Shown: positions 1-60,415 of the stretch, in pieces
How the letters are laid out: every line of letters starts with the position of its first letter
How positions within the stretch are numbered: position 1 is the stretch's first letter
Source: an uncultured delta proteobacterium
GTDB lineage: Bacteria > Desulfobacterota > Syntrophia > Syntrophales > Smithellaceae
Direction: 5' to 3'
DNA: 60,415 bases
NCBI GenBank assembly: GCA_903907985.1
Contig: CAIVQG010000055.1
Span: 66,725 to 127,139 of the forward strand
Notes under the pieces: generated by a model
The model's database searches: none
The model's input: the letters and a program-made list of their open reading frames with translations, nothing else
What the model was told of the DNA's origin: nothing
Made by a program: the position numbers and the translations under genes

Positions 1-665
1 TCCAATCTCGTATAGATTCCAGCCAGAATTTTGCGCACACCTGTATCTTGTCTGTTGAGAGCAATTGCTTTTTTCAGATATTCGATTTGTGTTTTAACAT
101 TTGTTGTATCCTTAGCAAAGCGCAACCAGTCTTGCGGGGTAATAACAACCCTCATCGGAATCGCGGCCAATACCTCATTGCGGTAATTAATGCGGATGGA
201 ATAATCGGATACCGTACCGCCACCCTGGCTCATGATACCCTTCTCCATTATTCGATTTACCAGATCAATCCCGCGCATCAACACTCCCAGATCATTGGCA
301 CCCTTACCCAGACCTTCAATGCTGACGGTTATATTGTTTCCCTTGATATCGTCGCTGGCAACTGACTTCACCACAAATTCATCCCGGTATGTCACTTCCA
401 GAGATTCATTGGCGCGAACAAGAATATCTTTGCCGTTTTTTTCCATTTCCAGATAATAAAAATGGGGCTGTCTTTGCAGCAGATAATAGGAAATGGTGTT
501 TTTTATGCGGCTGGAGTTAAAAGCTATCGCTTCAATCGCTTGCGGGCGAATGAAGTATAATAATACAAAAATTGCCATTATAACGGCCACTGCAGCCGGA
601 ATTAACCATATTTTCAGCAAGTTTCTTTTATTTTGTCTGTTGTTGTCTATGTTATCCTCTGCCAT
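1..665 (-). CDS. Membrane-anchored protein of unknown function, C-terminus beyond window
   Basis: The reading frame is open from an ATG at 663-665 to the left edge, so about 221 N-terminal residues are visible. A strong GAGGAG ribosome site lies just upstream. Residues about 20-40 form one hydrophobic membrane segment after a short, polar, Asn-rich cytoplasmic tail, suggesting an N-terminal anchor. The last visible stretch (AIALNRQDTGVRKILAGIYT) resembles a TPR helix pair, so repeats may follow outside the window. I do not recognise the family. It follows xerD on the same strand, separated by a hairpin. Base and codon use look like the neighbours. Confidence 0.7.
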   Translation of the reverse strand, partial: MAEDNIDNNRQNKRNLLKIWLIPAAVAVIMAIFVLLYFIRPQAIEAIAFNSSRIKNTISYYLLQRQPHFYYLEMEKNGKDILVRANESLEVTYRDEFVVKSVASDDIKGNNITVSIEGLGKGANDLGVLMRGIDLVNRIMEKGIMSQGGGTVSDYSIRINYRNEVLAAIPMRVVITPQDWLRFAKDTTNVKTQIEYLKKAIALNRQDTGVRKILAGIYTRL

Positions 666-725
666 CTGCTCCTCAATTACGCCGTTGTTCAACAACTATA
701 ACTCTGTAATATCGTAACCGGCATA

Positions 726-762
726 AGGGGCCGTAACGAAATGGTTATTCGTAACGGCCCCT
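726..762 (-). terminator. Strong hairpin between xerD and the left-edge gene
   Basis: A perfect 15-bp inverted repeat (AGGGGCCGTAACGAA and its complement) with a 7-base loop lies 30 bases after the xerD stop. No T-tract follows on either strand, so it may be a weak or Rho-assisted terminator, or an mRNA-stabilising hairpin. Confidence 0.5.
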
Positions 763-791
763 AAATAAACCTGTATTCAGCCGCTCTATTT

Positions 792-1679
792 TCAACCACG
801 TGGATGGTATTTTTGATGAATTTCCTTTAATCTCTCCCGGGTGATATGAGTATATATTTGCGTTGTGGATATATCAGCATGCCCCAGCATTACCTGAACT
901 GTCCGCAAATCGGCTCCGCCTTCCAGAAGATGGGAAGCAAACGAATGACGAAAAGTATGGGGATGAACTTTCTTGTGCAATCCTGATTTTTTAGCATACC
1001 CGACGACCATTTTCCAAAACCCCTGGCGGGTGAATTTCCCTCCGAAACGATTGAGAAATAAAACATCGGTACTTTTGCCCTGCATTAACTGCGGCCGGGA
1101 CTGTTCCACATAAAGCTTCGTACAATCATAAGCTGTTTTGCCGATCGGAACAATTCGTTCCTTATTGCCCTTCCCCATAACAACCAGAAAACCAACTTGC
1201 CAGTTAATGCTATTCATTGTCAACCCGATTAATTCCGAAACACGAATTCCCGTAGCATACAGCAGCTCCAGCATCGCACTATTACGCAGGGTTGCCGCGG
1301 TTTCCACCCCCGGTTGGGCTAAAATGAGATTCATCTCTTCTTTGCTGATTGTATCCGGCAGACGCATCCATACTTTAGCCAGTTCAATATTAGCCAGTGG
1401 CGTCTGTTCGACTATCTTTTCGTGTAAAAGATACTTATAAAAGCCCCGTATGGCAGCCAGTGACCTGTTCATCGAATTGGCCGAAAGCCCTTCATCTTTA
1501 ATTCGCACCAGATATTCAATAACAACTTCCGGCACAACCTGTCGTGCATCCGTAAATCCTTTTTCCCGAGCAATTAACGCAAAGCGACGCAAATCACGTC
1601 CATAAGCTTCCAGCGTATTCTGGGCAACACCACGTTCAATTAACAGATAATTTAAATATTTCTCCAATAATTCCTGCAT
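792..1679 (-). CDS. xerD: Site-specific tyrosine recombinase XerD/XerC
   Basis: This 295-residue protein has the usual length and layout of Xer recombinases, which resolve chromosome dimers at dif. The N-terminal SAM-like core-binding domain (about 1-90) is followed by the catalytic domain. Visible catalytic motifs are the first Arg in ATGIRVSEL (about residue 145), HTFRHSFASHLLEGG (His-x-x-Arg, about 242), LGHADISTTQIY with the second His and the nucleophilic Tyr near 276. All five catalytic positions appear present. It is a housekeeping protein here: there are no phage or integron neighbours. Distinguishing XerC from XerD needs a tree; the sequence around the active Tyr looks closer to XerD. 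Confidence 0.9.
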   Translation of the reverse strand: MQELLEKYLNYLLIERGVAQNTLEAYGRDLRRFALIAREKGFTDARQVVPEVVIEYLVRIKDEGLSANSMNRSLAAIRGFYKYLLHEKIVEQTPLANIELAKVWMRLPDTISKEEMNLILAQPGVETAATLRNSAMLELLYATGIRVSELIGLTMNSINWQVGFLVVMGKGNKERIVPIGKTAYDCTKLYVEQSRPQLMQGKSTDVLFLNRFGGKFTRQGFWKMVVGYAKKSGLHKKVHPHTFRHSFASHLLEGGADLRTVQVMLGHADISTTQIYTHITRERLKEIHQKYHPRG

Positions 1680-1791
1680 AATACTTTTTAACGCAAATAT
1701 GAAGGCGTTGCAAAGTTTTTTTATTGACTTATTATGCGATCTCGTAAAATAATGGTCCCTAATAATTAATGAGATAGCCGAGGAGCAGCAA

Positions 1792-2238
1792 ATGAAAAAA
1801 ATTATTATCGCCTCTGATCACGGTGCTATTTTTCTAAAAAGTCAAATTATAACTTTTTTAAAGACTAAAAATTGTGAGATCAAAGATATGGGCGTTGATA
1901 GTGAAGATTCTGTGGACTATCCCGATATTGCTGCAGACGCCTGCCGGGAATTTAATCTCGGTGGTTATGATTTTGGAATTTTACTTTGCGGTACGGGAAT
2001 CGGCATGTCGCTGGCTGCCAATAAAATTAAAGGCATCCGCTGTGCGGTAGTACACGACCTTTTTACCGCGGAAATGGCCAAAGCCCATAATAATGCCAAT
2101 TTCCTGGCTTTCGGCGGCCGGGTTAAATACTCTGCTCCGGTCACCGGCATGATCGATATTTTCATGAATGCAAGTTTTGGTGATGAGCGACACATCCGAA
2201 GAGTGAATAAAATAATGAAAATCGAAGACCAGTGCTGA
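1792..2238 (+). CDS. rpiB: Ribose-5-phosphate isomerase B
   Basis: A 148-residue member of the RpiB/LacAB family, interconverting ribose-5-phosphate and ribulose-5-phosphate in the non-oxidative pentose phosphate pathway. The N-terminal IASDHGA motif, the conserved Asp-Tyr-Pro-Asp stretch (about 43-46) and the loop LLCGTGIGMSLAANK with the catalytic Cys are all visible, as is the later AHNNANFLAFGGR motif. The length is normal. The ATG is preceded by GAGGAG. It is transcribed divergently from xerD. The sequence does not distinguish RpiB from allose-6-phosphate isomerase, but RpiB is the default in this setting. Confidence 0.93.
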   Translation: MKKIIIASDHGAIFLKSQIITFLKTKNCEIKDMGVDSEDSVDYPDIAADACREFNLGGYDFGILLCGTGIGMSLAANKIKGIRCAVVHDLFTAEMAKAHNNANFLAFGGRVKYSAPVTGMIDIFMNASFGDERHIRRVNKIMKIEDQC

Positions 2239-2360
2239 AGTGGGAACAACTGCGGAAAACGATTTGTTATTTGCCCGTTCTGGCCGGATAGGATATGGTG
2301 GCCCATCCTCTTTCGGAGTGGAGTAAAACAATAACGCTTAACAGGAGATGCTTCTAGAAG

Positions 2361-2954
2361 ATGTTCAAAATAATGAAAATAATATCGATGATTTATTTTA
2401 AAATTAGCGGCTGGAAAGTGAAAGGGGGACTGCCGGCAGGACTGAAAAAATGCGTCATGATTGCTGCCCCCCATACCAGTAATTGGGATTTTCTTTATAC
2501 CCGTCTTGCTTTTGTTATAATGGAAATTCCTGTCAAGATTACCGTTAAAAGTAGTTATATGCGCTTTCCCTTTGGTCCTTTTGCTCGAGCTCTGGGTTGT
2601 ATTGGCATTAATCGTCTTCCGAAAGAAGAAGGAGAGGAAAGGCCCAGCATGGTACAGGTGATGGCCGATCTGTTTAAAGAACACGATTATTTAGTCATGC
2701 TTGTAACACCTGAAGGCACTCGTTCTTTGCGAACCAAATGGAAAACAGGTTTTTATCATATTGCAGCGCTAGCAAATGTTCCTGTGGCATTAGGTTATTT
2801 AGATTACGCGAAGAAAGAATCAGGTGTCGGTAAAGTGGTTTATCCCAGTGGCGACATGAAAAAAGACCTTCAAGAAATTATGGCTTTTTATAAAAATATT
2901 GTACCACACACGCCAGAAAAATTTAGCATTGATTTGGATTATGACGGTTCTTAG
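2361..2954 (+). CDS. PlsC-like 1-acylglycerol-3-phosphate acyltransferase family protein
   Basis: A 197-residue acyltransferase of the PlsC/LPLAT superfamily. Motif I reads APHTSNWDF (about residues 34-42; the family block is HxxxxD) and motif III reads TPEGTRS (about 115). This short form, lacking long membrane helices, is usually called a lysophospholipid or 1-acyl-sn-glycerol-3-phosphate acyltransferase and would act at the inner membrane surface. It lies 120 bases after rpiB, probably in its own small transcript. A perfect palindrome follows the stop codon. The substrate cannot be read from the sequence. Confidence 0.85.
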   Translation: MFKIMKIISMIYFKISGWKVKGGLPAGLKKCVMIAAPHTSNWDFLYTRLAFVIMEIPVKITVKSSYMRFPFGPFARALGCIGINRLPKEEGEERPSMVQVMADLFKEHDYLVMLVTPEGTRSLRTKWKTGFYHIAALANVPVALGYLDYAKKESGVGKVVYPSGDMKKDLQEIMAFYKNIVPHTPEKFSIDLDYDGS

Positions 2955-3017
2955 TTCTGCCCTCAAATAAGGGGCTTCGCTTATTGCCCAGTTTATGGAG
3001 AAGAGCAGCCATTATTT

Positions 3018-3057
3018 AAATTTGGAGAGACGTTGCCGGCAACGTCTCTCCAAATTT
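3018..3057. terminator. Perfect 40-bp palindrome between convergent genes
   Basis: Positions 3018-3037 are the exact reverse complement of 3038-3057, with no central spacer. The core is GGAGAGACGTTGCC and its complement around a GCCGGC centre, flanked by AAATTT on both sides. It lies between the convergent acyltransferase and hcp genes, so a bidirectional terminator is likely. Confidence 0.6.
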
Positions 3058-3086
3058 CACAATAAAGCTATCATTTTGGCAGCTAT

Positions 3087-4730
3087 TCATCCCAGAATGG
3101 TTTTTAAATCTTCATCCGGTGTCGTAATCGGCTTGATTGCAAAATTCTTGACCAGCACATCCAATACATTTGGTGTAATAAATGCCGGCAGGCTTGGCCC
3201 CAGGCGAATATCCTTAATGCCCAGATAAAGCAGTGTCAGCAAAATCGCCACTGCTTTTTGCTCATACCAAGATAAAATCATCGAAAGCGGCAATTCGTTA
3301 ACTCCCACATTAAAAGCTTTGGACAAAGCTAAAGCAATCTGGATGGCGGAATAGGCATCGTTGCACTGTCCGATATCCAGCAGACGGGGAATTCCTCCGA
3401 TATCACCCAGCTCCTTATCAAAGAAACGGAACTTTCCGCATGCCAGCGTCATGATAATGGTATCTTTCGGCGCTTTTTCCACAAATTCCGTATAATAATT
3501 CCGGCCGGGTTTAGCTCCGTCACAACCGGCAACCAGGAAAAAATGCCGGATGGCCCTACCCTGCACCGCCTCGATTATTTTATCAGCAACAGACAAAACC
3601 GCATTGCGGGCAAACCCGACCGTAACCTGACGCCCGTCCGTATCGGCAGCAAAGCCCGAAAGCTCCAATGCTTTTTTAATAACCTGTTCATAATTATGAT
3701 CGGCGATATGCTCAACACCAGGCCAGCCGACCAGTCCACAAGTAAAGATATTGGCCTGATAAGCATCACGAGGCCGTTGAATGCAGTTGGTGGTCATAAG
3801 AATCGCACCGGGAAATTCGGCAAACTCTTTGGCCTGATTCTGCCAGGCCGTTCCATAGTGGCCATAGAAGTGCGGATACTTCTTCAGTTCCGGATAACCG
3901 TGTGCCGGCAACATCTCGCCATGTGTATAGATATTTATTCCCTTGCCCGCGGTTTGCTTCAGGAGTTCCGACAAATCTTTCAGGTCATGGCCGGAAATGA
4001 GAATAGCCTTACCTTTTTTAGCGCCTAGCGGCACTTTGGTAGGTACCGGATGACCGTAAGTTGTGGTGTTTCCCGCATCCAGAAGTTCCATGGTGCGCAA
4101 ATTGATTTTGCCGCATTTTAAAACCAGAGCAAGCCATTCATCCAGACTCAGATCAGTGCGCGACATTGCGGCCAGGGCCTCGTGGATAAACGCATATACT
4201 TTCTCATCTTCCTGTCCCAGAATTTGCGCATGATCAGCATAGGCGGCTACACCTTTTACTCCGAAAAGAAGCGTGTGCTGCAAGGACAATATATCCGGAT
4301 TGATGGAATCATCTGATTTGAGACTGACGCTTTTAGACTGTTTGAGTAAACCGTCTTGTGATGCTTCCGGCTGGAATTTGACTGCGCCGTCTTTTTCCTC
4401 GAGCATTACTCCCTTTTGTTTGAGCTTATCTTGCATATTCTCGCGTAACTTAACGCATTTTTCAATCATCCCGGGGAAACGTGCCGGATCGAAATCAACA
4501 TTAGTCAGCGTTGAGAATAGTGCTTTAACGGTAAACACATCTGTCTCCTGATCTATTATGCCGGCCTTCCGGCCTTCTTGAGCTACCCAGGACAGACCCG
4601 TAAGCGAGTATACCAGAACATCCTGCAGGGCGGATACTTCCGGCGGTTTGCCGCATACTCCCGAGTTATTGCATCCTTCGCCCTTTGCCGTCTGTTCACA
4701 CTGGTAACAAAACATTGCTGATTTTTCCAT
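3087..4730 (-). CDS. hcp: Hybrid-cluster protein (hydroxylamine reductase / NO detoxification)
   Basis: The protein has 547 residues, typical of the class of Hcp found in strict anaerobes. The N-terminal cysteine cluster starts with MFCYQCEQTAKGEGC and continues with a second Cys in SGVCGKPPE, giving the ligands of the [4Fe-4S] cluster. Ligands of the hybrid Fe-S-O cluster are seen in ISGHDL (about 245), MTTNCIQRP (about 313), GCDGAKPGRNYY (about 404), LACGKFRF (about 432) and IGQCNDAYSA (about 457). Hcp reduces hydroxylamine in vitro and is linked to nitric oxide protection in the cytoplasm. It is divergent from a Crp/Fnr regulator, with a palindromic operator between them. Confidence 0.95.
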   Translation of the reverse strand: MEKSAMFCYQCEQTAKGEGCNNSGVCGKPPEVSALQDVLVYSLTGLSWVAQEGRKAGIIDQETDVFTVKALFSTLTNVDFDPARFPGMIEKCVKLRENMQDKLKQKGVMLEEKDGAVKFQPEASQDGLLKQSKSVSLKSDDSINPDILSLQHTLLFGVKGVAAYADHAQILGQEDEKVYAFIHEALAAMSRTDLSLDEWLALVLKCGKINLRTMELLDAGNTTTYGHPVPTKVPLGAKKGKAILISGHDLKDLSELLKQTAGKGINIYTHGEMLPAHGYPELKKYPHFYGHYGTAWQNQAKEFAEFPGAILMTTNCIQRPRDAYQANIFTCGLVGWPGVEHIADHNYEQVIKKALELSGFAADTDGRQVTVGFARNAVLSVADKIIEAVQGRAIRHFFLVAGCDGAKPGRNYYTEFVEKAPKDTIIMTLACGKFRFFDKELGDIGGIPRLLDIGQCNDAYSAIQIALALSKAFNVGVNELPLSMILSWYEQKAVAILLTLLYLGIKDIRLGPSLPAFITPNVLDVLVKNFAIKPITTPDEDLKTILG

Positions 4731-4807
4731 TTACTCTCTCCCTTTTCTATTTTATATTTTTATAATCTCTTTTGTCGGCAATATAAACGATTGCTGCCTG
4801 TTGCGCC

Positions 4808-4821
4808 TTGACTTAAGTCAA
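4808..4821. promoter_or_regulatory. Perfect 14-bp palindromic operator, likely HcpR/Crp-Fnr site
   Basis: TTGACTTAAGTCAA is a perfect dyad lying between divergent hcp (start 4730) and the regulator gene (start 4859). It resembles Crp/Fnr-type half-sites and the kind of site attributed to HcpR regulators of hcp in Desulfobacterota. The position suits control of both genes, though binding is inferred. Confidence 0.75.
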
Positions 4822-4858
4822 ACTTCAATGATATTTCTTTTTCCCAGGTGGTATTTTC

Positions 4859-5545
4859 ATGAATATAACTTCAATAATTGCCGCGATCCCTTTGTTTGAA
4901 GGCTTGACGCAACAGCAGTGCGAAAGCCTGGGCGCCATAGCAGTACGCCGGAATTATTCGCGGCAACAAAGCTTATTTTCCGAAGGCGATGAGAGCAACG
5001 GTTTTTATATCATTCTTACCGGCAAAGTAAAAATTTTTAAACTCTCGCCCGAAGGCAAAGAACAAATTCTGCACATCATGGGACCGGGTGAACCCTTCGG
5101 AGAAGCCGCTGTTTTTGCCGGCGAGCATTTCCCGGCTTCCGCCCGGACCCTGGCCGAAAGCAAAGTATTATTCTTTCCCCGCCTGTCTTTTGTGGCGTTA
5201 ATTACTAAAAACCCGTCGCTTTCTTTAAATATGCTGGCTTTTCTCTCCCGCCGCTTACGCCGACTTACCAGCCTGGTTGAAGATCTTTCCCTGAAGGAAG
5301 TACCTGGAAGATTTGCCGCCTATCTTCTCTATTCCGGTAAACACAAAAACGATCCTGATGTTATCGAGCTGGGTATTTCTAAAAATCAACTGGCCGGCCT
5401 TCTGGGTACAATTCCGGAGACTCTTTCCCGCATTTTAAAAAGAATGAGCCAGGAAAAATTTATTAAGGCCGGTGTGCGCCATATTCAGATTTTAGACCGG
5501 GAAGGACTTAGAGAATTGTCCGAAGGGAGAAGAAGATTATCTTGA
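4859..5545 (+). CDS. Crp/Fnr family regulator, probable HcpR
   Basis: A 228-residue transcription factor. Residues about 5-120 form a cyclic-nucleotide-like sensor domain (FSEGDESNGFYIILTGKV, then GPGEPFGEAAVF). Residues about 150-215 carry the Crp-type helix-turn-helix (LGISKNQLAGLLGTIPETLS). It lacks the N-terminal cysteine set of true Fnr, so an oxygen-sensing iron-sulfur cluster is unlikely. HcpR-type proteins are reported to sense NO or nitrite. Its divergent placement from hcp with a shared perfect palindrome supports regulation of hcp and autoregulation. The specific effector is unknown from the sequence. Confidence 0.85.
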   Translation: MNITSIIAAIPLFEGLTQQQCESLGAIAVRRNYSRQQSLFSEGDESNGFYIILTGKVKIFKLSPEGKEQILHIMGPGEPFGEAAVFAGEHFPASARTLAESKVLFFPRLSFVALITKNPSLSLNMLAFLSRRLRRLTSLVEDLSLKEVPGRFAAYLLYSGKHKNDPDVIELGISKNQLAGLLGTIPETLSRILKRMSQEKFIKAGVRHIQILDREGLRELSEGRRRLS

Positions 5546-5642
5546 TTATTCTATCCTTTATTTACAGAAACTCAGAAAAAAATATGTATATATAATTTTA
5601 TTTCAGGTACAATCATCTTAACTCAGAATATTGGCAGGCGAT

Positions 5643-6503
5643 ATGGTTGAATTACTGGACAATAAAAAAATTCGTCAAGTATTTCGTAAAGTCCAGAAAC
5701 ATCTGCTCATCGAGCAATCAATCCGGCGGTTTTCCGTCAACAAAGAAGACATCAGAAAAAAAGCCCTTACCCAGACCGACCTTTCCTTCTGTGAAAATGT
5801 CTTGGAGTTAGGCTGTGCTTTTGGTTCTTTTACCGAATCCCTGAAGGACAGATTACATCCTGCTGCAAAAATTAATGGCTTGGATATTGTCCCGGAATGC
5901 AAGCCTTTCTTTCTTACCGCCTGTAAAAATGCCGGGTACACCGGAACATTTTCTTCTGCCGGCATTAACCAAATCAAAAAATACCCGGCCCATTCTTTCG
6001 ATTTAGTTATTTGCAGCTTCGCTTTATACTTTTTTGCCCATATGATTCCTGAAATTGCCCGTATCTTGAAAAAGGAAGGCAAATTCATCACCATCACCCA
6101 TTACCAATCCAATATGAGAGAGTTAATCGGCCTGACCAGAAAAATTCTGGAGCAAAATAAATTGCTCGACCCTGAAGAGCCCCTGCCGATTGAAGTCATT
6201 GTCCGCCAATTTTCCGCAGAAAACGGTCAGGAGCTCCTGTCCGAATATTTTGGCCAGGTAATTCCCATTGATTTTAAAAACAGGCTGATTATTCAGCCGC
6301 CCGAAATTAATTTTTTTATCGAATACTTTCATTTCAAAAGCCCGTTTTTTTTAATCGGAACAAATACGGATAGTAAATTAATAGTTGACGAACTTATTCT
6401 GGAACTGCAAAAAATAGCTGCAGAGAAAAAAGTTATCACCATGTGTAAGGATGACCGTATTTTTATTTGCTCTCAGCCATTAATAACTAAGGAGCAGGCA
6501 TGA
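5643..6503 (+). CDS. Class I SAM-dependent methyltransferase
   Basis: About 286 residues if translation starts at the ATG at 5643; a TTG at 5631 is an alternative, and neither has a strong ribosome site. The Rossmann motif I reads VLELGCAFGSFTE (about residue 54), with the acidic motif II in INGLDIVPE and motif IV in FDLVICSFALYFF. This is the pattern of class I methyltransferases of the type-11/25 group acting on small molecules. The substrate cannot be named. It overlaps the following Nudix gene by four bases (ATGA), so the two are probably translated together. Confidence 0.75.
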   Translation: MVELLDNKKIRQVFRKVQKHLLIEQSIRRFSVNKEDIRKKALTQTDLSFCENVLELGCAFGSFTESLKDRLHPAAKINGLDIVPECKPFFLTACKNAGYTGTFSSAGINQIKKYPAHSFDLVICSFALYFFAHMIPEIARILKKEGKFITITHYQSNMRELIGLTRKILEQNKLLDPEEPLPIEVIVRQFSAENGQELLSEYFGQVIPIDFKNRLIIQPPEINFFIEYFHFKSPFFLIGTNTDSKLIVDELILELQKIAAEKKVITMCKDDRIFICSQPLITKEQA

Positions 6504-7498
6504 AAAAGCAACGCCATTTTTGCATATATTGCAGTGATGCCCTGATCAAAAAATCAGAAGATAATGTCCTGAGAGATTTTTGCCCTTCCTGCAAATCTTA
6601 CTTTTATGACAATCCCCTGCCCGTGGTTGCCACTGTTCTTGATTCTTCACGTAATATTCTGTTAGTCAAGCGCGACCGGCAACCTTTCAAAGGGCGTTGG
6701 TGTTTGCCGACCGGCTTTGCTGAGGCCGGCGAAAGCATTGAAGATGCAGCTCTGCGCGAACTGGAAGAAGAAACCGGTATTAAAGGCAAAATACTCCGTC
6801 TGCTGGATGTTGATTCCTACAAAAGCCGCTTTTACGGTGATTTGCTTTTCCTGACCTTTGTTGTGGAACAAACCGGCGGAAAACTAGCAGCAGGTGATGA
6901 TAGCGCTAAAGCCGAATTTTGCCCGGTGGGGCAAATACCGCATTTAGCTTTCCCGCCGAACCGTCGGGCGCTTACTGCTTATCTAAAAAGCAAAAGAGAT
7001 TATTGGGCAATTATGGATTCCATCGAGCATGCCGATAAGAATTCGCTAAAGCCGGTTGTGGAGAAAAATGCTTTAACCCGGCGTTTAGTCAATATTATTG
7101 TGAAGAACAAAGAAGACATTATTTACAGTTGGATAGAAGATGTAGCCAACAGCAATTCTACTAACGAATACCACAAATATGACCGTAAAAAGTTGTTTAA
7201 TATTTGCGATAGAATCATTTCTCAAATCATTCTCTGGCTGGGAGGTTTGTATGACATCAATCACCTGAAAAATTTTCATATAAAACTGGGCCGGGAAAGA
7301 AGAAAAGAAGGTTTCAAGCTCAGTGAAACGCTCAGCGCGCTCAGCCTTATCCGCAAACATATTTGGGGAATAGGCATCCATCAGGACGGCTGGCGCAAAA
7401 GCATTGACCTTTACATGACCTTTGAAATGCAACGCCGTATGACTATCTTTTTTGATCTGGCAACATTTTACCTGACCCAAGGGTATGAAGAAGGATAA
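6500..7498 (+). CDS. Nudix hydrolase fused to an RsbRD-like sensory domain
   Basis: A 332-residue three-part protein. Residues 1-40 hold a zinc ribbon (FCIYCSDA and FCPSCKSY) as in NudC-type enzymes. Residues about 40-165 form a Nudix domain whose signature GFAEAGESIEDAALRELEEE fits Gx5Ex7REUxEExGU. Residues about 190-332 resemble the N-terminal domain of RsbRD-type stressosome proteins, with a WL-G-YD segment, a LGRERRKEGFKLSETLSALS block and a final helix. Nudix enzymes hydrolyse nucleoside diphosphate derivatives such as NADH or ADP-ribose; the tail probably senses a signal or binds a partner. The start ATG overlaps the methyltransferase stop. Confidence 0.8.
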   Translation: MKKQRHFCIYCSDALIKKSEDNVLRDFCPSCKSYFYDNPLPVVATVLDSSRNILLVKRDRQPFKGRWCLPTGFAEAGESIEDAALRELEEETGIKGKILRLLDVDSYKSRFYGDLLFLTFVVEQTGGKLAAGDDSAKAEFCPVGQIPHLAFPPNRRALTAYLKSKRDYWAIMDSIEHADKNSLKPVVEKNALTRRLVNIIVKNKEDIIYSWIEDVANSNSTNEYHKYDRKKLFNICDRIISQIILWLGGLYDINHLKNFHIKLGRERRKEGFKLSETLSALSLIRKHIWGIGIHQDGWRKSIDLYMTFEMQRRMTIFFDLATFYLTQGYEEG

Positions 7499-7695
7499 TG
7501 AAGCAGATAAAGGAAACAGCTTCTTTTGCCTGCCCTAAGGAATGTCTAAAAATCATTAATTTACAATCATCAAAGGGAATAACTTGATCGGGTCTTATAT
7601 TTTTAATTTTCGGAGAACGTAACATCCTCAAAGCCGCACATTCAATTCATTCTGCGCTATATTAACAAACCCTCTCCAGAAAATATTTCATTTTT

Positions 7696-8202
7696 TTATA
7701 TTTGTTCCAGTGCTGCTACTTCATCCGCATTCATTACACGATCTATATCCAGGAGAATTTTTATGGCTGCACCGGCCTTGGCCATCCCTAAAATGAAATC
7801 TGTATTTAAACGGGTACCGAAATTCGGTGTCTCTTCGATATCAGCCCCTTTAATATTGAGTACTTCAGAAACAGAATCAACCAGAATGCCAATTAATATA
7901 TGTCCTGCATCTTTCGATACTTCAATGACGATGATACAAGTGCGTTCCGTATATTCCATCGGAGGCATCCCGAATTTCAGTCTTAAATCAATAACCGGTA
8001 TTACCTTACCACGTAGATTAATTACACCTTTGACATGAGACGGTGTCTGCGGAATAGGCGTAATGGTAATTATTCCAATAATTTCCTTTACTTTTAATAT
8101 GCCAATCCCGTATTCTTCCCCGTCCAGTGTAAATGTTAAGTACTTACCTTCTCTTGTATTTGTTTTTTCATCACGTAAGTCATCTGCAGCTGTTGTTTTC
8201 AT
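7696..8202 (-). CDS. cheW: CheW-like chemotaxis coupling protein
   Basis: A 168-residue single-domain CheW protein. The family features are the FTLDGEEYGIGILKVKEII start of the beta fold, the GVINLRGKVIPVIDLRLKFG core (about residues 62-81) and the IGILVDSVSEVLNI segment (about 107). CheW links chemoreceptors to the kinase CheA at the inner membrane. No other chemotaxis genes are adjacent, so its receptor array must be encoded elsewhere. It has its own upstream region; a GGAG-like ribosome site precedes the ATG at 8202. Confidence 0.9.
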   Translation of the reverse strand: MKTTAADDLRDEKTNTREGKYLTFTLDGEEYGIGILKVKEIIGIITITPIPQTPSHVKGVINLRGKVIPVIDLRLKFGMPPMEYTERTCIIVIEVSKDAGHILIGILVDSVSEVLNIKGADIEETPNFGTRLNTDFILGMAKAGAAIKILLDIDRVMNADEVAALEQI

Positions 8203-8361
8203 TGATCTCCATCCTCTTTAGAGTAATAATTTAAAGAAATTACTTTCAGACAATACAGGCATAGTGCGCACTTAAAACATATACAATACATATTTTGTTA
8301 TTTCAATTTAATACAACAGCCTATTAGAATAATTAAGGCTTCAGCGGTTAGATTATTTGAG

Positions 8362-8401
8362 TTGACTTGCCACAGTGCTTTTCCTATACTGACGGTCAGT
8401 A
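8362..8401 (+). promoter_or_regulatory. Sigma70-like promoter overlapping a TetR-like palindrome
   Basis: TTGACT (8362-8367) and TATACT (8385-8390) are separated by exactly 17 bases. The perfect 15-base dyad TACTGACGGTCAGTA (8387-8401) overlaps the -10 box and the expected start site, as for a repressor operator. The only sequence downstream is a decayed gene remnant, so this looks like an orphaned promoter. Confidence 0.55.
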
Positions 8402-8413
8402 AAAAAGAAATCT

Positions 8414-8524
8414 CTAATCAACGTACTGCGCTACCTGATGATATTTCTTCGATTTAATATTTTGAGCAATAAAATCCGATATTTTGTTTACGATCTGGTC
8501 AGGTAATAAGCTGGAAGAAAGCAT
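8414..8524 (-). pseudogene. Short protein-like tail, probable gene remnant
   Basis: The minus strand encodes a short open stretch ending in KSKKYHQVAQYVD before a stop at 8414. Its amino-acid composition looks like a genuine protein C-terminus (about 36 residues from an ATG at 8524), but no ribosome site or family is recognisable. It abuts the ferredoxin-like fragment that starts at 8529 on the other strand. I read both as scars of rearrangement. Confidence 0.25.
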
Positions 8525-8528
8525 TTGA

Positions 8529-8855
8529 ATGATTACAGTAAATATTGACGGAAAAGATTGCGCAGCGGTAAACGGTCTTACGATAATCGACGTTGCCCGT
8601 TCTTCCGGAATAGACATTCCCGCTTTGGGATACGATCCCCGTGTCAGCCCCCCGAGCAATTTTGAAGCCGCCTTTGTAGAAATAGCCGACGGCATCAAAA
8701 CCAGATTTGCGTCAGCCACATCCACACCGGTTGCCGACGGCATGGTAATCCGCACTCAATCCTCGGCGCTCATCAGCTATCGGAAGTTTAAAACTATTGC
8801 TTTTAAAAGTCGGTCTCCCGAATTCCGAGTTTTGCGCTGTTTAATTTTTAATTGA
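8529..8855 (+). pseudogene. Cysteine-depleted [2Fe-2S] ferredoxin-fold fragment (FdhA/HydA N-terminal type)
   Basis: The first about 80 of 108 residues align by eye with the plant-type ferredoxin domain that opens HydA and FdhA in this window (VNIDGKDCAAVNGLTIIDVA, then PVADGMVIRTQSSAL). All four cluster-ligand cysteines are replaced: Gly stands in for the first in IPALGYDP, the middle pair is lost in SNFEAAFVEI, and the last is Ala in FASATSTP. After residue 85 the similarity stops and the rest looks out of frame. The best reading is a truncated, decaying relative; a short functional protein with a clusterless fold cannot be excluded. Confidence 0.6.
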
Positions 8856-8890
8856 TCCTCAAAATCATGCCAGTTGCTTGGATTATCTTA

Positions 8891-8919
8891 TTGACATAAA
8901 ATTATCAGCCATGTTAGAT
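8891..8919 (+). promoter_or_regulatory. Probable sigma70 promoter of the hydrogenase sensory block
   Basis: TTGACA at 8891-8896 is followed after 17 bases by TTAGAT (8914-8919; TAGATA at spacing 18). The predicted start lies about 85 bases before the DRTGG gene. It is the only good promoter match seen between the relic at 8855 and 9013. Confidence 0.45.
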
Positions 8920-9012
8920 AAGAGACAAGGTTTATAAACGATATTAACTGTAAATTTATTTTTCCCAAAATGTTTAATAATCATAATCTAACGATTGATA
9001 GAGGAGTAAGCC

Positions 9013-9387
9013 TTGAAACTACGCGATGTAAAAGAAATTCTAGACGCCGATGTAATAGTCGGTGAAGATAAACTGGATATGGAAGTAAATACAGCTTTTG
9101 GGGCTGATTTAATGAGTGATGTTCTGTCTTTCGCCAAATCCGGCAGTATTCTGCTGACCGGTCTAACTAACGATCAGGTAATTCGTACTGCCGATATTCT
9201 TGATATTGCAGCAATAGTTTTGGTTAGGGGCAAAAGAGCCAATGCCGATACTATCAATCTAGCCAAAGAGCTGAAAATTCCCATACTATCAACCAAATAT
9301 ATTCTGTTCGAAACGGCAGGACGGCTTTACGCGAAGGGCATGGTTGGTTGTGTAGAAAAAGTTGACAATGCCAGTGCAAGAAACTAA
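9013..9387 (+). CDS. DRTGG-domain protein, first copy
   Basis: A 124-residue protein made only of a DRTGG-type domain, named for a motif found between CBS domains and phosphotransacetylase-like proteins. Here the motif region reads AFGADLMSDVLSFAK. The TTG start at 9013 is supported by GAGGAG six bases upstream. Such small DRTGG proteins commonly sit beside PHP and histidine-kinase-like ATPase genes upstream of trimeric [FeFe] hydrogenases, and are thought to bind a small ligand. A second copy follows at 9848. The ligand and output are unknown. Confidence 0.8.
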   Translation: MKLRDVKEILDADVIVGEDKLDMEVNTAFGADLMSDVLSFAKSGSILLTGLTNDQVIRTADILDIAAIVLVRGKRANADTINLAKELKIPILSTKYILFETAGRLYAKGMVGCVEKVDNASARN

Positions 9388-9814
9388 TCATATCTCTTAT
9401 CAACGGAGCTTTTATATAGAAGGCGGCAATTTTAATTACGCCGGGATAGTTTCTACAAGTATAAAATCCATTCTCAAGCAAATGGATTTTCCCAGTAACG
9501 TAGTTCGAAAATGTTCCATTGTTTGTTACGAATCAGAAATAAATGTGGTCTCCTACGCGAGGAAAGGTGTTGTTAATTTAACGATCAACTCTAATACTAT
9601 TCAGATTGAAGTTATTGATGAGGGGCCCGGAATTCCCAATATTGATCTGGCCATGCAGGAAGGTTATTCTACCGCAACTCAAAAAATTCGTGAAATGGGC
9701 TTCGGCGCGGGCATGGGACTGCATAACATTGAAAGTTATTCCGACGCGTTCATCATTTCATCGGAATTAGGCAAAGGCACCCGTCTCTTAATGACGATAA
9801 ATATAAAGCAATAG
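9368..9814 (+). CDS. RsbW-like ATP-binding protein (GHKL/HATPase fold)
   Basis: About 148 residues from the ATG at 9368, overlapping the end of the DRTGG gene by 20 bases; a TTG at 9362 is an alternative. It is a single GHKL ATPase domain of the anti-sigma-factor kinase type: the N-box region SIVCYESEINVVSYA, the G1 box VIDEGPGIPN and the G2 box GFGAGMGLHNI are visible. There is no receiver-facing His domain. It probably binds or phosphorylates a partner in the hydrogenase sensory block rather than a sigma factor, but that is inference. Confidence 0.82.
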   Translation: MPVQETNHISYQRSFYIEGGNFNYAGIVSTSIKSILKQMDFPSNVVRKCSIVCYESEINVVSYARKGVVNLTINSNTIQIEVIDEGPGIPNIDLAMQEGYSTATQKIREMGFGAGMGLHNIESYSDAFIISSELGKGTRLLMTINIKQ

Positions 9815-9847
9815 CGATATTGCATAATTCTTATTTCAGGCATTAAA

Positions 9848-10189
9848 ATGAATTTAGAAACAATAGTAAAAGAATTGGGCTTAGAAGTAAAATGTGCTTC
9901 AGAGAATCTGAAAAATGACGTCACCGGAGGTTACACGGGAGATCTTTTAAGCGACGTCATGGCCAATTCTCACGAAGGAAATATCTGGATAACCAGACAG
10001 GTCCACCAGAATATCGTCGCTGTCGCCAGCCTGAAAGACCACGCCGGCATTATTCTGATTAATTCCTGCGAACCAACTCAGGATACTTTGGCAAAAGCCA
10101 GTCAGGAAAAGATACCCATAATGGTATCCAACCTGCATGCTTTTGAGTTAACCGGCAAAATCTATAATCTCCTGGAGAAGAAAGATTAA
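9848..10189 (+). CDS. DRTGG-domain protein, second copy
   Basis: A 113-residue paralogue of the protein at 9013. Both share the architecture and the motif region (GGYTGDLLSDVMANS here), the central hydrophobic strand (HAGIILINSCEP) and the closing segment FELTGKIYNLL. The paired copies flank the RsbW-like ATPase, which suggests that they act together, perhaps as a heteromeric ligand sensor. An intrinsic terminator follows 17 bases after the stop. Confidence 0.8.
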   Translation: MNLETIVKELGLEVKCASENLKNDVTGGYTGDLLSDVMANSHEGNIWITRQVHQNIVAVASLKDHAGIILINSCEPTQDTLAKASQEKIPIMVSNLHAFELTGKIYNLLEKKD

Positions 10190-10206
10190 TCCCCGGCAAC
10201 CACTTC

Positions 10207-10237
10207 AATGACCATAAGTTTTATGGTCATTTTTTTT
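10207..10237 (+). terminator. Intrinsic terminator inside the hydrogenase locus
   Basis: An 11-bp stem (AATGACCATAA and its complement) with a 3-base loop is followed by a run of seven T. It ends only about 20 bases before the PHP gene at 10258. That leaves no room for a full promoter between, so genes downstream need read-through or a promoter located before the hairpin. Confidence 0.8.
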
Positions 10238-10257
10238 GCCTTATTCCGGAAAGAACA

Positions 10258-10998
10258 ATGCTGAAAGTTTTCAACTGCGATCTGCATATCCACACTTGCC
10301 TCTCACCCTGCGCTGAACTGGACATGCATCCTATGGCTTTAGTCCAAAGAGCAATTGGCGCTAAACTAGATATGATTGCCATCTGCGATCACAATTCTTC
10401 GGCGAACGTTTCTTATGTAATCAAAGCCGCGCAAACAAAGAATCTGAAGGTTCTGCCCGGCATGGAAATCACAACCAGTGAAGAAGTGCACCTCTTAGCC
10501 ATATTCGATGCCCTGTCCAATCTTATTTTACTGCAAAACATTATTGATCAGCATCTGACTGGTGAAAATGATGAAGAGCGTTTTGGCGTTCAGGCTATTG
10601 TCAATGAAAACGGTGAAGTAGAGGGAATAAGCCATCAATTACTGATCGGCGCGACTGATTTATCACTGGATACTCTGATTGGCTATATTCATCAATTGGA
10701 CGGGCTGGCCATTGCCGCGCACATAGACCGGGAAAGCTTTAGTGTCCTGAGTCAGCTGGGCTTCATTGATGATAAGGCTGATTTTGACGCTCTCGAAATA
10801 ACGCCGCTCACCGGTTTTGAGCGGGCGAGAATTAAATATTCGGAACTGGGTAAATTTCCCTTTATCGTTTCTTCAGACTCTCATTTTATCAAAGATATCG
10901 GAAAGACATGTACCCGAATGAAGCTTTTGGAACCAACATTTTCCGAATTAAAAATGGCTTTAAAACAACAACATGGCCGTTACGTGATGGAGCATTAA
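10258..10998 (+). CDS. PHP-domain phosphoesterase of the hydrogenase locus
   Basis: A 246-residue PHP-family protein. The first metal motif reads CDLHIHTCLSPC (about residues 6-17), then ICDHNSS (about 42), GMEITTSEEVHL (about 68), and late metal ligands in AAHIDRES and SSDSHFI. The set of His and Asp residues for a trinuclear metal site looks intact, so it should be an active phosphoesterase, perhaps acting on a nucleotide or phosphoprotein. PHP genes recur next to DRTGG and HATPase genes before bifurcating [FeFe] hydrogenases. The stop overlaps the next start by one base (TAATG), indicating coupling. Confidence 0.85.
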   Translation: MLKVFNCDLHIHTCLSPCAELDMHPMALVQRAIGAKLDMIAICDHNSSANVSYVIKAAQTKNLKVLPGMEITTSEEVHLLAIFDALSNLILLQNIIDQHLTGENDEERFGVQAIVNENGEVEGISHQLLIGATDLSLDTLIGYIHQLDGLAIAAHIDRESFSVLSQLGFIDDKADFDALEITPLTGFERARIKYSELGKFPFIVSSDSHFIKDIGKTCTRMKLLEPTFSELKMALKQQHGRYVMEH

Positions 10999-11546
10999 TG
11001 CTGGAACTTGCCGCCCATATTCTCGATATTGCCGAAAACTCCGTTCGGGCCGGCGCCAGATTAATTGAAATTGGTATCGCTGAAGATACGGCAAGCGATT
11101 CTCTTTCCATAGAAATTATCGATGATGGTCAGGGAATGAACCAAGAAGAGATAAAAAAAGTTTTAGATCCGTTCTACACAACAAAAACTGTTAGGCGCGT
11201 TGGCCTGGGCCTTCCGCTGCTGGCTGATGCCGCCCGAAGATCCGGTGGTCATCTTAATCTGGAATCTCAAGAAGGCAAAGGAACAACTGTTAGAGCAACG
11301 TTTGGCCTCAATCACGTTGATCGACAACCCATGGGTAATATTATCAGTACTTTAATTGTTCTTATTGCCGGAAATTCAGATGTTGATTTTTTTTTTAAAT
11401 ACAGGCATAATGACCGGCAGTCGGAATTTGACACGAGAATAATACGCCACGAAATTGAGGATGTATCCATTAATCATCCTGAAATATTGAAGTATATTCG
11501 GGGTGTTTTAGATGAAGGTTTTAGCGAAATAAAACCTGAAGCTTAA
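10998..11546 (+). CDS. Histidine-kinase-like ATPase, hydrogenase-associated
   Basis: A 182-residue protein starting at the ATG at 10998, which overlaps the PHP stop. It is a lone GHKL ATPase domain: N box AAHILDIAENSVRAGA, G1 box IIDDGQGMN, and the F/G2 region PFYTTKTVRRVGLGLPLL, which is the pattern of the catalytic domain of sensor kinases. The dimerisation and phosphoacceptor domain is absent. The last 60 residues diverge and could dock a partner. It directly precedes the NuoE-like subunit gene, so it is transcribed with the hydrogenase structural genes. Confidence 0.82.
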   Translation: MLELAAHILDIAENSVRAGARLIEIGIAEDTASDSLSIEIIDDGQGMNQEEIKKVLDPFYTTKTVRRVGLGLPLLADAARRSGGHLNLESQEGKGTTVRATFGLNHVDRQPMGNIISTLIVLIAGNSDVDFFFKYRHNDRQSEFDTRIIRHEIEDVSINHPEILKYIRGVLDEGFSEIKPEA

Positions 11547-11574
11547 CTTGCCCCAAAGATCGAGGAGGAATTGG

Positions 11575-12069
11575 ATGAAAGCGGAAGACAGTGAACTTTT
11601 AAAAGAATTTACACAGGAACAGGTGGCCAAACTCAATGAGATTATCGCCACGCACAAAGGGAAACCCGGCGGCTTAATCCCCGTACTGGAAGAAGCGCAA
11701 GTTGCTTTGGAATATCTGCCCATTTCCGTGCAAAAGAAAATTGCGCAGGAATTAAATCTACCCTTGAGCCGAGTTTATGGGGTTGTTACTTTTTACTCTT
11801 TCTTTACCATGACCCCCCGCGGCAAACATACAGTTCGTGTTTGTCTGGGAACAGCCTGTTATGTTCGTGGCGGTAAGGAAATAGCCGATACATTGAAGAA
11901 GGAATTTGGCATTCAAGATGGCGAAACAACCCCGGACCGGATGTTCACTCTGGAAACCATTCGTTGCCTGGGCGCTTGTGGGCTGGGACCGGTATTGGTT
12001 GTCAATGAAGATGTCCATGGCCGGGTCAAACCTTCCAAAATCAGAGAAATATTGAGTCAATACAAATAA
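11575..12069 (+). CDS. hydC: NuoE-like [2Fe-2S] subunit of the bifurcating hydrogenase
   Basis: A 164-residue thioredoxin-like [2Fe-2S] protein of the NuoE/HydC/HndA family. The start is the ATG at 11575, four bases after GAGGAGGAA. The four ligands are visible in VCLGTACYVRGG and TIRCLGACGLGPV, preceded by the typical helical N-terminus with LPLSRVYGVVTFYSFF. In trimeric [FeFe] hydrogenases this subunit carries electrons between the flavin subunit and the catalytic subunit in the cytoplasm. The order NuoE, HndB, NuoF, HydA matches the hnd type of operon. Confidence 0.92.
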   Translation: MKAEDSELLKEFTQEQVAKLNEIIATHKGKPGGLIPVLEEAQVALEYLPISVQKKIAQELNLPLSRVYGVVTFYSFFTMTPRGKHTVRVCLGTACYVRGGKEIADTLKKEFGIQDGETTPDRMFTLETIRCLGACGLGPVLVVNEDVHGRVKPSKIREILSQYK

Positions 12070-12105
12070 TTTCTTTATGAACAAGAATAAAAGGAGGAAT
12101 CGCCG

Positions 12106-12489
12106 ATGGCGAAGTTGACTATAGCTGATCTAAAAAAAATAAAAGAAAAAGTCCATGCGGAAATGTCTTTAAGAGACGGTGACCGCAGAGTAAAAATTAC
12201 TGTACACATGGGAACCTGTGGAATTGCTTCCGGAGCGAGGGAAGTTCTCGATACACTGCTGCAGGAAATTGCCCAAGCCAATGTTAATGATATTTTTGTG
12301 ACGACATCCGGCTGCATGGGGCTTTGCAGCCGTGAACCATTAGTCACTGTGGAAATATTAAATCAGGACCCGATAAAATATGAGTATATGAATCCCAACA
12401 AAATAAGACAGGTTTTTAAACGGCATATTTTGGACGGAGAAATTCAACTGCCTTTCGTTTTGGCAAGAGGCACTGAAATAACAAAGTAA
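12106..12489 (+). CDS. hndB: HndB-like thioredoxin-fold [2Fe-2S] protein
   Basis: A 127-residue protein related to HndB of NADP-reducing hydrogenases and to the N-terminal domain of NuoF-like subunits. The MGTCGIASGAREVLDTL block (about 39-55) and the SGCMGLCSREP block (about 78-88) hold the cluster cysteines; only three are obvious, as is common in HndB. It probably adds a [2Fe-2S] relay to the hydrogenase complex. It sits between the NuoE-like and NuoF-like genes with good ribosome sites (AAGGAGG) on both sides. Confidence 0.88.
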   Translation: MAKLTIADLKKIKEKVHAEMSLRDGDRRVKITVHMGTCGIASGAREVLDTLLQEIAQANVNDIFVTTSGCMGLCSREPLVTVEILNQDPIKYEYMNPNKIRQVFKRHILDGEIQLPFVLARGTEITK

Positions 12490-12547
12490 ACCTATTGCCC
12501 CTCATGTATTTGATGCATGATTATTTCTTAAGGAGGATATTGGCTCA

Positions 12548-15500
12548 ATGAAGGTTTTTCGTTCACACTTATTAATTTGTGGAGGCACCGGTTGTCAATC
12601 TTCCGGCAGCCTTGCTGTAAAAAATGCTTTATTACTGGAACTGGATAAAAGAAGCTTATCTGGCGAAATAAAAGTCGTGGAAACAGGCTGTAATGGATTT
12701 TGTGCCCTGGGGCCGATTATAGTCTTTTATCCGGACGGCATCATTTACGTTTCCGTCCAGGCGACCGATATTCCCGACCTGGTAGAAGAACATCTGATCA
12801 AGGGAAGAATCTTGGATCGTCTCTTATATCGCGAACCGGTTACTGATCAACCTATCCCGACGATGCAGGATATTCCTTTTTTTGCACTACAGGAATTGCG
12901 CGTACTGAAGAATCGCGGTTTGATTGATCCTGAAAAGATGGAAGAATACATCGCCCGTGATGGTTATGCCGGCCTGGCAAAAGCGTTAACCGAGATGAAA
13001 CCGGAGCAAATTGTCCGGGAAGTCCTCGATTCCGGATTGCGCGGCCGCGGTGGAGCAGGCTTTCCCACGGGTTTGAAATGGCAATTTGCCGCCCAGTCAC
13101 AAAGTGACATTAAATATGTTCTGTGTAACGCCGATGAGGGCGACCCCGGAGCATTCATGGATAGAAGCGTATTGGAAGCTGATCCCCATTCCGTCCTGGA
13201 AGGGATGGTAATTGCTGCAAAGGCAATCGGGTCACATCAGGGATATATTTACTGCCGTGCCGAATATCCATTGGCCATACACCGTTTGTCTTTAGCCATT
13301 GCTCAGGCCAAAGAAGCAGGTCTTTTGGGTAAAGATATATTAGGTACCGGCTTTGACTTCGATTTGGAAATCTATCAGGGAGCAGGTGCCTTTGTCTGCG
13401 GTGAAGAAACAGCGCTGATGACTTCTATCGAAGGAAAAAGAGGCATGCCGCGTCCCCGGCCACCCTTCCCTGCGGTTGCCGGTCTCTGGCAAAAACCAAG
13501 TATCCTGAATAACGTGGAAACTCTGGCCAATATAGGACAAATCATAATGCGCGGGGCAGCCTGGTACTCCTCCATCGGAACGGAAAAGAGCAAAGGAACA
13601 AAAGTTTTTGCCCTTACCGGCGATGTCAACAATGTCGGCCTCGTCGAAGTTCCCATGGGCACTAAATTAGGCACAATCGTTTATGATATCGGCGGCGGTA
13701 TTCCCAAAGGCAAGAAATTTAAAGCTGCTCAACTCGGCGGCCCTTCCGGCGGCATGATTCCTGTTCAGCATCTCAATGCACCTATCGATTATGAAAAGGT
13801 TGTCGAATTAGGTGCAATCATGGGTTCCGGCGGATTAATTGTCATGAATGAAGACAAATGCGCCGTTGATATGGCACGCTTTTTCATGGATTTCTGTCAG
13901 GACGAATCCTGCGGCAAATGTACTCCCTGCCGTGAAGGCACCAAACGTATGCTGGATATTTTAACCAATATTACTCAAGGCAAGGGGAAAGAAGGAGATC
14001 TCGAACTGCTCGAAGAAATGGCCGGTGTAATTAAAAACGCTGCTTTATGCGGACTGGGACAAACAGCACCTAATCCTGTTTTAAGCACCCTGCGTTATTT
14101 CCGCGATGAATATAATGAACATATTCGCAACCATCGTTGCCGCGCTGCGGTTTGTTCAGCGCTGTTCAAGTCACCGTGCCAGCATACCTGCCCGATTGAG
14201 ATGGATATTCCTTCTTATATCGCCCTTGTCCGAGCAGGAAGATTTGAAGATGCTTACAAAATATTACTGCAAACCAACCCCTTCCCGTCAGTTTGCGGCA
14301 GAGTATGCGACCACAAGTGCCAATCTAAATGCCGGCGCGGCAATCTCGATGAATCCATTGCAATCAAATTTCTGAAACGCTTCATTACGGACAACGCCCC
14401 GCGGCCCAAGATCGAAGCCGTGCCTGTCACCCGTAAAGAAAGAATAGCTGTTGTCGGCGGAGGCCCAGCCGGACTCACCGCCGCGCGTGATTTGGCTCTT
14501 CGCGGCTATAAAGTAACAGTTTTTGAAGAACTGCCCAAAGCGGGCGGCATGCTTTATTGGGGCATTCCCTCTTACCGTCTGCCCCGTAACATTCTTGATC
14601 ATGAAATCGATGATATTCGGTCATTAGGCGTGGAGATTCGCTTGAATACCCGCATTGGCCGGGAAATAACTTTCACCCAGCTGGAAAAAGATTTTGATTT
14701 TATCTATCTGGCCACCGGCGCGCATAAGAGCCAGAAAATGGGCGTTACCGGCGAAGACCTGGGCAATGTTTTCGGCGGTGTTGAATTCCTCCGCGATTAT
14801 AATGCTAATGAAGAGAAATGGTCTAAAGGTGAAAAATCTCTCGGGGCGAAAGTTGCTGTTATCGGTGGCGGTAATTCGGCTATTGATGCCGCCCGTGTAG
14901 CTCTGCGTTTGGGAGCTGATGTAACAATTCTTTACCGCCGACTCCGACCGGACATGCCCGCTGCCGAGGAAGAAATCAAAGCCGCTGAAGATGAAGGCAT
15001 CAAAATCGAATATCTGGTTGCTCCATTGAAGATCGAAGGTGCCAAGGGTAAGGTCAATTCCATTTCCTGCCAGCGCATGACGCTGGGTGACTTTGATAAC
15101 AGCGGTCGCAAGAAGCCGGTAGTTGTTGCCGGTTCCGAATTTACTTTAAAAGTTGATGCTATTATTGCGGCGATCGGTCAGGTGCCGGATATGAGTTTTG
15201 TCGATAAGAATACCGGCGTCGAAATAAATAAATGGGATTGTTACAACGTCGGCAAAGGCTACAAAACCCGCACTGCCAACCCCCGGTATTTTGCGGGTGG
15301 CGATGCCGTAACCGGCCCCGATACAGTTATTGCGGCCATCGGAGACGGGCATCAGGCCGCCGATGATATCGATGCGGCAATCCGTAAAGCTAATGGTGAA
15401 CGTGCCTACGAAAAACCAGTGACGGAAAAAATCGATATACCTTTAATTATCGACGAAGAGAGTATCGAAGCTCCTCAAATGGTCATGCCGGAAATGAATC

Positions 15501-15604
15501 ACGACACCCGCAAAACTAGTTTTGCGGAAGTGGAATTAGGATTTACGCCGGAAGACGCCATTAAAGAAGCATGCCGCTGTCTGCGTTGCGATGCGGCCGT
15601 TTAG
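12548..15604 (+). CDS. hydB: NuoF-type flavin subunit fused to a GltD/NfnB-like NAD(P)H oxidoreductase
   Basis: A 1018-residue fusion. Residues 1-95 form a thioredoxin-like [2Fe-2S] domain (CGGTGCQSSG, ETGCNGFCALG). Residues about 130-530 are NuoF: GLRGRGGAGFPTG binds FMN and NADH, and SCGKCTPCREG holds a [4Fe-4S] cluster. From about 540 a GltD-like part begins with a cysteine-rich two-cluster domain (SPCQHTCPIEMDIP, VCGRVCDHKCQSKC), then an FAD Rossmann motif (VVGGGPAGLTAA, about 637) and a second NAD(P) motif (VIGGGNSAIDAA, about 770), and ends with CRCLRCDAAV. Normal HydB/NuoF lacks the second half. The fusion could let the complex exchange electrons with a second pyridine nucleotide pool, probably NADPH. 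Confidence 0.92.
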   Translation: MKVFRSHLLICGGTGCQSSGSLAVKNALLLELDKRSLSGEIKVVETGCNGFCALGPIIVFYPDGIIYVSVQATDIPDLVEEHLIKGRILDRLLYREPVTDQPIPTMQDIPFFALQELRVLKNRGLIDPEKMEEYIARDGYAGLAKALTEMKPEQIVREVLDSGLRGRGGAGFPTGLKWQFAAQSQSDIKYVLCNADEGDPGAFMDRSVLEADPHSVLEGMVIAAKAIGSHQGYIYCRAEYPLAIHRLSLAIAQAKEAGLLGKDILGTGFDFDLEIYQGAGAFVCGEETALMTSIEGKRGMPRPRPPFPAVAGLWQKPSILNNVETLANIGQIIMRGAAWYSSIGTEKSKGTKVFALTGDVNNVGLVEVPMGTKLGTIVYDIGGGIPKGKKFKAAQLGGPSGGMIPVQHLNAPIDYEKVVELGAIMGSGGLIVMNEDKCAVDMARFFMDFCQDESCGKCTPCREGTKRMLDILTNITQGKGKEGDLELLEEMAGVIKNAALCGLGQTAPNPVLSTLRYFRDEYNEHIRNHRCRAAVCSALFKSPCQHTCPIEMDIPSYIALVRAGRFEDAYKILLQTNPFPSVCGRVCDHKCQSKCRRGNLDESIAIKFLKRFITDNAPRPKIEAVPVTRKERIAVVGGGPAGLTAARDLALRGYKVTVFEELPKAGGMLYWGIPSYRLPRNILDHEIDDIRSLGVEIRLNTRIGREITFTQLEKDFDFIYLATGAHKSQKMGVTGEDLGNVFGGVEFLRDYNANEEKWSKGEKSLGAKVAVIGGGNSAIDAARVALRLGADVTILYRRLRPDMPAAEEEIKAAEDEGIKIEYLVAPLKIEGAKGKVNSISCQRMTLGDFDNSGRKKPVVVAGSEFTLKVDAIIAAIGQVPDMSFVDKNTGVEINKWDCYNVGKGYKTRTANPRYFAGGDAVTGPDTVIAAIGDGHQAADDIDAAIRKANGERAYEKPVTEKIDIPLIIDEESIEAPQMVMPEMNHDTRKTSFAEVELGFTPEDAIKEACRCLRCDAAV

Positions 15605-15639
15605 AATATTATTACAGAGCCATTAAGGAGAAATAATTT

Positions 15640-17400
15640 ATGTCAACCGTTAAATTGACTATTGATAATCGTCAGGTAGAAGCAAATGTAGGCGCCACCA
15701 TTCTGGAAGCCGCCCGCAGCGTTGGAATCAAAATACCTACTCTGTGCGCCTGGACAGAAATTAATCACACCCCGGGCGCCTGCAGAGTTTGCATGACAGA
15801 AGTAGAAGGCCAGCGCGGCTTGATTGCCGCCTGCGTTTTCCCGGTTAATGAAGGCATGGTCGTCCGTACCAACACGGAAAAAGTCCGTCAGGCCAGAAAA
15901 ATGGTTGTGGAGCTGTTGCTTGCCAATCATCCGCAGGAGTGCAACTATTGCGTGAGAAACGGCAGCTGTGAATTGCAGAAAGTCGCTGAATTTGTCGGCC
16001 TCAAAGAAGTTCGTTTTGATTACACTCAATTCCCGAAGGAGGAAATGATCGACCGTTCCAGTCCCTCCATCGTTCGCGACAGCCGCAAGTGTATCGAATG
16101 TCACCGCTGCGTGACGGTTTGCGAGCAGATTCAGACGGTCAGTGTTTTAACTCCCGCCCACCGCGGCAGCGACGTCCGGGTCGTTCCGGCCTTTGACCTG
16201 CCGCTTATCGAATCCAATTGTATCGCCTGTGGTCAGTGCATTCTTGTTTGCCCGGTCGGCGCTCTTTACGAAAAGGATGATGTTGATTTAGTCTGGAAAG
16301 CGCTGCAAGACCCGACCAAACATGTAATCGTCCAGGAAGCACCGGCCATTCGAGCGGCGCTCGGTGAAGAATTCGGTATGCCTCCGGGAAGTCTGGTCAC
16401 CGGAAAAATGATTGCCGCTCTGCGCAGGCTGGGATTTGACAAAGTATTCGACACCAATTTTACGGCCGATCTCACCATTATCGAAGAAGGCAATGAACTG
16501 CTTAAACGCGTCAAAGAAGGCGGAACACTCCCGATGATCACATCCTGCAGTCCCGGCTGGATCAAGTTTTGCGAGCATTTTTACCCCGATCTTCTCGATC
16601 ATCTTTCCACCTGCAAATCACCACAGCAGATGTTCGGCGCCTTGGCCAAAACATATTATGCTGAACTTTCCGGAATTGATCCGAAAGACATCGTTTCCGT
16701 ATCCATTATGCCCTGTACCGCCAAAAAGTTTGAAGCCCAGCGGCCGGAAATGAACAGCAGCGGCTTCCGCGATGTTGATTATGTTCTTACCACCCGGGAA
16801 CTGGGACGGATGATTAAAGAAGGTGGTATTGATTTCGTCAATCTGCCGGATGAAGATTACGATGCCCCGATGGGAGAATATACCGGAGCCGGAACAATTT
16901 TCGGGGCTACCGGCGGTGTTATGGAAGCCGCCCTGCGCACTGTCTATGCCGTTGTAACGGGCGAAAACCTGCCCAGTCTGGATATTACTGCTGTTCGTGG
17001 CCTGGAAGGCGTTAAAGAAGCAACCGTTAAAGTGGGACCGCTGGGCGATGTGAAAATTGCTATTGCGCATGGTCTGGGTAACGCCCGTAAACTCATGGAT
17101 AAAATCCGCGAGGGAAAAGCAGATTATGCCTTCATTGAAATTATGTGCTGTCCCGGCGGCTGCATATCCGGCGGTGGAGAACCGATCCCGACTAATAACG
17201 AAATTCGAATTTTGCGTTCTGCGGCCCTTTATAAAGATGACGGCAATGTCCAGAAGAAACGTCAATCTCACGAAAATGATTCGGTCAAAAAGCTCTATGA
17301 CAATTTTTTAAAGGAACCTTTGGGACACAAGTCGCATCAGCTGCTGCATACCAAATATGTAAAGAGAGGCGATGAATTGCCTCATCGCAAAGATGATTAA
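15640..17400 (+). CDS. hydA: [FeFe] hydrogenase catalytic subunit
   Basis: A 586-residue M3-type [FeFe] hydrogenase, like HndD/HydA. The N-terminus has a [2Fe-2S] domain (ACRVCMTEVEG), a His-Cys [4Fe-4S] site (HPQECNYCVRNGSCELQ) and two ferredoxin clusters (CIECHRCVTVC, CIACGQCILVC). The H-cluster domain shows TSCSPGW (L1, about residue 300), MPCTAKKFEAQRPE (L2) and IMCCPGGCISGGGEP (L3). The L1 signature has Ser where the second Cys of the classical TSCCP motif stands, a variant I recall in trimeric enzymes. No signal peptide, so cytoplasmic. It should produce H2 from NAD(P)H and ferredoxin jointly, or run in reverse. Confidence 0.96.
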   Translation: MSTVKLTIDNRQVEANVGATILEAARSVGIKIPTLCAWTEINHTPGACRVCMTEVEGQRGLIAACVFPVNEGMVVRTNTEKVRQARKMVVELLLANHPQECNYCVRNGSCELQKVAEFVGLKEVRFDYTQFPKEEMIDRSSPSIVRDSRKCIECHRCVTVCEQIQTVSVLTPAHRGSDVRVVPAFDLPLIESNCIACGQCILVCPVGALYEKDDVDLVWKALQDPTKHVIVQEAPAIRAALGEEFGMPPGSLVTGKMIAALRRLGFDKVFDTNFTADLTIIEEGNELLKRVKEGGTLPMITSCSPGWIKFCEHFYPDLLDHLSTCKSPQQMFGALAKTYYAELSGIDPKDIVSVSIMPCTAKKFEAQRPEMNSSGFRDVDYVLTTRELGRMIKEGGIDFVNLPDEDYDAPMGEYTGAGTIFGATGGVMEAALRTVYAVVTGENLPSLDITAVRGLEGVKEATVKVGPLGDVKIAIAHGLGNARKLMDKIREGKADYAFIEIMCCPGGCISGGGEPIPTNNEIRILRSAALYKDDGNVQKKRQSHENDSVKKLYDNFLKEPLGHKSHQLLHTKYVKRGDELPHRKDD

Positions 17401-17427
17401 AGTGTTTGCTTAAGATTAGTTACTATA

Positions 17428-17467
17428 ACAAAGAGGTCTGTCCTGCAGGACAAACCTCTTTGTTTTT
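17428..17467 (+). terminator. Intrinsic terminator after hydA
   Basis: A 10-bp outer stem (ACAAAGAGGT with its complement), one mismatch and a 5-bp inner stem (TGTCC/GGACA) with a TGCA loop are followed by TTTTT. It closes the hydrogenase structural operon 28 bases after the hydA stop. Confidence 0.9.
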
Positions 17468-17489
17468 CCAACTCAAGCACAGGTTATTT

Positions 17490-18872
17490 ATGAATGAAAA
17501 AAGAATCGAACACGATTTTCTGGGATCATTGGAAATGCCTGCCGATGCTTATTGGGGAATACATACACAGAGAGCCATTAATAACTTCCCCATCAGCGGC
17601 TTGAAAGTAAATGCTGTCCTGATCAAAAGCCTCGCGCTGACCAAGAAAGCATGTTGTCTGGCCAATCTGGAAACCGGCCATCTCCCGGCGGAAAAAGGAA
17701 AAGCAATTATTGCCGCCTGCGATGAAATTGCCGTAGGCGAACTCTCCGATCAATTTCCCGTTGATGCCCTGCAGGGCGGCGCCGGAACATCTACCAACAT
17801 GAATATCAATGAAGTCATTGCCAATCGCGCCATTGAATTTCTCGGCGGACAGAAGGGCAATTATTCTCTTCTTCATCCGCTGGAAGACGTTAATCTGCAT
17901 CAATCCACTAACGACGTTTATCCCACAGCGCTGAAAGTTGCCGCTATTTATCGACTGCGCGATTTATCCAATGCCATTTCCTCTCTGCAAGGAGCTTTTC
18001 AGGAGAAGGAAAAAGAATTTGCCGCAATTGTCAAACTGGGAAGGACGGAATTGCAGGAAGCCGTTCCCATCACTCTGGGCGCGGAATTTTCCGCTTTTGC
18101 TGAAGCATTTTCGCGCGACCGCTGGCGGTCTTTTAAATGCGAAGAACGCCTGCGTGTTGTAAATTTAGGCGGAACGGCCGTGGGAACAGGGCTTACCGCC
18201 CCACGGAATTATATTTTTCTGGTCATTGAAAAATTACGGGAAGTAACGGGGCTGGGATTATCCCGGGGCGAAAACATCTTAGGTGAAACCGCCAATGCCG
18301 ATTCGTTTGTTGAAGTATCCGGAATACTGAAAGCTCATGCCGTAAATCTCATTAAAATATCCAACGATTTGCGTCTGATGAATCTTCTGGGTGAAATTCG
18401 TCTGCCGCAATTACAGGCCGGTTCTTCCATCATGCCCGGCAAAGTCAACCCGGTTTTGACGGAAGCAGCCATTCAGACCGGCATCAAGGTCATTGCCAAT
18501 GACGGCATCATTACCGAAACTGCAGCCCGTGGCACTTGGCAAATCAATGAATTTCTGCCGCTACTCGCCCACTCTCTGCTGGAATCGCTGGATCTGCTAA
18601 TCAATATCGATGGGCTGTTATCTTCGCATGTGCATGGAATTACGGCCGGCAAAGATAAATGTGAAGAATATTTCAATGCCAGCCCCATGATCATCACAGC
18701 TTTGCTGCCGATTATCGGTTACGAAAAAGCCACAGAGTTCATCACGGAATATTCTTCGGGAAACGAAAATGATATGCGGTTGTTTTTAGAAAAGAAACTG
18801 GGCAAAGAATTGATCGACAAGGCATTCTCTCCTCATCAGCTAAGTGCTCTGGGCTATAAGGATAATAAATAA
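17490..18872 (+). CDS. aspA: Aspartate ammonia-lyase
   Basis: A 460-residue member of the fumarase/aspartase superfamily, starting at the ATG at 17490 just after the hydA terminator. The family signature GSSIMPGKVNPV is intact (about residue 312), as are the substrate-binding GGAGTSTNMNINE (about 95) and HPLEDVNLHQSTND blocks. It converts aspartate to fumarate and ammonia. It overlaps hydF by one base. aspA is often found with hydE, hydF and hydG, and ammonia released near the maturases has been suggested to matter for H-cluster dithiomethylamine synthesis; that role is an inference. Fumarase activity cannot be fully excluded. Confidence 0.92.
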   Translation: MNEKRIEHDFLGSLEMPADAYWGIHTQRAINNFPISGLKVNAVLIKSLALTKKACCLANLETGHLPAEKGKAIIAACDEIAVGELSDQFPVDALQGGAGTSTNMNINEVIANRAIEFLGGQKGNYSLLHPLEDVNLHQSTNDVYPTALKVAAIYRLRDLSNAISSLQGAFQEKEKEFAAIVKLGRTELQEAVPITLGAEFSAFAEAFSRDRWRSFKCEERLRVVNLGGTAVGTGLTAPRNYIFLVIEKLREVTGLGLSRGENILGETANADSFVEVSGILKAHAVNLIKISNDLRLMNLLGEIRLPQLQAGSSIMPGKVNPVLTEAAIQTGIKVIANDGIITETAARGTWQINEFLPLLAHSLLESLDLLINIDGLLSSHVHGITAGKDKCEEYFNASPMIITALLPIIGYEKATEFITEYSSGNENDMRLFLEKKLGKELIDKAFSPHQLSALGYKDNK

Positions 18873-20128
18873 TGAATAACACGCCAAAAGGAAACCGGCT
18901 GCATATAGCGCTTCTGGGTCGAACAAATGTCGGAAAGTCCAGCCTGCTGAATTTGATGCTCGGTCAGGACATTGCCATTACCTCGCCTGTTGCCGGAACC
19001 ACGACAGACATTGTGGAAAAGGCCATGGAGCTTCTGCCGCTGGGCCCTGTGCTTTTTCTGGATACAGCCGGCCTGGATGATGTATCGGAACTTTCCGGCG
19101 CACGTTTGAAAAAAACAGCCAAAGTATTTGACCGCACCGATGTCATCATTCTGGTTACCGAGGCGGATATCTGGACAGATTTCGAAGAAGCGGTTCTAAC
19201 CGAAGCAAAAAAAAGTAAGATTCCCCTGTTGATTGTCATCAACAAAATCGATTTGCGCAGCCCTTCCCCTGATCATCTGAAATTCCTGCAATCAAAATCA
19301 GGTTGGATTTTGACCGTATCCTGCATCGATGAAACAAAACGTCAGAATTATCTAGCGGCATTAAAACACCAACTGCTGGAAGTTGCCCCCGCAGATTTCA
19401 TCGGCACGCCATCACTCATTGGTGATTTGCTGCCGCCGGGAGGCTTAGCTGTTTTAGTAGTGCCTATTGATCTGGAAGCGCCCAAAGGCCGGCTGATTCT
19501 GCCGCAGGTGCAGACCATCCGCGATGCTCTGGATAACGACGCCATGACCCTCGTGGTGAAAGAAAGAGAACTGGCGACGGCATTGGCCTGCCTGAAAACT
19601 CCGCCCTCAATAGTCGTAACGGATTCACAGGCCATTCTCAAAGTGACGGCTGATGTTCCGCAAGAGATTCCGGTAACCACTTTTTCTATTCTTTTTGCGC
19701 GGCAAAAGTCCGACTTGAATACTATGGCGCGGGGAGCTGCCGCTATTGACACCTTGCAGCCTGGCGACAGGATTTTGATTGCCGAGGCCTGTTCCCATCA
19801 TGCGCTGGAAGACGATATCGGCCGGGTGAAAATCCCCCGCTGGCTGCGGCAGTATGTCGGCGGCGACTTGCAGATTGATACGGTATGCGGTCGCGATTAT
19901 CCGGAGAACCTGAAAGATTATAAACTAATTCTGCATTGCGGTGGTTGCATGATAAACCGCCGGGAAATGCTCACCCGCCTGCGCAAAGCTCAAGAGGACG
20001 GCGTACCTGTGACCAACTATGGCGTGGCTATCTCTTTCCTGCAAGGCGTGATCAAGCGCAGCCTTGCCCCCTTCCCTTCCGCTCTGCTGGCCTTCGAAAA
20101 TGAAATGAAGGATAAAAAGTTATCTTGA
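18872..20128 (+). CDS. hydF: [FeFe] hydrogenase maturation GTPase HydF
   Basis: A 418-residue HydF, the scaffold on which the two-iron subcluster is completed before delivery to HydA. The N-terminal GTPase domain shows the P-loop GRTNVGKSS (about residue 13), the DTAGLDD switch and NKID. The dimerisation domain follows, and the C-terminal cluster-binding domain has EACSHH and LILHCGGCMINRRE (about residue 351), the CxH...HCxxC cluster site. The length is typical. It is translationally coupled to aspA (TAATG). A three-gene block on the other strand separates it from hydG and hydE. Confidence 0.95.
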   Translation: MNNTPKGNRLHIALLGRTNVGKSSLLNLMLGQDIAITSPVAGTTTDIVEKAMELLPLGPVLFLDTAGLDDVSELSGARLKKTAKVFDRTDVIILVTEADIWTDFEEAVLTEAKKSKIPLLIVINKIDLRSPSPDHLKFLQSKSGWILTVSCIDETKRQNYLAALKHQLLEVAPADFIGTPSLIGDLLPPGGLAVLVVPIDLEAPKGRLILPQVQTIRDALDNDAMTLVVKERELATALACLKTPPSIVVTDSQAILKVTADVPQEIPVTTFSILFARQKSDLNTMARGAAAIDTLQPGDRILIAEACSHHALEDDIGRVKIPRWLRQYVGGDLQIDTVCGRDYPENLKDYKLILHCGGCMINRREMLTRLRKAQEDGVPVTNYGVAISFLQGVIKRSLAPFPSALLAFENEMKDKKLS

Positions 20129-20150
20129 TAAAAGGCGCATAAAGAAAAAA

Positions 20151-20603
20151 TCACCAGCCCGAATGCTTGACGGTATAGCCCAATTTAGATAGTTCTTCCG
20201 CAAGTAAAACTCGCTGATCGCCTTGAATCTCCAGAACTCCTGATTTGACCGTGCCCCCTGTTCCGCATTTTTGTTTGAGCTGCGAGGCCAGTTTTTTGAG
20301 TGACTGCTCATCAAGAGGAATGCCTGTAACCACCGTCATGCCTGAACCCTTGCGCCCTTTGGTTTCCAGCCTCACCCGCACAATGCCGTCATTGCTAATT
20401 TCCTTTTTATTCTTGCGGCAAACGCACTCAGCAGCAGGTTTTCCACAAGCAGGACAAGCCTGGCCAAACTCAGTGGAATAAACAATACTCGTATTTGCCG
20501 CTGCCTTAATCGATTCGATTTCTTTTTTTGATAGTGTAGCAAGCTTCATCTTGCCCTTTTCCAACGCAGCAAGAACATCTCTTTCTTCTTTATCGTATTT
20601 CAT
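20151..20603 (-). CDS. yciH: SUI1/YciH-type translation factor homologue
   Basis: A 150-residue protein with a C-terminal SUI1/eIF1-like domain (about 70-150) matching the YciH family: VRVRLETKGRKGSGMTVVTGI, KKLASQLKQKCGTGGTVK and IQGDQRVLLAEELSKLGY. The N-terminal half has a small zinc-knuckle-like stretch, CPACGKPAAECVCRK, seen in several bacterial members. YciH-type proteins are believed to influence start-codon fidelity on the 30S subunit, but the role is not essential. It is convergent with hydF, ending 23 bases from it. Confidence 0.88.
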   Translation of the reverse strand: MKYDKEERDVLAALEKGKMKLATLSKKEIESIKAAANTSIVYSTEFGQACPACGKPAAECVCRKNKKEISNDGIVRVRLETKGRKGSGMTVVTGIPLDEQSLKKLASQLKQKCGTGGTVKSGVLEIQGDQRVLLAEELSKLGYTVKHSGW

Positions 20604-20772
20604 TTTGTTTCTCCCGTTCTTCTTTATACATCTTTGTTGCTTTCCTGCTGGGTATTATTGTTTTTAAAAAAAGTAATCATTTTCAAGGATATATGGAACA
20701 ACATAAATATTACGAACAGCTAAGACGGAGCAGCCCAGCGGGCTGAGATCGGCTCTAGTAACATGATAATAA

Positions 20773-21165
20773 TTATTTTAGCGAGCCATTCCATTTTGGT
20801 TTTAATGTCTTTATGATGCTGTCCTCTAAACCAGCCGCCAGATTTAAATGAAAGACTCCGAAGTGCTGTAAACCATTATCAGGAAGCGCGTAAATGTCAA
20901 CAGACTTGCCTTCCCCCAGAAGTTCTTTTAAAAATTTATTTCCTTTGATGTTCGTGAATTGGGTGGGGCCTGGCTTTTGATATCCGTATAGTCGCCTCTG
21001 TAACGTCTGCGTCGTCTTTCCAACATAAAGAGCTTCGCCATCAGAAATAAATGCATAAAGGATGTTTGAGGAATTTGCAAGGTCAGAGAGACTAGGGCTT
21101 ATGCTCTCACTGAGTATTTTCCATTCACCGACTTTGCGAAATCCGATGTCAATCAATCTATTCAT
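20773..21165 (-). CDS. GIY-YIG nuclease-domain protein
   Basis: About 130 residues from the ATG at 21165, which has an AGAGAGG ribosome site. The GIY-YIG core reads NILYAFISDGEALYVGKTTQTLQRRLYGY (residues about 32-60, split here as ILYAFI and ALYVGKT, with the catalytic Arg in LQRRL). The rest, with a PGPTQFTNIKGNKFLKELL segment, looks specific to a small stand-alone group. It follows the zinc-ribbon gene by 15 bases on the same strand, so the pair forms an operon. It could be a restriction or homing-like nuclease, or a repair enzyme; the target is unknown. Confidence 0.75.
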   Translation of the reverse strand: MNRLIDIGFRKVGEWKILSESISPSLSDLANSSNILYAFISDGEALYVGKTTQTLQRRLYGYQKPGPTQFTNIKGNKFLKELLGEGKSVDIYALPDNGLQHFGVFHLNLAAGLEDSIIKTLKPKWNGSLK

Positions 21166-21180
21166 TATTCCTCTCTCCAA

Positions 21181-21945
21181 TCACCTCGGGACCAAGCTGT
21201 TTTTGCAAATTACCATTTGACAATCAGCACATTGCCACTCTGGATCGTCATCACTTATGCAACATCCTCCCAGAATTATTCTACCAGCACTCAAATCCTT
21301 TTCAAGCTTATCGGAAATTTCTGGCATTCCATAAAGAATTTCAGCTATGCGAGACGAGCTACAGGCAGGGCACTTCCTCGGTTTTCTTTTTGATTCACAT
21401 CTTACAGCTGTAATAGCACCATTCTGCCATATCTTTTTTGATTTATAATTAACAAACAGGGGGCTTGCCATTCCAGCTTCTTTGTCAGGAACCATCAATT
21501 CTTCGCCGTAGAATGCTTCTATTTCCATTAAATCATCTATAAATGTATCGCCGATGAGAAACCATCCCCATGTTAATGAGATTGCCTTATTATCCAAGTC
21601 AAAAAGAACGTCTTCTTTTATAGCTTCCTGCCTGAAAGATTCATCTTCAAGACATTTCAACCACCATGCATATAAAAACTCTGGATTATAATGAGACCTG
21701 TCAAGGTGCATGGCTACGCCTGTCATTACTTGTTCTTTAAGTTCAAATAACCACAGGAATCGGATAGGAAATACATTCTCTTCCCTGATTTTTCTGTATG
21801 TGTTCGACACTGCATAGTCAAGCTCTCTGTAAATGCAGGCTGGGAAAGGCTTGTTAGCTTTTTCAAAATTTCGGAGTTCTTCTCTTACGGTTTTATATTC
21901 AGACTGACTATAAAGTTCTACGATGTGTTCAAAAAAAAGGCTCAA
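21181..21945 (-). CDS. Unrecognised zinc-ribbon protein paired with the GIY-YIG gene
   Basis: A 254-residue soluble protein I cannot assign. The N-terminal 170 residues are rich in aromatic and acidic residues with a helical look. The C-terminal 65 residues hold four Cys pairs or singles (KCPACSSSR, GGCCISDD, QCADCQMVIC), fitting one or two zinc ribbons, often a nucleic-acid or protein-docking module. It is the first gene of the two-gene unit with the GIY-YIG nuclease. Composition is more AT-rich than the hyd genes around it, hinting at transfer. Confidence 0.6.
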   Translation of the reverse strand: MSLFFEHIVELYSQSEYKTVREELRNFEKANKPFPACIYRELDYAVSNTYRKIREENVFPIRFLWLFELKEQVMTGVAMHLDRSHYNPEFLYAWWLKCLEDESFRQEAIKEDVLFDLDNKAISLTWGWFLIGDTFIDDLMEIEAFYGEELMVPDKEAGMASPLFVNYKSKKIWQNGAITAVRCESKRKPRKCPACSSSRIAEILYGMPEISDKLEKDLSAGRIILGGCCISDDDPEWQCADCQMVICKNSLVPR

Positions 21946-22236
21946 ATAACCCCCTTTGTAAACATACTAACAATAAATTATGCCTTGGTTGGTTTTTCCG
22001 ATTATTTGCTTGCAACTTTAAACTATTCGGGGCTGAAAGAAAAGCGATAAATCCTTAAATAACAAGATGATCAAAAAAAAACATTTGGCATTTCAACTTT
22101 ATTTTCCAACCACCATCAATTTGACCATATCCTAATAGTATATCACCGACACTACCGATAGAAATTATCGCGGTATCCAGGATTCCGTGTTGACAAAATA
22201 GAGCTTAAAAAGATAAGGTATTCATCAATAAAGTTG

Positions 22237-22327
22237 AACCTGAGAGGGAGGTTTTTTCTGATCTTGAGGGAAGCATGAAATCTGAAGCATTGCCAAAGGT
22301 TTGATTCTTCCGGATCAAACCTTTTTT
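22237..22327 (+). ncRNA. Possible small RNA or leader with tandem terminator-like hairpins
   Basis: TTGACA at 22190 and a weak TAAGGT box at 22214 could start a transcript near 22226. A short stem AACCT/AGGTT (22237-22253) followed by T-rich sequence precedes a second, stronger hairpin (22295-22324: 11-bp stem AAAGGTTTGAT with its complement, loop of 8) ending in TTTTTT. No plus-strand gene lies upstream within 2 kb, so the terminator needs a transcript of its own. No known RNA family was recognised. Confidence 0.35.
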
Positions 22328-22350
22328 AATTTAAGAAAGCGTCATTACGG

Positions 22351-22422
22351 TCGTCATGCCGGCGGAGGCCGGCATCCAGTTTTATCAAGCATTTTCTGGA
22401 TTCCCCCGTATCGAGTACGGGG
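22351..22422. repeat. REP-like element with two hairpins
   Basis: The first hairpin ATGCCGGC-GGAG-GCCGGCAT (22356-22375) and the second CCCCGTA-TCGAG-TACGGGG (22404-22422) are bracketed internally by ATCCAG and CTGGAT in opposite orientation. This is the usual shape of dispersed GTCAT...ATCCAG intergenic repeats of many Proteobacteria and Desulfobacterota. Copy number elsewhere in the genome is unknown. Confidence 0.6.
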
Positions 22423-22546
22423 CAGGCTCAAAGTCGCGCTTCGCTTGCACGGAAGGACGGAAAAGGATATTAAGCGGGGGACACGCAAATGCGCATAACC
22501 AAAGGTTGCGACACAGTCTCTTCATCGCAATAGCGGATAGGAAAAT

Positions 22547-22795
22547 ATGGACAAGCGGATCGGAACTATTACAATTATCGTCACGAACAGGAAAAGTCAG
22601 TCGGAAAATGTAAATAAAATCCTGAGCGAATATGGCGATGTGATCATCGGACGAATGGGCATACCGTATTTACCCAAGGGGCTGTATATTATCTCCCTGA
22701 TTGTTCATGCAACCACCGATGAAATCGGCGCTCTGACCGGCAAACTCGGTACATTAACGGGAGTTCAGGTTAAATCCGCTCTCACCAAGGCATAA
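22547..22795 (+). CDS. TM1266-like iron-only hydrogenase system regulator
   Basis: An 82-residue protein with an ACT/NikR-like ferredoxin fold, matching the small family of putative regulators found beside hydE/F/G (named after TM1266). Typical features are the start RIGTITIIVTNR, the central GRMGIPYLPKGLYIISLIV and the closing GALTGKLGTLTGVQVKS. Such proteins may sense a metabolite and regulate hydrogenase maturation, without a DNA-binding domain visible here. It is 12 bases before hydG and thus coexpressed. Confidence 0.88.
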   Translation: MDKRIGTITIIVTNRKSQSENVNKILSEYGDVIIGRMGIPYLPKGLYIISLIVHATTDEIGALTGKLGTLTGVQVKSALTKA

Positions 22796-22807
22796 GGAAT
22801 TACTTAA

Positions 22808-24205
22808 ATGATTAAAGATTTTATCGATGATACAAAAATTGAAACACTGCTGACTTCCGCAAAGAATCCCGCTCCGGAGCGAGTTCGGGAAATCATCGCC
22901 AAGGCTTATGATCTCAAAGGACTCTCGACGGAAGAAGTCGCCGTTTTGCTGCAAACGGAAGACGATGAACTCATCGGCCTGATCTTTCAGGCGGCACATA
23001 AAATCAAGGAGGATATCTACGGCAACCGCCTTGTGTTATTTGCGCCGCTTTATGTCGCCAATCACTGCTCCAACAACTGCTTGTATTGCGGTTTCCGGAG
23101 CGACAATAAAGAACTCAACCGCGTCGCCTTGACGATGGAACAAATCGCCAGAGAAGTACAGGTCCTCGAACGCGAAGGCCACAAGCGTCTGCTGATGCTC
23201 TGCGGCGAGCACCCTACCCGTTCCAGTCTGGAATATTTCATGGAAGCGATTGAAACGGCATATGCCGTAAAAACGGAACACGGCGGAGAAATCCGCCGGA
23301 TCAATGTGGAAATAGCCCCGCTGGAAGCGGCGGAATATAAAAAGCTGAAAACAACCGGCATCGGCACTGTTGTTTTATTTCAGGAAACATATCATCACGA
23401 AACCTACAAGACGATGCATCCGACCGGCCCAAAAAAGGATTTCGCCAACCGGCTCACAGCCATGCATCGCGCCCAGGAAGGCGGCATTAGTGATGTAGGC
23501 ATCGGAGCGCTTTTCGGGCTTTATGATTACAAATATGAAGTTCTCGGACTGCTTTTGCATGCCCTGCAACTGGAGAAAGACTGCGGCGTAGGGCCGCACA
23601 CCATTTCGATACCCCGGCTGGAACCGGCCTTCAATGCCCCGGCAGCAATTAAACCGCCACATCCGGTAAGCGATCATGACTTCAAAAAGCTGGTGGCCAT
23701 CATCCGCATGGCAGTTCCCTACACCGGGATGATTCTGAGCACTCGCGAAAATCCGGCCATGCGTTCGGAAGTATTTGCACTCGGCATTTCCCAGGTCAGC
23801 GCCGGTTCGCGCACCAATCCCGGCGGTTATCAGGAAGACTCCAGCGAAGCCTTCCGCGCCTCACAGTTTAATCTTGGCGATACCCGCACTCTGGACGAAG
23901 TTATTCTGGATATTACCGAGCACGGCCACATTCCCAGCTTCTGCACGGCCTGTTACCGCCTGGGCCGCACCGGCAAAGACTTTATGGATCTGGCTAAACC
24001 CGGACTGATTCAGAAGTTCTGCCAAACCAACGCCGTCTATTCTTTCAAGGAATACCTAATTGATTACGCTAGTGCCCAAACCCGCGTCGCCGGTGAAAAG
24101 CTGATCGCACAGATGCTCAGGGACACATTCAAAACAAAGCGCAAGAACTCCGTTATCAACAAACTGAAGCAAATTGAGGAAGGCAAACGTGACGTCTTTA
24201 TCTAA
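22808..24205 (+). CDS. hydG: [FeFe] hydrogenase maturase HydG (radical SAM tyrosine lyase)
   Basis: A 465-residue HydG, which cleaves tyrosine to supply CO and cyanide ligands of the H-cluster. The radical SAM site ANHCSNNCLYCGF (CX3CX2C, about residues 88-95) and the C-terminal auxiliary-cluster motif FCTACYRLGRTGKDFM with a later Cys in KFCQTN (CX2CX22C) are both present; the second separates HydG from the related ThiH. The length is normal. It follows the TM1266-like gene closely and overlaps hydE. Confidence 0.96.
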   Translation: MIKDFIDDTKIETLLTSAKNPAPERVREIIAKAYDLKGLSTEEVAVLLQTEDDELIGLIFQAAHKIKEDIYGNRLVLFAPLYVANHCSNNCLYCGFRSDNKELNRVALTMEQIAREVQVLEREGHKRLLMLCGEHPTRSSLEYFMEAIETAYAVKTEHGGEIRRINVEIAPLEAAEYKKLKTTGIGTVVLFQETYHHETYKTMHPTGPKKDFANRLTAMHRAQEGGISDVGIGALFGLYDYKYEVLGLLLHALQLEKDCGVGPHTISIPRLEPAFNAPAAIKPPHPVSDHDFKKLVAIIRMAVPYTGMILSTRENPAMRSEVFALGISQVSAGSRTNPGGYQEDSSEAFRASQFNLGDTRTLDEVILDITEHGHIPSFCTACYRLGRTGKDFMDLAKPGLIQKFCQTNAVYSFKEYLIDYASAQTRVAGEKLIAQMLRDTFKTKRKNSVINKLKQIEEGKRDVFI

Positions 24206-25244
24206 ATCCGGCCCAAATATCGAAATTCTGATCGGCAAAGCAAGAGATGGTCACGACTTAAGCCGCGAAGAAATCATTCAACTTTTGAAGATGCCCGAAG
24301 ACCATTCGCCGGCTCTTTTTAAGGCAGCCGACGCCGTGAGAAAAGAACAAATGGGCGATGAGATTTTCCTGCGCGGCATTATTGAATTTTCCAATTACTG
24401 CGAACGCAACTGCCTCTATTGCGGTTTGCGTTGCGGCAATTCGAAGATCAGCCGCTACCGGATGACAATTGATGAAATTGTCGCTACAGCCATGCAAATT
24501 AAAAGCATGGGCATTCCGACGGTAGTGCTTCAATCCGGAGAAGATTCTTTTTTTTCGGCAGAAATCATGGTCAATCTGATCAAACGCATCAGAGCAGAAA
24601 CCGGTTTGATCATCACTCTGTCCATCGGCGAAAGAAGCCTGGCCGACTATCAGGCATTCGGGCAAGCGGGAGCAAACCGCTACCTGCTGAAACACGAAAC
24701 GGCATCTAAGGACATTTACAATTACCTGCGCCCCGGCTGCAAGCTGGAAAGCCGCCTGCAATGTCTGTTTAACTTGAAGAAACTCGGCTTTGAAACAGGA
24801 ACGGGCAACATGGTGGGCTTGCCGGGTCAAACGCCGGAAATACTAGCCGATGATCTTCTCATCATGAAAATACTTGATGCCGACATGCTGGGTATCGGCC
24901 CCTTCATTGCCCATCCCGACACACCGCTGGGCGGCCTGGATAATGACGATCTGGAACTAACACTGCGGGTTTTAGCTCTCGCCCGCCTCATTACCCGCAA
25001 TACAAATATTCCCGCAACAACCGCCCTGGGCACACTCCACCCTCAGGGACGCATAATGGCTTTGCAGGCCGGCGCCAATGTTGTCATGCCTGACTTCACA
25101 CCGGAAATTTATAAAAGCCGTTATGACATTTATCCTGGAAGAGCAGACATAGGATCAGCAAAGGATATTATGACCAAACTGCAAATAGATTTTTCTTTTA
25201 TCGGCCGGACAATTCTTTACTCGGTTGGCCACCGGCAGAAGTAG
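24189..25244 (+). CDS. hydE: [FeFe] hydrogenase maturase HydE (radical SAM)
   Basis: About 351 residues from a GTG at 24189, supported by GAGGAAGG five bases upstream; the gene overlaps hydG by 17 bases. The radical SAM motif reads NYCERNCLYCGLRCGN (CX3CX2C, about 65). The rest matches HydE: the VVLQSGEDSF barrel strand, the GTGNMVGLPGQT region and the GPFIAHPDTPL block. HydE works on the synthon of the two-iron subcluster downstream of HydG. The operon order TM1266-like, hydG, hydE is common. No second cluster motif is needed for activity. Confidence 0.94.
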   Translation: MTSLSKSGPNIEILIGKARDGHDLSREEIIQLLKMPEDHSPALFKAADAVRKEQMGDEIFLRGIIEFSNYCERNCLYCGLRCGNSKISRYRMTIDEIVATAMQIKSMGIPTVVLQSGEDSFFSAEIMVNLIKRIRAETGLIITLSIGERSLADYQAFGQAGANRYLLKHETASKDIYNYLRPGCKLESRLQCLFNLKKLGFETGTGNMVGLPGQTPEILADDLLIMKILDADMLGIGPFIAHPDTPLGGLDNDDLELTLRVLALARLITRNTNIPATTALGTLHPQGRIMALQAGANVVMPDFTPEIYKSRYDIYPGRADIGSAKDIMTKLQIDFSFIGRTILYSVGHRQK

Positions 25245-25326
25245 TTAGCGTATTGACTTCACCCGGACATACATTGATAATCGATCAAATTAGGAAATAC
25301 GTACTTAACAAAACAAGGAGGATTTC

Positions 25327-25950
25327 ATGAACCATCCTGAAGCAACACAAATGGCTCTTTCCATCCTGCGCAAGTGGGACAATTTTCAATGGATCATAAT
25401 TCCCGTTTTAGTAATTGTTTTGTATATCTATTTTGGCGAGCTTTCTAAAAAGAATTACCGGGGAATCGCCGCTGGCCTTTCTCTGTACATGATTCACTGG
25501 TTTTATGAAATACTCAACGCCCTCATCCAGCATTTTTCCGGGCATGCCCTCTGGACGGTACCAACCGGCACCAGTTTCCTCCTCCTGGTCGGCGTAGGTA
25601 TTGAAATCAGTCTGATGTTTTCGATTGCGGGATTAGCAGCCAGCAAACTGCTGCAAGATGACCCGAGAGCGAAAGTAATGGGCATCAATAACCGTTTGTT
25701 TTTCGGGACAGCTAACGCCGCGCTGGCTTCGATACTCGAGATTTTTCTGGCCAAAACGCCGGCCTTCATCTGGGTGTATCCCTGGTGGGGCGCCTCAACA
25801 GTCTTTATAACAGTCTATATTCCTTTCTTCGTTATCTCGGCCTACTCCTATGACTGGGAGCCTGCCGTTCAGAAGAAATTTATCGGAGGATTATTTTTGC
25901 TCAACGCAGCGCTGCTCGGCATTTTCGGCGCTTTCCTGGGCTGGATATAA
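25327..25950 (+). CDS. Hypothetical multi-pass membrane protein
   Basis: A 207-residue protein with about six hydrophobic segments, e.g. WIIIPVLVIVLYIYFGEL (about 19-36), SFLLLVGVGIEISLMFSIAGLAAS (split across about 80-105) and KFIGGLFLLNAALLGIFGAFLG near the end, shown here only in outline. There are conserved-looking Trp, His and Tyr residues (MIHWFYEI; WVYPWWGA), but no motif I recognise. The start is the ATG at 25327 with AAGGAGGA nearby. It lies 82 bases after hydE on the same strand, so it may be transcribed with it. Function unknown. Confidence 0.65.
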   Translation: MNHPEATQMALSILRKWDNFQWIIIPVLVIVLYIYFGELSKKNYRGIAAGLSLYMIHWFYEILNALIQHFSGHALWTVPTGTSFLLLVGVGIEISLMFSIAGLAASKLLQDDPRAKVMGINNRLFFGTANAALASILEIFLAKTPAFIWVYPWWGASTVFITVYIPFFVISAYSYDWEPAVQKKFIGGLFLLNAALLGIFGAFLGWI

Positions 25951-26005
25951 ACAATTCCTGTTTTATTTAATCCGGCAGATAAAACATGGTTGGTGAGGGG
26001 ACATA

Positions 26006-26488
26006 TCAGATCCAACGTCTAACTTTGTTCTGATAATTGATATAATCCTGACCGAATGTTTTCAGCATCAGCTTTTCTTCCACCGGTATAAACATTATTT
26101 TTATCAAGGCAATAAAAACAAAAGGTATGGCCAGAGCAAGCAAATTCATCGAACATAGCGCAAATCCCAGCAGCGACATGAACATGCCTACATACATGGG
26201 ATTACGCGTTTTGCCGAAAATGCCTTCTGTAATCATGCACGACGATTTGGCAATCATAAGCGTCGTCCGGTGCTTTTTGAATAACAGGCTGGTTATGCCC
26301 ATGCAGGCAAAGCCGGGGAATGCAATAAACAAACCTCCCAGATTATAGGGGTAAGGAATAACATTAAGCAGGGGGACAAAATAATAGAAGAGGACAATAA
26401 GCGTAAAACCAATCACCAGGAATACCGGTGGTATTAATATTTTTTTCATAGCTTTTTTTAAATAACATTTCCTCATTTCACTTTTCAT
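26006..26488 (-). CDS. Isoprenylcysteine carboxyl methyltransferase-like membrane protein
   Basis: About 160 residues, with four to five hydrophobic helices. The motif GIFGKTRNPMYVGMFMSLLG (about 90-109) is the conserved SAM-binding core of the ICMT/PEMT-like family of integral-membrane methyltransferases, and the tail FGQDYINYQNKVRRWI has the YxxYxxxVRRWI-like ending usual for the group. In bacteria these proteins have mostly unknown substrates. The true start may be the internal ATG at 26449; neither has a strong ribosome site. Confidence 0.78.
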   Translation of the reverse strand: MKSEMRKCYLKKAMKKILIPPVFLVIGFTLIVLFYYFVPLLNVIPYPYNLGGLFIAFPGFACMGITSLLFKKHRTTLMIAKSSCMITEGIFGKTRNPMYVGMFMSLLGFALCSMNLLALAIPFVFIALIKIMFIPVEEKLMLKTFGQDYINYQNKVRRWI

Positions 26489-26572
26489 TCATCCGCTAAT
26501 TCTCTTTTGCAAACTTTACTACTGTTTAACAGGGATGGCTCGTCCTGATTAGTCGAGCGAAAGGCGGCTGGC

Positions 26573-27610
26573 TTAAAATCCCACATTAAATTTCAGACCC
26601 ACCTCGGTTGAATTATTTCGGGGTTCCCATCCATAACCCCAGAGCGCTCCGTTGTATGTAATATTCTGGACATCTGATTTATCTATAGTCCAATATATTA
26701 TAAAAGGTTCAAATGAATAACTCATTCTACCGGCAATTTTCCTGATCAGTAAAGATCCTCTCAGGCCATATCCGCTATTTTGATTGTTTTCCAGATCATT
26801 ATAGGCGGCATTCGCATTGCTCAGATGGCTTTTCTGCCTTCCCTTCCAGAATAAATCGTATTCAAGAGTTAAGCCGAATATCCAGCTGTTTTTAAAATCG
26901 TTGAGTATCGTTACGCCAACAGGACTATAAAAATAATTGGACTCTCTTAAATATCCTCTGGCTCCGGTAGACGTAACTCTTCCCTTCATATCATCTATTA
27001 AATACCGATATCCGAAGCCGATAAACGGCGTGAGCAATAGCGATTCTGTTAATTTAAAATCGTATCCGCCAACGGCCCTGATTTCCAACATGTAATCATC
27101 GATATTTTTTAGAGTGCCTGAATTTTGATAATCGACCTGTCCATAACTGAGTTTAGCATCAGCCTTCAGCATGATGTTGTTATGATAACTGTAAGCCGCC
27201 CCGATACCGGACATCATCCCCTTTTCTCTCATCACATCCGGTTCCTGATATTCAATATATGATAATTCCGGTCCGATTTCCCAGGTATGATGATTTATTG
27301 GCACTTTTGCAGTCGTCGTTTTCTCCGGCGGGCCTACTGCAGTTTCTTTTGACACTGCCGGCGCTGATTCATCATTACCTTCTTTTATAAAAGATTGAAC
27401 ATTGTCATATCGATAAGCGGACGCTTTCCCATCATTCGCCTGTATGATTACCTCGGATGTATTCATTTTAAGTATTTTGCCAAAGACAACACTACCGTCT
27501 TTTAATTTTATTCCCCGGATTGTTTCAAATTGAGCAAATGAAATCGAACAAGAAAAAATGATTATGGCAATAATGGCGGAGAAAGAAATTATGCAGTTAA
27601 ACCTTTTCAT
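26573..27610 (-). CDS. Secreted outer-membrane beta-barrel-like protein
   Basis: A 345-residue protein with an N-terminal signal peptide (hydrophobic run IIAIIIFSCSIS then FAQ cleavage near residue 26). A short domain (about 28-75, GIKLKDGSVVFGKILKM) looks like a small SH3-like or LSm-like fold common in periplasmic lipoproteins. After a Thr/Pro-rich linker, residues about 110-345 show alternating beta strands with Tyr-rich turns and end in KFNVGF with a terminal Phe, as expected for an outer-membrane barrel recognised by BamA. No specific family is recognised. Confidence 0.65.
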   Translation of the reverse strand: MKRFNCIISFSAIIAIIIFSCSISFAQFETIRGIKLKDGSVVFGKILKMNTSEVIIQANDGKASAYRYDNVQSFIKEGNDESAPAVSKETAVGPPEKTTTAKVPINHHTWEIGPELSYIEYQEPDVMREKGMMSGIGAAYSYHNNIMLKADAKLSYGQVDYQNSGTLKNIDDYMLEIRAVGGYDFKLTESLLLTPFIGFGYRYLIDDMKGRVTSTGARGYLRESNYFYSPVGVTILNDFKNSWIFGLTLEYDLFWKGRQKSHLSNANAAYNDLENNQNSGYGLRGSLLIRKIAGRMSYSFEPFIIYWTIDKSDVQNITYNGALWGYGWEPRNNSTEVGLKFNVGF

Positions 27611-27646
27611 ACCAGTGGCTCCAGATTATCGTTATCCCAACCCGAG

Positions 27647-27674
27647 AAAAGGGAGAGCAGTTTCCTGCTCCCCC
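27647..27674 (-). terminator. Intrinsic terminator after the fused beta-oxidation gene
   Basis: On the minus strand a stem of about 10 bp (GGGGAGCAG pairing with CTGCTCTCCC, one G-T) with a GAAA loop is followed by TTTTCTC, about 45 bases after the stop at 27718. Confidence 0.75.
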
Positions 27675-27717
27675 TCCATCTCAATTTAGTTAAATTCGAC
27701 TACACTGCCGAATCATT

Positions 27718-29715
27718 TTACTTATAGAATTTTTTCCCGAAGAGTTTCTCGCTCAATCCGGTCAGGTCACCCCACTTCATGGGACCGCCTTTATCCGCCG
27801 GATAGCCGGTGCCCCAGATCATTCCGACATCGATCATGGCCGGCGAAGTAACGATTTTCCGGTCCAGGAGGTCCTTGCCGACCTTGAGCATGGATTCGTT
27901 AAAGCCGTTTTGCATCTCTTTCGCGGAGACCTCTTTCGGCGTCCCCTTCGCAATCAGCGGCAGAACTTCGGGATCGACACTGCCGTCCGCGAGAAAGAAA
28001 CCCTTTCCGGATTTCTTCAAACCACACCTCCCTGCTTCGACAACATTCTTCAGGGTCGGCTCGACAAATCCCATCCCTTTCATGGCCTTGTAAGGAACAT
28101 CAATGCCGACTTCATCGGTCAGGCGAATCGGTCCTACCGGCATTCCGAAGGCAGTTACGGCGCCATCCACCTTCTCGATGGAGTTTCCCGCTCCCACGTA
28201 TTCCAAAGCCAGCTTGAGGTAAGGGAACAAAAGAGCGTTGACGACAAAGCCCGGATTATCGAGGCAGACAATGGGACGCTTCCGAATGAGTCCCGTAAAA
28301 TTCAGGAGGTTGTCGATTGTGTCCTGGGCGGTCTGTTCGCCGCGGATCACCTCTACGAGTTCCATCAGCCAGACGGGGGAGAAGAAGTGAATTCCCCCGA
28401 AACGGGCCGGATTCGAGACAAAGGGCGCCATCGAGGTGATGGGGATTGATGAGGTATTGCTCGCGACTATGCAGTCTTCCCGGATTGCCTTGCTCAGCTC
28501 CCCGTATACCTGCTTTTTAACACCGATCTCTTCGAAGACGGCCTCGATAACGATATCGACTTCTTTAAACACCTCGATATAATCCGACGTAGTGGTGAGG
28601 CGGGCCAACAGATCTTCCACGGGCTCCTTCAGACGTTTTTTCTCGGCCATTCCGCCCAGAATTTTCCGGAGAAAAGCCTTGCCCGGTTCCAGGGCCTCGG
28701 GGATATCCTTCACGAGGACAGGAATTTTTGTGTTGCGCAGGATGTCAATAATGATTCCCCGGCCCATTGTGCCGAACCCGAGGACTGCGGCCTTTTTAAT
28801 CTCCTTGGGAACAAAACCCTTCGTCATCATTCCCTTGGGCTTGTCTGTCATCCCCTTGATGAAGAAAGTGTTGATGCTGCCCTTCGCCTGATTGCTCAGT
28901 AGCACCTTGACGAAGTTTTCCTTCTCCAGCTTTATACCATCTTCCAGAGAGAGTTTGACGCCCCGGTGCATGGAATCAAGAGCGTAGATTGGTCCTGGTA
29001 TCTCGCGCCCCTTTGTGGCCTTGAGTATGCCCTGTTTGGCCATGTCCGCTATTGCATCAACTTGCGAAAAGTCCTGGACGGGACGCTTCAAGTCCGCTTT
29101 TCCAGTGCTGATTTCCACGAGGAAGGCTTTAGCTGCTGAGAGAAGATCCGCATCGGCAGGAATGATCCGGTCGACGATTCCTAATTCAAAGGCCTTGTCT
29201 AAAGGCAGCATCTTTCCTTTAAGAATCAGCTCAAAAGCCGGATAACCGATCAACCTTGGCAGACGCTGGGTTCCGCCGCCGCCAGGGAAGAGACCAACGT
29301 TGCATTCGGGCAGACCGATAATCGTGGTTTTTCCTTCCCGTGCAATCCGCGCCGTGCAGGCCAAAGCGAATTCCAGCCCGCCGCCCAGGCAGTGACCGTG
29401 TATCGCTGCGATAGTCGGATATCCCAATTGGCTCATCCGGGCGAAACAACCGTGAAAAGTATCCAGTATCTTCCAGGCCACATCGGCAGACTCAACCTGG
29501 GACATGGTCTTCAGATTTGCTCCGGACAGAAAATTGTCCGGCTTACCGGAAATAAAAATGATCCCTTTGAGCGCCTTTTCTTTCTCCACTTCGCCCATCA
29601 GCCGGGCAAAATCTTCAAAGGCAGCATCCGTCCATGTGTTCATCGCGTCACCGACCACGTCAAAGGTGATAACACCGATCCCCTCTTCCACCTGCAAATT
29701 GAAAATTTGACTCAT
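27718..29715 (-). CDS. Fused enoyl-CoA hydratase / 3-hydroxyacyl-CoA dehydrogenase (FadB/FadJ-like)
   Basis: A 665-residue multifunctional beta-oxidation enzyme. Residues 1-200 form the crotonase domain with the CoA oxyanion pocket region AAIHGHCLGGGLEFALAC (about 105) and a catalytic Glu in GLPECNVGLFPGGGGTQRLPR. Residues about 310-500 hold the NAD-binding dehydrogenase (VLGFGTMGRGIIIDILR) with IASNTSSIPIT and GIHFFSPVWLMELVEVI carrying the catalytic His; the C-terminal dimerisation domain follows. It would hydrate and oxidise acyl-CoA intermediates in fatty-acid degradation, producing NADH in the cytoplasm. It is shorter than E. coli FadB, as in many anaerobes. Confidence 0.92.
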   Translation of the reverse strand: MSQIFNLQVEEGIGVITFDVVGDAMNTWTDAAFEDFARLMGEVEKEKALKGIIFISGKPDNFLSGANLKTMSQVESADVAWKILDTFHGCFARMSQLGYPTIAAIHGHCLGGGLEFALACTARIAREGKTTIIGLPECNVGLFPGGGGTQRLPRLIGYPAFELILKGKMLPLDKAFELGIVDRIIPADADLLSAAKAFLVEISTGKADLKRPVQDFSQVDAIADMAKQGILKATKGREIPGPIYALDSMHRGVKLSLEDGIKLEKENFVKVLLSNQAKGSINTFFIKGMTDKPKGMMTKGFVPKEIKKAAVLGFGTMGRGIIIDILRNTKIPVLVKDIPEALEPGKAFLRKILGGMAEKKRLKEPVEDLLARLTTTSDYIEVFKEVDIVIEAVFEEIGVKKQVYGELSKAIREDCIVASNTSSIPITSMAPFVSNPARFGGIHFFSPVWLMELVEVIRGEQTAQDTIDNLLNFTGLIRKRPIVCLDNPGFVVNALLFPYLKLALEYVGAGNSIEKVDGAVTAFGMPVGPIRLTDEVGIDVPYKAMKGMGFVEPTLKNVVEAGRCGLKKSGKGFFLADGSVDPEVLPLIAKGTPKEVSAKEMQNGFNESMLKVGKDLLDRKIVTSPAMIDVGMIWGTGYPADKGGPMKWGDLTGLSEKLFGKKFYK

Positions 29716-29943
29716 GAAGTACCTCCTTATTTTTCAGTATTTCGTTGAGATAAATGAAAGATCATGTTGCTGATTATCAGGTCCTAATGACCCGTGATTT
29801 GTTTTTTTGATATTGGATGAAGATATTGCTTTTGGGCAAAGGGAATATAGGGAAGATAAGTTTCTATGTCAATTATTATTTCTGCATTGTTGTTACTGCA
29901 TGATGTTACGCCATTTAACCAGACTATTTCTTTCTTCGGCTAC

Positions 29944-31059
29944 CTACAGCGAGCTTAGGGAAATGAGGTCTTTGACATCAACGTGCCTTGATTCGTCTAT
30001 GGACAAACCTTCGCGAATGAGTTCCAAAACGAGCGGTTTTTCCTCCGGGAATTTATAACCTTCATAATCCTGAATAAAGAGCAACCCGCCTTTCCTGTTG
30101 GTCCAGGCATTCATCTGATGATCAAAACAAATCCGGGAAGTAACATTCAGCCCTTCAATCATCAAGCGCAATTCTTCCAGGCGCTCATGCGGTGAAGAAA
30201 TGTGCAAACGGCCCTGTTCATATTCGGTAAATATCGGTGTGCCGCCGCGGGGAACAAAAGGCCTTGACCGGATGTAATGGGGATTGATCTCTGTCAGCAC
30301 CCGGGCGGTATTTTCCGCATGCTGCCTCCAGCGCTCCCGGCCGCCCAGATCAGGCATCCAGTACTCGGAGAGCTGAAATCCGGCGGTTATGGCCTTTTTA
30401 CCACCTTCAATCTGCTGGGCGCTGGTCACACCTTTGTGGATAATCGCCAGCAGTTCATCATCGCCCGTCTCCAGACCAACATGCAGACGATCCAGGCCTG
30501 CTTTCCGAATAGCCAACAAATCTTCCGGTTTTCTCTGCGCCAGCGTCTTGGAACGGGTATATGACGTAACCCGGGTCAAGGTCGGTAATTTTTCCCGCAA
30601 ATACGTAAGAACGGCGACGAGCTCCTGGGGCCGCATGATCATGCTGTCGGCATCCTGCAGAAAGGCCGTTTTCCCGCCCGAATAGAGCCAGTTGAATACG
30701 GTAATGAAATATTGATTGTCATTTAAGGAAGGATCGGCCCGCAGTATGGACATCCCGACATCCCGGGTAATCCTGCCACCCTGGCCCATTTTTTCGGAGG
30801 CGGCTGTAATTTCATCAATGATTTTCTTCACTGCATCAATATCGGCCTTGATGTCTTCCACGCTGCGATAGACAAAGGGATGTCCCTTGTACATTTCACA
30901 AAATGTACATTTGTTCCAGGGACAATTTTCTGTCACCCGCAAAAGCAGCGATGCACTTCCTCCCTCGCTGGGGGGGCGGTAAACACCGATGGCAAAAGAT
31001 AATTCAGCTATTCTTCCCGCGGTTTCCTTATATGTGTCATTGTGTGTGGCAGCAACCAT
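29944..31059 (-). CDS. Radical SAM protein of unknown substrate
   Basis: A 371-residue radical SAM enzyme. The cluster motif reads ENCPWNKCTFCEMYKG (CX4CX2C spacing by eye, Cys near residues 48-55), which differs slightly from the classical CX3CX2C; the following ED-rich segment and the barrel strands GLDRLHVGLETGDDELL and SEYWMPDLGG are typical for the superfamily. The family (COG1032-like, similar to proteins that also have an Elp3-like barrel) has no settled function. It does not carry a B12-binding or SPASM domain that I can see. It stands alone between opposed genes. Confidence 0.75.
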   Translation of the reverse strand: MVAATHNDTYKETAGRIAELSFAIGVYRPPSEGGSASLLLRVTENCPWNKCTFCEMYKGHPFVYRSVEDIKADIDAVKKIIDEITAASEKMGQGGRITRDVGMSILRADPSLNDNQYFITVFNWLYSGGKTAFLQDADSMIMRPQELVAVLTYLREKLPTLTRVTSYTRSKTLAQRKPEDLLAIRKAGLDRLHVGLETGDDELLAIIHKGVTSAQQIEGGKKAITAGFQLSEYWMPDLGGRERWRQHAENTARVLTEINPHYIRSRPFVPRGGTPIFTEYEQGRLHISSPHERLEELRLMIEGLNVTSRICFDHQMNAWTNRKGGLLFIQDYEGYKFPEEKPLVLELIREGLSIDESRHVDVKDLISLSSL

Positions 31060-31132
31060 AATAACTCCTTACTTCCTGCTGTTTCTTTTATATTACACCG
31101 TGTCCTCCGGCATTACAATTTTGAGAAAAAAA

Positions 31133-31161
31133 TTGACATACAAACTTAACTTTCCTATAGT
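31133..31161 (+). promoter_or_regulatory. Strong sigma70-type promoter for the DUF374 gene
   Basis: TTGACA (31133-31138), 17 bases, TATAGT (31156-31161). The expected start near 31168 gives a leader of about 75 bases to the ATG at 31242. No operator-like dyad overlaps it. Confidence 0.65.
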
Positions 31162-31241
31162 CCCCCGTCAGAAAATAATATCTTTTCAAAAAACATACGG
31201 GTGTATGACGTCGCCCCACAGGCATAGATTAGGAGATATTT

Positions 31242-31925
31242 ATGTGGAAACGCTTGTCGGCCCTGGCTATCCGATACGGACTTATCCCTCTGGCCCATAA
31301 CCTTATTCGTGCCTATCTGAGTACGATCCGCAAAACGATCATCGGGGAAGAGCAAATCATTCACACTCTCGAAAATGGTCAGAAGGTTGTCATTGCTCTT
31401 ATGCACCAGAGGATGTTCGGGGTCATCGATTATGCAAAACGCTTCGGTCGTTTTAAACTCGCCGCAATGATCAGTCAGAGTCGTGATGGCGACCTGATCG
31501 CCACAATCGTCACCCGACTTAATTTCCACCCTATTCGCGGTTCCAGTTCCAAAGGCGGCAAGGAAGCGCTCGATGCCGTTGTTGAATATCTTGCCGACCA
31601 TCCGGCCGCCGTACATGCCGTGGACGGACCACGAGGGCCTAAAGGAATCGTCAAGGCCGGGATAATCAGAATTGCCCAGCGTTCCGGGGCTCTAATCTAT
31701 CCGGTTATCATATCCACCAACCGGGCCTGGATGCTGAAAAGCTGGGATCAGTTCCTGATCCCGAAACCCTTCAGCCGGGTAATGATCCGCTGGGGAGAAC
31801 CTATCTCTGTCCCTAAAGATCTGCCGGAATCGGAATTTGAATCGCTACGCCAGAGGATTGAAGAGAATATAACCTCTGATCACGCCCATGATGATCTGGC
31901 TATGGGCTGGAACCATCCCCTTTGA
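31242..31925 (+). CDS. DUF374 lysophospholipid acyltransferase-like protein
   Basis: A 227-residue member of the DUF374 (LPLAT) family. Motif I is replaced by the DUF374 form MHQRMFG (about 64), then AAMISQSRDGDLIATI and the strongly conserved SSSKGGKEAL block, and a motif reading AVDGPRGPKG (about 126) that holds the catalytic-site Gly-Pro pattern. These proteins are thought to transfer acyl groups to lipid A-like or lysophospholipid acceptors at the inner membrane. The ATG has TAGGAG before it. The promoter lies just upstream, so it is likely a single-gene transcript. Confidence 0.85.
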   Translation: MWKRLSALAIRYGLIPLAHNLIRAYLSTIRKTIIGEEQIIHTLENGQKVVIALMHQRMFGVIDYAKRFGRFKLAAMISQSRDGDLIATIVTRLNFHPIRGSSSKGGKEALDAVVEYLADHPAAVHAVDGPRGPKGIVKAGIIRIAQRSGALIYPVIISTNRAWMLKSWDQFLIPKPFSRVMIRWGEPISVPKDLPESEFESLRQRIEENITSDHAHDDLAMGWNHPL

Positions 31926-31943
31926 TATCTCTATTCGTCCTTT

Positions 31944-34154
31944 TTACTTCTGAAGCCCCTCACGTTTCAGCCATTTTCCGTAGCGCACCATCGCGGCCAG
32001 GGCATTAACGGCTCTTTCGGGAGTCGGAAAGGAGACGCCCTTGAATTCACTTCCGGCCATATCGGTAACAGCCTGTTTTCCTTGGCCATCCAGAAGCCTG
32101 ACACCCAGGATCGGTTTACGGTATTTTTCCATCAGTCTGATTGTATGCTCGACATAGATATTCTCCATTGTATCCACATCTATACGCCGCTGGTCGATTA
32201 AGCCTCTTAACTCGGGTTGCATTTTGACACAGGACTTCCCGAAATTTTCGATTAATGATTGCAGCCCCACAACTCCTAAGTGAATAACGGCATCACATCC
32301 GTCCCATTCGGCCAGCATCTCAACGACTTTAGTGGCGACATCAAAATCGATCTCGCCCACAAGATCAACCGGATTACCGCGATTCCAATACGGAGGTAAA
32401 ATCTCATCAATCCGCCGGATAATATCGGCTGACAGCGGCGGGATTTCCAGCCCGGATTCGGCGCATTGATCCGTGGCCACAACGCCCCACCCTCCCCCGA
32501 GTGTAACCAGGGCGACACGCTTTCCCTGAGGAAGTGGAAGTGATGAGAAGGCCGCAGAGAGATCCAGCAGATCCATCGGCTGCCGCGCGAGAATAATTCC
32601 CGCCTGACGGCACGCGGCATTGAATACCCGGACATTGGAAGCCATGGCTCCCGTATGGCTCGCCGCCGCAGTATTCCCGGCTTCCGTGCGCCCTCCCTTG
32701 AGCAAAACAACCGGCTTTTTCCGGGAAACGCGTTCGGCCTGCTGTAAAAAACGCCGCCCGTCTTTTACGCTCTCGATATAGAGAATAACCGTCTTGGTTA
32801 TCTCATCCACTTCAAAAGCGCCCATAAAATCCTCTACGGTGACCATCGCCTCATTGCCTGATCCACAAAAGGCTCTCAAACCGATATTCTCTTTATCGGC
32901 AAAAGCGATAAGTTGTGTTCCCAAATTGCCGGATTGGGCTACCAATGAAACTGAACCCGGTTTCGGCCAGGCGGCTGATCCCACACAAAACAACTTCGCG
33001 TGGGGATTATTAAGCCCCATCGTATTGGGCCCGATAATGATAATGCCCGCTTCCTCTGCCGCCGCAACGAGATCTTTCTCCAGCTGCACGCCAGCGCCTC
33101 CCGCCTCGGCAAAACCCGAGGTAATCAGGAGGACGTATCGGACTCTCTTTTCTTTCATAACCGGTATCAGATCTAGAATGCGCGAGGCCGGAATCGTGAC
33201 GACGGCTATATCGACTTTACCGGGAATATCCAACAGTGATTTATATACTTTTCTGCCGGCAATATCCTTGTCATTGGGATTTACCAGGTAAATCTCCCCG
33301 GCGAACTCACCGGCTACGGTATTGGCTAGGAGCCTGTATCCCCATTTCCTGACATCACCCGACACACCGACAAAGGCAATGGACCGGGGCGAGAACATCT
33401 TATAGATATCCTTCGGATTAACCGGATGGCGATTTAATCTCTTCTCGATTCTCTTACCGAGGATTATAAGAGCGTCCACAGCCGTGATCTCACCTTCAGC
33501 ATTCGCCACCAGAGGATTAACATCAACTTCGACGATATCAGGGCATTCCATGGCCAGTCGAGACAGCCCCAGGATAACATCGATTATCTTTTTGCGGTTC
33601 ACCGGCATTTCTCCCCGGAATGGTCCCAGCAGTTTTGTCGAACGGAACTCATCGAGCATAGCTTCGGCCTGCGCTTCACTTACCGGAGCTACCCGGAAGA
33701 CAACATCGTCCAGCGCTTCCGTAAATACGCCACCCAACCCGAACATCACACATGGCCCGAATTGTGAATCACAGAAGAGGCCGGCAACGAATTCCCGTCG
33801 TCCCCGGACCATCGGCTGGACCAGATATCCTTCCAGATCATCTCCCGCCAACCGGCTGATGTCGCTTGCCGCCTCCAGCACGGCGTCTGTGTTCAATAAC
33901 TTCAAATGGACCAACCCCCGCTCCGTTTTGTGCGTCAGTTTTGATCCTAAACCTTTCAGAACAATGGGATAACCGAATGCCTCCGCAGCCTTTACGGCAT
34001 CATCCGCGGTCAAAGCAACATCTTCTTGCACTACGGGAATCCCATAGCGGGCCAGAACTTGTTTTGATTCCGCTTCCGTCAGCGCCGATCGCTGCTCTGT
34101 TTTTGCCTTTAATATTATTTTGTCTGCGGTTTGTTCTTTTTCCATTAATTTCAC
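31944..34154 (-). CDS. acdAB: ADP-forming acyl-CoA (acetyl-CoA) synthetase, beta-alpha fusion
   Basis: A 736-residue fused NDP-forming synthetase. Residues 1-235 hold the ATP-grasp beta part (YPIVLKGLGSKLTHKTERG, about 57-75), and residues about 250-720 the CoA-binding and ligase alpha parts (SPRSIAFVGVSGDVRKWGYR, and the phosphohistidine loop AASHTGAMASN near residue 500). The domain order beta-then-alpha is the fused bacterial type. It converts acyl-CoA, phosphate and ADP to acid, CoA and ATP, conserving energy from acetyl-CoA in syntrophs such as Syntrophus. The acyl range cannot be read from the sequence. Alternative ATG at 34145. Confidence 0.9.
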   Translation of the reverse strand: MKLMEKEQTADKIILKAKTEQRSALTEAESKQVLARYGIPVVQEDVALTADDAVKAAEAFGYPIVLKGLGSKLTHKTERGLVHLKLLNTDAVLEAASDISRLAGDDLEGYLVQPMVRGRREFVAGLFCDSQFGPCVMFGLGGVFTEALDDVVFRVAPVSEAQAEAMLDEFRSTKLLGPFRGEMPVNRKKIIDVILGLSRLAMECPDIVEVDVNPLVANAEGEITAVDALIILGKRIEKRLNRHPVNPKDIYKMFSPRSIAFVGVSGDVRKWGYRLLANTVAGEFAGEIYLVNPNDKDIAGRKVYKSLLDIPGKVDIAVVTIPASRILDLIPVMKEKRVRYVLLITSGFAEAGGAGVQLEKDLVAAAEEAGIIIIGPNTMGLNNPHAKLFCVGSAAWPKPGSVSLVAQSGNLGTQLIAFADKENIGLRAFCGSGNEAMVTVEDFMGAFEVDEITKTVILYIESVKDGRRFLQQAERVSRKKPVVLLKGGRTEAGNTAAASHTGAMASNVRVFNAACRQAGIILARQPMDLLDLSAAFSSLPLPQGKRVALVTLGGGWGVVATDQCAESGLEIPPLSADIIRRIDEILPPYWNRGNPVDLVGEIDFDVATKVVEMLAEWDGCDAVIHLGVVGLQSLIENFGKSCVKMQPELRGLIDQRRIDVDTMENIYVEHTIRLMEKYRKPILGVRLLDGQGKQAVTDMAGSEFKGVSFPTPERAVNALAAMVRYGKWLKREGLQK

Positions 34155-34615
34155 CTCAATTGTTGTAAAAGGGAACTAAAATACCCTATTATTGACGTTC
34201 CGAATCAATTGCAAAAGCTCAAAAACAACCTAATTGCCGTTGCTTTTCTAAATCAAAATGGGAGCATGTCAGTTATGATACATGCCCCCATATCCGTTTT
34301 CTATCGTTTTATGTATTCAAAAAATAGCAAAGCAAATCAACCTATAGCGTTTGAAATCGGTAAGTTCTTATCGCATTTACTCATTCATATCAATAAATAT
34401 TTATTTCCGTCCAGTGTTTTGCGGATCGGACTTCATTCAAAATCGTCTTTTGATTATACGTATTAATCCCATTCATTTTGGTGGCTTCTTAACCGGAAAT
34501 ATTATGTGGTACAAAATCGGACATATCATTTTATTTTACACATAACTTCATAAATATGTTCGCGTATTACATCATTATTTCTTATCCAATCCGTGGTCAT
34601 ATTTAAAAATAACAT

Positions 34616-34663
34616 TATGACATAATTGACATAATTGACAAAAAAGCCGGTTACGACTACAAC
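34616..34663 (+). promoter_or_regulatory. fdhA promoter region with tandem 9-base repeats
   Basis: The unit TGACATAAT is repeated 2.5 times (34617-34640), so that TTGACA occurs twice. The second one (34635-34640) with TACAAC at 34658-34663 and a 17-base spacer makes a plausible promoter. The repeats overlap the -35 box, where an activator or repressor could sit. The remaining part of the 590-base gap from 34155 shows no gene. Confidence 0.45.
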
Positions 34664-34745
34664 TTATATACTTAAAAAGGGTAGCTCTGATGAGTTTTTT
34701 AGCAATAGCATCGGATATTTATCCCGATAAGACTGGAGAAGGAAA

Positions 34746-37445
34746 ATGGAAAAAAAAATACTGATAACAATTGATGGGAAAGAAATCGCTGCCAAACCAG
34801 GGCAGACCATTCTGGAGAGCGCCACCGAAAACGGCATTTTCATACCGACCCTTTGTCATTACTCGCGAACAACCAACGTCGGAGCCTGCCGCGTTTGCGT
34901 AGTGGAAGTGGAAAAGGCCCGATCGCTTATCGCCTCCTGCTGCATGCCGGTTAGCCCGGGCATGGTTATCCGTACGGACACAAAACAAGTGCGTGATGCC
35001 CAAAAAATGATCGTGGAGCTTCTCTGGTCATCAGGTGATCATAATTGTTTGACCTGTGAGCAAAACGGCCAATGCGAACTGCAGAATTTGATTTACTGGC
35101 TGAAAATAGAAGAGCCTCGTTTTCTGATAAACTCCCCCGGCATTGCTCTGGAAAATTCCAATACTATGATCCAGCGTGATCTCAATAAATGTGTCCTTTG
35201 CGGACGATGCATCAGGGCGTGCAACGAAATACAGGTTAATGAAGTACTTGATTTCTCGATGCGTGGCTCCCGTGCGAAAGTAGGGCCGGCTTTCGATGCT
35301 GACTATATTGATTCTTCCTGTGTCTTCTGCGGCGAGTGTTTACAGGTATGTCCCACAGGTGCCATCACCTATAAGCAGGCCAAATTTGCCGGCCGCCCGT
35401 GGGAAGTGGATAAAGTAAAGACGACCTGCACTTATTGCGGCGTTGGTTGCCAGATGGATCTCTTTGTTCATGAGGGGAAAATCGTTAAAGTGTCGGGAAA
35501 CCGCGAACACGGCAAGCCCAACGAAGGAAGCCTCTGTGTCAAGGGACGTTTCGGCATGGATTTTATTGCGCATCCCGACCGCCTGCAAAAGCCCTTAATC
35601 CGCCGTTCTAAAAACGAAGATTTAAAAGAAGCAAGCTGGGAGGAAGCCTATCAGTTCGTCGCCGATAAATTAACCGCTGCCAAAAAAGCCAGCGGTGCGG
35701 ACAGTATCGCGGGACTCTCTTCCGCCCGTTGCACCAACGAAGAAAATTATCTCTTTCAAAAATTTATGCGCGCGGTAATTGGCACCAATAATGTCGATCA
35801 CTGCGCGAGACTCTGACACTCGGTTACAGTGGCCGGTCTGGCCGCAGCATTCGGTAGTGGAGCAATGACTAATTCCATCGAAGAACTGGAATATACCAAT
35901 CTGATTTTAGCCACAGGCACCAATACTACGGAAAACCATCCCGTCATCGGCATGAAAATCAAGCGGGCTGTGCGCCAACATGGTACAAAGCTTATTGTTA
36001 TCGATCCGCGGAAAATTGATCTGGTTAAATATGCCGATATCTGGCTGTGCCAGAAACCGGGAACAGATGTGGCGGTCTTCAACGGTTTGATGAATGTAAT
36101 AATTGCTGAAGGCCTTTATGCGAAACAGTATGTAGAAGAACGCACTGAGGGCTTTGAAGCTTTGAAAGCGACAGTAGAGAAATATACACCGGAATATGTG
36201 GAAAACATATCCAGCGTACCAGCCGATGATTTAAGACGGGCTGCCCGTTTATATGCCAAAGCCAATAAAGCCAGCATTATCTATGCAATGGGCCTCACTC
36301 AGCATATCAGCGGCACAGATAATGTCAAAACTATTGCCAACCTGGCAATGCTCTGCGGTAATGTGGGTATTGAAGGCGGCGGAGTAAATCCGTTGCGCGG
36401 TCAAAATAATGTTCAGGGCGCCTGTGATATGGGCGGATTACCTAATGTTTACCCGGCATATCAGCAAGTCGCCAATGAAGACAGCCGCAAGAAATTTGAA
36501 GCAGCCTGGGGCGCAAATCTTTCGCCCAAGCCGGGATTAACACTGATGGAAATCATGAATGCCGCCGGCAGCGGCCAGGTTAAAGCTCTATACATAATGG
36601 GTGAAAACCCGCTGATGTCCGATCCTGATTTGCATCATGTTAAAGAAGAACTGAAAAAACTGGATTTGTTAATCGTACAGGATATTTTCTTCACAGAAAC
36701 GGCACAAATAGCTGATGTTGTCCTGCCTTCCGCCAGTTTTGCCGAAAAAGACGGTACATTCACCAATACCGAACGTCGCGTTCAACGCATCAGAAAAGCC
36801 GTTGCCGCACCGGGAGAGGCAAAACCGGATTGGGAAATCATTGGCGGGATTGCCACACAAATGGGCTATCCCATGCAATATTCATCGGCGCAACAAATTT
36901 TTGAGGAAATCACTTCTGTAACTCCCAGCTATGCAGGAATTACTTACAGAAGAATTGAGAAGGAAGGCCTGCAATGGCCCTGCCCCACTAATGATCATCG
37001 TGGTACAAAATTTCTGCACAAAGACAGATTTTCCCGCGGTCGCGGACTTTTCCATGCAATCGAATTCATACCGCCGGCAGAACTGCCTGATGCCGATTTT
37101 CCTCTCATTCTATCCACAGGCCGGGTTATCTACCATTACCATACGGGGACAATGACCAGACGTTCTCAGGGTCCCAGCGAGCGTTGTCCGGAGAGCCTGG
37201 TGGAAATTAATCCCTTCGATGCAGATAAATTAGGCATATCCGAAGGACAAATGGTTAAAGTAACATCACGCCGCGGCACGTTACAGGCTCGGGCCCAAAT
37301 AACTGGCAAAAGTCCGCAGGGAGCAATCTTTATGAACTTCCACTTTGCGGAAGCGGCGGTAAATTTATTGACAAATCCTGTTTTGGATCCGACAGGCAAG
37401 ATTCCCGAATACAAGGTCTGCGCCGTTAAAATCGAAGCAGCCTGA
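34746..37445 (+). CDS. fdhA: Selenocysteine-containing formate dehydrogenase catalytic subunit
   Basis: The full frame of 899 residues is read through an in-frame TGA at 35814-35816, placed as Sec at residue 357 in NNVDHCARL-Sec-HSVTVAG, the standard active-site position. Domains: [2Fe-2S] ferredoxin (1-80), His-Cys cluster (CLTCEQNGQCELQ, about 100), two [4Fe-4S] clusters (CVLCGRCIRAC, CVFCGECLQVC), the molybdopterin-domain cluster (CTYCGVGC, about 228), then the bis-MGD domains to a C-terminal beta-barrel (SEGQMVKVTSRRG). No Tat signal, so cytoplasmic. It oxidises formate or reduces CO2. No NuoF-like partner is adjacent. Confidence 0.95.
35814..35845 (+). promoter_or_regulatory. Bacterial SECIS hairpin for Sec insertion in fdhA
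   Basis: Twelve bases after the TGA, GTGGCC (35829-35834) pairs with GGCCGC (35840-35845) around a GGTCT loop. The GGTCT apical loop is also found in the SECIS of E. coli fdhF. Its distance from the UGA suits recognition by SelB. Confidence 0.92.
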
Positions 37446-37474
37446 CCGTCAATAAATAAAACATACTAATAATG

Positions 37475-37505
37475 AAATATGCCCCTTGTTAGGGGCATAT
37501 TTTTT
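37475..37505 (+). terminator. Intrinsic terminator after fdhA
   Basis: A 12-bp stem (AAATATGCCCCT with its complement) with a 4-base TTGTT-type loop and a T-run lies 30 bases after the fdhA stop. Confidence 0.9.
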
Positions 37506-37632
37506 ATGTATAAGGCTAAAGTCGTTTCTGATCATTTACATGACAAAATAAAAGCCCTCCGTGCAATACGGAAGTCTTTATGGTGTCATCAAAATAATTC
37601 AGCCTTTTTAAAAGGCAAGGGAGGAATAAAAT

Positions 37633-38883
37633 ATGGTTAATGAAAATTTAGAAGGCAAACGCTGGTTTATTGCGCTTGCAGGTGTCATCATCATGCTGAC
37701 TCTGGGCACGGTTTACGCGTGGTCGGTTTTTGTCAAACCCATCGTGGCCGCCCAAGGCTGGGAAATGAAAGTAGTTTCGAGGGTTTTCATGTTGATTATC
37801 GGTGTCATCGGCATTTCCGCCGCATTTGGCGGTATTCTGGTGGATAAGAAAGGTCCCAAGTTCGTTGCAACTCTGGGCACCTGTTTTTATGGTGCAGGCG
37901 TTTTATTAGGCGGCATTGCACTTTATATCGGCAATTTCTGGTTTCTTTTATTCGGATATGGCCTTATCGCCGGCATCGGCAACGGCCTTGCTTATGTTGT
38001 TCCGATTGCCACTCTGATCCGCTGGTTTCCCGATAAGCGCGGTTTAATCACCGGTCTGGCCGTTATGGGTTTCGGTTTCGGTGCTTTTTTCATCGGCTTG
38101 ATTGCTCCCGGTCTCATCAATAAAGTAGGCGTTGCCAGCGCGTTTATAGTACTGGGTGCCGTCTATCTGGTCCTGAGTGTATCTGCATCCCTTACGCTGA
38201 AAAATCCCCCCGCCGGTTGGCTGCCCAAAGGCTTTACTCCAGCTTCTACTACCGTCAGTGCGGCTGATTCCTTTAGTTGGGCCGAGGCACACAAGACACG
38301 TCAATGGTACATGCTCTGGGTCATGCTCTTTTTGAACGTCACAGCCGGTATGGGACTTTTATCCAAGCTTTCACCCATGGCTCAGGAAGTCATTAAATTT
38401 GCGCAAAACATTGATGACCCGGCTAAGCTGGCTGTCCTGGGCGGCAGTGTTCTGGCTACAGCATCTATTTTCAATGGTCTGGGACGTCTTTTCTGGGCTG
38501 CCGTATCCGACAAAATCGGACGCAAAGGCGTATATATGGTCATGTTCCTGACGCAGGCGGTTTTATATATTCTGCTTCCTCAAGTCACCAGTGTGCTTGT
38601 CTTCACAATTATCGCATGCTATCTTCTCGCGTGTCTGGGCGGTGGATTCGCAGTCATGCCCGCTTTCGCGGCCGACTCATTTGGTCCGACCTATATAGGC
38701 AAGGTCTATGGCTTTTTGTTGACGGCATGGGGCGCCGCCGGTGTCGTGGGCGGTTTTGTCTTTGCGCAATTTGACAAGCAGCAGTCCCTCTACACAGCTG
38801 CAGCCTGTCTGGTCATCGGGTTCTTTGTTGCTCTGCTTTTCAAACGCCCCGAACATGTCTCTCATTATAGAACGACCAAGTAA
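37633..38883 (+). CDS. OFA-family MFS transporter (oxalate/formate antiporter type)
   Basis: A 416-residue major-facilitator protein with about 12 hydrophobic segments. The OFA family pattern is clear: GTVYAWSVFVKPI near the N-terminus, then GIGNGLAYVVPIATLIRWFPDKRG with the charged loop after helix 4, and DKIGRKGVYM in the middle of the second half. OFA proteins exchange oxalate, formate, lactate or other monocarboxylates. Since the gene directly follows the formate dehydrogenase unit, formate is a reasonable substrate, but this is inferred. Own transcript likely: terminators lie on both sides. Inner membrane. Confidence 0.88.
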   Translation: MVNENLEGKRWFIALAGVIIMLTLGTVYAWSVFVKPIVAAQGWEMKVVSRVFMLIIGVIGISAAFGGILVDKKGPKFVATLGTCFYGAGVLLGGIALYIGNFWFLLFGYGLIAGIGNGLAYVVPIATLIRWFPDKRGLITGLAVMGFGFGAFFIGLIAPGLINKVGVASAFIVLGAVYLVLSVSASLTLKNPPAGWLPKGFTPASTTVSAADSFSWAEAHKTRQWYMLWVMLFLNVTAGMGLLSKLSPMAQEVIKFAQNIDDPAKLAVLGGSVLATASIFNGLGRLFWAAVSDKIGRKGVYMVMFLTQAVLYILLPQVTSVLVFTIIACYLLACLGGGFAVMPAFAADSFGPTYIGKVYGFLLTAWGAAGVVGGFVFAQFDKQQSLYTAAACLVIGFFVALLFKRPEHVSHYRTTK

Positions 38884-38940
38884 AAGATTGCATTCGACTT
38901 CTTTTGACTGTTCATTATTTTGAAAGCACCTTAGCTAAAC

Positions 38941-38972
38941 AAACACCCTTCAGCTAAAACTGAAGGGTGTTT
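38941..38972 (+). terminator. Hairpin terminator after the OFA transporter
   Basis: A 13-bp perfect stem (AAACACCCTTCAG with its complement) around CTAAAA lies 58 bases after the stop; the T-tract is short (TTTCTATGTT). Confidence 0.75.
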
Positions 38973-39125
38973 CTATGTTATGTTATGCATGTTCTAATCT
39001 GCCTCTACACCCCTTCACCTTGACACATTCTTCACTTCTGTTTATAGTGATGCCACTTCATTTTTAATGGAAACATGTAAACTATTTATCATCACACATT
39101 GTTATCCCGTACGGAAAGGTTTTAA

Positions 39126-40505
39126 ATGATGGAAAAATCAATTGGGGAAAAATTGTTAAAATTGCAGAAGGAATTTTTCTGGACAGGCCGGAGCCGTGAC
39201 CTCAATTTCCGCATCGACTCTTTAAATAAGCTAAAGGTTGCAATTAAAACCCACGAAAAAGAGATTCTGGAAGCAGTTTACAATGATCTGCACAAAACCG
39301 CCTTTGATGCCTATGCTACAGAAATCGGCCTGATTTATGATGAGATTAATTTCGCTCTGAAAAATCTGCACGCCTGGGCCAAGCCGGAAAAAGTGAAGAC
39401 TGCTGTTTTTATCTGGCCGGCCAAAAGTTATATTCAGAAAGAGCCTTACGGAGTGGCGTTGATTATTGCTCCCTGGAATTATCCTTTTCAGCTATTAATG
39501 TCTCCGCTGGTCGGGGCAATTGCCGCCGGAAACACGGCCATTCTCAAACCATCGGAAGTATCGACGCATACGGCAGATGTAATTGAAAAGATAATAAACA
39601 ACACCTTTCCCGAAGAATATTTGCGCGTCGCGCAAGGCGATGTCGCACAGGCGCAGGCATTATTGGAACTCCCTGTTGATTATATTTTTTTTACCGGCAG
39701 CGTCCCCGTGGGTAAAGTTATCGTCAATGCGGCTGCCCGGCATTTGACACCTTTTACTCTGGAATTGGGGGGGAAAAGCCCGGCTATCGTCTGTGCCGAC
39801 GCCAATATTAGTCACGCCGCCAAAAAAATAGCCTGGGGCAAATTTCTTAATGCCGGACAAACCTGCATAGCTCCGGATTATGTACTTGTTCATGACTCCA
39901 TCAAGAATGAATTTCTCGCTGAATTAAAAAAAGTAATAATTAACTTTTACGGGGAAAATCCCGCCAAACATCAGCGATATTGCCGGATCATTAATGACCG
40001 TCATTTTCAGCGCCTAACCGGTCTCCTCAATGCTGCTAATATTTTTTCCGGCGGTCAAACCAACCCTGCCGACCGCTATATTGAACCGACTATTTTACAC
40101 CCGGCCCAGTGGGATGAACCCATTATGCAGGAAGAAATATTCGGCCCTTTATTGCCGGTACTTGTTTTCTCTGAAATCAGCGACATCATCCGGAAAATAA
40201 ATGAACGGCCCAAACCATTGGCGCTTTATCTTTTTTCCGCTGACCGTCTAATTCAAAAGCGAGTGACTGAAGAAATAGCATACGGCGGTGGCGCCATCAA
40301 TAATACTATAGTTCATGTAGCATCTCATTTCCTGCCTTTTGGCGGCGTGGGACCGAGCGGTATCGGTCGCTATCATGGCAAAGCCAGTTTTGATACCTTT
40401 ACTCATTGGAAAAGCATTGTGAAAAGTTCCGTCCGATTCGATACGGCCTTAGCCCACCCCGATAAAAATCCGGGAATGAAATTACTAAAGATGATTTTAA
40501 AATGA
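39126..40505 (+). CDS. NAD(P)-dependent aldehyde dehydrogenase
   Basis: A 459-residue ALDH of the short class-3-like type (related to fatty aldehyde dehydrogenases and YwdH). Visible: IIAPWNYPFQLLMSPLVGAI, FFTGSVPVGKVIV (about 192) for the nucleotide, TLELGGKSPAIV with the general-base Glu (about 210), and AGQTCIAPDYVLV with the nucleophile Cys (about 247). It oxidises aldehydes to acids, or in an anaerobe could run in reverse. The stop overlaps the start of the giant ATPase gene (ATGA), so the two are coupled, which is unusual. Confidence 0.92.
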   Translation: MMEKSIGEKLLKLQKEFFWTGRSRDLNFRIDSLNKLKVAIKTHEKEILEAVYNDLHKTAFDAYATEIGLIYDEINFALKNLHAWAKPEKVKTAVFIWPAKSYIQKEPYGVALIIAPWNYPFQLLMSPLVGAIAAGNTAILKPSEVSTHTADVIEKIINNTFPEEYLRVAQGDVAQAQALLELPVDYIFFTGSVPVGKVIVNAAARHLTPFTLELGGKSPAIVCADANISHAAKKIAWGKFLNAGQTCIAPDYVLVHDSIKNEFLAELKKVIINFYGENPAKHQRYCRIINDRHFQRLTGLLNAANIFSGGQTNPADRYIEPTILHPAQWDEPIMQEEIFGPLLPVLVFSEISDIIRKINERPKPLALYLFSADRLIQKRVTEEIAYGGGAINNTIVHVASHFLPFGGVGPSGIGRYHGKASFDTFTHWKSIVKSSVRFDTALAHPDKNPGMKLLKMILK

Positions 40506-43500
40506 CTATGTTGAACATCGTTGGAATAGATATAGGTTCTGTAGCAGTGTCGCTGGTGGTGATTGATAAAAAGGGAGCGGTAATTCATTCTTCCTATCAA
40601 TTTCATTCCGGGGCGATCAGAGAAACCCTCCGTTTAATGCTGGGCAATGTTGATATCAACACGATCGGCGGCATGGCCATGACGCATTCCGGCCCGGATA
40701 TTCTGCGCAATATTTTCCGTTATGATACGCAAATCGCAATTATTGCCGCTGTCCGGCAACATCACCGGGAGGTGGGCAGCATTCTCTTTGTCGGCGGTGA
40801 AAATTTCGGTTTGATCACTTTCAATGAGGAAGGTGATTATGAGCGATACCGGTCCAATTCATCTTGCGCCGCCGGTACCGGAAGCTTTCTGGATCAACAG
40901 GCCAAACGACTGAATCTTAAAAGCATCAATACTTTAAGCACAATTGCTTTCTGCAATCAGGAAAGCGCTCCCAAAATAGCCACACGATGTGCTGTTTTTG
41001 CCAAGACCGACCTGATCCATGCGCAGCAGGAAGGTTATTCCTTAGGGCAGATCAGTGATGGACTTTGCGAAGGTCTGGCCAGAAATGTCATTGACACTCT
41101 GATTCCGGACCAAATCATTCGCACACCTTTGATTCTTGCCGGCGGCGTTTCCATGAATCAGGCAGTTGTAAAACATTTTCAAAATCTGCTGGAAGTAAAA
41201 CCTGTTGTCGGGAAATACAGTCATCTCTATGGCGCAATCGGTGCCGGAGTGCTTTATCTGGAAGAGATGCAGCCGCAAAAGCTGAAAATTAAAAGCTGGG
41301 ACGAACTTTTTATCGATGAAAAGAAGGAAAAAGTCTACGGCTATCCGCCACTGCAATTATCACTGTCGAATTATCCGGATTCTATCACCAGCAAAAGTTA
41401 TCTCTATACTCCCCAATGTAATTCCGCAGGCATTGAAATTGATATTTATTCACCACCCAAAAAGCGACAGGAAGTCTATCTGGGCATCGATATCGGCTCC
41501 ACCAGCACCAAAGCCGTTCTAATTAATGAAAGCAACAATGTTTTGATCGGGCTTTATACCTCAACTGCCGGCCAACCGGTCCAAGCCGTACAGACACTTT
41601 TCGAGGCCATCGAAGACATTTCGCTTAATTATAACTGCCATTTCCTCTTCAAGGGCGTCGGCACCACCGGTTCAGGCCGGAAGTTTATCGGACGGATTAT
41701 TAACGCCGACCTCATGATTGATGAGATTACCGCCCATGCCCGCGCCGCCTACGAGTTGAATCGTGAAGTCGATACCATCATTGAAATCGGCGGACAGGAT
41801 GCCAAGTTCACCAACATGACCAACGGAATGGTAACTTCATCCGTTATGAACAATGTCTGCGCAGCCGGTACCGGCAGCTTCATTGAAGAGCAGGCATTAA
41901 AACTGGGTGTAAAACTTCCGGAATATGCCGGTCGCGCCCTCAATACGCCTTCTCCCATCTCCAGCGACCGCTGTACCGTTTTCATGGAGCGCGATATCAA
42001 TAACTACCTAACGGAAGGATACACTATTGATGAGGTGCTGGCCAGCGTTCTGCACTCTGTTTGTGAAAATTATCTAGCTAAAGTGGCAGTTGAAGCCAAT
42101 ATTGGCACGCGAATCTGCTTCCAGGGAGCCACCGCCCGGAACAAAGCACTCGTTGCCGCCTTTGAACATCGGCTGAAAAAACCAATCTTCGTATCCCAAT
42201 TCTGCCATTTAACCGGCGCCCTGGGCAGCGCCTTGATCCTGGCGGAAAATAAAGTAAAAAACTCTTCATTTCGTGGACTGGCTTTACATAAAGAAGCAAT
42301 CCCGGTCCAAAATGAAATTTGTGAACTCTGCCATAATAACTGCAAGATAAATATAGTAACTGTACAAGGCGATGTGGTTGCCTTTGGTTTTCTCTGCGGT
42401 CGCGACTACGACACGAAACAGTACGTCGGACCAACAAAAAAACAATATGATTTGATCAAAGAAAGGAACAAGGTTTTTCAGTTATCAAAAAAACGTACCC
42501 AGATTAAATCACCTTTAAAAATCGGCATTCCCAATGCACTTTATCTGGCTGAGGAAATGCCGCTCTGGAAGCATTTCTTTAAAACCCTCGGTGTAGAAAC
42601 TGTCACCGGTGATAATTTTAAAAATGCTATTAAGTCCGGCAAAAAGCTGGCGGGTGCCGAATTCTGCGCCCCGATGAATGCCTTCTTCGGCCATGTGCAA
42701 TATCTCGCCGATAAATGTGATTACATTTTTCTGCCTGTTTACCTGGAATCCCGGGAACCAAAACAAGACGCTTATCGCTACTACTGCTATTATACACAGT
42801 TTGCAGTAACGCTCGCCGCCGGAATCAAAAGTCTGCATTTAAAAAATAAAGCTATCATGCCCGTTATCGACCATCGTTCCTTTACCTCCAAAATAGAATT
42901 GTTCACAATGCTCAAACCGATTTTAACCACCGGCTACTGGGAAATTTTTAACGCCTATGAAGCAGCGCTGTCTTTCTATAATGAAAGACGCGATAACCTG
43001 CGCAATATCTACGAACGCGAAATGATCGACAGCAATGATATTAATGTCGTACTGCTCGGCAGGCCCTATTCCATTCTCCAAAATACAATGAATAAAGGAA
43101 TTCCGGACATCTTCGGTAATCTGAGCATTAAAGCATTCTATCAGGATATGCTGCCCTATCATCGGCACGACATATCGGAAATTGATCCGCTGCTGGCTAG
43201 GCTGCACTGGAATTATGCGGCCAAAATTCTCAAAGCGGCACTTTATGCGGCGCGAACTCCGGGAATATATCCGGTTTATATAACATCCTTCAAATGCAGT
43301 CCGGATTCTTTCACCATTGAATATTTCAAACGGATCATGGATAAATACGGCAAACCCTACCTCATTCTCGAACTGGACGAACATGATTCCAATGTAGGTT
43401 ACGAAACAAGGATTGAAGCGGCAGTCCAATCATTTCGCAATCATTATTCGGACAAATCACCGCGCACTAAACCTGCTCACTTTTTATCGCTCAATTCCGC

Positions 43501-44695
43501 AAGTGTAACCAAAATCAAAGATAAAACTTTGCTTTTCCCCTGCTTTGATCCGCTCAATGCCAAGCTGCTCGAAGCTGTTTTCATTAAAGAAGGCGTTGAT
43601 GCCCGGATGGTACCACTCACGGAAAAAACAATTCAACTCGGGCTGCGAACGAACAAAGGACAATGTATTCCCGTCAATCTTATTGCCCAGAGCTATATAG
43701 ATTACATTGAAGATAACTTTCTTGATCCGGCACAGACCGCTGTCTGGTGTTTTGAAAGTCATGTCGCCTGCAATATTAGAATGTATCCCCAAATGATCTC
43801 CGGAATAATGGAAGCAGCGGGCAACGGCATGGATAAAGTTGATGTTTATGTAGGCAATCTCAGTATGAGTGATATCTCTTTGCAGGCTTCGATTGAAGCC
43901 TACTTTGCCCATATGTTTGGCGGCATGCTGCGCAAGATTGGCTGTAAAATTCGTCCCTATGAAAAGGAAAAGGGCAAGACAGATAAGGCTGTTACCGAAG
44001 CCCTGAACATTTTTTACAATACATTGCTCGGCGGCAGAAACAAGGATGACGATCTAGCGAAAGTCATCGGCATGTTTAAAAAGATTGAAACAATTCCGGG
44101 GAAACGCCCCAAAGTAGCCATTTTCGGAGACATGTATGCCCGTGATAATGACGTCTTCAATCAAAATCTCATCCATTGTATTGAAGAATATGGCGGAGAG
44201 GTTATAACGACGCCATTTAATGAGTTTGCCAAACTGGTTGCGGACCCGTACATTAGACGCTGGTTTTATGAAGGTGAATATATGGATGTAATCTTTACCC
44301 GAACTATTATAGCTTTAGTCAGCCAATTGGAGAAAAGCTATTATAAATTATTTAACGAATTGCTCAATGAGACTTCTCTCGCTACTGATGTTGATTATAA
44401 GGATATTTATGACAACTTTGCGGTCAAAGTGCAGCATTGCGGTGAATCCATAGACAACTTAATTAAGATTACAGCACTCATCAAGCATTATCCTGATATT
44501 TCTCTGTTTGTCCAGACCAACCCTGCTTTTTGCTGTGCCGGTCTGATAACGGAAGCTATGTCCCAGCGTATTGAAGAATTCGCCGGAATTCCCATCCTCA
44601 CTCTGAACTATGACGGCACAGGAAAAAACATTAATCAAAAGATCAGGCCCTTTATTAAATATCCGCGTGGAAACCGGAGTGTAATTCGCCCCTAG
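40502..44695 (+). CDS. Large BcrA/BadF-type ATPase and DUF2229 protein (dehydratase activator-like)
   Basis: A 1397-residue protein. Two ATPase modules of the ASKHA class lie at about 1-270 (VGIDIGSVAVSL, CAAGTGSFLDQQAKRL) and about 320-590 (LGIDIGSTSTKAV, CAAGTGSFIEEQALKLG). Between and after them are conserved GG-DAK elements. From about 610 a cysteine-rich DUF2229/double-cubane-type region follows (CELCHNNCKI, FLCGRDYD, AGAEFCAPMNAFFG, NKGQCIPVNLI, WCFESHVACN, NPAFCCAGLI). Such proteins activate 2-hydroxyacyl-CoA dehydratases by ATP-driven low-potential electron transfer. A single chain may contain both the activator and a [Fe-S] acceptor. Confidence 0.88.
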   Translation: MTMLNIVGIDIGSVAVSLVVIDKKGAVIHSSYQFHSGAIRETLRLMLGNVDINTIGGMAMTHSGPDILRNIFRYDTQIAIIAAVRQHHREVGSILFVGGENFGLITFNEEGDYERYRSNSSCAAGTGSFLDQQAKRLNLKSINTLSTIAFCNQESAPKIATRCAVFAKTDLIHAQQEGYSLGQISDGLCEGLARNVIDTLIPDQIIRTPLILAGGVSMNQAVVKHFQNLLEVKPVVGKYSHLYGAIGAGVLYLEEMQPQKLKIKSWDELFIDEKKEKVYGYPPLQLSLSNYPDSITSKSYLYTPQCNSAGIEIDIYSPPKKRQEVYLGIDIGSTSTKAVLINESNNVLIGLYTSTAGQPVQAVQTLFEAIEDISLNYNCHFLFKGVGTTGSGRKFIGRIINADLMIDEITAHARAAYELNREVDTIIEIGGQDAKFTNMTNGMVTSSVMNNVCAAGTGSFIEEQALKLGVKLPEYAGRALNTPSPISSDRCTVFMERDINNYLTEGYTIDEVLASVLHSVCENYLAKVAVEANIGTRICFQGATARNKALVAAFEHRLKKPIFVSQFCHLTGALGSALILAENKVKNSSFRGLALHKEAIPVQNEICELCHNNCKINIVTVQGDVVAFGFLCGRDYDTKQYVGPTKKQYDLIKERNKVFQLSKKRTQIKSPLKIGIPNALYLAEEMPLWKHFFKTLGVETVTGDNFKNAIKSGKKLAGAEFCAPMNAFFGHVQYLADKCDYIFLPVYLESREPKQDAYRYYCYYTQFAVTLAAGIKSLHLKNKAIMPVIDHRSFTSKIELFTMLKPILTTGYWEIFNAYEAALSFYNERRDNLRNIYEREMIDSNDINVVLLGRPYSILQNTMNKGIPDIFGNLSIKAFYQDMLPYHRHDISEIDPLLARLHWNYAAKILKAALYAARTPGIYPVYITSFKCSPDSFTIEYFKRIMDKYGKPYLILELDEHDSNVGYETRIEAAVQSFRNHYSDKSPRTKPAHFLSLNSASVTKIKDKTLLFPCFDPLNAKLLEAVFIKEGVDARMVPLTEKTIQLGLRTNKGQCIPVNLIAQSYIDYIEDNFLDPAQTAVWCFESHVACNIRMYPQMISGIMEAAGNGMDKVDVYVGNLSMSDISLQASIEAYFAHMFGGMLRKIGCKIRPYEKEKGKTDKAVTEALNIFYNTLLGGRNKDDDLAKVIGMFKKIETIPGKRPKVAIFGDMYARDNDVFNQNLIHCIEEYGGEVITTPFNEFAKLVADPYIRRWFYEGEYMDVIFTRTIIALVSQLEKSYYKLFNELLNETSLATDVDYKDIYDNFAVKVQHCGESIDNLIKITALIKHYPDISLFVQTNPAFCCAGLITEAMSQRIEEFAGIPILTLNYDGTGKNINQKIRPFIKYPRGNRSVIRP

Positions 44696-45184
44696 ATCAT
44701 TTTCCCAGCAATTTCTTGGTGCCGGTGTAAAAATAAAAATATTGCCTGTAGCAGATGATTTCGGGTAACAATGCCTCGCAAAGAAGTTAGAATAATTCTC
44801 CCGAAGAGCTCTCGGGAATTGACTCCAGCACAGCATATGGATTGCCCAAAAACGACATGTTGTGCGATTGACCAGACATCATTTTGCGCCAAGATGCCAA
44901 CATTTTGAAATAACATTGCATTCCTCAAGTTGTTGCTTGGCATTTATTATGCATGTCATGACTTGCGCATTACTCCCTGGAACCCTGGATGTAAATGACG
45001 GGGCGAAGGGATCTTTATCTGGAATTGGTCTTTTTACCGGGGAAGGAATGTCCGGGCAGCGAAAATCCTCAGCAGGATTTCGGACTAAGCAACGGGGGTG
45101 GATAAATCCAAATTCACAACCGGAAAGGTCATGCTTGCCGGGGCGCAACGCATCAATTTTAACAACAACTTAAGGAGAACAATT
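44696..45184. other. Gene-free spacer before the FAD oxidoreductase
   Basis: No ORF here has family features or a good ribosome site. An imperfect hairpin around ATTCTCCCGA...TCGGGAAT (about 44800-44816) may be a weak terminator of the upstream gene. The AAGGAG site at 45172 belongs to the next gene. Confidence 0.5.
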
Positions 45185-46804
45185 ATGACAAAAAAGTATG
45201 ACGTGGTGGTAATTGGATCTGGTGTTGCCGGTTTGGGCTCGGCAGCCATCCTCGCCAGGGACTTCAAGCAGAAGGTTCTGGTGCTGGAGAGAAACCCCTT
45301 TATCGGCGGGCGCCTGGCGTCCTTCGTCGGCAAGGGCAACAAAGTATACATAGACGGCTTGGAATTGGATGCCAATGGTTTCAGACGCGCTCTTGCTCTG
45401 ACCGGATCATGGATTCCTAAATGCACACCGGACCTGGAAACATGCTTCAAAGACGGGCTGTTTGACGGATATACCATCGACACCGGACATGGTTTGTTCT
45501 GGGGCAATAAAGGTAAAATCCGCTGTTTGATGAACTACCTGGAAAAACCAGTCGATATGCCCTGTAATGTCGGCTTTGCTTTCGTTGATTACAAAAAGGG
45601 CAATAAGGCTTATCAGGTAGCCAAAAACGAACCCTACAAGTGGATGAGCGAGCAAGGCTTCCGTTCAACCATGATAGCCCTTCGAGACATGGCCGTGATG
45701 ACTCTGCAAGATATAGCACAAACCGCGCATATGTCTTTTGAACAATGGCTTCTGGCTAGAAACGTTCATAAGGAAGCTTATGATTATATCAAAGTTCTGG
45801 CAGCCTCCCAAACAGGGCAGGCTGATCTCCGTCTGACTCCGGCACCCGACGTCCTGGGACACATGGCTGCCGCATCCCCGATCAAAATGAACCTGGTTGA
45901 AGGTTCCTGCTCGACGGTTGCCAATCCAGGAACCATATCCTTTGCCTTATTGCTGGAAAATGTAATAAAAGAAAACGGCGGCGAAGTCCTCAGGAATTCC
46001 CCCGTTATTGAAGTAAATATTGATAAAGGTGTAGTTAATGGAGTCACTTACCAGACCACCAAAGGCATTGAAACAGTATTAGCAGAGAAAGTTATTTGCA
46101 ACATTCCGGCTAAGCAGATGCTTAATGTAATTCATCCCCGTTATTTCCCGCAGGAAGTTGTTGACAATGTTCAGAATAGGTTTTGGGGTGCCGGCATGAT
46201 TACCGGTTATGGCAATATGAAGTCCGACGTATGGAAAGAAAAAGGCATCGAAGAAAGAAGCTTCATTTACATGCCTGATGTTATTGGAACCGAAGAGGGA
46301 TACAGCGGATGTATTGACATGGTACTGTGGAATCTGGCCAATTGCGCAGAAGGAAGCAATTCCAATCCCACTCTGACCAATGAGACCGGCTCAGCACCGA
46401 AAGGTAAACATGGATGGATATTCTCCACCGCCATGACCCATGAAGAAATGAGAACTCCGCAAAAGGTTCAAAGAGTCGTCGAATGGAATGAAAATTGGTG
46501 GAAGAGAACTTTCGGAGCTAAAAAATGGACAAGCGAAATGGAGCATATGCTCTGGATGTGCACTGACCACGCCTTCGCCTGGATCCAGCCAATCGGACAA
46601 GACAGAATTGATGTAAAATCACCGGATATCGAAGGTCTGTATTTTGCTGGTGACCAATATGGCAAACGTCTGTGGGGTTGCGGTGTAGATGCCGCCGCTC
46701 TGAGTACCACTTTGTGCGTTGACAGCATAATGGGATCCAATACTGAAGAAAAAGTATTCCCGTTCTATCATCGGGCACTGCCTGAACCAAAGAAAGTCTG
46801 GTAA
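45185..46804 (+). CDS. FAD-dependent phytoene-desaturase-like oxidoreductase
   Basis: A 539-residue protein starting at the ATG at 45185 with AAGGAG upstream. The N-terminal FAD motif reads VVVIGSGVAGLGSAAILA and is followed by GGRLASF. Later a segment GQDRIDVKSPDIEGLYFAGDQYG (about 475-500) matches the C-terminal FAD-binding element of the amine oxidase/phytoene desaturase superfamily. The protein is longer than amine oxidases and has unusually many Trp residues. There are no carotenoid genes nearby, so the substrate is unknown. It stands as a single gene with a terminator after it. Confidence 0.8.
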   Translation: MTKKYDVVVIGSGVAGLGSAAILARDFKQKVLVLERNPFIGGRLASFVGKGNKVYIDGLELDANGFRRALALTGSWIPKCTPDLETCFKDGLFDGYTIDTGHGLFWGNKGKIRCLMNYLEKPVDMPCNVGFAFVDYKKGNKAYQVAKNEPYKWMSEQGFRSTMIALRDMAVMTLQDIAQTAHMSFEQWLLARNVHKEAYDYIKVLAASQTGQADLRLTPAPDVLGHMAAASPIKMNLVEGSCSTVANPGTISFALLLENVIKENGGEVLRNSPVIEVNIDKGVVNGVTYQTTKGIETVLAEKVICNIPAKQMLNVIHPRYFPQEVVDNVQNRFWGAGMITGYGNMKSDVWKEKGIEERSFIYMPDVIGTEEGYSGCIDMVLWNLANCAEGSNSNPTLTNETGSAPKGKHGWIFSTAMTHEEMRTPQKVQRVVEWNENWWKRTFGAKKWTSEMEHMLWMCTDHAFAWIQPIGQDRIDVKSPDIEGLYFAGDQYGKRLWGCGVDAAALSTTLCVDSIMGSNTEEKVFPFYHRALPEPKKVW

Positions 46805-46847
46805 GAACATCCGCCTTGCCGGATTGCTCGTAAGTGATAAATAATTG

Positions 46848-46887
46848 AAAATGGGTTGCAGTAGATTAACTGCAACCCATTTTTTTC
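46848..46887 (+). terminator. Intrinsic terminator after the FAD oxidoreductase
   Basis: A stem of about 14 bp (AAATGGGTTGCAGT with its complement) around an AT-rich loop is followed by TTTTTTT, 44 bases after the stop. Confidence 0.9.
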
Positions 46888-47071
46888 TGCTGTGAAATAT
46901 GACACTTGCATTCCCCCCACGGATGATTTAAACTTTAATTGCAATTGCGTTGATTCTTGTTTTTATGTAGACTTCAAGAAGTTTGGAAAATAGCTACGCG
47001 AATTTTCATAATAGCAGAGAGAAGCTTTTAACTGAGGTTGGATTAATAAGGCACTACTGGGGAGAGCATTT

Positions 47072-47527
47072 ATGACCAAACACATATTATTATTCCTGAC
47101 GCTTTTTTTTATTTTTTCAGGAACGGCTCAGGCTGATTTTTACAAATGGGAGGATGAAAACGGCGTTATCCACATTACCGATTACCCTCCACCGGCTAAA
47201 TCCGGCAAAAAAATTCAAGTTCATAAACAAGATTCCCCAGCGCAAGAAAAAGAAGAGCAGGAAATATCAAAAGATGGGCAAAAAAAGAATCCTGATGCCG
47301 TTCTGTATACGAAAGATTCCTGCGGTGATTGCGATAAGGCGCGCGAATACCTGAAATCAAAAAAAGTGCCTTTTACAGAATACAATACCGATAACAATAA
47401 GGAAGCAGCTAAAAAAAGAAAAACTATCGATGACAGCGCCGAGGCCCCATTTGCCATTATCAACAATAATCAGGTATATGGATTTTCCGAAAGCATTTAC
47501 AATAAAGTATTAAAGGCGAAACCTTAA
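47072..47527 (+). CDS. Exported DUF4124-glutaredoxin fusion
   Basis: A 151-residue protein. An N-terminal signal peptide (hydrophobic LLLFLTLFFIF, then SGTAQA cleavage near 22) leads to a DUF4124 segment (DFYKWEDENGVIHITDYPP), a charged linker, then a glutaredoxin-like domain (about 77-150) with the active site CGDCDKAREYL and a TDNNKEAAKKR helix. It would be a periplasmic thiol-disulfide protein; DUF4124 domains often accompany such redox modules. It is 3 bases before the EFR1 gene. Confidence 0.82.
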   Translation: MTKHILLFLTLFFIFSGTAQADFYKWEDENGVIHITDYPPPAKSGKKIQVHKQDSPAQEKEEQEISKDGQKKNPDAVLYTKDSCGDCDKAREYLKSKKVPFTEYNTDNNKEAAKKRKTIDDSAEAPFAIINNNQVYGFSESIYNKVLKAKP

Positions 47528-47530
47528 CAT

Positions 47531-48328
47531 ATGAATAACTCAATTTATTTCTATACAGGAACAGGTAATTCCCTGTGGACAGCAAAAAACTTGGCCCGGC
47601 AGCTGGGCAATACTGATTTGATTCCTATGGTCCGGGAAAAAGAATCAATTAGCACTTCTGATGCCGAACGTGTTGGCATCATTTTTCCCGTGCATATGTG
47701 GGGTTTACCTCTGCATGTCATTGATTTTGTCCAGAGGCTGGCTGCCGATTCCGCCAAATACTTTTTTGCTGTGGCAGTAAATGCCGGACAGGTTGCCGCC
47801 ACCTTGATTCAGTTGCAAAAGATAATGCAGGAAAAAGACATTGTTCTTTCTGCAGGATTTTCCATATGTCTGCCCAGCAATTATATTCCCTGGGGTGGTG
47901 CCATCGCCGTGGAAAAACAGCAGGAACTATTTGCTGAGTCCTTAACCAAAATTAAATTAATTGCGGATATTGTTCGAGCCAAAGAAGCAAGGCTTCTGGA
48001 AAAGGGTCCTTCATTGCAGAATGTCTTCCTTTCTGCACTTTACAAAATGGGCTCACCGCGAATTCCGCAGATGGATAAATCATTCCGGGTTGATGAAAAA
48101 TGTACCGGCTGTAAAATATGTGAAAAAATCTGTCCCACCAAAAATATTATCATCGCCGACCGTAAGCCCACGTGGCATCATCATTGTGAGCAGTGCCTGG
48201 CTTGCATCCAATGGTGCCCTGAAGAAGCAATTCAATATGGAAAAAACACCAGAACAAAAAAACGCTACCATCATCCTGAAATAAAATTGCCGGAAATGAT
48301 CGCCAGCAACACTCCGCCAAACAGGTAA
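47531..48328 (+). CDS. EFR1-type flavodoxin-ferredoxin fusion
   Basis: A 265-residue EFR1-family protein. Residues 1-150 form a flavodoxin-like domain whose phosphate loop reads FYTGTGNSLWTAKNLA, which is the family hallmark (EFR1 means flavodoxin with ferredoxin). Residues about 190-245 carry two [4Fe-4S] sites: CTGCKICEKICPTKNI and CEQCLACIQWCPEEAI. It probably moves electrons at low potential between unknown partners in the cytoplasm. The ATG follows the glutaredoxin stop by three bases, so coexpression is likely. Confidence 0.9.
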   Translation: MNNSIYFYTGTGNSLWTAKNLARQLGNTDLIPMVREKESISTSDAERVGIIFPVHMWGLPLHVIDFVQRLAADSAKYFFAVAVNAGQVAATLIQLQKIMQEKDIVLSAGFSICLPSNYIPWGGAIAVEKQQELFAESLTKIKLIADIVRAKEARLLEKGPSLQNVFLSALYKMGSPRIPQMDKSFRVDEKCTGCKICEKICPTKNIIIADRKPTWHHHCEQCLACIQWCPEEAIQYGKNTRTKKRYHHPEIKLPEMIASNTPPNR

Positions 48329-48386
48329 ATGACCGGATTTCTTTTTGCTTATGCCGGATGAATACTAAAACATAGTTACTCCAAAG

Positions 48387-48424
48387 AAAAATCTCTTGCC
48401 ACCGGTCGGCGGCAAGAGATTTTT
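48387..48424 (+). terminator. Intrinsic terminator after the EFR1 gene
   Basis: A 14-bp perfect stem (AAAAATCTCTTGCC with its complement) with a 10-base loop ends in TTTT, about 60 bases after the stop. Confidence 0.88.
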
Positions 48425-48494
48425 ACGGAAAGATTTGACAAGAACATCATTCCTCTAGTAATAGAAAAACAAATAATTAACGGGAGCATTCGCT

Positions 48495-49667
48495 TTGAAA
48501 TATAAATATAGCATTACAGTTATAATCTTCTCTGCTTTCATTGTTTTTGCCGCCAGTGCCGGCGCTCAGGAGTCTCTATTCAAAACATCATCATCTGTCG
48601 GACAGGAGCTGATCAATGCCCTTAAAATTGATAAGCTGCTGTCATTTTGCGGTGAATCCGTTCCCCTAAATGATGTAGAAATAAAAGAAAGATTAGAGAG
48701 AGAATTACTTTATGCCCTGGATAATAACGATGATGTAATATTATGGCTAAAACGTTCCAACCGTTTTTTCTTTCATATCGAGAATGTTTTAAAAAAGAAC
48801 TCCATGCCCGACGATTTGAAATATATTGCCATTGCCGAAAGCGCCTTGAAGCCTCTGGCAACATCAAACAAAGGAGCAGTCGGTTATTGGCAATTCATTG
48901 AGGGCACCGGTAACAGATACGGCATGAAGATTAATGCCGACATTGATGAACGCCGCAGCTTCTTTAGATCAACCGACGCCGCCATAGCTTACCTCAAAGA
49001 CCTTTATGCGCTTTTTGGGTCATGGACTCTGGCTGCCGCTGCCTACAATATGGGTGAAGAAGGCTTAAAAGCAGAAATGCTGGTGCAAAAAGCAAATAAC
49101 TACTATCAGCTTTATTTACCTCAAGAAACACAGCGTTATGTCTTTCGCATTCTATCGGCAAAAATAATCATGTCGAATCCCAAAAAATTTGGCTATTCTC
49201 TTGCTAAAGAAGATCTATACCAACCTCTGCAACTCGACCAGGTCGAGATATCGGGCAATCAGCCCGTACCCATTTATTTAGTTGCTCAAGCGGCAAAGAC
49301 CTATTTCAAAATGATCAAAGACCTTAACCCTCATTTTAAAAACTATTATATTCCGGCCGGGAAACATCAGATTTTACTTCCTAAAGGATCGGCCACGGGA
49401 TTTGCCGAACGTTACGATAATCTTTTACTGCAATGGTCTGAAGAAAAAAAAGAATTCACCTATACAGCGAAAAAAGGCGATAATTTATCCAATATATCGA
49501 CCCGCTTTAACGTACCGGTGAAAGCAATAATGATCTGGAATGGAATTACCAATGGCAAAAAATTAGCACCGGGAGATAAACTGATTATTTATTCTAAAAT
49601 TCTTAAACCGAAAAATAGCAATGACAAGGACAACACCGCTGGGAACCCTACTTTAAAACTTCCCTGA
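48495..49667 (+). CDS. LysM-containing lytic murein transglycosylase (MltD-like)
   Basis: A 390-residue exported protein with a TTG start and a signal peptide (ITVIIFSAFIVFAASAGA then QE). The SLT domain (about 90-230) shows the catalytic Glu in AIAESALKPLATS and the family segments KGAVGYWQFIEGTGNRYGM and LAAAAYNMGEEGL. A LysM repeat follows at about 312-375 (YTAKKGDNLSNISTRFNVPVKAI as its start). MltD-like enzymes cleave peptidoglycan glycan strands in the periplasm. Its ribosome site (GGGAG) is at a normal distance. Single gene between terminators. Confidence 0.9.
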   Translation: MKYKYSITVIIFSAFIVFAASAGAQESLFKTSSSVGQELINALKIDKLLSFCGESVPLNDVEIKERLERELLYALDNNDDVILWLKRSNRFFFHIENVLKKNSMPDDLKYIAIAESALKPLATSNKGAVGYWQFIEGTGNRYGMKINADIDERRSFFRSTDAAIAYLKDLYALFGSWTLAAAAYNMGEEGLKAEMLVQKANNYYQLYLPQETQRYVFRILSAKIIMSNPKKFGYSLAKEDLYQPLQLDQVEISGNQPVPIYLVAQAAKTYFKMIKDLNPHFKNYYIPAGKHQILLPKGSATGFAERYDNLLLQWSEEKKEFTYTAKKGDNLSNISTRFNVPVKAIMIWNGITNGKKLAPGDKLIIYSKILKPKNSNDKDNTAGNPTLKLP

Positions 49668-49724
49668 ATAGCTCAAGGGATCCCCGACACATACCCAGGC
49701 ATGCCTGGTACTTTTACGAGGTCG

Positions 49725-50012
49725 TCAGTATTCGAAATCAGCCACTTCTATCTTAGCACTCAGATTTCTAACTTTTGTTAATACTTCTACATGGTCCGGC
49801 TGTACCTGATAACTCTTCAACGCATCGAAATCGGCAAAAGTCGAAACCAACGCAAAGTCGAACGTTTTTATTGGACGCGGATCAATTCCACATTCATAGC
49901 TTATTATTTCTTTTATTTTTTTCGGCAGTGCTAAGAGAGAACTTTTCAGGTCGGCAATTTGCGGAGCTGTAACTGATTCCTTGAATTTTAAAAGCACAAT
50001 ATGTTTTAGCAT
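49725..50012 (-). CDS. Dabb (stress-responsive A/B barrel) domain protein
   Basis: A 95-residue single-domain protein. The ATG at 50012 preceded by GAGGAG is preferred to an ATG at 50117. The signature starts MLKHIVLLKFKESVTAPQI and continues IISYECGIDPRPI and FALVSTFADFDALKSYQVQPDHVEV. Dabb proteins form dimeric alpha-beta barrels of varied or unknown function. It is divergent from the Rrf2 operon. Confidence 0.88.
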   Translation of the reverse strand: MLKHIVLLKFKESVTAPQIADLKSSLLALPKKIKEIISYECGIDPRPIKTFDFALVSTFADFDALKSYQVQPDHVEVLTKVRNLSAKIEVADFEY

Positions 50013-50152
50013 CTTTTTTCTCCTCATTAGGAATACGTATTGCATCTGAAGTATTTTGGCTGGCGAATCCTTATACGTCAAGCAATATCTTTGGTCATAA
50101 CAATAAATATCCTTCATTAAATGCTTGACAAATCGCGTCAGCTGAATTAATT

Positions 50153-50169
50153 ACTACTAATTAGATAGT
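50153..50169. promoter_or_regulatory. Imperfect dyad before the Rrf2 gene
   Basis: ACTA-CTAATTAG-A-TAGT forms an imperfect inverted repeat in the 215-base divergent gap, 59 bases before the Rrf2 start. Rrf2 proteins often bind such dyads at their own promoters. This is weak evidence. Confidence 0.3.
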
Positions 50170-50227
50170 ATATATTTGAAAAGAATACTACCGCCGTTTA
50201 CAGACTAAAGAAGTTAGGTTTAAATAG

Positions 50228-50671
50228 ATGAAATTGTCCACAAGATCAAGATACGGTGTTCGTCTCATGACGGCATTAGCTTGTGAACATGGAGAAAAAT
50301 CGCTTTTTTTAAAAGATATTGCCGCAAGCGAAGAAATATCGGGAAAATACCTGAGTCTCATTGTAATTCCATTGCGTGCTGCGGGTTTAATTAACTCGCT
50401 GCGCGGCGCCCACGGCGGATATTCATTAGCCAGAGCCCCCGGTGAAATAACTTTGTGCGACATCATAGAGGCTCTGGAAGGTGAAACCTGTCTGGTTCGT
50501 TGCGTGAAACAACCCGCGACATGCAACCGTGCAGCCATTTGTCCAACCAGGGATATCTGGAGCGTTCTGGGAGATAAGATTCGGGAGACGATGAGAAGTA
50601 TTAATATTGCCGAACTTGCCAGACTGAAGAAGGAAAAAATAAAAAATGTTCAAAACATTAACAATTTATAA
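50228..50671 (+). CDS. Rrf2 family regulator with conserved cysteines
   Basis: A 147-residue winged-helix regulator of the IscR/NsrR/RsrR group. The N-terminus MKLSTRSRYGVRLMTALA is the classical family start and the HTH is at about 25-60. The C-terminal loop holds three Cys (ETCLVRCVKQPATCN, about 92-104) and two more in the tail (AICPTRD), so an iron-sulfur cluster sensor is expected. It lies directly before nadA (overlapping TAA-AAGGA), making it a candidate regulator of the NAD and methionine genes in its operon. Confidence 0.88.
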   Translation: MKLSTRSRYGVRLMTALACEHGEKSLFLKDIAASEEISGKYLSLIVIPLRAAGLINSLRGAHGGYSLARAPGEITLCDIIEALEGETCLVRCVKQPATCNRAAICPTRDIWSVLGDKIRETMRSINIAELARLKKEKIKNVQNINNL

Positions 50672-50683
50672 AGGATTAATTGT

Positions 50684-51598
50684 GTGCCGTTTATGGAAAT
50701 CGTTGATAAAATCAATAATTTAAAAAAAGAAAAAAATGCGGTTATACTTGTTCATAATTACCAGTTGCCGGAAATTCATGACATCGCCGACTTTGTCGGT
50801 GATTCTTTGGGTTTAAGCATAGAAGCAGCAAAAACAGATGCCGAGGTAATAGTCTTTTGCGGTGTTCATTTCATGGCGGAAACGGCAAAAATATTGTCAC
50901 CGCAAAAAACAGTTTTATTGCCGGACAAAAATGCCGGCTGTCCAATGGCTGATATGATCGATGCGGAAAGCTTGACGGCCTTGAAAGCAAAGCATCCGCA
51001 GGCGGTTGCTTTATGCTATGTAAACACTTCGGCTGCCGTAAAAGCACAATGTGATTATTGTTGCACATCAGCTAACGCCGAAAAAATGGTCCGGCATATC
51101 TTGACCAAACATCAGGAGATTATCTTTGTTCCCGATAAATATTTAGCCCAGTTTGTATCTGCGCAAGTCGGATGTAAATTTGTCATCTGGGAGGGCTATT
51201 GCCCGATCCATGCCGCTATTATTCCGGAACATATTTTACGTGCCCGGCAACTGCATCCGCAGGCTAAAGTAATCGTTCACCCGGAATGCAGCCCGGAGCT
51301 GACGGCTCTTGCAGACATTGTCACCTCTACCGAGGGAATGTGTAAATATGTAAAAAATACGGCCGATACGGAGTTTATTATCGGCACGGAAATCGGTATA
51401 ATCCACCGGATGAAAAAGGATAACCCGGGAAAATACTTTTATCCGGCATCCGACAAGGCTGTTTGCCCGAACATGAAACGCACAACTCTGGAGAAGGTTC
51501 TCTGGTCGCTGACAGACATGACTCATGAAATTACCGTGCCGCAGGACATTATGGATAAAGCACGGCTGGCTATCGAAAGAATGGTACAAATAGCTTAA
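50684..51598 (+). CDS. nadA: Quinolinate synthase
   Basis: A 304-residue NadA starting at GTG 50684 (AAGGA eight bases upstream). It carries the three cluster-ligand Cys regions CGVHFMAETAK, a Cys in VHPECSPELTALAD and CPNMKRTTLEKV, and the substrate-binding VHNYQLPEIHDIADFVGDS (about 21). It condenses iminoaspartate and dihydroxyacetone phosphate to quinolinate for NAD synthesis, and its [4Fe-4S] cluster is oxygen sensitive. Located after an Rrf2 regulator. nadB and nadC are not in the window. Confidence 0.95.
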   Translation: MPFMEIVDKINNLKKEKNAVILVHNYQLPEIHDIADFVGDSLGLSIEAAKTDAEVIVFCGVHFMAETAKILSPQKTVLLPDKNAGCPMADMIDAESLTALKAKHPQAVALCYVNTSAAVKAQCDYCCTSANAEKMVRHILTKHQEIIFVPDKYLAQFVSAQVGCKFVIWEGYCPIHAAIIPEHILRARQLHPQAKVIVHPECSPELTALADIVTSTEGMCKYVKNTADTEFIIGTEIGIIHRMKKDNPGKYFYPASDKAVCPNMKRTTLEKVLWSLTDMTHEITVPQDIMDKARLAIERMVQIA

Positions 51599-51627
51599 TG
51601 ACACCATAATTTGGGTTGATTTAATAT

Positions 51628-52749
51628 ATGCATAAAAATTCAGTCGGCATCGTCAAAACACAATATTTTACCTTTGCCGAACCACCAGATACCCTGCAGC
51701 TGAAATCAGGCCGCACTCTGGGACCGGTAACATTAGCCTATGAGACTTACGGCACTCTTAATTCCGGAAAATCCAATGCCATCTTAGTATGCCATGCACT
51801 TTCCGGAGATGCCCACGCTGCAGGTTTTCACGAAGGAGACACCGCCGCCGGCTGGTGGGACGACATGATCGGCCCCGGCAAGGCCTTAGACACAAAGCTA
51901 TACTTTATTATTTGTTCCAATGTCATCGGTGGCTGCAAGGGAAGTACAGGGCCATCTTCCATTAATGGCGCAACGGGAATACCTCATGCTATAGATTTTC
52001 CGCTGATTACCATCGAAGATATGGTTGATGCCCAAAAGAAATTAATTGATTTTTTCGGAATTGAAAAACTTCTTTGCGTAATCGGCGGTTCCATGGGCGG
52101 CATGCAAGCGCTGCAGTGGGCATCGAAATATCCGGAAAATATTGTTACGGCAATCCCCATCGCCACAGCCCTGAAACATTCGCCGCAGCAGATTGCCTTT
52201 AATGAAGTCATCCGGCAAACGATTATGGCTGATCCCGCCTGGAGGGAGGGATATTATTATGAGCATGGTCAACCGGAAAAAGGCCTGGCCGTCGCCCGGA
52301 TGATCGGGCATATTACATTTATGAGCGATCAATCGATGGAGGAAAAATTTTCGCGCCGGCTAAAAAATGATAACCTGAGTTTCCAGTTTATCGATGATTT
52401 TGAAGTAGAAGGCTATTTACGCTATCGCGGCTACAACTTTGTCAAACGCTTCGATGCCAATTCCTATCTTTACATTACCAAGGCGATGGACTATTTTGAT
52501 TTATCCGGTGATAATTTCCTGCCCACTGTTAAAAAAACAGCCATTCGTTTTCTGGTGATTTCATTTAAATCGGACTGGCTCTATCCATCGCATCAGTCGC
52601 AGGACATCGTTCGTCTTTTGAAAAGGAAGCATGCTTACACTACCTATTTTGATTTAATCTCGACCTGGGGACATGATGCTTTTCTCATCGAGATTGAAGA
52701 TGAAACACGCTTAATTAAAAATTTTCTGGCCAACAACAGCCTCGCTTAA
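51628..52749 (+). CDS. metX: Homoserine O-acyltransferase
   Basis: A 373-residue alpha/beta hydrolase-type enzyme of the MetX family. The nucleophile elbow reads GGSMGGMQALQWA (about 151), with the oxyanion region YGTLN/LVCHALSGDAHAAG (about 53), and the catalytic Asp and His in the KSDWLYPSHQSQ and TWGHDAFLIE segments. It O-acylates homoserine with acetyl- or succinyl-CoA in methionine synthesis; the sequence does not settle the acyl donor. It is followed by metW, the usual metXW pair. Confidence 0.94.
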   Translation: MHKNSVGIVKTQYFTFAEPPDTLQLKSGRTLGPVTLAYETYGTLNSGKSNAILVCHALSGDAHAAGFHEGDTAAGWWDDMIGPGKALDTKLYFIICSNVIGGCKGSTGPSSINGATGIPHAIDFPLITIEDMVDAQKKLIDFFGIEKLLCVIGGSMGGMQALQWASKYPENIVTAIPIATALKHSPQQIAFNEVIRQTIMADPAWREGYYYEHGQPEKGLAVARMIGHITFMSDQSMEEKFSRRLKNDNLSFQFIDDFEVEGYLRYRGYNFVKRFDANSYLYITKAMDYFDLSGDNFLPTVKKTAIRFLVISFKSDWLYPSHQSQDIVRLLKRKHAYTTYFDLISTWGHDAFLIEIEDETRLIKNFLANNSLA

Positions 52750-52785
52750 AGTAGCACAGCAATAAAAGAAAGAATACTTGTCTAT

Positions 52786-53382
52786 ATGAAACTTGACCAT
52801 CAAATTATCGCCCGCATTATTACAGAGGGTGCACACGTTTTAGATTTAGGCTGCGGGAACGGCGAGTTGCTTGCCGTTCTGGAAAAGGAAAAGAATGCTC
52901 TCGTTCAGGGCATTGAATTAAATGATGAACAAATGCACATCTGCGTGGAACGCGGGCTGACAGTGCTTCAGGGGGATATTGAAAGCGGACTGGTTGATTA
53001 TCCCGATCAGTCTTTCGATTATATTATTTTAAATCAAATCATGCAGGAAATAAAAGCAGCCGATTTTGTCATTGCGGAATCTTTGCGGGTGGGAAAGCGT
53101 GTCATTGTCGGATTTCCCAATTTTGCCCACATCAAGGCCCGCTTAACGCTTCTTTTCGCCGGGAAAACTCCGATTAACGAGGCATTGCCGTATTACTGGT
53201 TTGAAACACCAAACATCCGTTTCTTAACCATTCGTGATTTTACTGACTACTGCCTGAAAAAAAATATCCATATAGAGCAGGCCTGCTACTTGGGGAAATC
53301 CAAGCCGGTGCACATTTTACCAAACCTGCTGGCGTTGAATGCAGTTTTTGTAATCACTAAAGGGGGTGCGCAATCAGCATGA
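52786..53382 (+). CDS. metW: Methionine biosynthesis protein MetW
   Basis: A 198-residue SAM-methyltransferase-like protein, of the MetW family (IITEGAHVLDLGCGNGELLAVLE, about 14-36). It also shows the conserved HICVERGLTVLQGDIESGL and FDYIILNQIMQEI segments. MetW cooperates with MetX. The gene ends with an ATGA overlap with the ridA-like gene. Confidence 0.92.
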   Translation: MKLDHQIIARIITEGAHVLDLGCGNGELLAVLEKEKNALVQGIELNDEQMHICVERGLTVLQGDIESGLVDYPDQSFDYIILNQIMQEIKAADFVIAESLRVGKRVIVGFPNFAHIKARLTLLFAGKTPINEALPYYWFETPNIRFLTIRDFTDYCLKKNIHIEQACYLGKSKPVHILPNLLALNAVFVITKGGAQSA

Positions 53383-53762
53383 GGGGGAAAATAATTATTT
53401 CCAATAACCTGCCGGCAGCCGGGCCTTATTCCACCGCAGTGGAAGCAAACGGCTTTATTTTTTTATCCGGCCAATTGCCGGTTAACCCTGTCACCGGTGA
53501 GATTATCAGCGAAATTAAAGACGCTACGAGGCTTGTGCTGGCAAATATTCAATCTGTCATAACCGCCGCAGGATTAACAATGTCTGATATTGTAAAGACA
53601 ACTATTTTTTTAAAAAACATCTCCGACTTTCCCGTTGTCAATGAAATTTATGCTGAATTTTTTCCTGAAGCACCTCCGGCACGTTCGACAATTGAAGTCA
53701 GCAATTTACCCAAAGGAGCAACCATAGAAATCGAGGCTATAGCCATTAGTAAGGATAGTTAA
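53379..53762 (+). CDS. ridA: RidA-family deaminase
   Basis: A 127-residue RidA (YjgF/YER057c/UK114) protein. The start RGKIIISNNLPAAGPYSTAVEANGFIFLSGQLP (family hallmark, shown in pieces), the GLTMSDIVKTTIFLKNI segment and the PPARSTIEVSNLPKGATIEIEAIA end with the conserved Arg and Glu are all visible. RidA hydrolyses reactive enamine/imine intermediates from amino-acid metabolism. Its overlap with metW suggests coexpression with methionine genes. Confidence 0.95.
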   Translation: MRGKIIISNNLPAAGPYSTAVEANGFIFLSGQLPVNPVTGEIISEIKDATRLVLANIQSVITAAGLTMSDIVKTTIFLKNISDFPVVNEIYAEFFPEAPPARSTIEVSNLPKGATIEIEAIAISKDS

Positions 53763-53809
53763 TTATTAGGAATCCTTACCCTCATTCATCATACTGATTA
53801 TAATAGTTT

Positions 53810-54208
53810 ATGCAAACTTTTCTCCCCTACCCTGACTTTAAAAAATCTTTACAAATACTGGACTATCGCCGTCTCGGTAAACAGAGAGTTGAAGCTTATC
53901 AAATTATCCGGACCATCAGGTACGGTGGAGGCTGGCAAAATCACCCCGCCGTAAAAATGTGGCGCGGTCATATCAATGCTTTAAAGCTCTATTACAATCT
54001 GTCGCTGGAGGAATGGATCAGCCGCGGCTATAAAAATCAGATGGAGAAATTGCCAATACACGGCAGGATTACTTACCCGCCATGGTTCGGCAATACAAAC
54101 TTTCACGCCGCCCATCGTTCCAATTTACTGCGCAAAGACCCTGCATATTACGAAATATTACACTGGCAGGAGAAGCCGGATTTGCCTTACTTGTGGGGAA
54201 AGGATTAA
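53810..54208 (+). CDS. MSMEG_6728-like / pyrimidine-dimer glycosylase family protein
   Basis: A 132-residue protein. The N-terminus MQTFLPYPDFKKSLQILDYRRLGKQRVEA is the family hallmark (seen in MSMEG_6728-type proteins and related to T4 endonuclease V); a NHPAVKMWRGHINAL segment and a final HRSNLLRKDPAYYEILHW block also match. The T4 enzyme excises thymine dimers, but the cellular role of this group is not established. It lies 47 bases after ridA, probably in its own or the same transcript. Confidence 0.82.
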   Translation: MQTFLPYPDFKKSLQILDYRRLGKQRVEAYQIIRTIRYGGGWQNHPAVKMWRGHINALKLYYNLSLEEWISRGYKNQMEKLPIHGRITYPPWFGNTNFHAAHRSNLLRKDPAYYEILHWQEKPDLPYLWGKD

Positions 54209-54429
54209 AAATAGCACTGGATGAAATATGCAAAGTCTTGGTAGAGGATTTCCTGTTAATATAGATTGAGTTTTTCTTCCTTGTTTATTCCAGTCAATAT
54301 ACTCTGAAAGTATTTTTATAAGCGGTTATCCCCATCTGAAAGAGAGTGTCCTGAAATTTTCAAGTTATACTCTCTTTCAATCCGTAACACTCAGAGCTGA
54401 CAATTGTCCACCACTGAACAGTAGTGTAA

Positions 54430-54484
54430 CAATTACCCAGACACGACATGCTATCTGTCAAGTCAAATATCGTTCAGGACATAT
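54430..54484. repeat. Left member of a diverged direct repeat around the MBL gene
   Basis: The segment with CAGACACGACATGC and TCAAGTCAAATATCG...AGGACATATT resembles positions 55572-55632 in the same orientation; identity by eye is about 70%. It could be a scar of a mobile element, but no transposase is seen. Confidence 0.35.
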
Positions 54485-54503
54485 TATCTAATATTGATAT
54501 TTT

Positions 54504-55244
54504 CTATATATCTATTATTAGTCCGTCATAAGCGGAAATAGTTTTCGGAAATATCATTCGCGCCTGCTCCTGCGCCTTTTTTCTTTTTGTCGTTGTTGTA
54601 TATAATGCGGCATCAAAATGGGTAAGAACAAGTATTTTTGCTTTTGATTCCACCGCAAGTTTTGCGGCAAGTTGCGGATTCATGTGAGGCCAGGAATTTG
54701 ATGTTTGTCCGGTGAGCAAGGCGCATTCAGAGATAATAAGGTCGGCATTGGCAGAAAGTTCTGCTGAGTTCTTGCAGTAACCGGTATCGGTGCAGTAACT
54801 TATTACCTTGCCGTCGATTTCAAACCGATAGCCGAAACACTTTGAAGCGTGAACAAGCTGAAGCGCCCGGTATTTAAAAGGACTTCTATGCCAACCTTCT
54901 TTAATGCCTATCACATTGCAGGGGAAAGGCAGTTGATGGACAGGGATAGAATATCTGGGAGCGAGAAATTCTTTGACTGTTGCTCTTGTGCCACTTTGTC
55001 CTATTATCTCCAGCGACTTAAATTTGAATTTTGCCAGGATGTGAAGCCCTTCAATATGGTCTATGTGGAAATGGCTGAGGAATAAATAAACAGGCAGATC
55101 CTTTTTTATATATCTACTCGCTTTGTGAATACCATTTCCGGCGTCAAGGATAATATACGCCGTTTTTGTCTCTATCAGCGTGCAAATAGTATTGCCGCAA
55201 TCAGTATCAAACCAGCCGTTAGTACCCAGGAATGTGACTTTCAT
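54504..55244 (-). CDS. Metallo-beta-lactamase fold hydrolase (RNase Z-like)
   Basis: A 246-residue MBL-fold protein. The N-terminus MKVTFLGTNGWFDT and the metal motif LFLSHFHIDHIEGLH (HxHxDH, about 56-65) match the RNase Z/ElaC-like class, with further ligands in VISYCTDTGYC, the Asp of LIISECALLTG and the His of VLTHFDAAL. Substrate uncertain: it may be a phosphodiesterase or an arylsulfatase-like hydrolase. It lies in a disturbed region flanked by similar direct repeats and gene remnants. Confidence 0.82.
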   Translation of the reverse strand: MKVTFLGTNGWFDTDCGNTICTLIETKTAYIILDAGNGIHKASRYIKKDLPVYLFLSHFHIDHIEGLHILAKFKFKSLEIIGQSGTRATVKEFLAPRYSIPVHQLPFPCNVIGIKEGWHRSPFKYRALQLVHASKCFGYRFEIDGKVISYCTDTGYCKNSAELSANADLIISECALLTGQTSNSWPHMNPQLAAKLAVESKAKILVLTHFDAALYTTTTKRKKAQEQARMIFPKTISAYDGLIIDI

Positions 55245-55447
55245 TTTGCCTTAATATATTTTTTTATCTGACGAAGGGAAAGTTTTTTCATTTCGGCGCC
55301 GTCTTTAGATTCTTTTGTATATTCTACTACATTATCAAGGATTGCTTTGCAAGAGGAAGAACTGAACGAATCCAGTAGTTGGATGGCCCAATCTGGTAAC
55401 CAGCCAAGTGATTCCGATATTGCGGTGGGGGGTGCTGATGAAACCAA
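55241..55447 (-). CDS. Short hypothetical frame overlapping the MBL gene start
   Basis: A 68-residue open frame with a TTG start and no clear ribosome site; its stop overlaps the MBL gene start (ATGA). The C-terminal part (KLSLRQIKKYIKAK) has a protein-like basic helix look, yet no homologous family is recognised. It may be the end of a decayed gene. Confidence 0.3.
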   Translation of the reverse strand: MVSSAPPTAISESLGWLPDWAIQLLDSFSSSSCKAILDNVVEYTKESKDGAEMKKLSLRQIKKYIKAK

Positions 55448-55571
55448 AAAACATAAAACGCAAACCCACGAATAGCGAAGGTACTATTGCGCCTGAGCCG
55501 TGACATTACACCTTTCAAATTCGTAATTCACAACGACAATGCTTTTCAAAGTCGTCTGTTAGCAGGTGTTA

Positions 55572-55632
55572 TGATTGTCAAGACAAGACATAATTGTACA
55601 TTATCAGTTAAGTCACATATTGAGGACAAATA
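55572..55632. repeat. Right member of the diverged direct repeat
   Basis: The sequence with CAAGACAAGACATAAT and AGTTAAGTCACATATTGAGGACA matches the left copy at 54430-54484 in the same orientation, with small gaps. It lies just before the meaB relic. Confidence 0.35.
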
Positions 55633-55663
55633 AATTCCACTAACGCTTCAAACGGAACTCAGC

Positions 55664-55816
55664 TCATTTTCCGCGGGTGTCATTGATATTAAAGAAACGC
55701 TGGGCTACTTCTTCTGCAAGAGAGTGCGGATCGGCGTGCCTGTTTATTACTTTTTCAGTCATAGCCTGCATTTCGCCGCTTTCCCACAGTTTGCTCATTA
55801 CCGGCTCGAGCAGCAC
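55664..55816 (-). pseudogene. C-terminal remnant of a second meaB-like gene
   Basis: On the minus strand 50 codons ending at TGA (55664-55666) read LLEPVMSKLWESGEMQAM and then DPHSLAEEVAQRFF. They match the C-terminus of the intact meaB at 57128 (LEPVLAKLVANGELECMIE, DPYTLAEEIAKRYL). Upstream of codon 51 the match ends and no start exists. The divergence argues against a recent duplication; a second meaB-type GTPase gene was probably lost here. Confidence 0.75.
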
Positions 55817-56093
55817 CGTCGGCCTCCTCCTAGCCGAAGCTGATCATTTTGAATGTAACGTGGTATTGTCTTGTTATTCCGTTCTTCATTAACAGCTATC
55901 ATGTCTTCGACGCAGGATGAAATCCATAATCAATCTTGCTTTGCTTATCCCGGATTACACGGTATCATGGCAGGTGCTTTAAGGAGAATAGAATGGAGAT
56001 ATAAGCGCCCCACAGACATCCTAATTATCCGGGGCATCTGCCGCCAACTGGACTGGTATCTTGAGCATCGAGGACAGGTTCGGTCCCGGGGTG

Positions 56094-56291
56094 CTAGGCG
56101 TCCTTGGTCATGATCTTAACCAGGATACTCCGGCAGCATTCTGTGTTTTTAATAACGAAACAATCCGGTTTTTCCATAAGCTGGTATTGACCGTTGGCTT
56201 CAATGACCAGATCGTCCTTGGTTAATTTCCCGTCTTTGGGTACAAAAAGCATGCGACCGATGGGAATCCCACTTTCCTTTAAGACTGACAT
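56094..56291 (-). CDS. Small conserved-looking hypothetical protein
   Basis: A 65-residue protein with a GAGAGGTG ribosome site before the ATG at 56291. It has a beta-rich look (GRMLFVPKDGKLTKDDLVIE) and Cys residues in KPDCFVIKNTECCRS. I do not recognise the family. It follows the DUF2284 gene on the same strand, 82 bases later. Confidence 0.5.
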   Translation of the reverse strand: MSVLKESGIPIGRMLFVPKDGKLTKDDLVIEANGQYQLMEKPDCFVIKNTECCRSILVKIMTKDA

Positions 56292-56373
56292 ACAGCACCT
56301 CTCTGTCTCGTATTTTTATTCATTTCGAATCTGCGCGGATTATCGTGTAGATCAGCATCATCGAAAATTGATC

Positions 56374-57045
56374 TTAAATCAGAACACACCCCGTCCAAGT
56401 GACCTGATGAACAACGGGAAAACGCAGTGGCAGACCGGCCCTCTCTGCCGTAGCCATGACATCGATGCCCATAGCCTCCATGGATGGCCGCGCCCGGAAA
56501 GGATACCGGCAGGATGTACCTGATCGAACGGCTACGCATTCCTCACAGAGTCGGCAGCAACTTCCGATCAATCCAGTCGCAAAACGCGCGCCTCCTTCGA
56601 ATGCCTGTTTTTCCGCCAGATGGATCAACTGGTGCAGCCGCTTGGCCGGTGCGAAGACATTCGCGGAAGGATTGTTATCCGTTGGCTTGGTCAAATGTTC
56701 CGTGATCTGAATGAGGACGGCTCCGGAAAAGCGCAGCAAAGCCGAACGAAATTCAGCCACAGACGGCACATGCGGCGGGCACATTAGATTGAAGCGATAA
56801 CTGTCACATAGGGGAATTTGGCATTTCAGCCGGACCCGTTCGTCCACAACAATGTCAACAACATCCAGCCAGCGAACGGCGGACGCCCCCTGCACCCTCA
56901 GTAGTGCGAAGAGACTCGTCAGCGTCTGGGACGGCGCAGCGCCAGGGGATGCCTTTTTCTTCTTGGCCATGGATACCATGCTTGTATATAATGATTGCCC
57001 TGCCGATTGATATCGGTCATGTTGCCGGCAAGGCGCATTTTTCAT
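56374..57045 (-). CDS. DUF2284 metal-binding protein
   Basis: A 223-residue protein starting at the ATG at 57045 (GAGAGAAG upstream). The DUF2284 pattern is visible: the Cys-rich stretch KCQIPLCDSYRFNLMCPPHVPSVAEF (about 92-115) and GSCCRLCEECVAVRSGTSCRYPFRARPSMEAMGI (about 168-200), in pieces. The nine or so conserved Cys suggest an iron-sulfur or metal site. Members are common in anaerobes and poorly understood. It lies directly after the meaB terminator, so it is probably separate from the mutase operon. Confidence 0.85.
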   Translation of the reverse strand: MKNAPCRQHDRYQSAGQSLYTSMVSMAKKKKASPGAAPSQTLTSLFALLRVQGASAVRWLDVVDIVVDERVRLKCQIPLCDSYRFNLMCPPHVPSVAEFRSALLRFSGAVLIQITEHLTKPTDNNPSANVFAPAKRLHQLIHLAEKQAFEGGARFATGLIGSCCRLCEECVAVRSGTSCRYPFRARPSMEAMGIDVMATAERAGLPLRFPVVHQVTWTGCVLI

Positions 57046-57061
57046 GACCGCTTCTCTCTAT

Positions 57062-57102
57062 AAAAAAAGCCCGGGCAGCCGCTGTTGCGGTCATCCCGGG
57101 CT
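57062..57102 (-). terminator. Intrinsic terminator after meaB
   Basis: On the minus strand an 8-bp stem AGCCCGGG/CCCGGGCT with an internal GCGG/CCGC pair is followed by a run of seven T, 26 bases after the meaB stop. Confidence 0.9.
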
Positions 57103-57127
57103 TCCTGGTTCATAAACCGGGACTTGC

Positions 57128-58099
57128 CTATTTGGCCTTCAGATATCGCTTAGCAATTTCTTCAGCCAGGGTGTAGGGGTCCGTTTCTTTTTTTGATAAT
57201 TTTTCAATCATACACTCCAGCTCACCATTGGCAACCAATTTGGCCAGCACCGGTTCCAGAACGGAGCATTTGATCGCTTCGTTGAGTTCAACGGCCGACT
57301 TTCGGTGGACCCGGGTACCCAGCAGGTCATGTTTAATAAGGTGCTGGTAGTGGTCATCGATCGTCTGGGACATTATTTCCAAGCTTTTGACAAAACCATC
57401 TGGTTCAAAGGCGTTATCACACTTGAGAATCGGTGGCCGCCAGCCTGCCGGGAATGAAGAAAGCGGCGCCATGTCTAGCATGGCCATTAGCTCCCGGCGC
57501 AGTTTGGACGAACCCTCCCGGTCCGACTTGTTGATAACGAAGATATCGGCAATTTCCAGAATGCCTGCTTTAATGGCCTGGATCTCGTCGCCCATACCGG
57601 GAATTAAAACGACAATCACCGTATGGGAGTGATTGATAATATCCACTTCCTGCTGACCGGTGCCCACCGTTTCCACGAGAACAATATCCTTACCCATTAC
57701 ATCCATGATGTGGATAGCATCACCCACTGCCTTGGCCAAGCCTCCCAAGGAACCACGCGTTGCCAAGCTACGGACAAACACGCCCGGATCTTCCGCATGG
57801 CGTTGCATCCGTATCCGGTCGCCCAGAATGGCGCCGCCTGTGAAGGGGCTGGTCGGGTCTACAGCCAGTACTCCTACCGTTTTGCCTTTTTTCCGGAAGG
57901 ATTCCACCAGACCGTCTATCAGCGTGCTTTTCCCTGCACCCGGCGATCCCGTAATGCCAATAACATGCGAATGTCCCGTGAGCGGGAAAAGATGCTTCAT
58001 GGTGGCGCGTGCTTCGGCCATCCCATCTTCTAGATGCCGGATCAGGCGAGAGGCTGTCCGGACATCCCCTGATTTAATTTTTTTTACTTTTTCCATCAT
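57128..58099 (-). CDS. meaB: Methylmalonyl-CoA mutase-associated GTPase MeaB
   Basis: About 323 residues from the ATG at 58099 (ATG-ATG; an upstream start at 58231 would add 44 residues overlapping mcmA2). The P-loop GSPGAGKSTLID (about 50), DPTSPFTGGAILGDRIRM switch region and VETVGTGQQEVDI and NKSD motifs are those of MeaB/ArgK. MeaB protects and reloads the B12-dependent mutase using GTP. Its start lies one base after the mcmA2 stop (TAAC-ATG), so the three genes are translationally coupled. Confidence 0.94.
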   Translation of the reverse strand: MMEKVKKIKSGDVRTASRLIRHLEDGMAEARATMKHLFPLTGHSHVIGITGSPGAGKSTLIDGLVESFRKKGKTVGVLAVDPTSPFTGGAILGDRIRMQRHAEDPGVFVRSLATRGSLGGLAKAVGDAIHIMDVMGKDIVLVETVGTGQQEVDIINHSHTVIVVLIPGMGDEIQAIKAGILEIADIFVINKSDREGSSKLRRELMAMLDMAPLSSFPAGWRPPILKCDNAFEPDGFVKSLEIMSQTIDDHYQHLIKHDLLGTRVHRKSAVELNEAIKCSVLEPVLAKLVANGELECMIEKLSKKETDPYTLAEEIAKRYLKAK

Positions 58100-58100
58100 G

Positions 58101-58505
58101 TTAATCCCTTGGTTTGATATTTGTTTTAACCCACTCAACAATACTGTCGAGGGTCGCACCGGGAACAAAGATCGCTTTGAGACCGGCGTCATAGAGCAAT
58201 TGAAAATCCTGTTCCGGAATAATTCCACCACCTACAACGGTAATGTCATCGGCCCCCTGCTCTTTGAGTAATTTGGCGACTGCAGGAAACAAATAACGGT
58301 GCGCACCGGACAGGCAGCTCAGCCCCACGACATCCACGTCTTCCTGAATGGCGGCAGACGCAATCTGCTCGGGCGTCTGGTGACAACCCGTATAAATCAC
58401 TTCAAAGCCCGCGTCGCGAAAACATCGGGCCAGCACCCTGGCGCCTCGATCATGACCATCCAGCCCCGGTTTAGCAACCATTATGCGAATTTTTTTTTCA
58501 GACAT
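58101..58505 (-). CDS. mcmA2: Methylmalonyl-CoA mutase, B12-binding small subunit
   Basis: A 134-residue cobalamin-binding subunit. [14 protein letters not shown] holds the His that ligates cobalt (DxHxxG, about residue 17), followed by GLSCLSGAH and [11 protein letters not shown], the SxL and GG elements of the B12 fold. Most bacteria have this as the C-terminus of a longer chain; here, as in archaea and some anaerobes, it is a separate gene. It lies between mcmA1 and meaB. Confidence 0.95.
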
Positions 58506-58532
58506 ATTTAATATTCCTCCTCCTTCATTCTC

Positions 58533-60224
58533 TTAGTAGAGTCCCGGGTCACGGTATTCACCGTAAACTTCACGATAGACGTCGCAGATTTCCTGAACAC
58601 TGGCCATGCTCTTCACGGCCTCGATACAATGCGGCATAACATTAGTGCCCTTCTTGCAGGCGTTCTTAATGTCGTCGAGGGCCTTCTTAACGGCTTTACC
58701 GTCACGCTTCCTGCGGACGGCTTGCAAACGTTTGACCTGCTGTGTTTCGACTTCATCGTCGATTTCAATCAGGGGAATGGGGGTCACCTCGGATGTGACA
58801 TACTTGTTGACACCGACCATGATCCTTTCATTGGCGTCGATTTGTCGTTGGAACAGATAGGCGGAGTCGGCAATTTCGAGCTGTGGATAGCCCTTCTCAA
58901 TGGCTGCCACCATACCGCCCATTTCGTCGATTTTATGGATATAGGCCCATGCCTTCTCTTCCATCTCATTGGTCAGGGCTTCTACGAAATAGGAGCCGGC
59001 CAGCGGATCAATCGTGTTGGCCACACCGGTCTCTTCGGCGATAATCTGCTGTGTGCGTAGGGCAATCTGGACGGCGTGGTCCGAAGGCAGACAGAGGACT
59101 TCGTCCAGGGAATTGGTATGGAGTGACTGCGTTCCGCCCAACACGGCGGCAAGAGCCTGCGTGGTTGTCCGGACTACGTTATTGTAAGGCTGCTGGGCAG
59201 TAAGGGAGCAACCGGCCGTCTGGGTGTGAAAGCGCATCCACCAGGAGCGCTCATCCTTGGCTTTGTAGCGGTCCCGCATGGCCTTGGCCCAGATTCTCCG
59301 GGCGGCTCGTAACTTGGCAATCTCCTCAAAAAAATCAGAATGGCTGTTGAAAAAGAAGGAGAGCCGGTTGGCGAAAGAATCCACATCAAGGCCCTTGCGA
59401 CGGATCACGTCCTCAACATACTCCATCCCGTCGCGCAAAGTGAAGGCCAGTTCCTGAACAGCAGTGGCGCCGGCTTCGCGGATGTGGTACCCGCTGATGG
59501 AGATCGTGTTCCAGCGGGGGACGTATTTGGCCCCGAATTCTACTGTGTCGCTGACCAGCTTTACCGATGGTTCCGGCGGGCACATCAGCGTCTTTTGAGC
59601 GATGAATTCCTTGAGCATGTCGTTCTGGATCGTCCCGCCGATTTTGGAAAGCGGGATGCCCCGGATTTCGGCAGCGGCGCAGTACATGGCCCAGAGGGCC
59701 GTAGCCGGCGGGTTGATGGTCATGGATGTGGTGACTTTATCCATGGGGATACCGTCTGTGAGCTGCATAAAATCTTCCAAGGTATCAATGGCCACGCCGC
59801 ATTTGCCGCATTCGCCCCGGGCTTTCGGAGAATCTGAATCATAACCCATCAGTGTCGGAAAATCAAAGGCCGTGCTGAGGCCAGTCTGTCCCTCTTTCAG
59901 CAGCATATGCCAACGCTCGTTGGTTGTCTTGGCGTCGCCCATGCCTGAGAACATCCGGAATGTCCAGTATTTACCACGATAACCGGTTGGTTGGTTTCCG
60001 CGTATAAATGGAAACTGGTTCGGATAACCAATGTCCTTGGCGAAATCCATATCCTTGATGTCTTCTGGTGTGTATAGTCGTTTGATTTCGAGATCGGAGA
60101 CGGTTGTCCAGCGCGGTTTCTGATCAGCCGATTTGGCGACGATTTTCTTGACCTCGTCTTCCCACTTGCTCCTCATGGCGCTGGAGCTTTCCAGCAATTC
60201 CTTAGCAAAATACATACGTTCCAC
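58533..60224 (-). CDS. mcmA1: Methylmalonyl-CoA mutase, catalytic large subunit
   Basis: A 563-residue TIM-barrel subunit of split methylmalonyl-CoA mutase. Visible: the TGLSTAFDFPTLMGYDSD segment (about 95-115), ISGYHIREAGATAVQELAFTL, AQQPYNNVVRTTTQALAAVLGGTQSLHTNSLDE (in pieces), and DPLAGSYFVEALT. It isomerises succinyl-CoA and methylmalonyl-CoA in propionate or branched-chain metabolism. The short form without the B12 domain fits the adjacent mcmA2. The upstream 190 bases to the right edge hold no gene. A close relative, such as an isobutyryl-CoA mutase, is not excluded. Confidence 0.94.
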   Translation of the reverse strand: MERMYFAKELLESSSAMRSKWEDEVKKIVAKSADQKPRWTTVSDLEIKRLYTPEDIKDMDFAKDIGYPNQFPFIRGNQPTGYRGKYWTFRMFSGMGDAKTTNERWHMLLKEGQTGLSTAFDFPTLMGYDSDSPKARGECGKCGVAIDTLEDFMQLTDGIPMDKVTTSMTINPPATALWAMYCAAAEIRGIPLSKIGGTIQNDMLKEFIAQKTLMCPPEPSVKLVSDTVEFGAKYVPRWNTISISGYHIREAGATAVQELAFTLRDGMEYVEDVIRRKGLDVDSFANRLSFFFNSHSDFFEEIAKLRAARRIWAKAMRDRYKAKDERSWWMRFHTQTAGCSLTAQQPYNNVVRTTTQALAAVLGGTQSLHTNSLDEVLCLPSDHAVQIALRTQQIIAEETGVANTIDPLAGSYFVEALTNEMEEKAWAYIHKIDEMGGMVAAIEKGYPQLEIADSAYLFQRQIDANERIMVGVNKYVTSEVTPIPLIEIDDEVETQQVKRLQAVRRKRDGKAVKKALDDIKNACKKGTNVMPHCIEAVKSMASVQEICDVYREVYGEYRDPGLY

Positions 60225-60415
60225 CCTCCTTGTTAAGTCTTTTGGTCTTAGAAGACCGTAAAAAAATTTCCTGACTGCACGAACTATTTCTTACTCGACC
60301 ATCAGCGGACTATGCGAGAAGTATCCCAAACCCACGCGATCAAAATAAAGCCAATGTGGAAATTTCTGTTTATTTATAACCTATTACTTGGAGTGTGACC
60401 CTGTATCAGCAGTGC
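60225..60415. other. Right-end spacer upstream of mcmA1
   Basis: No coding feature is seen; the promoter of the mutase operon should lie here, but no confident pair of -35 and -10 boxes was found on the minus strand. Confidence 0.4.

Follow-up and report, generated by a model that had tools for sequence, protein, structure and literature searches.

A candidate Ger2-like Fe-S reductase of the PlsA/Ger family and its neighbouring aldehyde dehydrogenase in a Smithellaceae genome

The window, i.e., the whole analysed stretch of 60,415 nucleotides from an uncultured member of the Smithellaceae, encodes an aldehyde dehydrogenase (ALDH) followed by a long chain that looks like a member of the PlsA/Ger family: its predicted layout is the one published for the anaerobic plasmalogen synthase PlsA and the glycerol ester reductase Ger. 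On balance we favour the reading that this chain is a one-chain reductase of the BCR/HAD type acting on membrane-lipid esters, Ger2-like with a changed second reductase module, and that the ALDH is an optional oxidiser of aldehydes.

The gene pair and its linkage among relatives

Both genes are real, as each forms an open reading frame with matched Pfam domains (Table 1). The four-base overlap (ATGA) described in the initial annotation exists if translation of the long gene begins at its earliest start codon, which shares these bases with the ALDH stop. However, a second ATG at 40508 (residue 3) would leave a 2-base gap and no overlap, and relatives use either start: several start at the position matching residue 3, the congener L022 at the one matching residue 1. 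Whichever start is used, the two genes abut. The signals upstream of the ALDH gene come from a consensus scan, which found 12 terminator-like sites in the scanned region versus 7.5 expected and 19 sigma-70-like sites versus 11.5 expected.

Table 1. Features of the gene pair, in positions of the window.
Feature	Coordinates	Strand	Description
Terminator-like hairpin	38941..38972	+	Between upstream MFS transporter and ALDH; consensus scan only
Sigma-70-like promoter	39020..39048	+	11/12 matches, 17-nt spacer, upstream of ALDH; consensus scan only
ALDH gene	39126..40505	+	ORF, 459 aa; ALDH3-type aldehyde dehydrogenase; GQTC and ELGGK motifs
Long-chain gene	40502..44695	+	ORF, 1397 aa (1395 if start is 40508); predicted PlsA/Ger-family single-chain Fe-S reductase, Ger2-like clade
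Act1	40508..41263	+	First BadF/HgdC-type ATPase module; conserved C122 and C163
Act2	41477..42247	+	Second ATPase module; conserved C453 and C491
Four-Cys site	42320..42397	+	C607, C610, C614, C632; possible extra Fe-S cluster
Red1	42419..43531	+	DUF2229 and HGD-D-like tail; C722, C762, C932
Red2	43544..44692	+	Second HgdB-like module; C1055, C1090, C1344; most clade-specific substitutions

The ALDH matches the Pfam family Aldedh (E 7e-88) and, among solved structures, class-3 ALDH chains at E 1e-122 to 1e-125; the nearest include ALDH3 enzymes and the human fatty aldehyde dehydrogenase 4qgk. It thus combines the ALDH fold and the catalytic motifs GxTC and ELGGK with greatest closeness to ALDH3 enzymes.

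The initial annotation had proposed that ALDH and chain together form an ATP-driven system reducing free carboxylic acids to aldehydes. The abutting genes fit this proposal, and the linked ALDHs (window, L017, L021, L026, and L077) form one ALDH clade, so that common descent seems a better account of the arrangement than chance. Outside that clade, however, the two genes are largely unlinked. The count covers 31 distinct loci, each with 2 kb or more of sequence upstream (39 loci minus L009, L014, L018, L020, L025, L087, and L093 with less, and minus L076, a duplicate of L013). The ALDH lies directly upstream of the chain in 3 of these and within one gene of it in 5, and it is adjacent in none of the 15 more distant ones. 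In the congener G471, whose locus L022 encodes an 82% identical chain preceded by the Fdh-MFS genes as in the window, no ALDH was found at E<=1e-100, while G067, G422, and G462 carry the ALDH without a chain of this type. Furthermore, according to the literature, the PlsA/Ger family acts on an ester rather than on a free acid. We regard an acid-reducing pair as very improbable; what survives of the proposal is reduction at the carboxylic level, the family's published chemistry being that of a carboxylic ester.

The ALDH is an optional neighbour, kept by some relatives only. Its other suggested role, the clearing of an aldehyde by-product, agrees with PlsA/Ger-type chemistry, of which an aldehyde is a plausible by-product; a scavenger of fatty aldehyde is plausible. 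No operon partner is common to the relatives among the 39 loci (38 distinct), partners shared by some of them being the ALDH and two downstream genes, and the family scan, which covered some of the neighbours, revealed no lipid-synthesis gene as a conserved neighbour.

Modules of the long chain

Pfam assigns BcrAD_BadFG in two stretches and DUF2229 to the chain. We name its modules Act1, Act2, Red1, and Red2, following the labels in the models of the PlsA paper (PMC12838417). Act1 and Act2 are homologous (hhalign E 4.5e-65), and the structure model of the N-terminal half (mean pLDDT 77) has its best PDB matches in the activators 4ehu, 9gai, and 1hux. As these matches extend over about one module (275, 265, and 274 columns), the second ATPase module follows from the second Pfam stretch and the Act1-Act2 homology. 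The initial assignment of two ASKHA ATPase modules is thereby confirmed.

Red1 and Red2 are likewise homologous by profile comparison (98%, E 2.4e-13). Compared with the HGD-D proteins of the same genome, they score 96% over 58 columns and 71%, respectively, the latter being weak if Red2 is taken alone. In profile terms, the chain therefore unites two BadF/BcrAD ATPase modules with two cluster cysteines each, DUF2229, and two HgdB-like modules with three cysteines each, as is typical of the PlsA/Ger family; a Listeria monocytogenes chain carries the same domains, and according to a 2022 review the plsA/plsR orthologues of Listeria appear active (PMC9702350). The description of this half as double-cubane-like applies loosely, to the two HgdB-like modules. 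The double-cubane model NF040772 has no match to the chain at E<=0.001, and we rejected an identity as a double-cubane protein.

Fourteen cluster-type cysteines are kept across the six clades compared, a count covering 66 of 70 aligned sequences (all except L131, L132, L151, and Paraclostridium). Among the uncounted sequences, the four-Cys site and the Red2 cysteines are missing from Paraclostridium, and L132 and L151 stop short of Red2. Against L022, the long gene has a dN/dS of approximately 0.07, a rough value because dS is high (1.7 to 3.2; not computable for L012), which indicates purifying selection.

The initial annotation treated the chain as an activator without its partner and described dehydratases as absent. 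They are absent from the neighbourhood in the window, but elsewhere the genome encodes a canonical operon on C35 (a 255-aa activase and two HGD-D subunits), a second dehydratase set with its own activase on C3, and on C40 a double-cubane reductase homologue that matches NF040772. The chain might then be a spare activator for a 2-hydroxyacyl-CoA dehydratase or benzoyl-CoA-reductase-like enzyme at C35 or C3, and Act2 does resemble stand-alone activators (TIGR00241, MbdQ, and the activators of 2-hydroxyisocaproyl-CoA and 2-hydroxyglutaryl-CoA dehydratase) in a genome with HGD-D proteins at all three sites. Yet both dehydratase sets are served by their own activases, the C35 operon thus failing to explain the ATPase; the chain has two reductase modules of its own with six conserved cysteines; and, unlike HgdC-type activators, it neither consists of a single free-standing ATPase module nor lies next to genes for dehydratase alpha/beta subunits. 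We rejected this role, which is scarcely credible. Judged by its sequence, the chain is a one-chain machine with its own reductase modules and no dehydratase activator awaiting a partner.

Family position and clade-specific changes

Trees were built from 66 and 70 sequences chosen from the homologues found (144 matched frames, repeats included). The window chain groups with L052 (153.3 kDa) of genome G036, the support for the window clade being moderate (0.724), whereas the paralogous chain on C51 of the window's own genome groups with the 159.6-kDa L152 of G036 (support 1.0). From the matching masses (153 and 159 kDa), we take G036 to be the Desulfatibacillum alkenivorans genome, with L052 as probable Ger2 and L152 as probable Ger. 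On this assumption, the clade of the window chain is Ger2-like, containing the 153-kDa homologue and not the 159-kDa one, and orthology to Ger2 is probable. In the identity search, which scored the two best candidates per genome, the chain shares 47% identity with L052. It is approximately 30% identical to L152 and the C51 paralogue, and approximately 25-27% to relatives from Listeria, Collinsella, Acetoanaerobium, Fusobacterium, and Haliovirga, which here represent PlsA in place of the C. perfringens sequence itself. A second family homologue is present in 24 of 25 window-type genomes checked.

As reported in PMC13274423, an assignment to Ger or PlsA by primary structure alone is not yet possible. 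The same domains and cysteine set would suit an ordinary PlsA that, as the clostridial enzyme does, makes vinyl ethers (plasmalogens) at the sn-1 position. The window chain, however, lies outside the clade of the five named genera in the tree and differs from it in its Red2 motifs. We consider an ordinary PlsA quite unlikely.

The motif PAFCC occurs in all 26 sampled members of the window clade and in none of the 44 other sequences, 3 of which do not contain this region. Conversely, the Red2 motifs CRxxQY and PFxC, a criterion devised in this study, are each found in 0/26 members but in 38/44 and 39/44 sequences elsewhere. Further signature patterns are CYY[TS]Q (25/26) as well as GQC (7/26) and CN (20/26), the latter two drawn too narrowly. 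Counting changes shared by at least 85% of members in the aligned set minus Paraclostridium, the clade shows ten at otherwise conserved sites (seven in 26/26, one in 25, two in 23), all within the catalytic half. Five lie at most two residues from a cluster cysteine (p 0.010, post hoc, computed after the pattern was seen and with sites treated as independent), compared to 0, 0, 1, and 0 in control clades; the Ger-like clade has 8 near-Cys changes, none beside the Red1/Red2 cysteines. As the AlphaFold model of residues 590-1397 has a mean pLDDT of 35, nearness to a cluster is here a matter of sequence only. In Red2, the clade-specific residues are Q1054, N1091, G1141, D1210, A1342, and C1345. 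These changes beside the catalytic-half cysteines point to an altered substrate or reaction.

Four of them, R1091N, D1141G, E1210D, and F1342A, replace residues near-invariant in other clades. Together with the second homologue in nearly all window-type genomes, they could also mean that the clade has lost catalysis and serves as a regulatory or scaffold partner of a Ger-type paralogue. In line with this, D. alkenivorans Ger2 expressed in E. coli reportedly gave no ether lipids, for which its authors consider inclusion bodies, unsuitable expression conditions, or an absent cofactor (PMC11150832). Against this reading stand the retained 14 cysteines, both ATPase signatures, the purifying selection, and the report that co-expression of Ger2 with Ger did not raise diether abundance (PMC11150832). 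We judge it unlikely.

Proposed reaction and comparison with known systems

In the favoured reading, a reductase on membrane-lipid esters, Act1 and Act2 would form an internal pseudo-dimer with a single [4Fe-4S] cluster bound jointly by C122/C163 and C453/C491. ATP hydrolysis would push electrons of low potential into clusters of Red1 and Red2, three cysteines serving each, with the four-Cys site as a possible relay. The substrate of these clusters would be a carboxylic ester that is otherwise inert, a fatty-acyl ester of a membrane glycerolipid being the most likely case, which they would bring to the hemiacetal/aldehyde level and then to a vinyl or alkyl ether. Because the Red2 active-site region is changed, the substrate (e.g., the sn-2 position) or the product is probably unlike that of Ger. 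The fatty-aldehyde-type ALDH probably oxidises aldehydes freed in this reaction or when ether lipids are turned over. Ester-to-ether conversion is proposed here for a chain whose probable orthologue Ger2 yielded no ether lipid in E. coli, as far as PMC11150832 reports.

Tentatively, the PAFCC-type clade may be a functionally distinct branch of ATP-driven Fe-S reductases with a reaction assigned to neither PlsA nor Ger, e.g., sn-2 ester reduction or net release of free fatty aldehyde out of lipid esters, which aldehyde the ALDH would return to fatty acid. If so, the inactivity of Ger2 would stem from its acting on another substrate and not from misfolding. The changes beside the catalytic-half cysteines and the extra-copy status give a sequence-based reason to suspect another substrate, and the motif set may help to separate this branch from Ger/PlsA. 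The question touches the source of bacterial sn-2 and dialkyl ether lipids, for which the suspected second enzyme, Ger2, was reported inactive (PMC11150832); related lipids serve as paleoclimate biomarkers. Our literature search found nothing relevant on ether lipids of Smithella, and nothing on plasmalogen together with aldehyde dehydrogenase and benzoyl-CoA reductase.

Among known systems, the ALDH shares its catalytic motifs with ALDH3 / fatty aldehyde dehydrogenase (ALDH3A2), its own substrate being a prediction. 2-Hydroxyacyl-CoA dehydratases with HgdC-type activators and BadFG/BzdQ-type benzoyl-CoA reductases have the same ATPase fold and HgdB-like modules as the window chain, but consist of separate subunits and act on CoA esters, whereas the window has one chain. 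PlsA or PlsA-PlsR (Clostridium perfringens, Enterococcus, Lactococcus) shares the Act1-Act2-Red1-Red2 plan and, among the relatives aligned, the conserved cysteines; it differs in its active-site motifs and is encoded by two genes in some species. Ger2 of D. alkenivorans (SHK01260), with a reported mass of 153 kDa (PMC11150832), equals in mass L052 of the window clade, given the presumed identity of G036. Ger (D. alkenivorans SHJ90043; Tmari_0479 of Thermotoga maritima), for which two ATPase modules (PMC13274423) and ester-to-ether chemistry have been reported, has a pair of ATPase modules like the window chain, but the probable Ger L152 and C51 fall into another clade with PFxC-type Red2 motifs, which the window clade lacks.

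Gene pair and modules of the long chain

The genes of the aldehyde dehydrogenase (ALDH) and of the long chain abut on the plus strand (see table). The four-base ATGA overlap read by the initial annotation is present if the chain starts at its first ATG, but becomes a gap of two bases after the ALDH if a second ATG at 40508 is used. The counterpart of the second ATG is the start in several relatives, and that of the first in L022, the locus of congener G471, so the chain may start at either. A terminator-like hairpin and a promoter-like site with 11/12 matches, both consensus matches only, precede the ALDH and would fit a two-gene unit.

Features of the window, of the source genome (contigs C3, C35, C40, C51) and of other sampled loci
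Feature	Location	Strand	Properties
Formate-dehydrogenase-like gene	window 34746-37445	+	
MFS transporter	window 37633-38883	+	above NCBIfam cut-off of L-lactate transporter model NF049980
ALDH	window 39126-40505	+	459 aa; Pfam Aldedh E 7e-88
Long chain	window 40502-44695	+	1397 aa; BcrAD_BadFG (two stretches), DUF2229, sub-threshold HGD-D tail
FAD oxidoreductase	window 45185-46801	+	3' of chain; weak phytoene-desaturase-like matches
Small glutaredoxin-like protein (signal-like start) and flavodoxin-like/4Fe-4S protein	window 47072-48328	+	3' of chain
Dehydratase set	C35		255-aa activase, HGD-D subunits (414 and 374 aa), acyl-CoA ligase
Dehydratase set	C3		fused HGD-D/activase chain, 435-aa HGD-D protein
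Double-cubane-cluster reductase homologue	C40, L119 7046-8212		NF040772 468 bits (cut-off 350)
Third long frame	L118, C3:28494-28976		1326 aa; weak BadF match, 46 bits
Second long chain	C51, L095 8018-12331		Asp of Act1 GxDxGS signature replaced by Asn
ALDH of G462	L173 1501-2880		93% identical to window ALDH; no long chain
Plasmid chain, Paraclostridium bifermentans	L070 5001-8849		1282-aa activase/DUF2229 chain
Shortened chain	L132 1479-5858		~1000 aa; ends after Red1

The predicted structure of the N-terminal half (mean pLDDT 77) matches 4ehu, 9gai and 1hux over about one module; these are activators of 2-hydroxyacyl-CoA dehydratases and subunits of 3-methylbenzoyl-CoA reductase. Its two ATPase modules, Act1 and Act2, are homologous (hhalign E 4.5e-65). 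The C-terminal half is predicted with a pLDDT of 35, and its modules were defined by profile comparison instead: two HgdB-like reductase modules, Red1 and Red2, are related to each other (probability 98%, E 2.4e-13) and, at 96% (over 58 columns) and 71%, to an alignment of four HGD-D proteins of the source genome. Leaving gaps aside, fourteen cysteines are shared across all six clades under comparison, which comprise 66 of the 70 sequences aligned; they are located in the ATPase modules (C122, C163; C453, C491), a four-Cys site (C607, C610, C614, C632) and the reductase modules (C722, C762, C932; C1055, C1090, C1344). Three of the four omitted sequences, from Paraclostridium, L132 and L151, lack part of this set. 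PMC12838417 labels its PlsA models with the same plan, Act1-Act2-Red1-Red2.

Having its own reductase modules, the chain needs no dehydratase subunits. Nor is its ATPase explained by a dehydratase elsewhere, since the sets found on C35 and C3 each have an ATPase of their own. On C40, a BadF search revealed no activase.

Family membership and probable relation to Ger and Ger2

The founding papers on PlsA (anaerobic plasmalogen synthase) and Ger (glycerol ester reductase) are reportedly those of Jackson (2021) and Sahonero-Canavesi (2022). It is near certain that the window chain belongs to this PlsA/Ger family. According to passages of the respective papers, PlsA with PlsR introduces the plasmalogen vinyl ether bond anaerobically (PMC12838417; PMC9702350), and alkyl ethers are made by Ger (PMC11150832; PMC13274423), as proposed earlier in PMC8788747.

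Of the 395 genomes in the phylum sample, 290 contain a homologue at E<=1e-40; 20, the source genome included, contain one of at least 44% identity. In a FastTree tree built from 70 selected sequences, the family falls into several clades. The window chain groups with its close homologues (at least 44% identity; support 0.724), and the C51 chain sits in a different clade (support 1.0) that also holds homologues of genomes G036 and G389. Of 25 window-type genomes checked, 24 have a second homologue (5/5 in one set, 19/20 in another), which in G368 amounts to no more than a 638-aa frame. G483, at 78% completeness, is the one without. G426 and G398, which contribute only window-type fragments to the order sample, gave no second match at the search threshold. 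As 270 of the 375 other phylum-sample genomes carry some homologue, a second family member is often to be expected anyway. Over 132 residues, the third long frame of the source genome is 26% identical to the window chain.

Several members deviate from the common plan. The Paraclostridium plasmid chain, which adjoins genes for an ABC transporter and a Crp/Fnr regulator, has Act1, Act2 and the cysteines of Red1 but lacks those of Red2 and the four-Cys site. L151 is shortened like L132, where a separate 450-aa homologue follows, resembling the PlsA-PlsR split.

For Desulfatibacillum alkenivorans, passages of PMC11150832 give calculated masses of 159 kDa for Ger, which is active, and 153 kDa for Ger2, with which ether lipids were not formed. 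G036 encodes, besides short activases, two long homologues of 159.6 kDa (L152) and 153.3 kDa (L052), counted from the first in-frame Met; congener G389 has a pair of 160.7 and 153.9, and the other pairs weighed fit more poorly. By this match in mass, G036 is probably D. alkenivorans itself or a close relative of it. In the tree, L052 falls into the window clade and L152 into the C51 clade; by masses and clade membership, the window chain would be Ger2-like and the C51 chain Ger-like. Within the Ger-like clade, L152 included, the Act1 GxDxGS signature has another residue in place of its Asp (Cys in 12 of 13 members, Asn in C51), and its Ser has in most cases become Ala. These replacements suggest that ATP hydrolysis in this clade is left to the second module.

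Linkage of the ALDH and other neighbours

To judge from its sequence, the window ALDH is of the ALDH3 type: its best solved match, 6k0z, is named only ALDH and is followed by class-3 ALDHs including human fatty aldehyde dehydrogenase (4qgk). Linkage was counted over the 31 distinct loci whose upstream sequence reaches 2 kb or more. The pairing singled out by the initial annotation recurs in part: an ALDH lies directly 5' of the chain on the same strand in three loci (window, L017, L021) and beyond one opposite-strand gene in two more (L026, L077); none of the 15 loci at 44-51% chain identity has an adjacent ALDH. L022 keeps the Fdh-MFS-chain order but lacks the ALDH, and none was found in the G471 genome at E<=1e-100. 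Elsewhere the ALDH lies 4.6 kb (L019) or 9.2 kb (G229) from the chain, and in L090 an ALDH of a more distant kind lies 6.3 kb off on the other strand. Among 18 sampled genomes of the window's family, 11 contain a window-type chain, seven the ALDH (at least 59% identity) and six both. The linked copies group into a single clade of the ALDH tree; those of G422 and G462, which are unlinked, branch beside it or within it. Taken together, linkage counts, co-occurrence and this clade mark the pairing as optional, and as inherited within part of a single family. The ALDH of G462, a genome assigned to another family, stems either from transfer or from a contig that is a contaminant, the genome being listed at 7% contamination. 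The window ALDH probably mops up fatty aldehyde.

The formate-dehydrogenase-like gene is split by an in-frame TGA at 35814 (CARL-TGA-HSVTV), a probable selenocysteine codon, and is likewise split in L022 (356 + 540 aa). The FAD oxidoreductase cluster occurs downstream of the chain in L020 as well and in no other of 39 loci. Of 31 loci that extend at least 4 kb past the chain, four (window, L017, L022, L077) encode the flavodoxin-like/4Fe-4S protein within 4 kb 3' of it; the protein also occurs 3' in L009 and, farther off, in L020. It could serve as an electron donor, and is no less optional than the ALDH.

Divergence of the window clade

A site counted as clade-specific when 85% or more of the sequences outside the window clade conserve it and 85% or more of those inside have changed it. 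Ten sites qualify, every one in the catalytic half, and five of them are at most two residues from a cluster-type Cys (P763Y, E1054Q, R1091N, F1342A, M1345C); the others are F974A, G1063Q, W1134Y, D1141G and E1210D. The same count yields 0, 0, 1 and 0 near-Cys changes in four other clades and eight in the Ger-like clade, which lie at activase cysteines or the four-Cys site, none beside Red1/Red2 cysteines. A PAFCC motif is present in 26/26 window-clade members versus 0/44 others, three of which (L132, L151, Fusobacterium N part) end before this region; a CRxxQY-type motif is present in 0/26 versus 38/44. Comparison of the window chain with L022 indicates purifying selection (dN 0.11, dS 1.7), the ratio being rough since dS is high. 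Given this selection and the changes near cysteines, the window-clade proteins look like maintained enzymes with an altered active-site region. Main-text passages of the literature searched contained no description of such divergence in Ger2-type proteins.

The window chain likely performs an ATP-driven reduction of a lipid ester, with about even chances that a lipid ester is the substrate. Compared with Ger, its substrate or product has likely changed.
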